From positions 1 through 39,799 of the IMG/VR virus record IMGVR_UViG_3300031787_000313: 39,799 nt of DNA; one strand, given 5' to 3'. This document shows positions 1 through 39,799 of this stretch, piece by piece. The DNA is from a virus. Below the pieces are notes generated by a model. The model searched no databases, was not told where the DNA came from, and saw nothing but the letters and a program-made list of their open reading frames with translations. Both the position numbers and the translations under genes were made by a program. How positions within the stretch are numbered: position 1 is the stretch's first letter; every line of letters begins with the position of its first letter.

Positions 1-140
1 TTTCTTTCACCTGTTACTGGCGCTATTGATTATACTACTGGCGCGGTGTCTATTACATTTTCGGTAGCACCATCTGCTAATGCGAACATTTCCGCAACAT
101 CGCAAACTTACATGGCTAATAGGCCTCAGTCGATTCTTTA
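1..140. repeat. Left copy of 140-bp terminal direct repeat
   Basis: Bases 1-140 match 39660-39799 at 139 of 140 positions; the only difference is T at 14 versus C at 39673, which changes Val to Ala in the same reading frame. The exact part is therefore 126 bp. The repeat lies inside the connector gene that runs across the junction. The simplest reading is a circular (or circularly permuted) genome of about 39,659 bp cut at an arbitrary point, with a sequence variant at the cut. A true terminal redundancy is possible but would have to sit inside a coding region. Confidence 0.93.
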
Positions 141-468
141 CTTTAAGAGTGCGCCTTTAGATAGTGCTACTCAATCAGCCAGGAATGACCAGAAGTATTT
201 TGTGCTGCGACCTGTACCGGATGATGTCTACCTCATAAAGATGCAGGGGATACAGATTCCTCCTTCCTTAACTAACACCACAGATGTTCCTTTCCGTTCC
301 GATCTAGGCCCATTGATTGCTTATGGAGCCTCTTTAGAGATCTTTGCGGATTTCAACCAAATGGATCAGTACGACCAGATAATGACTCAATACAACCGTT
401 ATAAAGACGTTTGTATGCAAGACACTTATGAAATGTATTTATATCAACGTTCAGTCCCAGCATTTTAG
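1..468 (+). CDS. Head-tail connector-like protein, 3' part (continues from 39213)
   Basis: This is the C-terminal half of a protein whose start is at 39213. Joining 39213-39659 to 1-468 gives one open frame of about 304 residues. The in-window part begins inside a beta-rich insert ending near residue 40 (NYTTG-like motif) and continues into a region rich in aromatic and acidic residues that ends in SVPAF. Its place, directly after capsid and decoration genes and before tail genes, fits a P22 gp4-type connector or another head-completion protein, but no diagnostic motif is seen. The GTG at 46 is an internal codon and not the start. Confidence 0.75.
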   Translation, partial: FLSPVTGAIDYTTGAVSITFSVAPSANANISATSQTYMANRPQSILYFKSAPLDSATQSARNDQKYFVLRPVPDDVYLIKMQGIQIPPSLTNTTDVPFRSDLGPLIAYGASLEIFADFNQMDQYDQIMTQYNRYKDVCMQDTYEMYLYQRSVPAF

Positions 469-477
469 GAGTAGAAA

Positions 478-1065
478 ATGGTTCTTTACACATCAAATGT
501 CCCGCAGCCGAACCAAACAGTTGCTGCTAGTCAGCCTATCATTAATGCTAATTTCAACTATTTGCAAACGTGGGCCCAGGTTGATCATTACTCTAGCGGA
601 GATAGCACAGACACTAAAAACGGCTATCACCAATGGGTTACGTTTAGTGATTTCACTGGAGCGCCTGGGCTTGGTGCTGGACGAGGAGTTCTTTATGCAG
701 ATCGAGATGGCAGTTCGAATCCAATATTAGCTTATCAGAATTCTCTAGGTTCATTTGCTTTGACAGGACGTAATCCATCGGTTGCGGCTTCGGGGTATAC
801 CTGTTTACCTGGTGGCGTTTATCTTCAGTGGGGTTTTGTAACGACTTCTTTAAATGGAACTTCTGGAACTCAAACCTTTCCTTTTACATTTCCCAATAAT
901 TGTTTCTTCGTTACTACAACTGCCTGTTTTGCATCAGGAGCTACTCCTAGTTCGCGGGCTACTATATCTGTTCAGCACGCAACAGCCAAAGCCTCCTTCA
1001 ACTGGCGAGCACTTTCAGATTCATCTAATTATAAAGGCTTTTATTGGTCGGCTATAGGTAACTAA
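478..1065 (+). CDS. Tail fibre / structural protein with gp53-like C-terminal domain
   Basis: This 195-residue protein starts 9 bp after the connector stop and has an AGGAG ribosome site at about 468-472. The last 85 residues contain a short QWG motif followed by alternating hydrophobic and polar strands, ending in FYWSAIGN. That ending resembles the C-terminal domain of several phage tail fibre proteins (gp53-like), where it caps a receptor-binding trimer. The N-terminal half is Gly/Ser/Thr-rich and probably beta-structured. The stop overlaps the next start (TAATG), so translation is likely coupled to the large tail gene. Exact function, whether host-contacting fibre or minor tail protein, is inferred. 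Confidence 0.6.
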   Translation: MVLYTSNVPQPNQTVAASQPIINANFNYLQTWAQVDHYSSGDSTDTKNGYHQWVTFSDFTGAPGLGAGRGVLYADRDGSSNPILAYQNSLGSFALTGRNPSVAASGYTCLPGGVYLQWGFVTTSLNGTSGTQTFPFTFPNNCFFVTTTACFASGATPSSRATISVQHATAKASFNWRALSDSSNYKGFYWSAIGN

Positions 1066-3350
1066 TGTCAAAGGAATATACTCCATTTGCTATTTCTAAT
1101 TTTCGAACAGGGTTTGATGAAGCTGTTGAGCCATGGTTGCTGCCCAGAGATGCTTTTCAGGTCCTAAAGAATGCTCATTTATATCGAGGTGTAGTAGAGA
1201 AGATTCCTGGATATCTTCATTTTGCAACTATGAGTTATCGCACAGAAGTGGCTTTGACGGGAGTGATTGACGGGGCAAATAAAACCTTTACTGGGACTAT
1301 ATCTGTTCCGACGACAAACAATATCACTGTGCAGTCGACTATTAATGCAGGAGCAACCCAGGTTGAAACTTTCACTGATAATGGAACAGGCTCCTTAACA
1401 GGATCCAATGGAGGAACTGGTACAGTCAACTATACGACAGGAGTTGTTAGCGTCACTTTTGGAGCCGCTGCGCCTGCAAATTTGACTGTCGGGGGAACGC
1501 AATATAACACCGTTATCTTGACTTATGACTCTGCTCCAGGTTCTTTAGAGCCTATAATGGGTATAAAACCATTTATTAGTTCTACCAGCTCACAAGATGT
1601 GTTGATATTTGATACAAAGCGTGTTGGAAAAGTTGTAACGCTACTTTCCAGTATGGCGATTGCTCAGCAATCTGATTATGGAATTTCTGAAATCCCCCAT
1701 GAAATACAGGCTCTAAATATTGCTACTGGTTTTAACAATACAACAGGCCCTTTTACTGGCTCTTCATCTACATCACTTGTGCCTGGGGAAGTTGAGTTCA
1801 AAATCTTCAACAGCTCTAGCCCAACTGCGACTTTATTAGATACAATTACTGACAATGGCGCTGGCTTGCTTTCAGGTTCTACATTAAACCCTGCGGCACA
1901 AAATTTTATCAATTATGCGACTGGTCAGTGGCGCATGGTTTTCACTGTAAATCAGCCTGCTGCTAATCAAATGAATTTTTCTGGCTGCGTTTATGGGGAT
2001 ACTTTTACAGGAGATTTCACCAACTTCTTCTCAGTCGCCAACTATCAAGGTAAAGCATTTATCACAAACTCAGCAGATGCTCCTAGATACTATGATGGAA
2101 CTTGTTTGAAGTATTTGAACTCAAACCTTTCTTCAAAGCCAAACACTGTAGCACCATATGATCTCAGCAAAGTTTTACATGTAGCAGTACAAAGGGAAAG
2201 ACTCTTGCTTATTTCATGCTTTGAAAGCGGCACTCCTGTTTTAAATGGAATTTACTGGTCTGAAGCTGGAAACCCATTGAGCTTTACCAATAATGAGCAG
2301 CTTTTAGCCCCAACTTCTGAAGTGATACGTACATTTAGCGTAATTAATACAGATTTGGTTGTACGATTCTCTAACTCGGAGATGGTTTTTCGTTATACGG
2401 GTGACGCTTTTGCTCCTTTCCGGTGGGATCCTACTAACGTGATTTGGAGGTGCGACGCAAGCTATTCTGCCATCAACTATGACTCTTGGTTCTCTTCTGT
2501 TGGGCGTCCAGCGATTGTTGGATCAGATGGGGTGAACGTCAAACGAGTAGATGAGATTATCCCAGACTTCACTTTGAACCTGAGAGTTGACCAGCAGCAG
2601 CCAGTACTATCAATTGATCAGGGAAGTATTGGTCAATGTTATGGAGAAAGGTTTGATGATTTTAAAGAAGGTTGGCTTTGCTATCGAGATTATGACGATG
2701 ATTCTACGGGAGGAGTTGAGCCATCTAATAGCGTTTTAGCATTCAACTATATCGATAATACTTACGCTGTCTACACTTTCCCATTTAGCTGTTTAGGGTT
2801 TGGAAGAATCACAGCTGATGACGTGTGGGCAAACAATTTCGATAAGTGGAAAGAAGCTCTTTATACCTGGGATACTTTTTCACAGACAGAAGGCGCCTTA
2901 ATAGATTTAGGAGGTGATCATAATGGAAAGGTTTATAAATTGGGGCTTGGAAACAGCATCACGGATATGGATGGCACTACCACTCCTTGTCTTTTCGAAG
3001 CGATCACTAAAGATTTTAACCCCTTCATCGAAGCGGGAGAGCTTGCGAGATTCGGATATGTAGATTTGCTCGTAAGTACAAATGCTGAGACAAAATTTCG
3101 TGTTCAATTCTATATAGATAACGAGATGGACTCTAACTTCAACACTTACTATCAAGAAACCACTCTCACACTAAACGGAGGCTCTCAGTCTAAGGTTTGG
3201 AAGCGAATCTACGTTGGTTCAGCAGGTAAAGTTCACACTATGCGCATCTATCAAAATGCTGATGACTTTGGAGCTGATGAAGAAAACCAACCAATCAAGA
3301 TTCATGCGATAGTGCCTTACTTTAAAGCAGCTGGAAGGATCATTGGCTAA
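1065..3350 (+). CDS. Large tail protein, P22 gp10-like
   Basis: This 761-residue protein begins on the TAATG overlap with the preceding gene. Its start (NFRTGFDEAVEPWLLP, then KIPGY) and later WSEAGNP...F and RWDP segments resemble the tail/needle-connecting proteins (packaged-DNA stabilisation, P22 gp10 type) of short-tailed phages. Two Gly/Thr-rich beta domains are inserted near residues 62-160 and 225-305. Each carries a TDNGxGxLxG...NYxTG signature that also occurs once in the connector gene. The protein would sit below the connector and plug or extend the tail tube. The gp10 assignment rests on context and general pattern, not on a catalytic motif. Confidence 0.6.
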   Translation: MSKEYTPFAISNFRTGFDEAVEPWLLPRDAFQVLKNAHLYRGVVEKIPGYLHFATMSYRTEVALTGVIDGANKTFTGTISVPTTNNITVQSTINAGATQVETFTDNGTGSLTGSNGGTGTVNYTTGVVSVTFGAAAPANLTVGGTQYNTVILTYDSAPGSLEPIMGIKPFISSTSSQDVLIFDTKRVGKVVTLLSSMAIAQQSDYGISEIPHEIQALNIATGFNNTTGPFTGSSSTSLVPGEVEFKIFNSSSPTATLLDTITDNGAGLLSGSTLNPAAQNFINYATGQWRMVFTVNQPAANQMNFSGCVYGDTFTGDFTNFFSVANYQGKAFITNSADAPRYYDGTCLKYLNSNLSSKPNTVAPYDLSKVLHVAVQRERLLLISCFESGTPVLNGIYWSEAGNPLSFTNNEQLLAPTSEVIRTFSVINTDLVVRFSNSEMVFRYTGDAFAPFRWDPTNVIWRCDASYSAINYDSWFSSVGRPAIVGSDGVNVKRVDEIIPDFTLNLRVDQQQPVLSIDQGSIGQCYGERFDDFKEGWLCYRDYDDDSTGGVEPSNSVLAFNYIDNTYAVYTFPFSCLGFGRITADDVWANNFDKWKEALYTWDTFSQTEGALIDLGGDHNGKVYKLGLGNSITDMDGTTTPCLFEAITKDFNPFIEAGELARFGYVDLLVSTNAETKFRVQFYIDNEMDSNFNTYYQETTLTLNGGSQSKVWKRIYVGSAGKVHTMRIYQNADDFGADEENQPIKIHAIVPYFKAAGRIIG

Positions 3351-3826
3351 TGGGAAAACTACAACCTAACTTTAGCTGGCAAAAATATGAAGGTAAGCCA
3401 GAAGACCAGCAAGAGCAGTTTCAGCATCAACTGCAGCAGCAACATATTCTAGTGGCTAATACAGTGAACTCTACAATCGATGACGAAAGCTTCTTCACAA
3501 GAGAGCGCATGACTTCATTCACATGGGTAAACAATAAGCCGGTTTGGACAAAAACAATAGCGATTTCGGCTTGGGCAGGCGGAGGCACGACGAACACGAT
3601 TCCTCTTGGTATTACTGGCGATTTCACTGTGATCGATATGGTGTGCTGTATTAGCAACGGAGCTTTATCTACTAGCAATACGCTTTTATTGCCTCATATC
3701 GATGTGGCAGTAGCAGCGAATCAGATTTCAATAGTAAGAAGCGGCACCAATATTGTGCTGACAAGCGGAGGAACAAACCGTTCGACTTACTCGGGTTATG
3801 TAACGATTTATTTTATAAAGAATTGA
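3350..3826 (+). CDS. Minor virion protein of unknown function
   Basis: This 158-residue protein starts on a TAATG overlap with the gp10-like gene. The N-terminal 50 residues are Gln-rich and probably helical (EDQQEQFQHQLQQQH). The C-terminal 100 residues are Gly/Thr/Ser-rich with alternating beta strands. A helical stalk plus beta head is compatible with a tail needle or small fibre, and the position between gp10-like and ejection-like genes matches that, but I do not recognise a family. It is followed 8 bp later by the next gene with a GAGGTGAG ribosome site. Confidence 0.65.
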   Translation: MGKLQPNFSWQKYEGKPEDQQEQFQHQLQQQHILVANTVNSTIDDESFFTRERMTSFTWVNNKPVWTKTIAISAWAGGGTTNTIPLGITGDFTVIDMVCCISNGALSTSNTLLLPHIDVAVAANQISIVRSGTNIVLTSGGTNRSTYSGYVTIYFIKN

Positions 3827-3834
3827 GGTGAGAG

Positions 3835-4350
3835 ATGCCTAAGTTAACAGAAATGCTATTTGGTAAGAAAGACAAGGTAAAACAGATTAACACGTTAACT
3901 CCAGAGCAACGAGCGTTAATGGAGTTGATCAATGAAGGTTTAACTAGCGGAGAAGGCCCTTTTGGCGATTTGTTTAAAAGCGAGTTTGATCAACAAGGAT
4001 TTCAAGAAAACATTTCTAAGCCTGCGCTTAAAATGTTTCAAGAGGACATATTGCCACAGATTCAAGAGAAGTTTATCGCAGGAAACCAGGTTTTAGGCTC
4101 TGGAATGAGGCGCGCTCAACTGAAAGCAGCGGGTGACTTGCAAGATCGCTTAGCTCAGCTCATGTATCAAGCACAGCAGAATCACCAGAACGTTCAACAG
4201 AGTAACAGGCTTGCTGGAGTCAATTCCGTCTTAGGTACACGAGGCTTTGAAAATGTTTATAAGCAAGGAACGACTGGCGCAATTCCTGGTTTCTTACAAG
4301 GAATCGCCCCAGGAATAGGGCAAGGATTTGGTTCAACAATAGCGGGGTAA
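3835..4350 (+). CDS. Probable ejection protein (gp7-like position)
   Basis: This 171-residue protein has a charged, Gln-rich helical body (residues 20-135) and a hydrophobic Gly-rich C-terminus (IPGFLQGIAPGIGQGFGSTIAG). Helical proteins with glycine-rich amphipathic or membrane-active ends are typical of the internal virion proteins that podoviruses inject to build a channel through the host envelope. The strong ribosome site (GAGGTGAGAG, then ATG at 3835) and tight spacing place it in the late operon. Function is inferred from context and composition only. Confidence 0.55.
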   Translation: MPKLTEMLFGKKDKVKQINTLTPEQRALMELINEGLTSGEGPFGDLFKSEFDQQGFQENISKPALKMFQEDILPQIQEKFIAGNQVLGSGMRRAQLKAAGDLQDRLAQLMYQAQQNHQNVQQSNRLAGVNSVLGTRGFENVYKQGTTGAIPGFLQGIAPGIGQGFGSTIAG

Positions 4351-4353
4351 AAG

Positions 4354-5742
4354 ATGGTACAATTCATTCCAGCAAAAGACGATTGGGCAGACGCTTTTCG
4401 AAAGATGGGAAGTGGCGTTGCAGAAGGTTACATGGGTCGCACCGATGAAAGGGCGCTACAAAAGTCCATTTTGGGATTGGGACCGAACCCGACTCCTAGA
4501 GACGTGTTGAATGCAATCACTAACACAAAGACTTACACTCCTAAAGCGAAGCAACAAGCCTTAAGTAACTATCTTGGTGTTGAGCAATTCGAAGAGCTTA
4601 AGAGAAAAGCGCAAGCTCAAGAAGAAATTGCCGGAGAAAGAAACCGAATTGCAGGTCTTGGAAAACAAGCTCCTGAGGATAGAACAAGCTCAATCAACAA
4701 CTTCTTGGCGCAAGGGTACAATCAAGAAGAGGCTGAGGCACTTACTAATCCTTATGTGCCCAACTCGGTTAAACAAGCAATTTCTAAACGAGTTGAAAAT
4801 GAGCTTGCCAGAGGGATGCGACAACAAGCTCAAATTCCTTCAGAAAAGGCCGCTCCTGGAATTGAATCGAATTCGACAGGGCAAACCGCAATGAACGGGC
4901 AAAACGTTGTTAAAAACCAAGAAATGCCCCTTTCTGTTGAAGAAACAATCGCTCCTATAGGCGAAGCAATTGTTGAGGGAGTGAAAAATGCAGAGGCACC
5001 GAAGGCAAAGAAAGAAGAATGGCCTAAGCTTCCTATGCCTGCGAACACGACTGCTGCAGAGCAAGAGAAGTGGAGAGATAAGAACCAGACTTTCAACAAT
5101 AAGCTATTGCGAGAGATTAAAGAAAAGAGCACGTCTCATACGAACGCTCTTTTGCGCTATAACCGATTAAGCACCCTAAACAATAGCCGAAAGCTTCCAG
5201 AAGGAATGGGGCGTCTTGTAATTAACCCAGGGACGGGGGAGCCATATGCTGTTGCTTCTTTGGTTGGGCTAGTTAACAAAGAGACGCAAGATTTTGTGAA
5301 GACAATGAACGACTTCATGATCGATGCAAAGAACTACTTTGGATCTAGAGTCACGAATTTCGACGTTCAAGCATTTAAGTCTCGACTTCCAACGTTATTG
5401 AACACGGCAGATGGGCGACGTTTGATTATCGAGCAAATGAAGCTAATGGAAGACTTGCAAATTACTCATAATACAGAGTTAGAGAGAGGTTTGAAGCATT
5501 ATGGAAGGAACGCAAGCTATTCTGATGTCCAGAACGTCGTAGATAGAAATACGGAGGAAAAAGAAGCACAAATCATCAACAAGGTCAACAACCTCGATCA
5601 AGCAGCAAACTATATGGATCTAATGGCTAATGACCCTAGATTTAAAGACACCACTTTGATGCAATCTCCGAATGGAAAGTTCAAAGCTATTCCAAATAGT
5701 AAAATAAATGAAGCTAAATCTAGAGGTTACATCTCATGGTAG
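4354..5742 (+). CDS. Probable internal virion / ejection protein
   Basis: This 462-residue protein is almost wholly helical and charged, with Gln/Glu/Lys/Ala-rich stretches (residues 70-170) and a Pro/Ala/Lys-rich linker around 210-235. It has no membrane segment and no enzyme motif I can identify. It lies between two other long helical proteins in the slot where P22-type phages encode ejection proteins (gp7, gp20, gp16). Its last 7 bases overlap the next start. Sequence identity to named ejection proteins cannot be judged by eye. Confidence 0.55.
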   Translation: MVQFIPAKDDWADAFRKMGSGVAEGYMGRTDERALQKSILGLGPNPTPRDVLNAITNTKTYTPKAKQQALSNYLGVEQFEELKRKAQAQEEIAGERNRIAGLGKQAPEDRTSSINNFLAQGYNQEEAEALTNPYVPNSVKQAISKRVENELARGMRQQAQIPSEKAAPGIESNSTGQTAMNGQNVVKNQEMPLSVEETIAPIGEAIVEGVKNAEAPKAKKEEWPKLPMPANTTAAEQEKWRDKNQTFNNKLLREIKEKSTSHTNALLRYNRLSTLNNSRKLPEGMGRLVINPGTGEPYAVASLVGLVNKETQDFVKTMNDFMIDAKNYFGSRVTNFDVQAFKSRLPTLLNTADGRRLIIEQMKLMEDLQITHNTELERGLKHYGRNASYSDVQNVVDRNTEEKEAQIINKVNNLDQAANYMDLMANDPRFKDTTLMQSPNGKFKAIPNSKINEAKSRGYISW

Positions 5743-7499
5743 AAAAAACGATGGAAGATGATGACTTTGGAATCGATCTGGCTTCTTATGAAAAAGAAAA
5801 GGATGAAAATCTTGAAGATAGCTTCATTGATATGGAGTCTTATGCGCAGGAGAAGAATGAGAAGAAACCTGGATTTTGGGAAACGGCAGGTGATGTCTTT
5901 ACTCAAGCTGGTCGTGGAGCGCTGAAAGCTTTCACTTGGCCAGCGGACGTCCTGAAGCTAGGAATGATTGGTGAAGGGTTATCAGACCTTGACGATATTG
6001 AAGAAGCTTTTCGTAAAACAGGGAAGCCATTCAATAGAGAAGATTATGTGCGAAGTGTGTTTGAAGCAGCCCACTTTATTCCTACTCAAGATTTAGCTGA
6101 GAAAGGTTTTGAAGAATTGACAGGCATTTCTCTTGAGCCGAGAACTGGTTTAGGCAAAGGAACAAAACAATTTGCTGAGATTGCCTCTTTGACTCCTGGA
6201 GGCATTGCGAAAAAGTTAGCTTCTGGAGCTATTGGTGCTGGAACGACTCATGCGTTAGAGAAGGGCGGACTTGGAAAGACAAAAGCTGAAATTATTGGGG
6301 ATGTAGTTAGTTTGTCTCCGGCAGCTTTTGAAAAAACAGCCAAAGTAGTGCCTAAATCGGCAAGAGATTTAGAAAAAACAGCTCAAAAGTATGCACTTCC
6401 TTTTAAGGAATTCATGGTCAAAGAAAGGGAGCCTTTACTTAAAGGGCGTTTGTTTAAAAATGCCGAGTCTAATTTGAAAGAAGAATTAAAGCTCTCCACG
6501 AAAGAGGCGCTCAACCGAATTGTTGAGAACCAAATCCCAATTCGTAGGCTTCGTGATAAAGGTATAAACTTAGATGCCCTAGGCGAACATGCTTATGCAG
6601 AAACAAGGCGCATGGCCCAAGCAAAGCCTAATCTCATTAAAACAGATACGATTGTAGAAAATATTGATAGAGAAATTGCTCGTATAAAAGCATTAGCTCC
6701 ATCTCCAAGCGATGCACAAAAGAGCACGATCAAATTATTGGAAGAAGAGAGAGATATTTTGAAAGTATCAAATCCTTCTTCAGAGCAATTGATCAATCAA
6801 CATATGAATTATAACTCAGACATGAAATCGATTTATAAAAAGCCTGAGTTTTCTGGGAAAGAGGAACAGATAAGAAAGACTTACGAGTTTCTTAAAGATG
6901 AGCTAGTCGATGCAATGGCTAAGCACGGTAATGCAGATGTGTCTAATGCATTTAAAGCAGCAAATAAAATCTATCATGAGAAGTCTAAGCTTGTTCAGTC
7001 AGAGAGCATATTAGAGAAAGCTTTTCAAGACGGATACAGCTCAAAGAAACTCGACAGAATTCTTCATTCTAAGCAAGGAAATTACCTAAGAAGGAACTTA
7101 GGAGAGAAGGCCGTTGAAGAGATCATTGAAATAGCTAAGTATGGCAAAGAAGCGCAAGAAAAGATGACTAAATTCTTAGACCTACGTGGATCATCTGTAG
7201 CCAACGAAGTCAGATCTTTAGGGCAAATAGCTCCTTTCATTTACTTTCCACATAATATTAAAGGCGCGGCACTCTCGCTAGTAAAGCCTCTTGCAAAGCA
7301 TATACAAGGAAAACTGCTTACGAGAGATGCTACAAGACAAATATATAAACTCACTTTGAAGCACACCGCAGAAGGCGCTTTTAATTTGCTTAAGAAGGAT
7401 TTTGTCCAACTTGAGAGACAGATAGGCAAAGAATGGGGGAGTGTGGACGATTTCATGGACGACATGATGGGCGAATTAGAGATATATGACGCTGATTAA
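5736..7499 (+). CDS. Large internal virion / ejection protein
   Basis: This 587-residue protein overlaps the preceding gene by 7 bp. The N-terminus is acidic (MEDDDFGIDLASYEKEK, then a second similar ESY repeat). It is followed by a Gly/Ala-rich amphipathic segment around residues 140-180 (TPGGIAKKLASGAIGAGTTH) and then a long charged helical region with predicted coiled coil. This make-up, large, helical and with one membrane-active stretch, is what internal ejected proteins of podoviruses look like. No lysozyme or transglycosylase active-site motif was found, so it does not obviously digest cell wall. Confidence 0.55.
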   Translation: MVEKTMEDDDFGIDLASYEKEKDENLEDSFIDMESYAQEKNEKKPGFWETAGDVFTQAGRGALKAFTWPADVLKLGMIGEGLSDLDDIEEAFRKTGKPFNREDYVRSVFEAAHFIPTQDLAEKGFEELTGISLEPRTGLGKGTKQFAEIASLTPGGIAKKLASGAIGAGTTHALEKGGLGKTKAEIIGDVVSLSPAAFEKTAKVVPKSARDLEKTAQKYALPFKEFMVKEREPLLKGRLFKNAESNLKEELKLSTKEALNRIVENQIPIRRLRDKGINLDALGEHAYAETRRMAQAKPNLIKTDTIVENIDREIARIKALAPSPSDAQKSTIKLLEEERDILKVSNPSSEQLINQHMNYNSDMKSIYKKPEFSGKEEQIRKTYEFLKDELVDAMAKHGNADVSNAFKAANKIYHEKSKLVQSESILEKAFQDGYSSKKLDRILHSKQGNYLRRNLGEKAVEEIIEIAKYGKEAQEKMTKFLDLRGSSVANEVRSLGQIAPFIYFPHNIKGAALSLVKPLAKHIQGKLLTRDATRQIYKLTLKHTAEGAFNLLKKDFVQLERQIGKEWGSVDDFMDDMMGELEIYDAD

Positions 7500-7545
7500 A
7501 GCAAACAACAAATAAACTTTTGGATTGATATCTTAGGGAGGATTC

Positions 7546-7887
7546 ATGGCAATAGTTCGTTTCGACACGCTTCGTAGCAAAGCTTTTGGTACGATCACAA
7601 ACTCATACACAACATTAGGAAGTGCTCTTGATCGCAATTGGAGAGTATTTAAAATCACAAACAATACAGATGCCGACATGCTCATTAGCGCTGATGGCAC
7701 TAATGACAATTTCTTCGTTCCTGCAGGAAGTTACACTTTATACGACTTGGCTACGAATGCATTAAATGTGCAAGATAGCGATTGGTTTGTAATGCAGATT
7801 GGAACACAATTCTACATCAAATATTCTTCTGGAGCTCCCACCTCAGGGAGCGTCTACATAGAAGCAATTTATTCTTCGGGGGTATAA
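7546..7887 (+). CDS. Small beta-rich virion protein
   Basis: This 113-residue protein begins after a clear AGGGAGGA ribosome site at about 7535. It is beta-rich, with no signal peptide or catalytic motif. Phrases such as FFVPAGSYTLYDL and IKYSSGAPTSGSVYIEA are typical of small capsid-decorating or fibre-adaptor proteins in phages. The gene is followed 1 bp later by the C1q-like fibre, so it may be its adaptor. The family is not recognised. Confidence 0.6.
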   Translation: MAIVRFDTLRSKAFGTITNSYTTLGSALDRNWRVFKITNNTDADMLISADGTNDNFFVPAGSYTLYDLATNALNVQDSDWFVMQIGTQFYIKYSSGAPTSGSVYIEAIYSSGV

Positions 7888-7888
7888 A

Positions 7889-8872
7889 ATGAGTCAGTCA
7901 GGTTCAACAAGTGCCCAATTATCGCCTAGTGTGCCACTTCAGTTTACAGAGGATACAGGAACTGCAGTGCCAACTTCAAACAATCTGAATGTTTTAGGGG
8001 GGACTTCTATTTCGACATCAGGCTCTGGATCTACAGTCACGATAGACTTGACTGCAAATGCCAACAATAGCATTTTGAGCTCCAATGGTGCGGGGAATCC
8101 TACGTGGGGCACAAGCCTTTCCAATGACTATACATTCACAACTTCTACTGCTGGAGTGGCACGAACACTGACTGTAAGTAATACAGACAACACTAGCTCC
8201 AGCTCATTTGCTATCGCTCACGTTTCAACAGGAGGGACCTCTTCTGGAAGCCCGTTTTATAGGACAGCAATTGGAACCTCTCGCTCTTATTGTGTAGGCC
8301 CCGATAATGGAACAACAAATGATCCATGGAAATTAAGAACAGGGGCAAATGATAGTGTAACTCCTGAGTCAGGAGGGGGAGATGAAACGCTTATAGCGGT
8401 TATGCCGACAGGGGAAGTTACTCAACCTCTAAATCCATGTGTAACAGCTTATCTTAACGCAAGCACGACTAATGCAACCGGAGATGGGACTTTTATTAAC
8501 CCAATAATTTTTGATGTAGAGCTGTTTGATCAAAACTCAAATTATAATCCCTCTACAGGCCTGTTTACGGTTCCTATCGATGGAAAATATTTGGTTACAG
8601 CTTGTGTTACCTTCAATAACTTGGCCGCTGGTCATACAGCCGGTGAAGTGCGACTAATCGCCGGTTGGGTGACGTATAGATATGTTTTTAACCCAGGAGT
8701 CTGCAGAGACAGCAACAACATGTTCTCAAAGTGTATCAGTCAAATATGCAGCATGACCGCCGGACAAACAGCATCTATTGTGGCTGTGATTAGCGGGAGC
8801 ACCAAGACTGTTGGAGCGGAAGGAGAGAGCTTTGGGATTTATTCAAACGTGAGCTTCGAATTGATTAGTTAG
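7889..8872 (+). CDS. Tail fibre with C1q/TNF-like C-terminal head
   Basis: This 327-residue protein has a start 1 bp after the previous stop and a GGGGG ribosome site overlapping it. Residues 1-175 are Ser/Thr/Gly-rich and repetitive, as in fibre stalks. The last 145 residues run AYLNAS, then NATGDGT, LFDQNSNYNP, GLFTVPIDGKYL and FELIS, the strand pattern of the C1q/TNF jelly-roll domain. Such trimeric heads in phage fibres bind receptors. This is the last gene of the late transcript and is closed by a hairpin terminator. Receptor binding is an inference from fold and position. Confidence 0.68.
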   Translation: MSQSGSTSAQLSPSVPLQFTEDTGTAVPTSNNLNVLGGTSISTSGSGSTVTIDLTANANNSILSSNGAGNPTWGTSLSNDYTFTTSTAGVARTLTVSNTDNTSSSSFAIAHVSTGGTSSGSPFYRTAIGTSRSYCVGPDNGTTNDPWKLRTGANDSVTPESGGGDETLIAVMPTGEVTQPLNPCVTAYLNASTTNATGDGTFINPIIFDVELFDQNSNYNPSTGLFTVPIDGKYLVTACVTFNNLAAGHTAGEVRLIAGWVTYRYVFNPGVCRDSNNMFSKCISQICSMTAGQTASIVAVISGSTKTVGAEGESFGIYSNVSFELIS

Positions 8873-8880
8873 AGTAAGAT

Positions 8881-8912
8881 AGAGGCTCTCAATTCGGGAG
8901 CCTCTTAAGTTT
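8881..8912. terminator. Terminator between convergent fibre and glycosyltransferase genes
   Basis: AGAGGCTCTC (8881-8890) pairs with GGGAGCCTCT (8896-8905) around the loop AATTC, with one G-U pair, followed by TAAGTTT. It lies 9 bp after the fibre stop and 18 bp before the end of the opposite-strand gene, so it can stop transcription from both sides. The U tract is weak on the + strand. Confidence 0.7.
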
Positions 8913-8922
8913 CCATCTAATC

Positions 8923-10389
8923 TTAAAGAGGAAGGCATAGGTAGTCATTGTCTTCCAAATGAGTAACTTGATATCCGAGAGATCTAAGATACATCAGGCG
9001 TTCATCACATTCTGGACCACGAAAAACTTCAACTATTATCACAGGTTTGCTTTTTTTAATCGTTTCAAGTCCACCTTTTATCGCTTCAATCTCATGCCCT
9101 TCAATATCGATTTTGATTAGGCTAACGTTATTTATGCCAAAATCATCTAGCCGCTTCATCGTGACTTTCTCGCCACCTTGTCCTATACATGCCATACCTT
9201 CGTTAGTTGAGCAGGGGTGTACAATTTCAACCGTTTTTTCCTCTTGGCCTAGAGCAAATCTATATGCTTTAACATTGTTGCATGAGTTAATCGCCGTGTT
9301 TACGCTGAGTTCTGTGTATAGCTTAGATTGTGGCTCAAACACATGGACAGTTCCTGTTGCTCCCACTAACCGAGAGAGGTTAATGGAGTGGGTGCCTATG
9401 TGACCGCCAATATCGATAACAGTATCTCCAGGGTTTACATATTGCTTAAAAACAGCTTCGATATGTGGTTCCCAGCGCAATCCTTTTTTGATGTAGTGTC
9501 CTTTCACCCAATCCCATTTCTCATCTACCCAATAAAGATCATTTTCCACTGGGTATAGAGAGTATACTTCAATCGGAAATGAATCCAAGTATTTAACTAG
9601 TTCTGGATCGTTTTCAGTTTTTACAAGACTTTGAACTTTCTCCCTTGTGATGTTTTCAGAAAGAAAAGGCAACGCTACATCTTCTGTTATGTCGTTATGT
9701 AGTAAAAACCCAAACTCTCTTTCATTACAAATGTACTGATCAACGTTATTTTTACGAGCCGTGTTACTAAAATCAATGAAGCTCCACGGCGCTTTACCTA
9801 AAAATGAGAGTTTATCCAAGTATTTAGTCCTAATTAGGTGAGCTCCATGGACGCAGTCGGCTTTAAAAGTTCCGATGTTTCTTCTGTCCGCAATTTCTGT
9901 TTCTTCAGAATTAGATGCATAATAGCCCTCTTGTGTTGCGGTAAGGTAAAAATTGCGGTAAGGGTCTCCTGCTTTTGGTAGAGGACGCAATAACGGAGCT
10001 ACTACTGGAAGTTGTTTATTAGCAAGGTGAGTTAAAGTAAAGCGGTTTAAAAACACATCTGAAGGAACAATGAATACTAAATCAAAGTCTTTAGAAGCTC
10101 TTAAATAAGCTTCTTTCGTCTTAGCTGTTGTTTCGCAGCTTTTCTTCCAGCTCATTGATTGATATAATCGATGATTTTCGTCACACCATTTCAACAATTT
10201 AGGAAGCGCTTTATCATTTAGCACATCGATGTGTACGCTAATTTTTTTCTTGTCGTAGTCAAGTGCGCTAATTTTTTCCAGAAACGCTGGAATAGTGGAA
10301 TCATTATGCTTTATAATTAATCCCATAAAGACGCTCTCAGCAATACATGGAGCGGAAGTAAGAAGCAGTAAAAAAATTAAAGTTTTCAT
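8923..10389 (-). CDS. Secreted bifunctional protein: PLOD-like glycosyltransferase + FkbM methyltransferase
   Basis: About 488 residues from the ATG at 10389, which gives a clean signal peptide (MKTLIFLLLLTSAPCIA, then ES). An ATG 18 bp upstream (10407) would add six residues; neither start has a good ribosome site. Residues about 20-250 resemble the glucosyl/galactosyltransferase part of procollagen-lysyl hydroxylases, with a DLVFIVPSDVFL core and a FKADCVHGAHLIR block. Residues about 300-480 are an FkbM-type methyltransferase: DIGGHIGTHS is the SAM-binding loop, VHVFEP follows, and IKIDIEGHEIEAIKGG is the acidic catalytic region. The gene faces the late operon and looks like cargo. Its likely role is modifying a surface or secreted glycan or protein; the substrate is unknown. 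Confidence 0.75.
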   Translation of the reverse strand: MKTLIFLLLLTSAPCIAESVFMGLIIKHNDSTIPAFLEKISALDYDKKKISVHIDVLNDKALPKLLKWCDENHRLYQSMSWKKSCETTAKTKEAYLRASKDFDLVFIVPSDVFLNRFTLTHLANKQLPVVAPLLRPLPKAGDPYRNFYLTATQEGYYASNSEETEIADRRNIGTFKADCVHGAHLIRTKYLDKLSFLGKAPWSFIDFSNTARKNNVDQYICNEREFGFLLHNDITEDVALPFLSENITREKVQSLVKTENDPELVKYLDSFPIEVYSLYPVENDLYWVDEKWDWVKGHYIKKGLRWEPHIEAVFKQYVNPGDTVIDIGGHIGTHSINLSRLVGATGTVHVFEPQSKLYTELSVNTAINSCNNVKAYRFALGQEEKTVEIVHPCSTNEGMACIGQGGEKVTMKRLDDFGINNVSLIKIDIEGHEIEAIKGGLETIKKSKPVIIVEVFRGPECDERLMYLRSLGYQVTHLEDNDYLCLPL

Positions 10390-10400
10390 AAGGAAGACAT

Positions 10401-10547
10401 ATGCCATTATCCAAAGGTAAAAGCAAGAAAATAATCTCTAAGAATATTAAAGAAATGAAAGAAGCGGGATACCCGCAGAAGCAAGCTGTTGCTGCTGCGT
10501 TAAATCAGGCAGGTAAACCCCAGAGCGCTAAAACTAAAAAGAAATAG
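10401..10547 (+). CDS. Small basic protein, 48 aa
   Basis: ATG at 10401 follows AGGAAG (10391-10396) and opens a 48-residue Lys-rich frame beginning MPLSKGKSKK, with SKNIKEMKEAGYPQKQAVAAAL in its middle, ending before TAG at 10547. Short proteins of this pattern (SKNIxEMxxxGxPxxQAxAIAL) are very common next to phage structural genes; they may be DNA- or virion-associated, but the function is not known. It is divergent from the glycosyltransferase gene, whose alternative upstream start would overlap it. Confidence 0.75.
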   Translation: MPLSKGKSKKIISKNIKEMKEAGYPQKQAVAAALNQAGKPQSAKTKKK

Positions 10548-10588
10548 GACACTTTTAGAGCGTTTGTCTTTAAAAAATTTCTGCACCG

Positions 10589-10617
10589 TTGACTTTGGCC
10601 CCATTTTTTGATATCAT
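10589..10617 (+). promoter_or_regulatory. hicAB promoter
   Basis: TTGACT (10589-10594) and TATCAT (10612-10617) are separated by 17 bp, a good match to a sigma-70 promoter. The expected start of transcription, 6-7 bases after the -10 box, falls on the A of the hicA ATG at 10624. There is no Shine-Dalgarno sequence in between, so the message is probably leaderless or nearly so. Confidence 0.65.
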
Positions 10618-10623
10618 GAAAAT

Positions 10624-10881
10624 ATGAATAGAAAACATCAACGCATACTAGAAGCTATCTTTTGTACGCCAGTAAGAACGAATATCAATTGGAAAGATGT
10701 AGAATCTTTATTTGTTGCTCTTGGAGCGAAAATTGAAGAAGGAAGAGGCTCGAGAGTAAGAATATTGCTTAATGATGAAGAAGCTGTATTCCATAGACCT
10801 CATCCACAGAAAGAAACCGATAAAGGAGCTGTAGTTTCTGTACGAAAATTTTTAGAAAATGCAGGAGTTAAGCCATGTTAA
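10624..10881 (+). CDS. hicA: HicA-family toxin (mRNA interferase-like)
   Basis: This 85-residue protein has the HicA layout: helical start, DVESLFVALGAKIEEGRGSRVRI, and a C-terminal VRKFLENAGVKP helix. HicA proteins are small double-stranded RNA-binding-fold ribonucleases that cut mRNA until neutralised by HicB. In well-studied HicA the catalytic His lies in a GSH motif; here that position reads GSR, with His residues only later in FHRPHP. The toxin is therefore either an Arg-variant subfamily or weakly active. It overlaps hicB by 7 bp, so translation is coupled. No ribosome site is present before the ATG. Confidence 0.85.
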   Translation: MNRKHQRILEAIFCTPVRTNINWKDVESLFVALGAKIEEGRGSRVRILLNDEEAVFHRPHPQKETDKGAVVSVRKFLENAGVKPC

Positions 10882-11189
10882 AATATAAAGGATACACAGG
10901 ATGCGTTGTTTATGACGACGAAGCACGGATCTTTCACGGAGAAGTCGCTGCGCTTAAGGCCGTGATTACGTTTCAGGGAACAACAGTCGATGAAATTGAA
11001 CAAGCCTTTAAAGATTCAATTGATGATTACATTGATTGGTGTAAAGAAAGAGGCAAAGAACCCGAAAAACCTCATTCAGGAAAATTTAATCTTAGAATGC
11101 CTCCAGATTTGTATGTCAAAGTAGTGGCTCATGCAGCGCAAGAAAGATTAAGTATTAATTCATATATTTTAAAAAGATTATCTGCATAG
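10875..11189 (+). CDS. hicB: HicB-family antitoxin
   Basis: This 104-residue protein starts inside the end of hicA. Residues 1-60 match the partial RNase-H-like HicB fold (YKGYTGCVVYDDEARIFHGEV, then DSIDDYIDWCKERG). Residues 70-104 form a ribbon-helix-helix DNA-binding unit (FNLRMPPDLYVKVVAHAA, then SINSYILKRL). It should bind and block HicA and repress its own promoter. The order toxin first, antitoxin second is usual for this family. Its end converges with the lipoprotein gene, with 10 bp between stops. Confidence 0.88.
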   Translation: MLKYKGYTGCVVYDDEARIFHGEVAALKAVITFQGTTVDEIEQAFKDSIDDYIDWCKERGKEPEKPHSGKFNLRMPPDLYVKVVAHAAQERLSINSYILKRLSA

Positions 11190-11199
11190 AGTTTTTCCG

Positions 11200-11376
11200 C
11201 TATTTTTTGAATAGGCTTCCCGTTGTTGGAACGTTGATATTAGGTGAAACGGTAGGAGATGTTGCTTGATTTTCATCTACCAAGTCTGTCGCTGTTCCGT
11301 GAGTGCTGATATTTTGAAAGCTGATTGTGCATGCTGATAATAGGACCGATGTGCAAGCTAAAAACACTTTTTTCAT
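11200..11376 (-). CDS. Small lipoprotein
   Basis: Starting at the ATG at 11376, which has a GAGGAGG ribosome site, this is a 58-residue protein with a lipoprotein signal (MKKVFLACTSVLLSAC, lipobox Cys at residue 16). An upstream in-frame ATG at 11394 is less well placed. The mature part (TISFQNISTHGTATDLVDEN) is Ser/Thr/Pro-rich and has a pattern seen in small lipoproteins of intracellular bacteria. It should be lipid-anchored on the outer face of the inner membrane or to the outer membrane. It ends the - strand recombination operon; its role (exclusion, lysis or adhesion) is unknown. Confidence 0.75.
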   Translation of the reverse strand: MKKVFLACTSVLLSACTISFQNISTHGTATDLVDENQATSPTVSPNINVPTTGSLFKK

Positions 11377-11405
11377 TCTATTCCTCCTCGTCATAACTTA
11401 TTTCT

Positions 11406-11573
11406 TTAGGAAAATATTGGAAACATATGGTCTCTTTGTAGCCCTTGAAGCCATAGGATTTCTTTGCTTAGGCTAAAATCCCCTGAAAATGCGAAAATAA
11501 ATATCATCCACATGGCTATTAAGGCGATTAAAACAGAAAAATACTTGACACCACCTATAGTCACATCGTGCAT
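11406..11573 (-). CDS. Small single-pass membrane protein, 55 aa
   Basis: ATG at 11573, 1 bp after the ERF gene stop, is preceded by AAAGGGGA within the ERF 3' end. The product has one membrane helix (about VKYFSVLIALIAMWMIFIFAF) and a short C-terminal tail ending HMFPIFS. It is translated with the recombination genes and followed by the lipoprotein. A small membrane protein next to a lipoprotein recalls a lysis pair, but there is no coiled coil of spanin type, so the role is unknown. Confidence 0.65.
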   Translation of the reverse strand: MHDVTIGGVKYFSVLIALIAMWMIFIFAFSGDFSLSKEILWLQGLQRDHMFPIFS

Positions 11574-11574
11574 T

Positions 11575-12249
11575 CTATTCCCCTTTCTTAGGCGGATTCC
11601 ACTCTTGGAATCTTCTTAGGAACTCTTTAGGCCTACTTACCGCTTCCCTTTTCACGTCCTCTTCATGGAGCTGTAATGCATGTGAACTATAGGTTAAGAA
11701 CTTTTTAAGCTTGGTTTTGTCTTTTTCGCTCATATCTGGAGGCAGAATAGAGTCAAATTCTAAGCACTTTTTCGGCTGGTAGGTTGTGTGTGCATCGTTA
11801 TCCGGATCGTCTCCAGTTTCTAAACAGAAGGTCTTTAAAAGCGCATATTTATATGCGTAAGAAATCGCTTTTCCTGGCCCCTTATCTCCATTGTCGATTC
11901 CATAGCCATGATATTTCACCATAAAATTATCTTTAGGCATATCTGGGTTGACAAATGACACAGCAAGCTTAACCATTGTTCGGTTGTTATCTTGAGCCAT
12001 TTCTTCTACTGTAGGGATAACCACGATGCCATATTTAACTAAAAGTGGGTGAATCTCTGCCGCTACTGCATCATGGCTAACAAAGGTATATTGTCCGTTA
12101 ACCTTGAGCTTGCCTTTGTAAATTTGCTTCAGTTCGCTCATGATGCCAATAATTCTCTGAAAGATATTTGGAAATGGCATTTGAATTGCTTCAGCTGAGA
12201 GTGGTCCTTGATTAGGTATTGTCAACGCTTGGTTTTCTTTTTCTTCCAT
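11575..12249 (-). CDS. erf: ERF-family single-strand annealing protein
   Basis: This 224-residue protein has the ERF core: a helical IIGIMSELKQIYKGK segment, GQYTFVSHDAVAAEIHPLLVKYGIVVIP, then the family hallmark HGYGIDNGDKGPGKAISYAY, followed by KYALLKTFCLETGDDPD. ERF proteins (P22 Erf and relatives) form rings on single-stranded DNA and promote annealing; for P22 this helps circularise the genome after injection. The gene overlaps the exonuclease gene by 38 bp, making a classical annealing protein plus exonuclease recombination pair. Confidence 0.92.
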   Translation of the reverse strand: MEEKENQALTIPNQGPLSAEAIQMPFPNIFQRIIGIMSELKQIYKGKLKVNGQYTFVSHDAVAAEIHPLLVKYGIVVIPTVEEMAQDNNRTMVKLAVSFVNPDMPKDNFMVKYHGYGIDNGDKGPGKAISYAYKYALLKTFCLETGDDPDNDAHTTYQPKKCLEFDSILPPDMSEKDKTKLKKFLTYSSHALQLHEEDVKREAVSRPKEFLRRFQEWNPPKKGE

Positions 12250-12793
12250 TTTTTTTGCCTTTGTTAAAATAGTGCCAACAGTCCAATGCTGAGAGGAAAA
12301 TATGGAGTTCTTCGCTCATTTCCTCTAAAAGATGTATTTCAGGAAATTCCCCGTCCTTATTTAAGTAGACGAGCATTGCTCCTTTGACTGAGATGTTGTG
12401 ATGTTGCAGAAGATGGTTGTAAGCTGCCATTTGAACTGGATATGTCTTTTGTGGTCGGGCACTCGTCTTAAGATCGACTAGATACAACTCGTTGTCCGAT
12501 CCTTTCACTACAAAGTCTACTTGTCCGGAATACTTAAGTTCTTCGTTTGTATATCTTTCTTCGATGATCAAAAAAGACTTTACTTGTACTTCGCTCCACT
12601 TCTTAAAAGAATTGACATATCCAACCAGTTCTTCGTCAATCATGCCATCCGGAATCCATGCACCTTGAGCGATTCCTGCGCACAAAGCATGTACCGAGGT
12701 TCCTCTTGCTGCAGCTCTTCCTAGTATCTGTTGTGGGATATGCTCATAATTGGTGAAGTTTTTCAGGATTTCGGTAACTCTTGGGTGTTTCAT
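12212..12793 (-). CDS. PD-(D/E)XK exonuclease (RecB/Cas4-like nuclease fold)
   Basis: This 193-residue protein has an N-terminal RGTSVHALC helix (His35) and then the nuclease core GQVDFVVKG (Asp93), LYLVDLKTS (Asp107-x-Lys109), and Gln121/Tyr125 in VQMAAYNHLL. These are the metal-binding and motif residues of the PD-(D/E)XK superfamily in the RecB/Cas4-like arrangement. With the downstream ERF protein it would resect double-stranded DNA ends to give 3' tails for annealing. The start at 12793 opens a divergent region shared with the 13010 gene. Confidence 0.88.
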   Translation of the reverse strand: MKHPRVTEILKNFTNYEHIPQQILGRAAARGTSVHALCAGIAQGAWIPDGMIDEELVGYVNSFKKWSEVQVKSFLIIEERYTNEELKYSGQVDFVVKGSDNELYLVDLKTSARPQKTYPVQMAAYNHLLQHHNISVKGAMLVYLNKDGEFPEIHLLEEMSEELHIFLSALDCWHYFNKGKKNGRKRKPSVDNT

Positions 12794-12917
12794 ATGGATA
12801 TTCCCTGGTTCAATTCATGAGCGAGCATAGAGAGGAAGTAAGTAAAAATCCCAAACTCTAGTAGAGCCACTTAATTTCCCTAAAATTTTTATAACTTATT
12901 TTTGTGTAAATGGTGTA

Positions 12918-12935
12918 AAGTTAAAATTTTAACTT
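12918..12935. promoter_or_regulatory. 18-bp perfect palindrome, candidate operator
   Basis: AAGTTAAAATTTTAACTT is a perfect inverted repeat in the 216-bp region between the divergent exonuclease (start 12793) and ribbon-helix-helix-like (start 13010) genes. Two GTGTAAA repeats lie just to its left (12905 and 12914). Its place between two oppositely read operons suggests a regulator-binding site, possibly for the 13010 protein itself. Confidence 0.55.
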
Positions 12936-12954
12936 ATATATGGCAACATCGTTC

Positions 12955-12983
12955 TTGTCAAGATTTAGGGTAAATATTATTTT
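12955..12983 (+). promoter_or_regulatory. Promoter of the 13010 regulator gene
   Basis: TTGTCA (12955-12960) and TATTTT (12978-12983) are spaced by 17 bp, giving a start near 12990 and a short leader with the TGGAGG ribosome site (12997-13002). Confidence 0.5.
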
Positions 12984-13009
12984 GTGCTCATTATTATGGA
13001 GGTTTGCTA

Positions 13010-13240
13010 ATGTCAAGGCCAACTGTTCTCGAAGAAAACCTTGTGGTATCAGCTAGAATAGAGAAATCAATGTATCAAATGCTTCACGATATAGCTTCGC
13101 TTGAAAGCATTAACACAGGAAGAAAAGTTACGATACAAGAGTTGATAAGAAACTCGCTAAAATACACTTACGAAAACAATGAGCGACTCAGAGAGTGTTT
13201 TAAGAAGTCGAGATCTCATATAACAAAAAGAATTAAATAA
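13010..13240 (+). CDS. Ribbon-helix-helix-like regulator
   Basis: The ATG at 13010 follows TGGAGG with 7-bp spacing; a TTG at 13004 in frame is less likely. The 76-residue product has a short strand (NLVVSARIEK), two helices (SMYQMLHDIASLES and TIQELIRNSLKYTYE) and a basic tail. That is the shape of a ribbon-helix-helix DNA-binding protein, often a transcriptional repressor or partition factor. It stands alone between a divergent promoter with a palindrome and a strong hairpin terminator, which points to an autoregulated switch gene. Confidence 0.6.
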   Translation: MSRPTVLEENLVVSARIEKSMYQMLHDIASLESINTGRKVTIQELIRNSLKYTYENNERLRECFKKSRSHITKRIK

Positions 13241-13284
13241 AAGACTTGCACACAAACTGAAAAAACAGTACGTTACAAGAAAAA

Positions 13285-13313
13285 AAAAGGAGCTTCGCTA
13301 AAAGCTCCTTTTC
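13285..13313. terminator. Bidirectional hairpin terminator
   Basis: AAAAGGAGCTT (13285-13295) and AAGCTCCTTTT (13302-13312) form an 11-bp stem with a 6-base loop. The + strand has a T-rich end, and the - strand a longer U tract from the A run at 13280-13288. It ends the 13010 transcript. Confidence 0.8.
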
Positions 13314-13356
13314 GGGGTAATTACATAACTTCTAGGAAGCGCTAACTTCCAAAAGT

Positions 13357-13794
13357 GTGGTAACTGCAATTTCACACTACCAGAAGTATATAATTATTCC
13401 AAGCCTAAAGAATTTATATGAAGTAAACGTGGCTAAGGATAAAAGTACTTCTGTCTATTTTGACCGAGAAAGGCTGCAATTTGTAGGGCTTGAAGCCGCT
13501 GAACTTAAGCGGCTAAGAGAAACCTACAAAGGAGTAGATGTTGACTCAGAGCTTAAGAAGATGAGTCTATGGCTCACCTCTCCGAAAGGGAAAAAGAGGA
13601 AAGGGAACATAGGATTTATCCTCAATTGGCTGAATAAGGCATCTCCTTCTATAGCTTCTCCTACTATCTCCGAAGAATTAGACTTGTACGAATTCGATTC
13701 ACCTTTAAGGCCACTTCTTCTTGATTATTTGAAGGACTTATGGAAGGGCAAGGAACATATTCTGGAATTCAACAAGATAAAGAAAAAGGATTAG
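13357..13794 (+). CDS. DnaT/replisome-organiser-like replication protein
   Basis: This 145-residue protein starts on a GTG at 13357; a second possible GTG lies at about 13429. Residues 48-91 (AELKRLRETYKGVDVDSELKKM, SLWLTSPKGKKRKGN, FILNWLNKA) carry the conserved pattern found in the C-terminal domain of phage replication organisers and DnaT-like helicase-loading proteins. The gene overlaps the downstream DnaB-like helicase by 55 bp, which fits a helicase-loader and helicase pair. The N-terminal DNA-binding domain of larger organisers is missing. Confidence 0.6.
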   Translation: MVTAISHYQKYIIIPSLKNLYEVNVAKDKSTSVYFDRERLQFVGLEAAELKRLRETYKGVDVDSELKKMSLWLTSPKGKKRKGNIGFILNWLNKASPSIASPTISEELDLYEFDSPLRPLLLDYLKDLWKGKEHILEFNKIKKKD

Positions 13795-14651
13795 AGAACT
13801 TCCTTCAGTTTGGGCTGCCAACGGCTCCCCATGAAGATTGTCTTACGCCTCTCGCTTCTTTGCCTCGAGATTACAGAAAAGAGATTAACAAAGGTTACTC
13901 CACTGGCTGGAAGTGTCTAGATCGTTATCTACAAGGGCTCCGTAAAGGCGAAGTCACTGTAGTTACTGCTGACACCGGAGCTGGGAAGACAACCTTTTGT
14001 ACGCAGCTAGTTGTCAATTGTGCGATGCAAGGCATTCCTGTATGGATCAACTCTTGGGAAATGAAGCCTGAAACGACTATGCGCAAGCTAGCTTCTATCA
14101 TCCTTCGCCGTCCAATGAAGGTTTGTAACTTCGGCGTCCATGAAAACGAACAGTTTGACGAGTGGGCCTCCCGCTATAAGGTCTATATCAATCCAAATAC
14201 AATTGGAACCGACATTAATTCTCTAGCTCAACAACTAGTAAAGGCAAAACAGCTAGGGATCGAAATTGTGATGTTGGATCACTTAGATTACCTCGTTAAC
14301 GCCAAAAAAGAAAAGCTCCACGAAGCAATAGATGAGACCGTGAAGCGCTTACATGAGCTTGCTTTCGCTCTTTCTATGCATTTCTTGCTGATCTGCCATC
14401 CACGCCAATCTGCAAATAACAATGAAGAAGTAGGTTTGCATTCGCTTAAAGGCTCCTCAGCAATCAAACAGTATGCGGACAACGTCATTGTTCTGCATAG
14501 ATGTGCCAGAACAGATGATCAAGCAAATCCAAACAAAGTAAAAGTACGCATAGCTAAAAACCGAATGTTCGGAATCGAAGGGACAACCTATCTCTTCTAT
14601 CAAGAAATGTGGGACGGCTACGGGGAGCTCTTAACATATGAAGCAAAGTAA
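13740..14651 (+). CDS. DnaB-like replicative helicase (RecA-fold ATPase)
   Basis: This 303-residue protein starts at 13740 after GAAGGA. It has the replicative helicase core: GYSTGWKCLDRYLQGLRKGEVTVV, Walker A ADTGAGKTT (residues 77-85), SWEMKPE (H1a-like), Walker B IEIVMLDHLDYL, and the late motifs HFLLICHPRQ and GSSAIKQYADNVIVLHR. It lacks the N-terminal DnaB domain, so it is shorter than host DnaB (about 470 residues), as in several phage helicases. It should unwind the phage genome during replication. A small zinc-finger gene overlaps its last 14 bases. Confidence 0.9.
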   Translation: MEGQGTYSGIQQDKEKGLENFLQFGLPTAPHEDCLTPLASLPRDYRKEINKGYSTGWKCLDRYLQGLRKGEVTVVTADTGAGKTTFCTQLVVNCAMQGIPVWINSWEMKPETTMRKLASIILRRPMKVCNFGVHENEQFDEWASRYKVYINPNTIGTDINSLAQQLVKAKQLGIEIVMLDHLDYLVNAKKEKLHEAIDETVKRLHELAFALSMHFLLICHPRQSANNNEEVGLHSLKGSSAIKQYADNVIVLHRCARTDDQANPNKVKVRIAKNRMFGIEGTTYLFYQEMWDGYGELLTYEAK

Positions 14652-14907
14652 ACAGGGTATCAAGTGCATAAGGTGCGATTTTACAAAAAATTACCGAGCC
14701 TTTTTATCCGACAGTAAGCGTCCTGATGTTTGTAAGCTTTGTTTTACAGACGAGGAAAAAATAGATTACGGAAGATCAAATTTTAGCAAAGAAATGGATG
14801 GTCTTTGTCCAGAAGAGAAAAAACATATCATTAAAAGTTTAGTCATAGACGAGAAAAAGCGTCGTTTGGAGGCATATGCAAAGAAAGAGAAACGCAGTTC
14901 TGTTTGA
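14638..14907 (+). CDS. Small zinc-finger protein
   Basis: This 89-residue protein has two CxxC pairs (Cys10/Cys13 and Cys32/Cys35) that could bind one zinc ion, followed by a charged helical tail. It is translationally linked to the helicase gene (14-bp overlap, ATG inside the helicase end). Proteins of this shape in phage replication operons often assist primase or recombination, but no specific family is recognised. Confidence 0.65.
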   Translation: MKQSKQGIKCIRCDFTKNYRAFLSDSKRPDVCKLCFTDEEKIDYGRSNFSKEMDGLCPEEKKHIIKSLVIDEKKRRLEAYAKKEKRSSV

Positions 14908-15139
14908 TGATTGGGAATCTACAGGCCAAGAAGAGATGAACAGAATACACGCAAAATGCAAGCATAATGCAAGCGTTTTAGACGTGGTAAACAGGCTTGA
15001 TAATTTGAAAAGCTTAGTCTCCATTTGTCGTGAAGCCATCGTCGGCCACAGTTTTGATGAAGATAGATTAGCAAATGCGTTGCACTGTTATGTCCTTGAA
15101 CAAATCCAAATAGCACAAGAGGAGCTAAAACAAGTATGA
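14876..15139 (+). CDS. Small helical protein of unknown function
   Basis: This 87-residue protein overlaps the zinc-finger gene by 32 bp. TTGGAGG (14866-14872) precedes the ATG at short spacing; an internal ATG at 14936 is an alternative start. It is Cys/His-containing and mostly helical (SVLDVVNRLDNLKSLVSICREAI). Its stop overlaps the next start (ATGAG), showing coupled translation. No family recognised. Confidence 0.55.
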   Translation: MQRKRNAVLFDDWESTGQEEMNRIHAKCKHNASVLDVVNRLDNLKSLVSICREAIVGHSFDEDRLANALHCYVLEQIQIAQEELKQV

Positions 15140-15531
15140 GAGTTAAAGTCGGAAATACAGCCAGCGAAATAGAAGTTGGACAATATCGCGAGGTAAATAA
15201 AGGCGCTCTAAAAGCGTTCTTTACTCTCGTAGAATATCCTTATGGAAGAAAGACTTTGGATTGTCGTTACTTCGTCCAAGGCGACAATCGTTGGGTGAAT
15301 TTCCCCCAAAAAGAAGTCAATTACTCAGATGGCAGAAAGCCTGAATATATTCCATTAGTTAGCTATCTAGACAAAGCTTATTTAGACCAACTCAAAGAAG
15401 CAATCTTGCTAGCATTAAAAGACATGAAACCAGGGGACAAGAATGGCCAATCGAACGCTCAAGCCTATCAAAGGAAAGAGAATCCAATACAAGCTGAACC
15501 ATCATCTAGTTGGAGAAGCTCACCCTTTTGA
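15136..15531 (+). CDS. SpoVG-like nucleic-acid-binding protein
   Basis: This 131-residue protein starts on an ATGA overlap. Its core (LKAFFTLVEYPYGRKTLDCRYFVQGDNRWVNFPQKE, with a later EYIPLV and a C-terminal helix YLDQLKEAILLAL) follows the order of strands and helix in SpoVG-type proteins, which bind DNA or RNA and regulate genes. The last 35 residues are polar and disordered and overlap the next gene. The resemblance is partial, so I treat it as a candidate. Confidence 0.5.
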   Translation: MRVKVGNTASEIEVGQYREVNKGALKAFFTLVEYPYGRKTLDCRYFVQGDNRWVNFPQKEVNYSDGRKPEYIPLVSYLDKAYLDQLKEAILLALKDMKPGDKNGQSNAQAYQRKENPIQAEPSSSWRSSPF

Positions 15532-15682
15532 TTCGTGGATGACCTTGTGTGAGTATGTAATGGATATTGCTGAGGAAGAAGCAAAAAAGATAGTAAACAC
15601 CAGCCTAGATCAGCTGATTTGTAAAATTTCAGATGAAATCATGTCTACTGCGGAGGAATATGAGCCTACTAAGAAATTTTAG
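15443..15682 (+). CDS. Small protein overlapping the SpoVG-like gene
   Basis: The ATG at 15443 has an AGGGGA ribosome site. The 79-residue product begins with a basic strand-rich part (RTLKPIKGKRIQYKLNHH) and continues into an acidic helix (CEYVMDIAEEEAKKIVN). Its first 89 bases overlap the preceding gene in another frame. An internal ATG at 15538 is possible. No family recognised. Confidence 0.5.
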   Translation: MANRTLKPIKGKRIQYKLNHHLVGEAHPFDSWMTLCEYVMDIAEEEAKKIVNTSLDQLICKISDEIMSTAEEYEPTKKF

Positions 15683-15763
15683 CAAGCACCTTGATGTGCT
15701 TATCGCCTTTTCCATGTGTTTGTGCTTTGTTTCAGTTGCAATTTGTTCGTTAAGGTGGGCGTT

Positions 15764-16477
15764 TTGGGACTAAAGCAAATCATTAAAAACCAAAAAATCC
15801 TGCAATCCGGTGCTGTAGATGCAGAGCTTGTACTACCAGGCGAGCCTCTCATCTATAGTATCAAGTACACGGTCGGGTCTAGAACTCGATCGGTACAATT
15901 TTTTCGTGATATGAAGTGGAAATCTCTGCTTAAGTCTTTTTTCCGCTCTTATTACAAAACCCACACACCAGTTGTGGTAATCGTGCGATTCTATGTGACT
16001 CCTCCACAGAACGCTAATATCAAGCTGAATGACCTCCGGAGCGATACCGTCCCTGCAGTCTATTCTTATGAATTGTGCGATTACCTTCTTTCTTTTTTAG
16101 AGATGCTTCACCACGTTCTCATCAACTCCTACCGTCAAGTCGTTAAAATCGACGTGCAAAAGTTTTACAGCTCGAATCCGAGAACTGTTTTTCAATTCAT
16201 GAAATGGGACCAATATGTCTACTTACAAAATCACAATACCGTACACACCAAAAGCAAAGGGGTCGTGGAGGCTAGGAAGACACGGAACATACAACCCGAG
16301 TTGCAAGGGAATGCTGAAAACGAAGTTGTTTGTGAAGAAACACCTAGAAAAAAACAACCTCCCACTTCTGACAGGGCCTCTACTTGTGATAGCGCACTAT
16401 CGGATTCCTGCTCCAAAAGCTCTATCAGCAAGAAAGCGAGCGCTCCAAAACCTCTTCCCGCATATAAAAAAGCCTGA
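15764..16477 (+). CDS. Conserved-looking phage protein, possibly RusA-related, running into rusA
   Basis: The frame is open from a GTG at 15716, but the best ribosome site (AAGGTGG, 15753-15759) serves a TTG at 15764, giving about 237 residues. Residues up to about 150 look well folded (TPVVVIVRFYVTPPQ, then SYELCDYLLSFLEMLHHVLINSYRQVVKIDV). The PVVVIVRFYVTPP strand and FLEMLHHVLINSYRQV helix recall RusA-type resolvase proteins, though the key Asp residues are not evident. From 16215 on it overlaps rusA for 263 bp in another frame, where it becomes a polar Lys/Ser/Pro-rich tail. Confidence 0.55.
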   Translation: MGLKQIIKNQKILQSGAVDAELVLPGEPLIYSIKYTVGSRTRSVQFFRDMKWKSLLKSFFRSYYKTHTPVVVIVRFYVTPPQNANIKLNDLRSDTVPAVYSYELCDYLLSFLEMLHHVLINSYRQVVKIDVQKFYSSNPRTVFQFMKWDQYVYLQNHNTVHTKSKGVVEARKTRNIQPELQGNAENEVVCEETPRKKQPPTSDRASTCDSALSDSCSKSSISKKASAPKPLPAYKKA

Positions 16478-16709
16478 TGGAGATAACCTTGAAAAGTTTC
16501 TTAATGATGCTCTCAACGGAGTCTTGTGGGATGACGACGCGCGTATCACATGGCTTCTTAGAAGTAAAACACTCTGTAACTTGAACGAAGGGCAAACCAT
16601 TATCTTTGTAAAAGAACTAGAGCAGTCTGTACCAGATTATGATGCACTGCTAAACACAATCGCTGAACATATAAGAATAGAAGAGGCTGAACATGCTAAT
16701 ATCAATTAA
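16215..16709 (+). CDS. rusA: RusA-family Holliday junction resolvase
   Basis: This 164-residue protein is preceded by GGGA five bases before the ATG. It shows the RusA signature: PYTPKAKGSWRLGR near the start, HYRIPAPKALSARKR, then KKPDGDNLEKFLNDALNG and LWDDDARI, which supply the acidic residues (Asp88, Asp90, Asp106-108) that bind magnesium. RusA dimers cut four-way junctions; in phages they resolve recombination intermediates before packaging. It closes the replication/recombination block. Its start lies deep inside the preceding open frame. Confidence 0.88.
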   Translation: MSTYKITIPYTPKAKGSWRLGRHGTYNPSCKGMLKTKLFVKKHLEKNNLPLLTGPLLVIAHYRIPAPKALSARKRALQNLFPHIKKPDGDNLEKFLNDALNGVLWDDDARITWLLRSKTLCNLNEGQTIIFVKELEQSVPDYDALLNTIAEHIRIEEAEHANIN

Positions 16710-16875
16710 AGATATCCCTTCAATGGTCTATGTAGTCTTAGGAATCGACTCACATGAACACGACCAGGTTGTTGCCGTGTGCGCCTCATATGAGGAAGCA
16801 AAACGCTATTGTATGCAAACTATCAATGAGACAGAATTCTTTGATTTGTGGATCGAAAAGCACCCTGTTATGTAG
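16693..16875 (+). CDS. Small protein, 60 aa, with repeated 3' end
   Basis: This 60-residue protein overlaps rusA by 17 bp. It has a beta strand MVYVVLGI and an aspartate/histidine stretch, then a helical segment SYEEAKRYCMQ. The final 55 bases of shared sequence encode TINETEFFDLWIEKHPV and occur again at 20328-20382. No family is recognised; it resembles small phage proteins with a beta-beta-alpha start. Confidence 0.55.
   Translation: MLISIKDIPSMVYVVLGIDSHEHDQVVAVCASYEEAKRYCMQTINETEFFDLWIEKHPVM
16814..16868 (+). repeat. 55-bp perfect direct repeat, left copy
   Basis: Identical at every base to 20328-20382. It covers the end of the 60-residue gene. The 3.46 kb between the copies holds the toxin-antitoxin pair, IS982 remnant, IS66 element and the 130-residue gene. 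Confidence 0.97.
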
Positions 16876-16902
16876 ATTCTCATTTTAAAACCCAGCCTTC
16901 CA

Positions 16903-16932
16903 TTGACAAAACTATATCAATAATGGTATAAT
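16903..16932 (+). promoter_or_regulatory. Consensus promoter of the 16956 toxin-antitoxin pair
   Basis: TTGACA (16903-16908) and TATAAT (16927-16932) match the sigma-70 consensus at all 12 positions with an 18-bp spacer. Transcription would start near 16939, 17 bases before the toxin ATG. Confidence 0.85.
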
Positions 16933-16955
16933 TAAGGAAAAGACTGGATTACAAA

Positions 16956-17333
16956 ATGCCAACTAAACCGATACTTTGGGTAAGCTCTTCTAAACGCGAT
17001 CTAATGGATATGCCGTCGGATGTTATTGCTGATTTTGGATATGGACTTTATCAAGCACAGCTAGGAGAACATCCTGAGATGGCCAAAACACTTTCAGGAT
17101 TTGGAGGGGCTAATGTCGTGGAGTTGATTCAAGATCATAAAGGCGATACATTTAGAGCGGTATATACGGTTAAATTTAGTGACGCTATAGTAGTTTTACA
17201 TGCTTTTCAGAAGAAAAGTAAGCGAGGAATTGAAACTCCAAAGCAAGATATAGACCTCATACGCTCTCGCCTTAAGTTAGCAGAAGCGTTATACAAAGAT
17301 TGGAAAAACAAAGGAGGCTTATCCCATGAATAA
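16956..17333 (+). CDS. RelE/HigB-like toxin (phage-derived Gp49-like family)
   Basis: This 125-residue protein has the RelE-type order of the Gp49-like/HigB group: an N-terminal WVSSSKRDLMDMPSDVIADFGY helix pair, then FRAVYTVKFSDAIVVLHAFQKKSKRGIETP, the basic strand and loop typical of these ribosome-dependent mRNA nucleases. It precedes its antitoxin and overlaps it by 8 bp, the toxin-first order of higBA. It would cleave translated mRNA if freed from the antitoxin, and so stabilise the element that carries it. Confidence 0.85.
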   Translation: MPTKPILWVSSSKRDLMDMPSDVIADFGYGLYQAQLGEHPEMAKTLSGFGGANVVELIQDHKGDTFRAVYTVKFSDAIVVLHAFQKKSKRGIETPKQDIDLIRSRLKLAEALYKDWKNKGGLSHE

Positions 17334-17664
17334 AGAAATGAAAGAGTATGAAATTACTAGGGACAATATCTTTGCCGACCTTGGACTAGAACAGCCTGAG
17401 GAGCTTTTTACAAAAGCAAAACTGCTTCATAAAGTCGGATCTTTAATTAAAGCCAGTAAGTTAACTCAAAAAGAAGTCGCGGAGAAGCTAAACATTACAC
17501 AACCAAAAGTTTCTATGCTGGTGTCTGGACGGTTATCTGCATTTAGCACTGATACGCTGCTGCATTATCTTTCTATATTGGGTTGTGAAATACAAATCCG
17601 CGTTAAGCGTCCACGCTCGCGTACTGGAATATTCCGACATAAAGGCTTTATTGCAGTGTGTTAA
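17326..17664 (+). CDS. XRE-family antitoxin (HigA-like)
   Basis: This 112-residue protein overlaps the toxin by 8 bp and has a GGAGG ribosome site within the toxin end. Residues 40-80 form the helix-turn-helix KLTQKEVAEKLNITQPKVSML with an SGRLSAFS recognition continuation, the pattern of antitoxins paired with Gp49-like toxins. It should neutralise the toxin and repress the consensus promoter at 16903. The C-terminus (RPRSRTGIFRHKGFIAVC) is basic and longer than usual, possibly altered by the nearby transposon insertions. Confidence 0.85.
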   Translation: MNKEMKEYEITRDNIFADLGLEQPEELFTKAKLLHKVGSLIKASKLTQKEVAEKLNITQPKVSMLVSGRLSAFSTDTLLHYLSILGCEIQIRVKRPRSRTGIFRHKGFIAVC

Positions 17665-17689
17665 GGTCATAATGATAAATAATTGTGGC

Positions 17690-17850
17690 CTCTTGCACCC
17701 CTATAACGAGCGTGTTCAACTTGAGAAATGTTTTTTCAGTTGATCATTCACAGTTTCGATTACAGACCTCTTCCTTAGCAAAATCTTATCCGTTAATGAC
17801 ATCAAACGCTGTTTCATATTAGATCTTACGTTGAAAAATAACTCTAAGTT
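17690..17850 (-). pseudogene. IS982-family transposase remnant
   Basis: On the - strand the residues RSNMKQRLMSLTDKILLRK and RSVIETVNDQLK match the conserved C-terminal part of IS982 transposases. The frame then shifts near 17730, and the expected ISQVEHARYRG follows in another frame. The rest of the transposase and both ends are absent. This is an old, dead insertion. An ATG at 17997 that seems to start a longer frame is only created by the end of the neighbouring IS66 element. Confidence 0.75.
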
Positions 17851-17985
17851 ACGATTTAAAAAGGCGTGTATCGAAAAGGGGAAAAACATAACCTTAGAAA
17901 GAAGTCTATTAGAGAAACAACAAAAACGAGATTTACATAAAAAGCAATAAGCAATAGCATGAAAAATAAAACAGGCCAAGGAATG

Positions 17986-19828
17986 GTAAGTGCTCATAAA
18001 ATCGGGAAATTTAAGAGTATATGGACAAAATGGAGCTAAGCTACATTTAAGACAATGGCCAAATCGTTCACGGCATTCCGTGTAACTATCGATTGTATTC
18101 TTTCGCCAATGACCTCTCCAAGACGCGCTATTTTATTGAGACCGAGCAAACGGTCCATCAAAAAGTCGTAAAAACTAATACCAAGCCTACGACAGGTAAG
18201 ATTCAAACTGCCAAATGTATCCCACGCGCGTCGCCCAAGATTACTACGCGTACCGCCTGATATCTTACTTTTAACTTTAGCTCCACGACCGGCGATCTCA
18301 CTTAAATTATTGTGCAATGGTGTCGTTGGACGGTCTAACACAACTAAGAGCCGATTTCGCTTAGCATACGTTAAGGCAAGTCTATTATTGATGACCTGGT
18401 ACAATGAGGGTTGTTTTGGCCTAAAAAGGTCCTCAAACGATTGAGAGATTCTTATGCGTTCTAGTTCAGTAGGAGCTTCTTTATAATTTTTTAGGTCTTT
18501 ATATAGCTGCCATATCCCATCTCGCACCTTTTCAATTTCGACAGCGATTTCAGGCTGCGCAGGAACAAGTTTTCTGTAATGCCGTTCTTCGTGTATCCAG
18601 CAGAGGGAATTTTTGAATAGTTCGAATTGACCAGCATCGTCGCTATGAATGTGTAGATCACGAGGTACGCCATGCTCAATCAAACTTGCAAAAAGGCCAG
18701 CCTCAATCATTAAGCGCATTTCAGTGGCATTTAAGTAGCCAAGTTCATCAAAAAATGCTTTTTCAGGGTCCTGTGTGTTGATCACAAGGCCTTCTCGAAT
18801 ACTGAGCCTCTGAATCAGCTTTTCCGCTCCTTTGTGGACAGCCAAATAGTCGAGAGAATCCTGATTGAAGCGATACTCATTTCTACCCTGTGCCAGGATT
18901 GTCAGGAAATTGATACGACTCTTACTGTCTGTCGTTGACAAGTAGACAAAGAATTCACCGCATATCACATTCGTATAGCAGTTTTTAGCTTTGTGTCGCG
19001 TTCCGACATCATCTGTTTGAATTTGGCCAGACTCGAGTGCTGCTTTTAAAATTTCTTCCTTCTCAACATGGAAAGCGTCATGGTCTTCTGTTAGCATTTT
19101 ACTTAGCTGCCCAGCAGAAATAGCAATTTTGCAGCTACGTAATTGTTCCAAAATCAATTCTTCGGGAACACGGGATGAATGTGCTAGCTGAATCACATGC
19201 GCTCTTAATGCTGCCCCGTAGTGTCCCTGAATATGCAAAGGAAGATTTCCATGCACGAATGTTCCGTCTGGTAGTTCCCAGCGCTCCAGGAGATATCTTG
19301 TATTGAAGGCTTGATAGACGATGTCTTGAACATCATATTTAGAAGCGCCTTTGTACTTGGCTCCTTCCGGAAGATTGTCCGGTTTTAATCGCACTGTTCG
19401 TTGAAAGTTCAAGCCAGTCTTGTTTTTTCTTGGGTGCTTCCCTCTACCAGGCTTACCATCACCCTTTCCTGCAGGTCCGCTGCCCTGACCTTCAAGACGA
19501 TTAGGGGGTAATTTTGGACGAGGTGAGGTCCCTTTTAAACGCGCAATTTCATCTTTAAGAACTTGAATTTCCAATGACTGATTAGCAATGGCCTGCAAGG
19601 CCAGACTCAATTGATTCAAGACATTGGCATGCTCCTGCTGAAGTAGACTGTATTTCTGATGTAGGATGAAAAATTGATCTGATTGTGTCACTTCAATACC
19701 GTAAAAGCGATAAGAGACCGAAGGTATAACAATTAAAACTTAAAATAAAGTGTTTTGTTGTGGTTTCGCAGTTTTTTTTGCTGTCGCAAGTTCGCTATCT
19801 GCTAGGCCCACACTTTATGAGCACTTAC
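17986..19828 (-). mobile_element. Complete IS66-family insertion sequence with 8-bp target duplication
   Basis: The element is 1,843 bp. Its ends are perfect 15-bp inverted repeats, GTAAGTGCTCATAAA (17986-18000) and its complement (19814-19828), starting with the GTAA typical of IS66. Both flanks carry AAGGAATG (17978-17985 and 19829-19836), the 8-bp target duplication expected for this family. Only the large transposase is present, without the small tnpA/tnpB genes, as in the ISBst12 subgroup. Intact ends, intact gene and a perfect target duplication show a recent insertion. Confidence 0.96.
18036..19691 (-). CDS. IS66-family transposase (TnpC type)
   Basis: This 551-residue full-length transposase has an N-terminal coiled coil (QKYSLLQQEHANVLNQ to EIQVLKDEIARLKG), a Gly/Lys-rich linker with zinc-binding-like context, and the catalytic core: Asp in QTDDVGTRHKAK, Asp in HIHSDDAGQFELFK, and Glu in NLSEIAGRGAKVKSKISGG, the DDE triad. 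The C-terminus has the DTFGSLNLTCRRLG segment common in the family. It moves the surrounding element. The gene is unbroken, so the element may still be active. Confidence 0.95.
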   Translation of the reverse strand: MTQSDQFFILHQKYSLLQQEHANVLNQLSLALQAIANQSLEIQVLKDEIARLKGTSPRPKLPPNRLEGQGSGPAGKGDGKPGRGKHPRKNKTGLNFQRTVRLKPDNLPEGAKYKGASKYDVQDIVYQAFNTRYLLERWELPDGTFVHGNLPLHIQGHYGAALRAHVIQLAHSSRVPEELILEQLRSCKIAISAGQLSKMLTEDHDAFHVEKEEILKAALESGQIQTDDVGTRHKAKNCYTNVICGEFFVYLSTTDSKSRINFLTILAQGRNEYRFNQDSLDYLAVHKGAEKLIQRLSIREGLVINTQDPEKAFFDELGYLNATEMRLMIEAGLFASLIEHGVPRDLHIHSDDAGQFELFKNSLCWIHEERHYRKLVPAQPEIAVEIEKVRDGIWQLYKDLKNYKEAPTELERIRISQSFEDLFRPKQPSLYQVINNRLALTYAKRNRLLVVLDRPTTPLHNNLSEIAGRGAKVKSKISGGTRSNLGRRAWDTFGSLNLTCRRLGISFYDFLMDRLLGLNKIARLGEVIGERIQSIVTRNAVNDLAIVLNVA

Positions 19829-19864
19829 AAGGAATGAAATAAAACAACTAAACATAGGTGTCCA

Positions 19865-20257
19865 ATGAGCGCATGCCAGCCAAGTTTAATAAACTCAGAA
19901 TATCAAGACTATCTAGCCAATAATCGGTCTCCATATGTGATGTCTGAGTCTCAATATTACGCCAAAAAAGAAAAAGAACAAAACAAGACTATTTATGAGA
20001 GGATTGAGGACAAGTTTTTTGACTCAATCGAAAAGTTATTGCCTGAAAAACATAAAGTTTTCGTCGAATATCTTCGGTTAGCTTATGTGGTAAATAAATG
20101 TAGAATAAGCTTCCATCTTAGTAATCCAAAAACTGTTTACGCTGTAAGTGCTGTGTCTCTCGCAGTTTTTTTTTGCCCAAAGGCCACTACCTCCTGTTGG
20201 GACTTTTACTTTGCTGCGGCATTTCTGAATTCCGCACATTTTATTTCAAACCGATAA
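19865..20257 (+). CDS. Small C-terminally anchored protein A (paralogue of 21570-21971)
   Basis: This 130-residue protein shares an ordered set of residues with the 133-residue protein at 21570-21971: EYQxYL, then NxSPYxM(S/T)E, IEDxFF, LPxKHKxF, YLRLxY and LAVFFCP. The last is a hydrophobic segment near residue 100 that could anchor it in a membrane. The IS66 element lies only 28 bp upstream of the start, so the original promoter may be cut off. No known family; context next to a U-box-like gene suggests a host-interaction role, which is speculative. Confidence 0.7.
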   Translation: MSACQPSLINSEYQDYLANNRSPYVMSESQYYAKKEKEQNKTIYERIEDKFFDSIEKLLPEKHKVFVEYLRLAYVVNKCRISFHLSNPKTVYAVSAVSLAVFFCPKATTSCWDFYFAAAFLNSAHFISNR

Positions 20258-20290
20258 AAGCTAAAACAACCTCATTACCCCAGGAAGAAC

Positions 20291-20389
20291 ATGAATAATG
20301 GAGTCGTTGCGACTAGAGATGAAGTGTTGCAAACTATCAATGAGACAGAATTCTTTGATTTGTGGATCGAAAAGCACCCTGTGTTATAG
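20291..20389 (+). CDS. 32-codon fragment ending in the repeated peptide
   Basis: ATG at 20291 follows AGGAAG and opens 32 codons (MNNGVVATRDEVLQ, then the repeated TINETEFFDLWIEKHPV, then Leu and stop). The second half is the 55-bp repeat read in the same frame as in the 60-residue gene at 16693. It looks like a truncated or rearranged copy of that gene that kept a ribosome site. It may be translated, but it could equally be a recombination scar. Confidence 0.45.
   Translation: MNNGVVATRDEVLQTINETEFFDLWIEKHPVL
20328..20382 (+). repeat. 55-bp perfect direct repeat, right copy
   Basis: Every base matches 16814-16868; flanking bases differ on both sides. It marks the right border of a 3.5-kb accessory segment. 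Confidence 0.97.
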
Positions 20390-20429
20390 CAGGGCGCTGT
20401 GTTTAACTTTTTAGAGATCTACCACTTTT

Positions 20430-21539
20430 TTAAGGCAAATCAAGAGCCTTTCGGATTGCTTTTGTAGTTTCTCTGGCCATTTTATAGTTACCCTTAATTG
20501 AGAAAACGTCATCACCTAGCTTGTTAATTAAGTCAGCTGTCACACTGCTATAATGGCTTCTATAGTGATCAATCAGAGCTGAGACACCTTTCAGAATTAT
20601 AGGATCTTGCTCAGGATTATGTGTTTGTAACATCTCCTCTTGTATCTCTTGGAGAGAAAGAATCACGGTTTTTGCAAACTCAGGATCGTAGACAAGCTCT
20701 TCCTTAGTATAAGGCTCGCCTCCAAATAGACAAATGGTAGAACGAATTCGCTTAACGCCTTCTTCAGTTTCCAGACGCATTTTTTGGATGCCTTCTTCAA
20801 TTTTGGCTGCTGGAAGTCCTGAAGCAAAAGTATGAACTTCTCTATACTCAGAAATCATCTTTTCTCTATCGCTTTGATAATCAGCAATTTTCTTTTCAAT
20901 TCCATCTATATGTGCTTCAATCGCTGCTTTTTCAAAAGGTTGGGCTCTTTTAAGGTCATAAGGAGAAAAAACAGGGTACTCTGGAATATCCCAAGTGATG
21001 CGGCACACAAAATCCAGGATACGATTTTCGTGTTTTGGATTAATATGCTGCCCATAACTTTTAAAAAAGGCCACAAATAATTCATATTGCTCTTTAGTTC
21101 TTTGTTTCTTAAATAAGCTATATTCTGTTGTGTCTTTGATTACAGCAATTATGTGCTCTTTCTCCATATGCAACCCTCTATGGTAGCAGATGAGTGCTCC
21201 AACGGTACCTCCAACCGCGGCTCCAGCTCCAGCTCCGCCTAAAACTCCCGGGCCATTCGCTGCAATTCCGCCCACAGCACCTCCTACGACACCTCCTAGT
21301 AAAGTACACGCTCCTAGAGTTTTTAAGATTTCATTATGATTTAGTTTCATGCATCTTAAATAGACGATAGATTTATCAACAGGAGGAAGTTGCTGAAAGT
21401 AACCAAGCTCAGAAAACCTTTGCTTTATTCTTTCTTTTCTATCTGAAATAAAAGGAAGAGAGCAATTCTCAACGGCCCCACGTCCTTGATACGTTTCCAA
21501 TAATTGTTCCCTTGAAGCATCTATTGATGAGCTATTCAT
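20430..21539 (-). CDS. Membrane-associated protein with a U-box-like segment (effector candidate)
   Basis: This 369-residue protein starts after a GAGGAAA ribosome site. Residues 76-117 are a glycine-zipper hydrophobic region (GGVVGGAVGGIAANGPG, then GAGAGAAVGGTVGAL), able to insert in membranes. Residues about 175-212 read FVCRITWDIPEYPVFSPYD, then FEKAAIEAHI, which follows the U-box pattern (C-x-IT-x-xI/M-x-x-PV...A-I). U-box proteins are E3 ubiquitin ligases, made by several amoeba-dwelling bacteria as secreted effectors. The remainder is charged and helical. The U-box call is by eye and tentative. It is co-transcribed with the upstream 133-residue gene (30 bp between them). Confidence 0.65.
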   Translation of the reverse strand: MNSSSIDASREQLLETYQGRGAVENCSLPFISDRKERIKQRFSELGYFQQLPPVDKSIVYLRCMKLNHNEILKTLGACTLLGGVVGGAVGGIAANGPGVLGGAGAGAAVGGTVGALICYHRGLHMEKEHIIAVIKDTTEYSLFKKQRTKEQYELFVAFFKSYGQHINPKHENRILDFVCRITWDIPEYPVFSPYDLKRAQPFEKAAIEAHIDGIEKKIADYQSDREKMISEYREVHTFASGLPAAKIEEGIQKMRLETEEGVKRIRSTICLFGGEPYTKEELVYDPEFAKTVILSLQEIQEEMLQTHNPEQDPIILKGVSALIDHYRSHYSSVTADLINKLGDDVFSIKGNYKMARETTKAIRKALDLP

Positions 21540-21569
21540 GTTTTTCCTCGTTCAATTCTGGTTTAAGGT

Positions 21570-21971
21570 CTAGTTTTGTTGATGAGCGACTGAATTCATA
21601 GATGGCATATAGCGCGAAAGCTCCACAAACGAACCATTGAGCTGCGGGCAAAAAAAAACTGCTAAATACCCAAGGGTGGCGACTGCTACACACTTAGATA
21701 CAGTAGGGTGAGATTCAATTTCGTTCTTAGTGACGATGTAAGATAGCCTTAAATATAAGGCAAATGCTTTGTGTTTTTTAGGAAGTATATTTTGTATGCC
21801 TCCAAAAAAGGCGTCTTCTATTTTTTCTAAGGTGGTTCTGTTTTTAAATTCCCACTTTTCTTCTAAAAACTCTGTCTCCGTCATTTGATAAGGAGATTTG
21901 TTGGTTCTTAAATACTCCTGGTATTCAGCGCTTGCCCCCTGTTGTGCAGCGCCATGTGCTGGTGATGTCAT
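21570..21971 (-). CDS. Small C-terminally anchored protein B (paralogue of 19865-20257)
   Basis: This 133-residue protein follows a GGAGGGGG ribosome site. It shares EYQEYL, NKSPYQMTE, IEDAFF, LPKKHKAF, YLRLSYIV and LAVFFCP with the 130-residue protein at 19865. A hydrophobic stretch (CVAVATLGYLAVFFC) could be a membrane anchor. It is first in a two-gene operon with the U-box-like gene. The two paralogues now bracket that gene in opposite orientation, indicating duplication. Confidence 0.72.
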   Translation of the reverse strand: MTSPAHGAAQQGASAEYQEYLRTNKSPYQMTETEFLEEKWEFKNRTTLEKIEDAFFGGIQNILPKKHKAFALYLRLSYIVTKNEIESHPTVSKCVAVATLGYLAVFFCPQLNGSFVELSRYMPSMNSVAHQQN

Positions 21972-22062
21972 TTAGCCCCCTCCATTTTTTTGTTAAGGTT
22001 CTTGTATCCCTAGGCTTCTTTTACTCTCATTTTTCTTTTTTTCGTATTTTTAAAACAACCAC

Positions 22063-22078
22063 AAAAATAGCTATTTTT
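22063..22078. promoter_or_regulatory. 16-bp perfect palindrome upstream of the effector-like operon
   Basis: AAAAATAGCTATTTTT lies 92 bp upstream of the 21971 start, in a T-rich 169-bp noncoding stretch between that gene and the 19-residue reading frame. It may be an operator or, with the following T's, a weak + strand terminator. Confidence 0.4.
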
Positions 22079-22140
22079 TAGCTGCTTTATCTGAAAAAGC
22101 CTTACCTCGCTATTTTAGATAGTAATTCACACAAACATTA

Positions 22141-22200
22141 CTACGTATCAATTGTCATGTAGATAGCTATCATAAAGATAACCGCTGCTAAAATGTGCAT
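22141..22200 (-). CDS. 19-residue hydrophobic micropeptide
   Basis: The reading frame begins at ATG 22200 with a perfect AAGGAGG four bases upstream, next to the end of the recombinase gene. Its product MHILAAVIFMIAIYMTIDT is almost entirely hydrophobic, long enough to span or lie in a membrane. The unusually strong ribosome site is the main reason to think it is translated. It could be a leader peptide, a small membrane toxin or a lysis-associated peptide; nothing in the sequence decides. Confidence 0.45.
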   Translation of the reverse strand: MHILAAVIFMIAIYMTIDT

Positions 22201-22209
22201 AATGCCTCC

Positions 22210-23115
22210 TTAATTTTCTTCTTGGCTCTTTCTTGGGTGAAACTGTCTAAACATCTCTTGCATCTTGTTGCTGGAGAGGTGCGTGTATCTTTGCGTCGAA
22301 GCAATCGAGCTATGGCCGAGCACCTCTTGAATCAAGCGAAGATCTGCGCCTTGATCGAGCAAGTGTGTTGCGCATGCATGCCTTAGAGTATGCGTTGTTA
22401 CTCCTTCGACTCCAGCTTTGTTGGCATAGTCACTCACAATTACACAGAGAAGCTGTCTGCGTAGTTTTTTTCTGAGCACCGTCAAGAACAAACATCCAGC
22501 TTTTCTTCCTCTGTACTTCTCTATGTAGGCTTGGATCGCTTTTGATGCGCTATCTGTCACTGGAATCGTGCGTGTCTTGCTTCGTTTCCCGCATTTAACC
22601 AGCACACAGTTCTCCTTAAAGTCTTCTAGCTGCAAATCACATAGCTCAGAAGCCCTTAAACCGGAAGAGTATAATAGCTCTAGTATAGCTTTGTCTCTGA
22701 CTCCAGATTCGGTTTTTGAACTAGGCATAGACAAGATTCTAGCCACTTCTTCTTGCGTAGGAACATACGGTGCTTTTAGGTTATTACGTGGGGGAGTAAT
22801 ATCCTCTGTAAGATCGAAGCCGACTAGTTTATTGCGTCTTAAGTAACGACAATAAGCGCGTATCGCCATGTAATACCTATTGATGCTAGCATCGCTTTTT
22901 CCTTTAGCTTTGCAATAGCTCAGATATTCCACGATGTGGTTTGGCTTGATTGAGGACATCCTCCGTACTTTTCTTTCATTCAAATACTGAAGAAAGTTGC
23001 CAACATCATATTTATATGCTTCAACTGTAGGTGCGCTTTTGCTTAGTGTCAGCTGTGCCAGAAACGCATTAATGCTTTCCAGCATCCAGCTTGAAATCAG
23101 GAGGCGATGTGTCAT
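22210..23115 (-). CDS. int: Tyrosine recombinase (Xer/integrase family)
   Basis: This 301-residue protein has an N-terminal core-binding domain (residues 13-95) and a catalytic domain with Arg154 (SSGLRASEL), Lys177 (CGKRSK), His242-x-x-Arg245 (HTLRHACATH), His268 (LGHSS) and the Tyr277 nucleophile (TQRYTHL). The full active site is present. Size and motif spacing fit the XerC/XerD-like branch, which resolves plasmid or chromosome dimers, or integrates phage genomes. Either use is possible here: dimer resolution for a plasmid state, or integration. The start overlaps the ribbon-helix-helix gene by 47 bp. Chlamydial plasmids also carry two such recombinases. Confidence 0.92.
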   Translation of the reverse strand: MTHRLLISSWMLESINAFLAQLTLSKSAPTVEAYKYDVGNFLQYLNERKVRRMSSIKPNHIVEYLSYCKAKGKSDASINRYYMAIRAYCRYLRRNKLVGFDLTEDITPPRNNLKAPYVPTQEEVARILSMPSSKTESGVRDKAILELLYSSGLRASELCDLQLEDFKENCVLVKCGKRSKTRTIPVTDSASKAIQAYIEKYRGRKAGCLFLTVLRKKLRRQLLCVIVSDYANKAGVEGVTTHTLRHACATHLLDQGADLRLIQEVLGHSSIASTQRYTHLSSNKMQEMFRQFHPRKSQEEN

Positions 23116-23284
23116 TGAGTACCTGCCTGTGCTTGTAGTGTTGCTTTTGCAGATATCTCAAATACTGAACGATGCCATCTGTTTTTGTGATTCCAAGATC
23201 GATACAAAGCTTTGAGTACATATCGTGCAAATCTGCTGGCACATCCAAGTTTAGTGATTTTTTGCCTAGTTTTTGTCTTGGCAT
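23069..23284 (-). CDS. Ribbon-helix-helix-like regulator
   Basis: This 71-residue protein overlaps the recombinase start. It has KSLNLDVPADLHDMYSKLC followed by GITKTDGIVQYLRYLQK, a strand followed by two helices as in small ribbon-helix-helix DNA-binding proteins, then a polar tail. It is translated just before the recombinase and may control it or help it at its site. Confidence 0.62.
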   Translation of the reverse strand: MPRQKLGKKSLNLDVPADLHDMYSKLCIDLGITKTDGIVQYLRYLQKQHYKHRQVLNDTSPPDFKLDAGKH

Positions 23285-23426
23285 CTATCGACCTCTCTAA
23301 AGTCTTTATCCTTTTTTCAATTCTTTTGAGAAGCATAGATGCTAGCAAGTCAGTGCGGCCCTCTGCTTTACGCTTCTCGTAAATCTCTCTCTCATTCTGC
23401 AATTGCAAATATAACAATTCTTGCAT
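23112..23426 (-). CDS. Possible small helical protein, 104 aa
   Basis: The frame opens at 23426. Its first 50 residues (MQELLYLQLQNEREIYEKRK, then LASMLLKRIEKRIKTLERS) look like a plausible coiled coil. The remaining half overlaps the better supported 71-residue gene at 23069-23284 in another frame and looks less protein-like. It may be a real gene with a long overlap, or the N-terminal part may once have been fused to the next gene and lost its frame. Low confidence. Confidence 0.35.
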   Translation of the reverse strand: MQELLYLQLQNEREIYEKRKAEGRTDLLASMLLKRIEKRIKTLERSIDAKTKTRQKITKLGCASRFARYVLKALYRSWNHKNRWHRSVFEISAKATLQAQAGTQ

Positions 23427-23431
23427 AATAT
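23403..23431 (+). promoter_or_regulatory. Predicted promoter of a short + strand RNA
   Basis: TTGCAA (23403-23408), 17-bp spacer, TAATAT (23426-23431). It overlaps the start of the opposite-strand gene and points to the terminator at 23502-23538. Confidence 0.45.
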
Positions 23432-23437
23432 ACCTAT

Positions 23438-23538
23438 GTAGATTTCATGGGCAAAGTATCTGATCCATACACGCCCAGAGTCTGGTTGTTTTCGTTTTCA
23501 TGAGGCTATCATCTTCACGGGTGTAGCCTCTTTTTTTT
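23438..23538 (+). ncRNA. Predicted small RNA of about 100 nt
   Basis: A promoter-like sequence at 23403-23431 and a strong terminator (GAGGCTA 23502-23508, loop of 15, TAGCCTC 23524-23530, then eight T's) bound a transcript of about 100 bases with no reading frame. The genes to its left all read the other way, so the terminator has no evident coding transcript to stop. It is divergent from the recombinase operon. Function unknown: regulatory RNA, antisense control of copy number, or a packaging element are options. Confidence 0.5.
23502..23538 (+). terminator. Strong intrinsic terminator
   Basis: Seven-base-pair stem GAGGCTA/TAGCCTC followed at once by eight T's. It lies 233 bp before the small terminase gene, and no + strand gene precedes it. 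The rest of the 344-bp gene-free stretch (23427-23770) shows only the small RNA candidate on its left and an AT-rich lead to the terminase gene. Confidence 0.85.
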
Positions 23539-23770
23539 GTCTTCTGCTCCAACCTGCTAAACACCTGTCAAAAGCTACTTGCTTCCCTGTGCATAAGTTG
23601 CGTTTAAACGGTGCAATGTACTTCACAAAACAGGTTGGTTTTGCATGCTTTTTATGTTATCTGTTTTCCGGTATTCCTGTATACATATATTCTGTTGGTT
23701 GCAATAAAATAACACTTAGAATAGAGTTTAGAGAGGGAGTAAAATAAAGACTTTACAATCAGGAGAAGAT

Positions 23771-24199
23771 ATGAAAGGCAAGAAACTCACGCTTAAAGAA
23801 AGACAGGCAAAGCTTGAAGAGGACAAAAACGAAAGAAAGAAAATATTCAAAGAGCTTTGCGACCATGTCAGAGCAGGGTATAGTTTGGATTGTTTTGGAC
23901 CACTCAGCGAAGTTAGCATTCGAAAGTACCTAAAAGTCTATCAAGAAGAATTCATTCAGGAGGAATTAGACGCAGCTCTACGCGAATCAAAGACGTATTG
24001 GGAGGGAATTGGTCGACGCCAAGCCAATGGAGAATGCCTAGGGAACTCTAGAAGCTGGTATTACAACATGGCAAATAGGTTCGGCTGGCGTGAAAAGATC
24101 GACATTGAAGCCGAACATAAGGGTCAGGTTTCAGTCAATGTCATTAGCTATGCATCTCAGAAGGCTTCAGAAGATGCTGAGGATGAGGAATATCCATAA
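23771..24199 (+). CDS. terS: Terminase small subunit
   Basis: This 142-residue protein starts after AGGAGA. A charged N-terminal helix (LKERQAKLEEDKNERKKI) is followed by a helix-turn-helix-like FKELCDHVRAGYSLDCFG and IRKYLKVYQEE, and by the family-typical GNSRSWYYNMANRFGWREK. Small terminases bind the packaging site on the concatemer and load it onto the large subunit. Unusually, the large subunit gene lies 5.6 kb downstream rather than next door. The noncoding region just after it (24200-24709) is a plausible packaging site. Confidence 0.8.
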   Translation: MKGKKLTLKERQAKLEEDKNERKKIFKELCDHVRAGYSLDCFGPLSEVSIRKYLKVYQEEFIQEELDAALRESKTYWEGIGRRQANGECLGNSRSWYYNMANRFGWREKIDIEAEHKGQVSVNVISYASQKASEDAEDEEYP

Positions 24200-24239
24200 T
24201 AGAGATTATGAATACTTCTTTTTGCTCTTAAAATGAACC

Positions 24240-24655
24240 TAAAATTCTGGAGCGCAAGGGGGGTTGCCCCCATGGAGGGTACACACTCTATATTCAGGAC
24301 CTCACAAAAAATTTTTCACAACTTGGAGCCTTTTTTGTTCATTCCAGGGCTCAATTTCTATGAACTAAAGCTTTAGAAGGGGGCAAAAAACGGGACATGT
24401 CCCCCAAATGTCCTGTCCCTGTCCCGTGTCCCTTCAGCTTTATGTAAAGTTTTTATTTGACTGTTCTGAAAAAATATTATAAACTGTGGAGGTTGGGTGG
24501 GGTGGTTGGTTTAGCTCCTCTTTTTCTTTGTCTTTCTCTTTTTGCTTCTTTTTCTCTTTCTATTTCTTTTTCTCTTTTCACTACACAAAAACCCCTCTTT
24601 TTGCGATATTTTTCAGAAATTTTCATAGGTGTTCATAATAATATATAGTCTACTT
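24240..24655. other. Structured noncoding region (candidate packaging site or origin)
   Basis: The 510 bp between terS and the repressor gene hold no credible gene. They contain a G-run/C-run hairpin (24258-24271), the palindrome CTAAAGCTTTAG (24365-24376), the palindrome GGGACATGTCCC (24392-24403), five TGTCC words in 34 bp (24398, 24409, 24414, 24420, 24427), a G-rich stretch with repeated GG/GGG/GGGG runs that could form a quadruplex (24488-24509), and a 65-base pyrimidine tract (24515-24579, 62 of 65 C or T). This density of ordered elements fits an origin of replication or a packaging signal; which one cannot be decided here. Confidence 0.6.
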
Positions 24656-24677
24656 GGTATACTTTAGTTGCTATACC
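24656..24677. promoter_or_regulatory. Inverted repeat upstream of the XRE gene, candidate operator
   Basis: GGTATA (24656-24661) and TATACC (24672-24677) form an interrupted palindrome with a 10-bp centre, 33 bp before the repressor-like gene start. Its size and placement fit autoregulation by a helix-turn-helix dimer. Confidence 0.5.
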
Positions 24678-24709
24678 TCTTATTTTTGTGCCTTAACTTA
24701 GGTGCAAGA

Positions 24710-24922
24710 ATGAGACGGGAAGTATTATTGAAGAAATTGGGTGAAATGATCAGATTAAAAAGGCGTACCCGAAATTTGACTCAAATGAAACTAGCCGAAC
24801 TCATCGGATGTTCTTTACAGGCGATTGGGAACATCGAAAGAGGATGCGCAAACGCTTCTGTAGTTATGATTTATAAGATAGCTGAAGCGCTCGAGATATC
24901 TGTAAAAGAGCTTCTTCCATAA
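24710..24922 (+). CDS. XRE-family transcriptional regulator (repressor candidate)
   Basis: The best start is the ATG at 24710; an earlier in-frame start at 24668 adds a hydrophobic stretch that looks untranslated. The 70-residue product is a minimal helix-turn-helix domain: LGEMIRLKRRTRNLTQMKLAELIGCS, recognition helix LQAIGNIERG, then VVMIYKIAEALEISVKELL. There is no C-terminal peptidase domain of the CI/LexA type. Likely a repressor controlling the early/lysogeny region; the nearby inverted repeat is a probable binding site. Confidence 0.85.
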   Translation: MRREVLLKKLGEMIRLKRRTRNLTQMKLAELIGCSLQAIGNIERGCANASVVMIYKIAEALEISVKELLP

Positions 24923-25165
24923 GAGATTCTGGGTTAGCAAGAGTTTATTGAGGCTGATTGAGAATTAAGTATGTCCAATCTTTTTTTTTAATTTCACTAT
25001 TTATTTGTTTTATTTTAAATATCTGGTTATGAGTTGTTTAAAGATAAAATTACAATTCGGCTGACCAAGGAGAAAGTCGTTTTCAGTCAAGTAATATATT
25101 GAAAAACGCTTCTAAAAAACCTAATGCATAGTGCATAAGAAAATTAACACAAAGGAGAAGTACTT

Positions 25166-25564
25166 ATGAGTAGCTATGTTTCTGTAAGCGAAGCGGCTAA
25201 GATAAAAGATGTAACAAGGCAAGCGATCTACTTGGCCATAAGGTTAAAGAGATTGCGTGCTTACCGCATAGATGATCAATGGAGAATTTTTCGAGCGGAT
25301 TTAGAGGCGTATGATGCAAATAGGTATAGTCGACTGCTCCATAGCGATTTTAAAGATGGCCCTATTTTCGATGAAAGTAAAGGGATTATTTCTGTTGAGA
25401 AAGCAGCTCAAATGGTAAATGTTCCGATCCAAAAGATCTATTACGCATGTCGTACAGGGCTTCTTAAGGCGACCCGTAAAAGATCATCTTGGGTGATCAA
25501 TGTGGAGGACTTGCTGCGTTACGAAATCGATTATTTAAAAAAAGGAATTCGCAAGGGAGCATAG
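25166..25564 (+). CDS. Tandem excisionase-like (HTH_17-type) DNA-binding protein
   Basis: This 132-residue protein follows AAGGAGAAG and contains two copies of the excisionase-type winged helix-turn-helix. The first is VSVSEAAKIKDVTRQAIYLA, with RIDDQWRIFRADLEAY as its wing. The second is SVEKAAQMVNVPIQKIYYAC, with RKRSSWVINVEDLLRY. Double domains of this kind are seen in developmental regulators of chlamydiae and in phage excision or repression proteins. It may act with the recombinase or control partition and lysogeny. The target is unknown; the preceding 240-bp gene-free stretch (24923-25165) is AT-rich and may hold its sites. Confidence 0.75.
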   Translation: MSSYVSVSEAAKIKDVTRQAIYLAIRLKRLRAYRIDDQWRIFRADLEAYDANRYSRLLHSDFKDGPIFDESKGIISVEKAAQMVNVPIQKIYYACRTGLLKATRKRSSWVINVEDLLRYEIDYLKKGIRKGA

Positions 25565-25703
25565 TTTTCCTCCCAAAATCATGCTTTAATTAAAAATAAA
25601 ACTTGTCATATATCCAGTTTTTTAGCATTGTGGGACTTGAACGGATTTAAGGGGATAAAACTTCTATATCCGGAGTAGGTTTTCATTGTGTTTAAGGAAC
25701 TTT

Positions 25704-25973
25704 ATGAATTTCGAATATGACATCCCAAAAGAAGATCTAGCTAATCGAGACATCCTGCTAAAGATGTCGAAAGCTATTGAAAATTTCATCCTTTCCCTTA
25801 GCAATTCTGCTAGAAGCTCTCTCAGAATCGATATCGAAAATCTAAGAGTTTCATTTGAATCTCTGAACAACGCTTGGCTCAAAGTCCAACGAGATAAAAT
25901 CCTGGACTATTGGTTCCGAACCTCAACGAAAAAAATATCGAGAGCCAAACAAAATGACATTAAATTTTACTAA
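25704..25973 (+). CDS. Small helical protein, 89 aa
   Basis: ATG at 25704 follows AAGGA; an alternative start lies 18 bp upstream. The product is highly charged and helical (DILLKMSKAIENFILSL, then RIDIENLRVSFESLNNAWLK). It ends inside the next gene. Function unknown; it is the first of a string of tiny overlapping early genes. Confidence 0.6.
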   Translation: MNFEYDIPKEDLANRDILLKMSKAIENFILSLSNSARSSLRIDIENLRVSFESLNNAWLKVQRDKILDYWFRTSTKKISRAKQNDIKFY

Positions 25974-26124
25974 TGTAAAAGAATCGAAAAATCACGTTGA
26001 AGCTGTTCTTTACGAGGATTTAGGGCCATCCAAAGAGATAAACCGAGGTTTGGTGAGAGACATTTTAGAACGAAATAAACGCATCAGGGAGCTCTTGTGT
26101 GAAACAGATATTAGTGAAGTTTAA
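25954..26124 (+). CDS. Small protein, 56 aa
   Basis: The frame from ATG 25954 to TAA 26124 overlaps both neighbours (20 bp with the previous gene, 26 bp with the next). It reads MTLNFTNVKESKNHVEAVLY, then an acidic part and a basic helix (VRDILERNKRIRELL). Coding character and tight overlaps argue for a real gene. No family recognised. Confidence 0.6.
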   Translation: MTLNFTNVKESKNHVEAVLYEDLGPSKEINRGLVRDILERNKRIRELLCETDISEV

Positions 26125-26305
26125 AGGCGGCGAAAAGGTCATTTTTGACGTGAACACTCGAGAGGCTTTCGATATGTTGGCAAGAACTCTCGGAGGTATT
26201 TGGAATCGTTGGATCTATATTGGGCCTAATGCAGTCGTGAAGAAGTCTGAAGTTGAAGGAATTTACTTTTTTACGGAGGGACATGCCAAGAGTGCCGAGA
26301 ACTAA
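26099..26305 (+). CDS. Small protein, 68 aa
   Basis: GTG start at 26099 with AGGGAG upstream. A short mixed alpha/beta protein (KQILVKFKGGEKVIFDV, then WNRWIYIGPNAVV). It overlaps both neighbours. Function unknown. Confidence 0.6.
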   Translation: MKQILVKFKGGEKVIFDVNTREAFDMLARTLGGIWNRWIYIGPNAVVKKSEVEGIYFFTEGHAKSAEN

Positions 26306-26459
26306 TTATCAATTGAGTGACACTTACCCTTGGTATTGTGGAAGAGAAGAATTCGTTTGGGAAGACGATGAATTCGAGGATCGAAAGTGGGGAAAAATTG
26401 AAGAGAGAAGAGAAAAATTCAAAGAAAAAGGAAAAAGGAACGTCTCTAGAAGCGATTAA
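26283..26459 (+). CDS. Small charged protein, 58 aa
   Basis: ATG at 26283 has an ACGGAGGG ribosome site inside the previous gene. The product has an aromatic start (YPWYCGREEF) and a run of Glu/Lys/Arg at the end. It overlaps the previous gene by 23 bp. Function unknown. Confidence 0.5.
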   Translation: MPRVPRTNYQLSDTYPWYCGREEFVWEDDEFEDRKWGKIEERREKFKEKGKRNVSRSD

Positions 26460-26469
26460 AGAAGAAAAA

Positions 26470-26682
26470 ATGACCTTAACTGAGATTAATGAGGTTGTTA
26501 AACGATATTTGCTTAGAGGTTGGAGAAAGGCTGAAGGGGCATTTACTCTGGGATTTGTCTCTCCTTGTGGTGAACATTTCAATTGTTATGACATAGAAAC
26601 GGGAAAACTATACTCTTACAACTCATTTTCAGCTTTAGAGATATGTCAGCGAGCTTCTGATGTGAAAAAAGGAGAGAAATAG
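26470..26682 (+). CDS. Small protein, 70 aa
   Basis: The best start is ATG 26470 (preceded by AAAGAAG); a longer frame from 26317 would run antiparallel in coding sense through the previous gene and looks low-complexity. The product begins MTLTEINEVVKRYLLRGWRK and has a Cys/Gly/His-containing middle (FVSPCGEHFNCYD). Function unknown. Confidence 0.55.
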   Translation: MTLTEINEVVKRYLLRGWRKAEGAFTLGFVSPCGEHFNCYDIETGKLYSYNSFSALEICQRASDVKKGEK

Positions 26683-26683
26683 A

Positions 26684-26851
26684 ATGGTAATTTTTTTTAT
26701 CGCATTTAGCATGCTCTTAACTCTAAAAGTGACGGGATTATTTTCGATTTCTTGGTCGTGGGTGTTTTTCCCTTTAACAACTTTAGCCTTCTATTTCCTC
26801 TTAATGGTGACTTACGTTGTGGTTTATTCATTCTTTTTTCGGAAAAATTAG
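26684..26851 (+). CDS. Small two-helix membrane protein, 55 aa
   Basis: The ATG at 26684 has a GGAGAG ribosome site. The product has two membrane helices (about VIFFIAFSMLLTLKVTG and WVFFPLTTLAFYFLLMVTYV) separated by a short polar turn, ending in RKN. Size and topology fit a small holin-like or membrane accessory protein, but the position in the early region, not the late operon, leaves function open. Confidence 0.65.
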   Translation: MVIFFIAFSMLLTLKVTGLFSISWSWVFFPLTTLAFYFLLMVTYVVVYSFFFRKN

Positions 26852-26866
26852 ACGTGAAAAATGCAC

Positions 26867-26968
26867 TTGACTAAAACGCAAATTAAACGTACCTTAAGCG
26901 CATAAAAAACACATTTTCGACGCATTTAGTGCGCATTAAATGTGTTTTTAAAACGCAAAAGAAACGTA
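26867..26968 (+). promoter_or_regulatory. Partition-site/operator region upstream of parA
   Basis: TTGACT (26867-26872) and TACCTT (26890-26895) with 17 bp between form a likely promoter. Two AAACGCA-N4-AAACGTA units (26874-26891 and 26951-26968) flank a perfect 12-bp inverted repeat, AAAAACACATTT (26905-26916) with AAATGTGTTTTT (26938-26949). The second unit runs into the parA ribosome site. This is what a centromere and autoregulatory operator of a type Ib partition system looks like. Confidence 0.7.
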
Positions 26969-26978
26969 GGAGTAATAT

Positions 26979-27635
26979 ATGATCGTTGTAGTCGGAGGAA
27001 TCAAAGGTGGCAGTGGTAAGACAACAATAGCCACCAATTTAGCTGTAATGAGAGCAGAATCTGGAAGTAAAGTTTTGTTGGTTGATGCAGATGAGCAGAA
27101 ATCAGCAAGTGATTGGGCGCAACAAAGAGAAGATGAAGGAGTCGATACTTCTTGGGTAACGGTAGAGTTGTCTGGAAAGGCGGTAAATGCTCAGTTGCAG
27201 AAGATGGGCGCCGATTATGATTATGTAATTATCGATGTTGGGGGAAGAGACACTACAAGCCAAAGATCTGCATTAGTGATAGCAGATGTTTTTGTGATTC
27301 CTTTCAAGCCGAGATCGTTGGACATTTGGACAATTGGGCCACTAAAAAAGATGATTGCAGAGATAAAAGCGGTAAATCCGAATTTGATCTGTTTAGCAGT
27401 AATCAATCAAGCGGATTCTAGAGGAGAAGATAACGAAGCTGCAATCGAAGTGTTAAAAGAGTGTCCCGATATTGAGTGCGCTCCGGTGTGTATTGGGCAA
27501 AGAAAGGCGTTTAGCAATGCTGCAGCTGATGGCCTGGGGGTTGTCGAATTAAAGGTACAAGACAAGAAGGCTACTCAAGAGATGAAAGCTTTGTATGAAT
27601 GTATATTTTCAACGTGTTTAGAACGCATTCAATAA
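26979..27635 (+). CDS. parA: ParA-family partition ATPase (type Ib)
   Basis: This 218-residue protein starts after GTAGGAG. It begins with the deviant Walker A motif GIKGGSGKTT (signature Lys9, catalytic Lys14), has VLLVDADEQKSASDW (A' region) and YDYVIIDVGGRD (Walker B), and lacks the extra N-terminal DNA-binding domain of type Ia ParA. ParA proteins bind DNA non-specifically with ATP and move plasmid copies apart before division. It forms an operon with the ribbon-helix-helix protein at 27675, and is preceded and followed by shared repeats. Its presence is the main sign of a plasmid-like state. Confidence 0.93.
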   Translation: MIVVVGGIKGGSGKTTIATNLAVMRAESGSKVLLVDADEQKSASDWAQQREDEGVDTSWVTVELSGKAVNAQLQKMGADYDYVIIDVGGRDTTSQRSALVIADVFVIPFKPRSLDIWTIGPLKKMIAEIKAVNPNLICLAVINQADSRGEDNEAAIEVLKECPDIECAPVCIGQRKAFSNAAADGLGVVELKVQDKKATQEMKALYECIFSTCLERIQ

Positions 27636-27642
27636 ACACAAT

Positions 27643-27660
27643 AAACGCATTTAACACGTA
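27643..27660 (+). repeat. Third copy of the partition-site repeat, before the parB-like gene
   Basis: AAACGCA (27643-27649) and, 11 bp start to start, ACACGTA (27654-27660), followed by the GGAG ribosome site of the 27675 gene. It repeats the arrangement found twice upstream of parA and could let the same protein control both genes. Confidence 0.6.
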
Positions 27661-27674
27661 GGAGATGTACATTT

Positions 27675-27902
27675 ATGGCGCTAAAACCTCTAAAATCAAA
27701 AAATGAAGTTAATAAAGTGATCGAGAAAGGCGGACATGTGAAAGCTGACTTAGACAACCAAGACACTCACACAAATTTCAATCTTAGGATGCCGAAAAAC
27801 ATGTCTAGAGAGATAGATGAAGCACTAACTAAGACCGTGGGGATCTCTAAGACAGGTTGGATATTGCAAGCCATACAAGATAAATTAAAAAATACACTTT
27901 AA
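27675..27902 (+). CDS. Ribbon-helix-helix centromere-binding protein (ParG/ParB-like)
   Basis: This 75-residue protein lies 39 bp after parA. The N-terminal 35 residues are flexible and basic/acidic; the C-terminal part (THTNFNLRMPKNMSREIDEA, then GISKTGWILQAIQDKL) is a strand plus two helices of the ribbon-helix-helix kind. Small proteins of this design partner type Ib ParA: they bind the centromere repeats, stimulate ParA ATPase with the flexible N-terminus, and repress the operon. The identity as partner is inferred from position, size and fold. Confidence 0.8.
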   Translation: MALKPLKSKNEVNKVIEKGGHVKADLDNQDTHTNFNLRMPKNMSREIDEALTKTVGISKTGWILQAIQDKLKNTL

Positions 27903-27911
27903 CAGGTTGAT

Positions 27912-28070
27912 GTGTGCCCCTTAAGATGCTACTTAGATCCAAGTCTATTTTATGTTGTATTTGATAATGGCTACGATCCAACATTCTCTAGCTTGAGCGA
28001 CTTAATTATAGAAACATCCGAGGGGGCAATTGAAAAACTTCCAAACACTTCTAACTCATCGGAGGAGTAA
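27912..28070 (+). CDS. Small acidic protein, 52 aa
   Basis: A GTG at 27912 opens a frame with coding character (LDPSLFYVVFDNGYDPTF, then SDLIIETSEGAIEKLP) to TAA 28070. The end contains the ribosome site of the next gene. Ribosome site AACAGG is weak. Function unknown. Confidence 0.45.
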   Translation: MCPLRCYLDPSLFYVVFDNGYDPTFSSLSDLIIETSEGAIEKLPNTSNSSEE

Positions 28071-28071
28071 A

Positions 28072-28458
28072 ATGAAAAACGATGTAATTAATAGTCCTTC
28101 TCACTACATATCTCAAAACGGGATAGAAGCTATACAGGTGATAGAAGCATTCAATCTGAACTTCAACCTTGGAAATGTCATAAAATACGCTCTAAGGTCT
28201 GGAAAGAAAGAAAATGAACTACAAGACCTAAAGAAAGCTTTATGGTATTTGAAACGTGAAATCGAAAGCGTAGAAGCCCTCGAAAATCGGTTAAAAGGGC
28301 CAATCTATAAACCGGCATATAACCAAAATAGCGTCGTTCCAAATGGTAAAAAGCCCTCTTTAAGCAAGCTAAAATCATCTGATAGTAAAAAGGTTAAAGA
28401 AGAACAAAGAACGAGCCTTATCGAAACACTTAAAAAGAAAAGTCAGGGAATATGTTAA
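28072..28458 (+). CDS. DUF3310 (nucleotide kinase-like) phage protein
   Basis: The ATG at 28072 follows GGAGGAG. The 128-residue product begins NDVINSPSHYISQNGIEAIQ, then FNLGNVIKYALRSGKKENEL and DLKKALWYLKREIE, the conserved DUF3310 motif string found in many phages, often annotated as nucleotide-kinase-like although no kinase active site is visible. The tail is Lys/Ser-rich. It overlaps the GroES-like gene by 7 bp. Biochemical role not established. Confidence 0.8.
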   Translation: MKNDVINSPSHYISQNGIEAIQVIEAFNLNFNLGNVIKYALRSGKKENELQDLKKALWYLKREIESVEALENRLKGPIYKPAYNQNSVVPNGKKPSLSKLKSSDSKKVKEEQRTSLIETLKKKSQGIC

Positions 28459-28706
28459 GAGCACTCGGACGCAATCTACTTGTGAAGATTAAACCACAAG
28501 AGAAGAAAAGTAGTTTAATCCTAAATGTTACGATTAAAGATGAGCCTTTTGAAGTTGTCTTGGTCAATAAAGGCGGGGGAGTTGAACTTGAAGTTGAGCC
28601 TGGAGAAACACTGCTAATAGTTCCTTATGCTGGTTCCAAGATTAACAAAACAGATGAAGAACATTTGCTGGTTACAGAACGAGATATCTTAGGAGTTGTT
28701 GAGTAG
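28452..28706 (+). CDS. GroES-like co-chaperonin
   Basis: This 84-residue protein follows the Cpn10 order: MLRALGRNLLVKIKPQEKKS at the start, a central VVLVNKGG with LEVEPGETLLIVPYAGSKI, and the end DEEHLLVTERDILGVVE (GroES: LIMRESDILAIVE-like). It is slightly shorter than GroES (about 97), mostly in the mobile-loop region (residues 20-32), which contains SSLILN. A phage co-chaperonin replaces the host GroES so that GroEL can fold the large capsid protein, as T4 gp31 does. Fold assignment is by pattern and is fairly clear. Confidence 0.7.
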   Translation: MLRALGRNLLVKIKPQEKKSSLILNVTIKDEPFEVVLVNKGGGVELEVEPGETLLIVPYAGSKINKTDEEHLLVTERDILGVVE

Positions 28707-29008
28707 TGGCCAGGAAAAAGCACCTCGAGCAAGAAATCAACGAATTTCTAGAGTATTGGGATTGTGATCAGCTAACAGCATTTTTGCGAGATATTATACC
28801 TCTTTTTGAGCTTTATGATGTCGAAAATGAGGCTGATTGGGTTTCTGACGCTGTAGGAGAAGAAAACGAGCGGAACGTGCGTCTGATTCGTACTGTATAT
28901 CTTGTCTCTCGCATAGCTGAAACTCATGCGGGAAGATTGTGTAATATCAAAATTCACTTCAAAGATCTTTGGAAGAGAATGGAATTGCAAGCAGGTAAGA
29001 ATGGATAG
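28706..29008 (+). CDS. Small helical protein, 100 aa
   Basis: The GTG at 28706 overlaps the previous stop (TAGTG). The product is mostly helical and acidic (EINEFLEYWDCDQLTAFLRD, then VRLIRTVYLVSRIAETHAG). Function unknown. Its tight coupling to the GroES-like gene may hint at shared expression rather than shared role. Confidence 0.6.
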   Translation: MARKKHLEQEINEFLEYWDCDQLTAFLRDIIPLFELYDVENEADWVSDAVGEENERNVRLIRTVYLVSRIAETHAGRLCNIKIHFKDLWKRMELQAGKNG

Positions 29009-29035
29009 CTATTGTTGCAATTATCAAAAGGAAAA

Positions 29036-29254
29036 ATGGTTGTGCCTGACATTTCTATGTGCGTAGGGGGAGATTGCTCCATGAAGAAGGATTGCTATAG
29101 ATACAGGGCAATTCCTGACACAATACAGATGTTTTTTACAATTCCTCCTAAAGAAGGAAAGGTTTGTGAATATTTTAGGCAGATTGAGAAAGGACACAAA
29201 ATCCGCTGCATGGATGAGATAGAGAGTAAAAATGATGAGAAAAGAGAAGAATAG
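29036..29254 (+). CDS. Cysteine-rich small protein
   Basis: ATG at 29036 with AAAGGA upstream; a TTG at 29012 is an alternative. The 72-residue product has five Cys in a spaced pattern (CVGGDCSMKKDCYRY, then KVCEYF and IRCMDE), suggesting a metal-binding protein. It overlaps the next gene by 23 bp. Similar small cysteine-patterned proteins are common in phage early regions; function unknown. Confidence 0.55.
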   Translation: MVVPDISMCVGGDCSMKKDCYRYRAIPDTIQMFFTIPPKEGKVCEYFRQIEKGHKIRCMDEIESKNDEKREE

Positions 29255-29627
29255 GTTCACTGAATTAAGAGATTGCATAGAAAAATCTATAGAATATGCA
29301 TCCTCTAATCAAGCAGTGAGAAAATCTGCAGCATCATTTTTGACAAAATCTATTATAGAAACTCAAATTAAAATTTCCTTGGATATTTTAGAAAAAGTAG
29401 ATGCTCTACAGGATTTTAAGGACTTTTATTTAGAAAGACCCACAATGAATGTATTTGATGCGCTGAAAGAATTTGGAAAACTTTATCCAGATAAGTTCTA
29501 TGTAAGTGAAACACCACAAGAACGCCTCCTACAAATACATGGCGATTTAGTTTTTGTTCGCTTGATAGTGACACTGGTTAGGAACTATCCGGTGTATGTA
29601 GCCTGTTATCGCTACACTTCTCAATAG
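29232..29627 (+). CDS. Helical protein, 131 aa
   Basis: Start at ATG 29232 or 29235. The product is mainly amphipathic helix (FTELRDCIEKSIEYA, then FLTKSIIETQIKISLDILEK) with a C-terminal hydrophobic segment (LVFVRLIVTLVRNYPVYVACY). It is the last gene before the large terminase and is followed by a hairpin. Function unknown. Confidence 0.6.
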   Translation: MMRKEKNRFTELRDCIEKSIEYASSNQAVRKSAASFLTKSIIETQIKISLDILEKVDALQDFKDFYLERPTMNVFDALKEFGKLYPDKFYVSETPQERLLQIHGDLVFVRLIVTLVRNYPVYVACYRYTSQ

Positions 29628-29716
29628 ACTCTGTGTTTTGTTTCTGGCTTATTCTTCGGGAGGGGTGGGGGAGGATCTCTGGAGTGCGTACGATAGGCTG
29701 GGGAGATAAATTAAAA

Positions 29717-29768
29717 GCTCGGGTTCATCGACGTAAGAAAATTTAGCCCGAGCAAATCTCTTTTTTTT
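29717..29768 (+). terminator. Terminator before the large terminase gene
   Basis: GCTCGGG (29717-29723) and CCCGAGC (29747-29753) form a 7-bp G/C-rich stem with a 23-base loop, followed by eight T's at 29761-29768. It separates the early block from terL, which therefore needs its own promoter in the next 60 bp or read-through. Confidence 0.6.
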
Positions 29769-29832
29769 ATCTATTATGTAAAGTATTTTTTTTAATTTTT
29801 TCATCAGAAGAATAAAAAGTTAAGGAGAAATC

Positions 29833-31164
29833 GTGGGCAAATTAACGCTTCCCTATGGATATTCACCCAGGCCATACCAAGAGAAAATTTTAAACGCCTT
29901 AGACGACGGTTGCCGAAACGCATGTTGGGTCGTACATAGACGGGGCGGTAAAGACACCACTATGTGGAATTATATGATTAAACGTGCCTATCTTGAGCCT
30001 GGTACTTACTACTATTTTCTTCCTTCCTTTGCTCAGGCTAAGCGTGTAGTTTGGGATGGTATGACAAACACTGGCCAACGAATGCTCGACTACATTCCTA
30101 AGCAAATTGTTGATGGAAATCCGAATAACACTGAGATGAAGATATGGATCAAGGGAGCTAAAGGTCTGTCTTTGATACAGCTTATAGGAGCCGATAGCTA
30201 CGACGCTATCATGGGAACCAACCCAAGAGGAGTCATTTTCAGTGAGTGGTCTCTTATGGATCCTATGGCATATGATTTCGTTAAACCAATTCTGGCAGCC
30301 AACGGTGGATGGTGTGCTTTTATCTATACGCCTCGAGGTAAAAACCATGGGTGGGAGCTTGCCGAAATTGCCCGTAAGAATCCGTCTGACTGGTTCTTCC
30401 AAGTCCTTACCGTTAGAGATACCGGAGTGTTGACTGAAGAGCAAGTAGAAGCCGAGCGCCGCAAAGGGATGCCAGAAGACATGATTCAGCAAGAGTTTTA
30501 TTGCAACTTTAATCGAGGTCAAGAAGGCTCCTATTATGGCCGCCAGATAGACGAATTGCGCAAAAAAGGACAGATCACAAGAGTTGCGTATGATCCAGCA
30601 GTACCCGTTAGAACGTATTGGGACCTCGGTGTCGGCGATTCTACGGCTATTTGGTTTGCTCAGTTTGTTGGAAAAGAGATTCATCTTGTCAATTATTATG
30701 AAAATTCAGGCGAAGGTTTAACGCATTATGCACGCATTTTAGACGAATACCGCAGAGAGACTGGCTGCGTATATGATCTTCACGTTGCCCCGCATGATAT
30801 TCAAGCGAGGGAGTTAACAACTGGTGCGACAAGACTCGAAACAGCTCGTCGTTTGGGTCTGAACTTCCGTGTTGCGCCAAAACTGAGCTTGGAATCGGGG
30901 ATTGAAGCGGTGAGGATGACTCTTTCCCGATGTTGGTTCGATGAAAAAGGTTGCGAGCACGGACTGAAATGCCTTGAAAACTATCGCAAGCAATACAACG
31001 AAAAGTATCGTGTCTATAGCGATCGTCCGCACCATGACTATTCATCTCATGGAGCAGATGCCTTTCGTATGATGGCGATAACGGAGCAGAATCATCGCTC
31101 GGATCGAGGCGTAAATGACTCAGATTACGATCGCATGAAGGGTCTGTGGGGCTGGAAAGCATAA
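29833..31164 (+). CDS. terL: Terminase large subunit
   Basis: This 443-residue protein starts on a GTG after AAGGAGAA. The ATPase part has Walker A HRRGGKDTT (residues 35-43, the phage-type RxGK), Walker B VIFSE with catalytic Glu138, and a coupling TPRGKNHGW. The nuclease part has Asp in YWDLGVGDST and the late HDYSSHGADAFRM with Asp near the end, the RNase H-like acidic pair. It pumps the genome into the capsid through the portal and cuts it. Orientation and operon break show it is not directly adjacent to the small subunit. Confidence 0.95.
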   Translation: MGKLTLPYGYSPRPYQEKILNALDDGCRNACWVVHRRGGKDTTMWNYMIKRAYLEPGTYYYFLPSFAQAKRVVWDGMTNTGQRMLDYIPKQIVDGNPNNTEMKIWIKGAKGLSLIQLIGADSYDAIMGTNPRGVIFSEWSLMDPMAYDFVKPILAANGGWCAFIYTPRGKNHGWELAEIARKNPSDWFFQVLTVRDTGVLTEEQVEAERRKGMPEDMIQQEFYCNFNRGQEGSYYGRQIDELRKKGQITRVAYDPAVPVRTYWDLGVGDSTAIWFAQFVGKEIHLVNYYENSGEGLTHYARILDEYRRETGCVYDLHVAPHDIQARELTTGATRLETARRLGLNFRVAPKLSLESGIEAVRMTLSRCWFDEKGCEHGLKCLENYRKQYNEKYRVYSDRPHHDYSSHGADAFRMMAITEQNHRSDRGVNDSDYDRMKGLWGWKA

Positions 31165-31185
31165 GCTTGTAGTTCCTTGTTAAAA

Positions 31186-32190
31186 TTATTCTATTAGCTG
31201 CTGTAGGGCTCTTTGAAAAACCTCTGGAGGCAAATAGTAATAATAATCTTTTCCAGTCTCAGTGTCTTGGCAGTAGCGCTTGTTTATTTTCAGGCTTTGT
31301 AGCCGGTATTTTTTCTTAAGATTTTCAGCAAATTCTTTGTTTTCCTTAGTGGATTTGTCTACCTCAGTAAACTTTTTCTTTAACGCCACCTCCATCCAGG
31401 CTTCAGGTTTTGGTATAGGCTTTGCTTGCTTGGACTTCACTTGGAAGAAAAATTTTACGGTTTCTAGAACAGTTTTTGGGCTATATTTCTTTATCCAGCG
31501 GGTCACAATTTCTGGACGGAAAAAGGGCGCATATTCTGGCTCCATCTCAATGAGTTCCAATAGTTCAGGACTCGAAAAATCAATCGAAAAACCTTCTGAA
31601 TAAGAAGGAATCGAATTAGTCGAATCTTGAGATGGCTTCTTGGGAGGAGGTGGAGTTGGAGGAGGAGCGCTTGGTGGCGAGTCTTTTGGCTGAGAGGAGT
31701 TATGAACAATTGGCCTAATCGATTCTTTTATAGATCTTCTTTGTTCGATCTTATTTAATACTTCCTGGCCCTCGGGTTCCCCGCCCTCGGGATTCCAAGG
31801 TTCAGGATGTCGAAAACATTTTTTGAAATTCCACTTATGTTCAACCTGTATATTGCTAGCGCTCAACTCTTTTTCGTTTTCTTTTATGTAATCTTGACAA
31901 GTTATTATTTGATCGAAAAAGATATAGTCAACCTCAGCTCTAAGGTTTCCTCTTAATGATCGAATGCGAATGCAATGTCCTTTTTCAACGAGTTCGTCAA
32001 AAGCGGCATAGGTTTTATCGCGACTGAGCTTTAGATTTTTCCAAATACTGACTGGTCGATATTTCCAATCATTTGGGTAGGATAGACAGGTAACTAGTAC
32101 GGCAAGGGCGTTGGCCGAGAGGTAAAATCCTTGGATAACGTCGTTGGGTACAGAGGTAAATTCTTGTTTGATTGTTCTAAAGCGGACCAT
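31186..32190 (-). CDS. Replication-initiator-like protein with N-terminal winged helix
   Basis: The ATG at 32190 has TGGAG upstream; an ATG at 32250 would add 20 residues with no ribosome site. The 334-residue product starts with FTSVPNDVIQGFYLSANALA, then LSYPNDWKYRPVSIWKNLKL and a recognition helix SRDKTYAAFDELVEKG, a winged-helix domain of the type found in plasmid and phage replication initiators. A Pro-rich linker (SAPPPTPPPPKKP) leads to a second helical domain (FRPEIVTRWIKKYSPKTVLE). It lies antisense inside the terminase-portal interval. A role as the initiator for plasmid replication is a reasonable inference. Confidence 0.68.
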   Translation of the reverse strand: MVRFRTIKQEFTSVPNDVIQGFYLSANALAVLVTCLSYPNDWKYRPVSIWKNLKLSRDKTYAAFDELVEKGHCIRIRSLRGNLRAEVDYIFFDQIITCQDYIKENEKELSASNIQVEHKWNFKKCFRHPEPWNPEGGEPEGQEVLNKIEQRRSIKESIRPIVHNSSQPKDSPPSAPPPTPPPPKKPSQDSTNSIPSYSEGFSIDFSSPELLELIEMEPEYAPFFRPEIVTRWIKKYSPKTVLETVKFFFQVKSKQAKPIPKPEAWMEVALKKKFTEVDKSTKENKEFAENLKKKYRLQSLKINKRYCQDTETGKDYYYYLPPEVFQRALQQLIE

Positions 32191-32226
32191 TTCAACTCCA
32201 TAATTTTTGCGTAGGCGTATTTTCGC

Positions 32227-32255
32227 GTGGCAAAAAATATAGAGTGTCATATAAT
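32227..32255 (+). promoter_or_regulatory. Promoter of a predicted small RNA
   Basis: GTGGCA (32227-32232), 17 bp, TATAAT (32250-32255): a perfect -10 with a moderate -35 box. It lies in the leader region of the opposite-strand initiator gene. Confidence 0.55.
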
Positions 32256-32261
32256 GACGTC

Positions 32262-32385
32262 ACACAAGCGTTGGTTTTTTAATATTCTCAACGCCATTAT
32301 ACTGCTGGTACAGTTTTCTACTCTAGATTTCTTGCCAGGCGGTTTCTTTCTTAAGGCTCAACTCTGGTAGGTTGAGCTTTTTTTT
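32262..32385 (+). ncRNA. Predicted small RNA of about 124 nt
   Basis: A promoter with perfect TATAAT (32250-32255) lies upstream, and a textbook terminator (GCTCAAC, 8-base loop, GTTGAGC, eight T's; 32356-32385) lies downstream. The body has no reading frame and contains a second stem (GCGTTG at 32268-32273 with CAACGC at 32289-32294). It reads away from the initiator-like gene, in the gap before the portal gene. A regulatory RNA, for example one controlling plasmid replication, is one possible role. Confidence 0.55.
32356..32385 (+). terminator. Strong intrinsic terminator
   Basis: GCTCAAC (32356-32362), loop TCTGGTAG, GTTGAGC (32371-32377) and T's at 32378-32385. It would stop both the small RNA and any read-through from terL, so the late genes need a new start. 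Confidence 0.85.
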
Positions 32386-32412
32386 ATCTAAAAATATATA
32401 CATTTCAAAAAC

Positions 32413-32441
32413 TTGTCAAAGCATACTTTTGGTATTAGTAT
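32413..32441 (+). promoter_or_regulatory. Candidate late promoter before the portal gene
   Basis: TTGTCA (32413-32418), 17 bp, TAGTAT (32436-32441). It follows the strong terminator and precedes the portal start at 32522, the right place to drive the long structural transcript. A second weaker match (TTGATA, 17 bp, TTTACT) lies just downstream. The rest of 32251-32521 is AT-rich leader. Confidence 0.5.
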
Positions 32442-32521
32442 TCTCTTGATAAAAATTCAAAAAAAGACTTTACTGCAATCGGGTGTAAAGTTATTTTTTC
32501 AATTTTTAGTCCAGGTAAGGG

Positions 32522-34495
32522 ATGCCGACAGATTACGATATCGTCTCCGATTTCACTCAAGACTACAATCGTGCCTACATGATTCTGAATCCTCTATTTG
32601 CTGAGCAATATAGAGACGCAGGGTTTTATCTCGGCAACCAATGGAGCCTTGACCAATTAAAATACCTGAACGAGGAAAGGCGTAACTCTTTTACATTCAA
32701 TAAGTCCAGAAAAACTATCAACATGGTCAGCGGCTATTTGAGCGCGAATCAAATGCAAAGCGTCGTTGTTCCTCGTGAAAATTCGAACCCAGAAACTGCC
32801 GATCAACTGACAGATCTTCTTCAAACTCAGATGCAGCCGAAGGGATACAAGACGATCAACAAAGCAAAGCATAACAGCCTAATATCAGGGGTTTCTTGGG
32901 TTTCTCCTTGGGTAGATTACAGGCAAGACTATGTAAATGGTCGTATCGATTTTCACCTGGACAATTGGAATGATGTCATTTGGGATCCGTTTTGTACTCG
33001 CTTAGATCTTGAAGATTGTACGTTTATTGCGCGTAGAAAATACCTCAGCAAAGACGTTATCAAATCCTTAGTACCTGGTTGCGAAAGAGAGATAGACTCA
33101 ATGGGATATGGCAATCGTGATGAGAAATTCACGTATGAGCCTTATGCGCGTCAATGGGGATTGCAGCAGCTATTAGCCTATAACGAATACTGGAAGAAAC
33201 GATACAAGAAAGGCTGGCTCTTAGTGGACAAGACTACTGGAGAGCAGAAGCCTTGGAAAGGAGATAAGAGGCGATTAGATGCGCTTCAAAAGTTCTTTCC
33301 AAATCTTGCTGTAATTGAAGGGTATTATCGGACTGTTGAGTACAACGTTATCGTAGAAAACAGACTCCTGTACAGTGGAGAAGACCCTTGGGGGATTGGA
33401 GAATATCCTTTTGTTCCTTACTTTTCGGTATTTGACCCTTCTTATGACTTAGCTCAATGGAAATGGCAAGGGCTTCAGAGATTGCTTCGTGATAGTCAGG
33501 AAGAGTACAACATGCGCAAGTCTAAGCTTCTTGACATTGTTGATTCTCAGATTGGCATCGGATGGAAAGCTAAGTCTGGGGCTGTTTCAAATCCGAAAGC
33601 GCTATTTCAGAGTGGTCAAGGCAAAGTTATTTTCTTTAACCCTGGTTTTGAGATTTCCGATGCAGAGAAGATTGACCCTCCTTCTATTCCTGAGAGCTTG
33701 TTCGCGTTACAAGAATCATTTGATGCCGATATTAAAGATTTTGTGGATCTAGGAGCGTTAGGAAACGATCAAACTGACCGTATGAGTGCGATGCTTTTCA
33801 AAATGAAGCAATCTATGGCGATCATGCAGCTTGGACCTATCATGGACAACTTTAGAGAGGCTGATTATCTGCTGAACAAGAAAGTTCTCAAGATGATCCA
33901 AAAGTTCACCCCCGAAAAGGTAGAGAGGTTGATCAAGGAACCTCCGACCATGGAGTTTTATAATGGAACTTTCCTTGAGTACGACATTGATTTTGCTGAA
34001 ATGCCGATGACCGATTACCAAAAACAGTCAGCCTTTATGCAAGCTTGGACAATGAAAATGGGCGGCGTCGATGTTCCAGACGAGCTTATGTGGGAGCTTT
34101 CGCCATACCCAATCAGCAAGAAAGGCATGCAGCTACTTAAGCAAAGGTCGGAAGTGGCTCAAGCTGTCCAGCAGCAAGAGATCGAAGACAAGAAGCAAGT
34201 CAACGAGCTGCTTCAAGCAAAAGCCTTTGGGGACATTGCCTTGGGTCAAGAGCGGCTTAGCAGAATCAAATACGACGCCGCCCTTAGCGAAGAGAGATTG
34301 GCAGCAGCTCAAGAAGAAAGATCCCGTACAACGCTCAATGACGTACGCGCAGCAAAAGAAATGCAAGAGATTGACCTTAGAAATGCTCAGTCTCTGCTTA
34401 AAATCATTCGAGATGTTGAAGAAGAAAATCGCTTAGCAGCTAAAGACACAGTAGTTCCTCAACCGGCAGTTATAGATGGCGAAACTGAAAGATAA
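32522..34495 (+). CDS. Portal protein, P22-like
   Basis: This 657-residue protein has a strong ribosome site (AAGGG) and the P22-type portal features: acidic/aromatic start (DFTQDYNRAYMILNPLFAEQ), YLGNQWS, RKTINMVSGYLSANQ (clip/stem region), the NWNDVIWDPFC block, and a long C-terminal alpha-helical barrel rich in Gln/Glu (residues 540-630). The portal dodecamer forms the DNA entry and exit channel, binds terminase and nucleates the capsid. Length (P22 portal 725) is in range. It opens the late operon. Confidence 0.88.
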   Translation: MPTDYDIVSDFTQDYNRAYMILNPLFAEQYRDAGFYLGNQWSLDQLKYLNEERRNSFTFNKSRKTINMVSGYLSANQMQSVVVPRENSNPETADQLTDLLQTQMQPKGYKTINKAKHNSLISGVSWVSPWVDYRQDYVNGRIDFHLDNWNDVIWDPFCTRLDLEDCTFIARRKYLSKDVIKSLVPGCEREIDSMGYGNRDEKFTYEPYARQWGLQQLLAYNEYWKKRYKKGWLLVDKTTGEQKPWKGDKRRLDALQKFFPNLAVIEGYYRTVEYNVIVENRLLYSGEDPWGIGEYPFVPYFSVFDPSYDLAQWKWQGLQRLLRDSQEEYNMRKSKLLDIVDSQIGIGWKAKSGAVSNPKALFQSGQGKVIFFNPGFEISDAEKIDPPSIPESLFALQESFDADIKDFVDLGALGNDQTDRMSAMLFKMKQSMAIMQLGPIMDNFREADYLLNKKVLKMIQKFTPEKVERLIKEPPTMEFYNGTFLEYDIDFAEMPMTDYQKQSAFMQAWTMKMGGVDVPDELMWELSPYPISKKGMQLLKQRSEVAQAVQQQEIEDKKQVNELLQAKAFGDIALGQERLSRIKYDAALSEERLAAAQEERSRTTLNDVRAAKEMQEIDLRNAQSLLKIIRDVEEENRLAAKDTVVPQPAVIDGETER

Positions 34496-34664
34496 AAAAA
34501 TATGGTTTGATGCTTGCCAAGTGAAGCCGAGTCAAAGAGAACACTATGCCCTATGCCATCTTGACGTAGGGAGAAAAATCATCCCTGGTTGGTGGACGGG
34601 AACGGGATGGGATGGATTGAACTATAAAGGGCAGCCGGTTGAAAGATGGATGTATAGCGAATGA
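34476..34664 (+). CDS. Small protein, 62 aa
   Basis: Starts inside the portal 3' end (20-bp overlap). A Trp-rich basic protein (KIWFDACQVKPSQREHY, then PGWWTGTGWDGLN). Similar short Trp/Gly proteins are common next to phage portal genes, of unknown function. Its stop overlaps the next tiny frame (ATGA). Confidence 0.65.
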   Translation: MAKLKDKKIWFDACQVKPSQREHYALCHLDVGRKIIPGWWTGTGWDGLNYKGQPVERWMYSE

Positions 34665-34720
34665 GCAGTCGCTGTCTAAAGAGATGTTTAAAAGAACTGC
34701 AAGATCATTACAAGAGGTGA
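34661..34720 (+). CDS. 19-codon basic minigene
   Basis: ATG at 34661 overlaps the previous stop (ATGA) and opens MSSRCLKRCLKELQDHYKR, ending TGA at 34720, five bases before the next start and overlapping its ribosome site. It may be a coupling leader rather than a functional protein. Confidence 0.35.
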   Translation: MSSRCLKRCLKELQDHYKR

Positions 34721-34724
34721 AATT

Positions 34725-34928
34725 ATGTTCGGTCCGTTTGATGCGTATCAGAGAGAGGAACTTGAGCCAAGTTGGTCGAGTCAATTAGACGTAGTTGGAA
34801 TGCAGCCCCACTCTAGAGAGTATTTAGAGAATGAAGTGAGCTGTAAGGTGAGTGGCCGTAAATTCCAAATGATTGCAGGCCAAATGATTGATTACACGGA
34901 TGGAATTCAATTTAGCGGGAAGCCTTAA
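34725..34928 (+). CDS. Small protein, 67 aa
   Basis: Starts after AGAGGTG. A mixed acidic/aromatic protein (FGPFDAYQREELEPSWS, then EVSCKVSGRKFQ). It overlaps the next start by 1 bp (TAATG). Function unknown; likely a late accessory or internal capsid protein. Confidence 0.6.
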   Translation: MFGPFDAYQREELEPSWSSQLDVVGMQPHSREYLENEVSCKVSGRKFQMIAGQMIDYTDGIQFSGKP

Positions 34929-35236
34929 TGAATACGCTAAAGCCTCAGCCAGGTCAATACGATAGTTATCCCCCAAAGTCTCATCCTTTGCCTGGGGAGT
35001 GGGCTAAGAAACAGATGATGCGTGGTGGTTATACTGCGCGTGAAAAGAGCAATAGAGGCGCGGAAACGACGGAATTGCAGCGCGCTTTAAACGCAGAAAG
35101 AGCGCAGCATGAGTATTGGGAAAGTTGGCAAGGAGTGACTCCTGGTCGTCCGGTTTATGAAAACCCAAGGACGCCGCAAAATACACTGCTTCCTAGTGCT
35201 GAATATGGAACTGAAGGACAAGGATACGGGTCATGA
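34928..35236 (+). CDS. Small disordered protein, 102 aa
   Basis: Starts on a TAATG overlap. Pro/Gly/Gln/Ser-rich, without hydrophobic core (KPQPGQYDSYPPKSHPLPG; TPGRPVYENPRTPQNT). Such disordered proteins occur between portal and scaffold genes in several podoviruses. Function unknown. Confidence 0.6.
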   Translation: MNTLKPQPGQYDSYPPKSHPLPGEWAKKQMMRGGYTAREKSNRGAETTELQRALNAERAQHEYWESWQGVTPGRPVYENPRTPQNTLLPSAEYGTEGQGYGS

Positions 35237-35433
35237 CAAAGAACGAATTGATTTTAGCAGTCACAAAGCTTAAGCGCTACATTGAGTGCATGAGTGACCG
35301 TGAAGTGAAGGGAATAATTGACTCTTGTGGGTCTATTAACACGGCCTATATGCCCACTAACTGGCATTTAAGCAATGGGCTATATGAGAACTTTCAGAAA
35401 AAGACACACCATTTAGAGCTGAAAATAAAATGA
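35233..35433 (+). CDS. Small helical protein, 66 aa
   Basis: Overlaps the previous gene by 4 bp (ATGA). Basic helix start (TKNELILAVTKLKRYIE) and a Cys pair (IECMS, SCGS). Function unknown. Confidence 0.6.
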   Translation: MTKNELILAVTKLKRYIECMSDREVKGIIDSCGSINTAYMPTNWHLSNGLYENFQKKTHHLELKIK

Positions 35434-35546
35434 AAAAGAAAAATGCACTAGAGCAGGCTCGGAGTCAGCTCAAAAAAACAGATCGTGTTAGCGCTCCAAA
35501 AAGCATTAAAGAGAAATTGAAAACAAACAAGGAGAAGAAATCATGA
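35430..35546 (+). CDS. Small basic protein, 38 aa
   Basis: ATG at 35430 overlaps the previous stop (ATGA) and the end overlaps the next start in the same way. The product is Lys-rich (MKKKNALEQARSQLKK, then IKEKLKTNKEKKS). The two ATGA couplings support translation. Could be nucleic-acid binding; function unknown. Confidence 0.5.
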   Translation: MKKKNALEQARSQLKKTDRVSAPKSIKEKLKTNKEKKS

Positions 35547-35788
35547 GAGAGAATCCTTCAGGCCGACAAGGCGGATTTGAAAGCATGGAAAGATTTAACC
35601 AGCGTGAGCCAATGGTTAGCCATCAAAGTGAAACAACACCTGAAACTGTAGCTAAAGATTGGCAAGCAGGTGTTTATGAAATGAAGATGGATGCCATGGA
35701 TGAAGCTTATGGAATGGCAGGAAAGCGTGCCGTTGAGAGCGATTTCAACAAAGCGCATGGCCAATTCAGAGATTATAACTGGGCTTAA
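35543..35788 (+). CDS. Small protein, 81 aa
   Basis: AAGGAGAAG precedes the ATG. Gly/Glu/Met-rich with a helical centre (WQAGVYEMKMDAMDEAYGMA). No family recognised. Confidence 0.6.
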   Translation: MRENPSGRQGGFESMERFNQREPMVSHQSETTPETVAKDWQAGVYEMKMDAMDEAYGMAGKRAVESDFNKAHGQFRDYNWA

Positions 35789-35801
35789 TTAAGGAGCATT
35801 G

Positions 35802-36212
35802 ATGCAAACAACACTAATTGGACAGAAGCGTAACTCTGGAATGCAAGAGATGGGAGAAACAAGAGAACCGATGGCAAAAGATTGCTGGACGGATGCTCAG
35901 AAGCTCGCCGAACTGTACTCTAAGCAATTAAAGCACGATTTTTGGGTGTTGTATGCAGCAAAACCACACGTTAAAAACGCTAATACGATTGTTGCAGGAT
36001 GGGAAGTGATTGCAAAGCGTCCACCGCGCGCAATGGTTGGTGTTTTGGTTTTTAAGTGGGGCCATGAAGAAAAACAACTAACAGTTGAAACAGATCTTTC
36101 ATTGCCATACGACGTGCCTGTCAGTGAGATAGAGTTGTCGAGTAGTAGTAAGGATTTTGTCCCAACTATAGAACAAGCTGCCAAAAAGTCGGGGTCGATT
36201 TTATTGGCATAG
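35802..36212 (+). CDS. Late protein of unknown function, 136 aa
   Basis: The ATG at 35802 follows AAGGAG. The product has a helical N-terminus and a beta-rich second half (RPPRAMVGVLVFKWGHEEKQ, then VETDLSLPYDVPVSE). It is followed by a hairpin with T run before the scaffold gene. Not recognised; an internal or minor head protein is possible. Confidence 0.6.
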   Translation: MQTTLIGQKRNSGMQEMGETREPMAKDCWTDAQKLAELYSKQLKHDFWVLYAAKPHVKNANTIVAGWEVIAKRPPRAMVGVLVFKWGHEEKQLTVETDLSLPYDVPVSEIELSSSSKDFVPTIEQAAKKSGSILLA

Positions 36213-36227
36213 TTTCTCTAAAAAATT

Positions 36228-36255
36228 TTGTCAAAAGTGACAAGTATTTTTTTTT
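36228..36255 (+). terminator. Weak terminator or attenuator before the scaffold gene
   Basis: TTGTCA (36228-36233), loop AAAG, TGACAA (36238-36243), then GTA and nine T's. It may lower transcription between the small genes and the abundant scaffold and capsid genes, or process the message so these are favoured. Confidence 0.55.
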
Positions 36256-36306
36256 GAAGACGGGCGAAAACAACAGGTCTGCCGCCGAGACCAAAGAGGA
36301 ACAATA

Positions 36307-37062
36307 ATGGAAGATTTAGATATGTCGAGCCCAGGGACTGAGTTGTTTCCTGAGATTTCGCCACAACAATACAACTCATATCAAGACGTAACAGCTGGTC
36401 ATGTCGTCGATGACTCTTTAAATGCGGGCGCAAATATGCCAGACGTCGCCGGTCAGGAGCAATTGTCCGAACAACAAATGAATTTTCGGGCATTACGTGA
36501 GGAAGTTGCCAAGATGAAAGAAGAGAGGGAGTATTGGAAGGGTCAAGCGGAAGCTTACTCTAAGGTTCCTTCTCGTCAACCAGAATCGGCGCAAGCAGCT
36601 CAGCAAGATGTCTATTCGGCATTAGATTGGGATGATTCGCGCGACGTTAGAAAAGCTTTTGATGCGATCAGACAAGAAAATCAATCTCTAAGACATGAGA
36701 TTAAAGACGCTCTAACTGCTCTCGAAACGAAGACTCAACGCCAAGACTGGAACAACATGGTGACTCAGCACGTCCCGCAATTAACTAGTAAAAACCCGAT
36801 ATTTGCCGAGATGATCCAAAATGCGAGCAATCCATACGAGGCAGCTTACTTGTTAGCGGAGCTTAATGCAAAAGCGTCCCAAACTGTATCGAATGTCCCT
36901 CAGAACAACATGAATGGACAAAGAGCTATAGCTAATGCGCATAAACCACAAACGCTTTCCAGCGTTGGTGGTCAAGGGCAATTAAGTGCTGCTGATTATT
37001 ACGCAAGTATGTCTGACGAAGATTTTATGAAGATTGCAGCGAGGAATCTGGCGAGTATCTAA
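36307..37062 (+). CDS. Scaffolding protein
   Basis: This 251-residue protein lies directly before the major capsid gene. It has an acidic, disordered start, a predicted coiled coil (MNFRALREEVAKMKEEREYW), Gln/Ala-rich middle, a helical region (IRQENQSLRHEIKDALTALE), and a short C-terminal end (DEDFMKIAARNLASI). This is the usual make-up of scaffolds, which guide capsid assembly and then leave. Assignment is mostly from position and composition. Confidence 0.72.
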   Translation: MEDLDMSSPGTELFPEISPQQYNSYQDVTAGHVVDDSLNAGANMPDVAGQEQLSEQQMNFRALREEVAKMKEEREYWKGQAEAYSKVPSRQPESAQAAQQDVYSALDWDDSRDVRKAFDAIRQENQSLRHEIKDALTALETKTQRQDWNNMVTQHVPQLTSKNPIFAEMIQNASNPYEAAYLLAELNAKASQTVSNVPQNNMNGQRAIANAHKPQTLSSVGGQGQLSAADYYASMSDEDFMKIAARNLASI

Positions 37063-37077
37063 CTGAAAGGTTGATAT

Positions 37078-38022
37078 ATGCCAATTACAACTACAACACA
37101 AGTGCCACCAGAAGTGCGGACCTATTTTGACCGCCTCCTGTTGACATTAGCTCGCCCTTACTACATCTACGACATGTTCGCTCAGAAGAGAACTATACCT
37201 CTCAATTCTGGCGATCAGATGATCTTTAGACGGTATGCGACTCTTTCTGCTGCAACTGTGCCAATTCAAGATGGTACAACTCCTCCAGGAGATGCGTTAG
37301 CCGTAACAGATTTCAGTACACAAATTAAGTGGTACGGAAACTTTGTTGTGTTAACAGACCAAGTTCAATTCACTGTGCAAGATCGTGTTCTTAACGAAGC
37401 TACACGTGTTCTTTCACTTCAATTGGGCTTAACAATTGATACGTTGATCAGAAACATGATGGTCGCGACAGCAAGTTCGATCTCTTGTTCAAACGGTGTG
37501 AACGGAGGAACTCCAACAGAAATCACTACAGCAGATATTAAAACAGCAGTGCGCGCTCTTCGTTTGGGCAATGCTCGCTTGATGACGAAGCCTATTGTGG
37601 GGGAAAACCGCTACAACACAAGCCCTGTGCGTAGCTCATATTGGGGATTCATGGATGTTACAATCCAAAGCGATCTCGAGGCTTGCGCAGACTTCTTGTC
37701 AGCTGCTAACTATCCAAACCCAACGGATGCTTTGGAAGCTGAGTGGGGTTCAACCAACAACGTTCGATGGCTCTTAAGTACTAACGGATACTCTTCCAGC
37801 GCTGCAACACCAGTATGGAACAGCATTATCCTTGGACAAGAGGCTTATGGAGTTGTGAAGCTTGGTTCTAAAGAAGCTGAGTTTATCGTGAAGCCATTAG
37901 GCTCTAGCGGAACATCTGATCCATTAAACCAACGAGGTTCTGTAGGGTACAAGTATCCATTTGCGACTCGCCTCCTCAATGACAACTGGATCACACGTCT
38001 GTTGTCAACTCAAAGACTATAA
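37078..38022 (+). CDS. Major capsid protein, N4-gp56 family
   Basis: This 314-residue protein shows the N4-gp56 pattern: a YFDRLLLTLARPYYIYDMFA start, IPLNSGDQMIFRRYATLS, IQDGTTPPGDALAVTDFS, and KWYGNFVVLTDQVQFTVQD followed by a helix-rich domain. It forms the icosahedral shell by the HK97 fold. The spacing after the scaffold gene (15 bp, AAAGG ribosome site) gives high expression. This family is used with P22-like portals in several short-tailed phages. Confidence 0.9.
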   Translation: MPITTTTQVPPEVRTYFDRLLLTLARPYYIYDMFAQKRTIPLNSGDQMIFRRYATLSAATVPIQDGTTPPGDALAVTDFSTQIKWYGNFVVLTDQVQFTVQDRVLNEATRVLSLQLGLTIDTLIRNMMVATASSISCSNGVNGGTPTEITTADIKTAVRALRLGNARLMTKPIVGENRYNTSPVRSSYWGFMDVTIQSDLEACADFLSAANYPNPTDALEAEWGSTNNVRWLLSTNGYSSSAATPVWNSIILGQEAYGVVKLGSKEAEFIVKPLGSSGTSDPLNQRGSVGYKYPFATRLLNDNWITRLLSTQRL

Positions 38023-38037
38023 TCCTAGGAGGAAAAC

Positions 38038-38700
38038 ATGTCACAATACAGATTTGGTACATTTACAGCCCCCTCAACTGCTGCTGCGCAGACAATCACT
38101 TTGGGGTTTGTTCCTAGCAAGTTTAAGCTAGTTAACTACACAGGGTATGCAACTGCGACAGTTGTTTCAGAAGCTGAATTCAATTACGGAATGGCGGCTG
38201 GCTATGCTCTTATCAAGACAACATCTACTGATGCTGATGTAACGGGCGTATATCAAGTTCCGTCTATTCTTACAAGCAACGGATTTACAACCTTTAACAC
38301 AGGTGCTTCCTGGACAGCTACTCAAGCTACTATTTCAGCAGCAACAAAGGCTAATCCTTGCGTGATTACTGCTACTGCTCATGGTTTCTCTACAGGAGAC
38401 ACTGTGACAATCAGTGGTGTAAGAGGAATGACTCAGCTAAATGCTAACCGTTATCTTATTACGGTGGTTGATGCAAACTCATTTAGCTTAAGGGATCTTT
38501 TCGGAAACGCAGTCGATTCTTCTGCATATGGTACTTACACTTCTGGCGGTATTGCTAATAAGATTTCTTCTAGTAGTACGCCTCCAGGAAACCAATATGA
38601 CACAGGATCGTCTGGTATTATTCTCGGAACATCTTTGTTCCGTAACAATGCTGACGTTTTCTACTGGGAAGCTTGGACGCAAACGCCGACTGGCTGGTAG
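38038..38700 (+). CDS. Head decoration / structural protein with FCCH-like domain
   Basis: This 220-residue protein follows the capsid gene by 15 bp with AGGAGG. Residues about 98-150 read KANPCVITATAHGFSTGDTV, then TISGVRGMTQLN, the beta domain that databases name after the first catalytic-cysteine half of E1 enzymes (FCCH) but which in phages is a common structural module. N- and C-terminal parts are Thr/Gly/Ser-rich. A capsid decoration or head-associated role fits. It has no enzyme activity implied. Confidence 0.7.
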   Translation: MSQYRFGTFTAPSTAAAQTITLGFVPSKFKLVNYTGYATATVVSEAEFNYGMAAGYALIKTTSTDADVTGVYQVPSILTSNGFTTFNTGASWTATQATISAATKANPCVITATAHGFSTGDTVTISGVRGMTQLNANRYLITVVDANSFSLRDLFGNAVDSSAYGTYTSGGIANKISSSSTPPGNQYDTGSSGIILGTSLFRNNADVFYWEAWTQTPTGW

Positions 38701-38814
38701 TCACCATCCAATAGGATTGTATTCAACTAAATTTATTAATTTGGTTGTTAACCGACGGGGAGGAGGCGACTCTTCCTCGTAGAATTATATCTATAACAAT
38801 ATAGGAGTCAATTA

Positions 38815-39213
38815 ATGGCAATCGTAACAAAAAGACCTGAAAAAAAAGTTCCTGTAGAGAAGCTGCAAGAGCAACATTTATCTGGACCTGCTGATGAGTC
38901 AATTGAAAGAGTAGCTGCGGAACTTAAGGAAAACGAAGTGGTTATAGCAAACGAGATGCCACATTACGAAAAGATTATATTCCGTAACCAAAGAGATCCT
39001 GGTCATCCTTTAGAATTTCACTATGCCAGCAAAACTCATCCTTTCAAGATGTATAAGCTAATAGACGGTCATGAATACAATTTGCCTTATGAAGTAATCC
39101 GCAATCTAGAAAGCTGCCGCGAAAATATTGAAAAGTACCGCAGGAATAACGATGGAATCCCAGAAGTATATGTCGCTGGATTTAAAACACACTTTGTTTG
39201 TGAGAGGGCGTAA
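38815..39213 (+). CDS. Late protein of unknown function, 132 aa
   Basis: ATG at 38815 follows AGGAG, after a 114-bp gap that contains a G/C-rich hairpin near 38756-38780 but no T run. The product has a disordered basic start (IVTKRPEKKVPVEKLQ) and a folded part (HPLEFHYASKTHPFKMYKLI, then GIPEVYVAGFKTHFVC). Position between decoration and connector genes suggests a head-associated protein. The stop overlaps the next start (TAATG). Confidence 0.6.
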   Translation: MAIVTKRPEKKVPVEKLQEQHLSGPADESIERVAAELKENEVVIANEMPHYEKIIFRNQRDPGHPLEFHYASKTHPFKMYKLIDGHEYNLPYEVIRNLESCRENIEKYRRNNDGIPEVYVAGFKTHFVCERA

Positions 39214-39799
39214 TGGCTGAATGGACACTTGCTGATATTAGATCAAAAGTACGATCTACAACAGGTCGTCCTTCTACTGGTATGATGTCTAACACGACAT
39301 TGGACGACTATATCAACAAGTTTTACCAATACGTGTTGCTCAAAGAGCTGAAAATCTCTTGGGGCTATACGTATTATCAATTCTTTACCGAGCCAAACGT
39401 AGATCAATATGTCGGCCCTACAACTTCATTCCAAACGTTAAATCCTCAAGTTTGGTGTGATGGCTACCCAATCGAATGGTATACGTCACCCGATTTATTT
39501 TACCAAGATTGGCCAGAACAAGACAACAAAGCGGCAATTGCTACAGGTGATGGAACAACTACTAGCTTCAGTTTTAATGTCTCTGCCTATCCAATACTAC
39601 CAGGGAGTTTATATGTCACCGACGGGAGTCAGGTGGCCCAGGATGACGGGGCCGGGGGATTTCTTTCACCTGCTACTGGCGCTATTGATTATACTACTGG
39701 CGCGGTGTCTATTACATTTTCGGTAGCACCATCTGCTAATGCGAACATTTCCGCAACATCGCAAACTTACATGGCTAATAGGCCTCAGTCGATTCTTTA
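39213..39799 (+). CDS. Head-tail connector-like protein, 5' part (continues at 1)
   Basis: ATG at 39213 overlaps the previous stop (TAATG). The frame is open to the end of the window and continues from base 1 or, through the repeat, from 141, to 468; the whole protein is about 304 residues. The N-terminal helical part (WTLADIRSKVRSTTGRPS, then LDDYINKFYQYVLL) resembles the head-completion or connector proteins of short-tailed phages. Residues about 108-165 carry a TTTSFSF...GAIDYTTG beta insert also found twice in the 761-residue tail gene. A shorter frame at 39457 in another frame is a shadow. Confidence 0.75.
   Translation, partial: MAEWTLADIRSKVRSTTGRPSTGMMSNTTLDDYINKFYQYVLLKELKISWGYTYYQFFTEPNVDQYVGPTTSFQTLNPQVWCDGYPIEWYTSPDLFYQDWPEQDNKAAIATGDGTTTSFSFNVSAYPILPGSLYVTDGSQVAQDDGAGGFLSPATGAIDYTTGAVSITFSVAPSANANISATSQTYMANRPQSIL
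39660..39799. repeat. Right copy of 140-bp terminal direct repeat
   Basis: Matches 1-140 except C at 39673 (T at 14). It lies within the beta insert of the connector gene. See the left copy for interpretation. Confidence 0.93.

Follow-up and report, generated by a model that had tools for sequence, protein, structure and literature searches.

The genome of an uncultured lake virus of bacteria, IMG/VR contig IMGVR_UViG_3300031787_000313, carries a gene-free stretch directly after the putative gene for the small terminase subunit, terS, which raises the question of what such a stretch does. A preliminary description had proposed a packaging site or a replication origin. Comparison of the locus in about 28 related uncultured phage genomes of ~40 kb suggests that it is probably a genome-processing junction, comprising a crossover site (Box A), a packaging site (Box B) and, in its right half, the leader of the next operon. 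The whole stretch of DNA analysed, 39,799 nt, is referred to as the window.

Genome context and virus family

The window contig is circular, its last 140 bases repeating the first 140 with one mismatch. It encodes tailed-phage proteins, namely a P22-like portal (E=1e-53), an N4-gp56-type capsid protein, the large terminase subunit TerL and a protein with a gp53-like tail-fibre domain, together with an Erf annealing protein, an exonuclease, a DnaB-like helicase and RusA. Plasmid-type genes for ParA and a Rep-like protein are also present, as is a gene for a XerD-like recombinase. This gene content points to a temperate tailed phage with podophage-type structural genes, which is probably partly plasmid-like. 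The ParA partition ATPase (26979-27635, plus strand) and the Rep-like initiator (31186-32250, minus strand) form a pair that suggests a phage-plasmid lifestyle and is detectable in only a minority of the relatives. Other genes include an IS66-type transposase (18036-19691, minus strand), ~37% identical to plasmid-borne copies; a HicA-type toxin gene and, after it, a 104-aa ORF for a possible antitoxin (10624-11189, plus strand); a small chaperonin-10-like protein (28452-28706, plus strand; Cpn10, E=5e-8); and a protein of the structural region (38038-38700, plus strand) that matches the FCCH domain of ubiquitin-activating enzyme E1 (E=1e-14).

DNA comparison with named phages revealed no relative. 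TerL is at best ~43% identical to known large terminases, those of environmental phages, and the family consists of ~35 IMG/VR contigs with TerL proteins 79-100% identical, the next group lying near 41%. The near-full-length contigs span a narrow range of sizes, about 38.1-41.5 kb. Scans of 84,980 GTDB species genomes with TerS and TerL yielded no relative. The Rep-like protein has one match, to a plasmid of Protochlamydia naegleriophila (E=2e-7); since this match is weak and the best matches of ParA and the IS66 transposase fall in other, unrelated groups, no host was assigned.

The putative terS gene and the dif-type site at its end

The following features of the locus and its surroundings are considered below.

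22210-23115, minus strand: XerD-like tyrosine recombinase, 301 aa, from matches to XerD
23771-24199, plus strand: putative terS, small terminase subunit, 142 aa, from weak homology and predicted fold
24189-24216: Box A, predicted dif/Xer-type recombination site with arms AATATCCATAA and TTATGAATACT and the 6-bp centre TAGAGA
24241-24348, plus strand: Box B, candidate terminase recognition and cleavage site (cos or pac), ~108 bp, rigid
24258-24271: G/C core of Box B, GGGGGGTTGCCCCC, candidate cutting point
24306-24316: A-tract of Box B, AAAAAATTTTT, at a nearly fixed distance from the core
24317-24350, plus strand: T-tract subrepeat of Box B, with partial copies downstream in some relatives
24365-24431: two 12-bp palindromes and TGTCC cluster, lineage-specific and not conserved
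24457-24485, plus strand: sigma70-like promoter TTGACT-N17-TAAACT, recognised from the sequence
24487-24579, plus strand: G-rich run followed by a pyrimidine tract, probably transcribed as the leader of the rightward operon
29833-31164, plus strand: terL, large terminase subunit (phrog_2 terminase large subunit, E=7e-26)

The product of 23771-24199 is tentatively assigned as TerS on weak homology. It is 44% identical to the terminase small subunit of Pseudomonas phage AH02 over residues 77-124 (tblastn, E=2e-6), and one family member matches phrog_309, terminase small subunit (E=6e-4). The AF2 model has an N-terminal helical domain and a long helix (pLDDT 76); terminase small subunits are among its matches in a comparison with viral folds, with a probability of 1.00 but E=0.14, and a PDB fold search with the model gave no match.

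Box A (CATAATAGAGATTATG) overlaps the terS stop codon and has the pattern CATAA-N6-TTATG. Its layout over 28 bp, with a 6-bp centre between two 11-bp arms that end inwards in CATAA and TTATG, is that of bacterial dif sites, including those of XerCD and of the single-recombinase variants XerH/difH and XerS/difSL. It matches E. coli dif (GGTGCGCATAATGTATATTATGTTAAAT; PMC3025954) at 16 of 28 bases. The exact sequence CATAATN4ATTATG occurs once in the window, with 0 copies expected from 100 shuffles, while a looser pattern allowing one mismatch does produce chance matches. In 22 aligned members this layout recurs where terS stops. Per-column counts show that the TTATG arm, like the TAA with which the left arm ends, is almost invariant, whereas the four central bases vary; fixed arms around a variable centre are expected of a tyrosine-recombinase crossover region. 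The exceptions are L008, with a 7-bp centre, L070, with a poor site, and L126, in which the site is degenerate. The preliminary description missed Box B as well as Box A, which begins before position 24240, where the region then delimited started.

The XerD-like recombinase matches the NCBIfam XerD model (E=4e-80, below the model's cut-off) and E. coli XerD 1a0p (E=4e-35), the alignment covering the regions of the R, K, H-xx-R, H and Y motifs. Its gene occurs in 21 of 25 records; of the four lacking it, three are fragments. G015, the remaining one, is of nearly full length; a different integrase occupies the place of the recombinase gene, and Box A is missing while Box B is kept. The most diverged recombinases, those of G016 (44%) and G001 (48%), go with the most degenerate Box A sites, although L126, with a XerD-like gene and a degenerate Box A, breaks this co-variation. 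By sequence comparison, Box A is linked to the recombinase gene, and it looks like the target of the phage's own Xer-type recombinase. As in bacterial dif systems, the right arm is the better conserved and there is a cognate XerD-like tyrosine recombinase, encoded near its own site as in XerS/difSL (PMC5357621); unlike bacterial dif, Box A is phage-borne and lies beside a packaging gene. The integrative mobile elements (IMEX) CTXphi, VGJphi and TLCphi likewise carry a single dif-like site on the phage genome, but these phages rely on XerCD of the host and insert at the chromosomal dif (PMC5357621). The window phage, by contrast, encodes a XerD-like protein of its own, and no integrated copy was found among the 29 terS-bearing contigs or in the GTDB species genomes scanned with TerS and TerL.

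A conserved block downstream of terS

Box B is located 30-150 bp after the terS stop codon in every relative readable there, while the flanking genes differ. Its elements follow a constant order in the relatives: the G/C core, a spacer that hardly varies in length and ends in a CAGGACC-like sequence, AAAAATTTTT, CCAA and AGG-TTTTTT subrepeats. Extra partial copies of the T-tract follow it in L006, L009, L046, L048, L019 and L126. Leave-one-out profile searches recovered Box B in all 25 modelled genomes with E-values from 1e-9 to 1e-23; for the window, the nhmmer value was 6e-19 and the next best match had E=0.7. Three sequences outside the model also contain it (L110, E=2e-17; L126, E=4e-21; L130, E=4e-18). 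Apart from short partial copies directly downstream in several members, Box B was the sole strong match in each family sequence, the search covering the whole window and, for most relatives, a locus of 10-20 kb. Sequence comparison establishes the conservation, uniqueness and placement of Box B and its linkage to terS.

The core is GGGG..CCCC in 18 of 28 members and CCCC..CCCC in the other ten, so that its left half flips between GGGG and CCCC in otherwise similar sites. A G/C stem of at least 4 pairs can form in 17 of the 28, and ten have a CCCC direct repeat; the loss of the stem in many members, together with this repeat, argues for a DNA site rather than an RNA hairpin. The divergence of Box B is only weakly correlated with that of TerS (partial r=0.15, p=0.08, with the site saturated). 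The presence of Box B in G015, where both the XerD-like gene and Box A are missing, indicates that it is independent of the Xer system, and a role as Xer accessory sequence was rejected on this ground. Box B follows neither the Rep-like gene (8 of 25 records) nor ParA (5 of 25), and a ParA centromere or Rep origin was rejected as its role, since Box B is kept where those genes were undetected.

The right half of the noncoding region

The gap between convincing genes extends from 24200 to 24667, in agreement with its description as gene-free; with its 468 bp it is exceeded by others, of 752 and 563 bp, in the gene set used. The features on which the proposals of a packaging site or an origin had been based lie mostly to the right of Box A and Box B. 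They are real and mostly above chance, but they are not the conserved part. The two perfect 12-bp palindromes were confirmed at 24365-24376 (CTAAAGCTTTAG) and 24392-24403 (GGGACATGTCCC); the window has 11 perfect palindromes of at least 12 bp, and for two in the gap a first-order Markov model of its sequence gives P ~0.01. The five TGTCC words were likewise confirmed and span 24398-24431, a density reached in 0 of 3000 simulated gaps and 0 of 300 simulated windows. The G-run reported as fit for a quadruplex is present at 24487-24508 (GGAGGTTGGGTGGGGTGGTTGG), but the sole classical G3 quadruplex motif is elsewhere, on the minus strand inside the TGTCC repeats (24401-24432). The 65-base pyrimidine tract (24515-24579) contains 62 pyrimidines, but its longest pure run is just 17.

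The right half containing these features (24350-24660) is not conserved as a block. Used as a query, 24200-24350 matches most of the family, whereas 24351-24667 matches only L002, identically, and L012, L064, L003 and L011 through the unit of promoter, G-run and pyrimidine tract or through short pieces. The features are kept as a set in L002 only, where both the gap and TerS are identical to those of the window. In L005 (about 10777-10850), L012 (3330-3450) and L064 (about 6780-6870), a G-rich run again comes directly after a promoter-like TTGAC sequence, at varying distances from terS, and the unit is therefore read as a transcribed leader; the leader-like unit of L012 is 74% identical over 112 bp (nhmmer E=7e-4), and a pyrimidine-rich tract follows the G-run in the window and in L012. 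The G-run and pyrimidine tract are thus the probable promoter-linked leader of the next operon, possibly with a Rho-type or anti-termination role. RNA folding of 24487-24579 gave nothing unusual (z=+1.3).

A probable role in genome packaging

Box B stays with terS when the Xer system is exchanged and is present without detectable ParA or Rep-like genes; packaging is therefore its simplest role. The packaging site suggested near terS is supported in the form of this conserved single-copy site directly downstream of the gene, but it is relocated to the left part of the region, 24241-24348, and the palindromes, TGTCC words and pyrimidine tract are not part of it. Box B is probably the place where the packaging machine recognises and cuts the genome. 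For TerS binding, cutting, packaging direction, recombination and the choice between cos and pac, we infer the following scheme. The A-tract and T-tract subrepeats of Box B would be bound by TerS, the product of the neighbouring gene, and the cut made by TerL would fall in the G/C core or close to it, with packaging probably running rightwards. Where a genome dimer, or a linear genome with terminal redundancy, contains two copies of Box A, these would recombine at the 6-bp centre, giving monomeric circles; integration at a matching host site through Box A may also be possible.

A cos site is slightly favoured over headful pac. As would be expected of cos, a single conserved site is linked to the terminase genes. 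In HK97, TerS reportedly reads a G with an A-tract next to it, at 15-29 bp from the cos cut (PMC11331095), and Box B similarly has an A-tract with a neighbouring G close to the candidate cutting point. The HK97 TerS-cos complex may thus serve as a mechanistic parallel rather than a homologue: the A-tract lies 35 bp beyond the core here, Box B follows terS whereas cos precedes it in HK97, and the HNH gene found beside the HK97 cos has no counterpart among the proteins scanned. Searches with nhmmer detected no similarity of Box B to the HK97 cos region and junction or to sampled stretches of phages with related TerL, and no Box B was found in the stretches fetched from AH02, ct3Et533, ZCVPP1, ZP6, BUCT555 and 22O28-1.

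If Box B were instead the initiation site of headful packaging, TerS would bind it, TerL would make the first cut nearby, and later cuts would be set by head size, yielding terminally redundant, circularly permuted genomes. This is a substantial possibility, though short of probable. The P22-like portal fits headful packaging equally well, and P22-type pac is, like Box B, a single site near terS. P22 pac lies inside terS (gene 3), whereas Box B is a separate noncoding block of 108 bp after the gene. Contigs of the family assemble as circles with varied break points, and a circular assembly fits pac and cos alike. Box B, with its length, rigid spacing, G/C core and A-tract, is more cos-like than a loosely read pac site. 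The narrow sizes of the near-full-length contigs also speak against headful packaging, and so does the contig that holds L017, which is circular with an assembler overlap and is broken exactly in the core. The break is weak evidence, since it was noticed post hoc and concerns only 1 of 29 contigs. Under headful packaging, Box A and the XerD-like enzyme could circularise or monomerise the genomes like Cre-loxP of P1, which is reported to keep a recombinase and site of its own for staying monomeric (PMC2409434). Both phages combine a phage-encoded tyrosine recombinase with a single site, and a role in maintaining genome monomers is plausible here too. Unlike in P1, the recombinase scores as XerD/XerC rather than Cre, the site is dif-like rather than a 34-bp lox, and it lies within ~70 bp of the candidate packaging core.

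Other possible roles for the locus

Box A and Box B together could form an attP site, or a cer/psi-like Xer site in which Box B serves as accessory sequence. A Xer-type Box A near a tyrosine recombinase gene would suit such a site, as would the constant presence of Box B within ~150 bp of Box A. The spacing between the two varies widely, however, and G015 keeps Box B alone. Moreover, terS and Box B are joined in 29 of 29 terS-bearing contigs, so none of these ends or enters host DNA at Box A. Together with the absence of TerS or TerL relatives from the species genomes scanned, this makes a combined site unlikely, and for Box A itself favours monomer resolution or circularisation over integration.

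The proposed replication origin was not borne out and is very unlikely. The detrended GC, AT and purine skews do have minima near the region, at 23.6-25.0 kb, and strand-biased tracts exist. The minima, however, fall where the minus-strand genes of 17.7-23.4 kb give way to plus-strand genes; plus-strand genes on the two sides have the same positive skew (+0.071 and +0.119) and minus-strand genes a negative one. The skew thus follows the gene strand, with no turn beyond it, and lends no independent support to an origin. Neither iterons common to the relatives nor an initiator-linked site was found, and the tracts are not kept as a block in the relatives.

Finally, an RNA element or a transcription terminator of terS is hardly credible: the core in the window can form a 5-bp G/C stem, but a 4-pair stem is lost in 11 of 28 members, no Rfam match was obtained, and there is no terminator-like site on the plus strand at Box B.

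Implications for the phage family

The components of the junction, a dif-type site and a packaging site, are of known kinds. What appears to be new is that they sit next to each other where terS ends and that this arrangement is conserved in an uncultured family with its own XerD-like gene; no description of a dif-type site beside a packaging site at the terS end was found in the incomplete selection of literature searched. It is rare for the packaging site of an uncultured phage to be located precisely, and the one predicted here is placed with a precision of tens of bases in ~28 genomes of a family without close named relatives. The Box A/Box B locus may also serve as a marker for finding relatives and the host.

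A packaging site beside a phage-owned Xer/dif system offers a direct test of how unit-length genomes form and persist. It is conceivable, though rather doubtful, that a single compact locus couples packaging with resolution, the terminase cutting at Box B and Xer recombination occurring at Box A ~40 bp away. If so, monomerisation or circularisation would be physically tied to the place where the genome is cut, and if Box A also serves integration, the prophage and virion maps would be nearly collinear.
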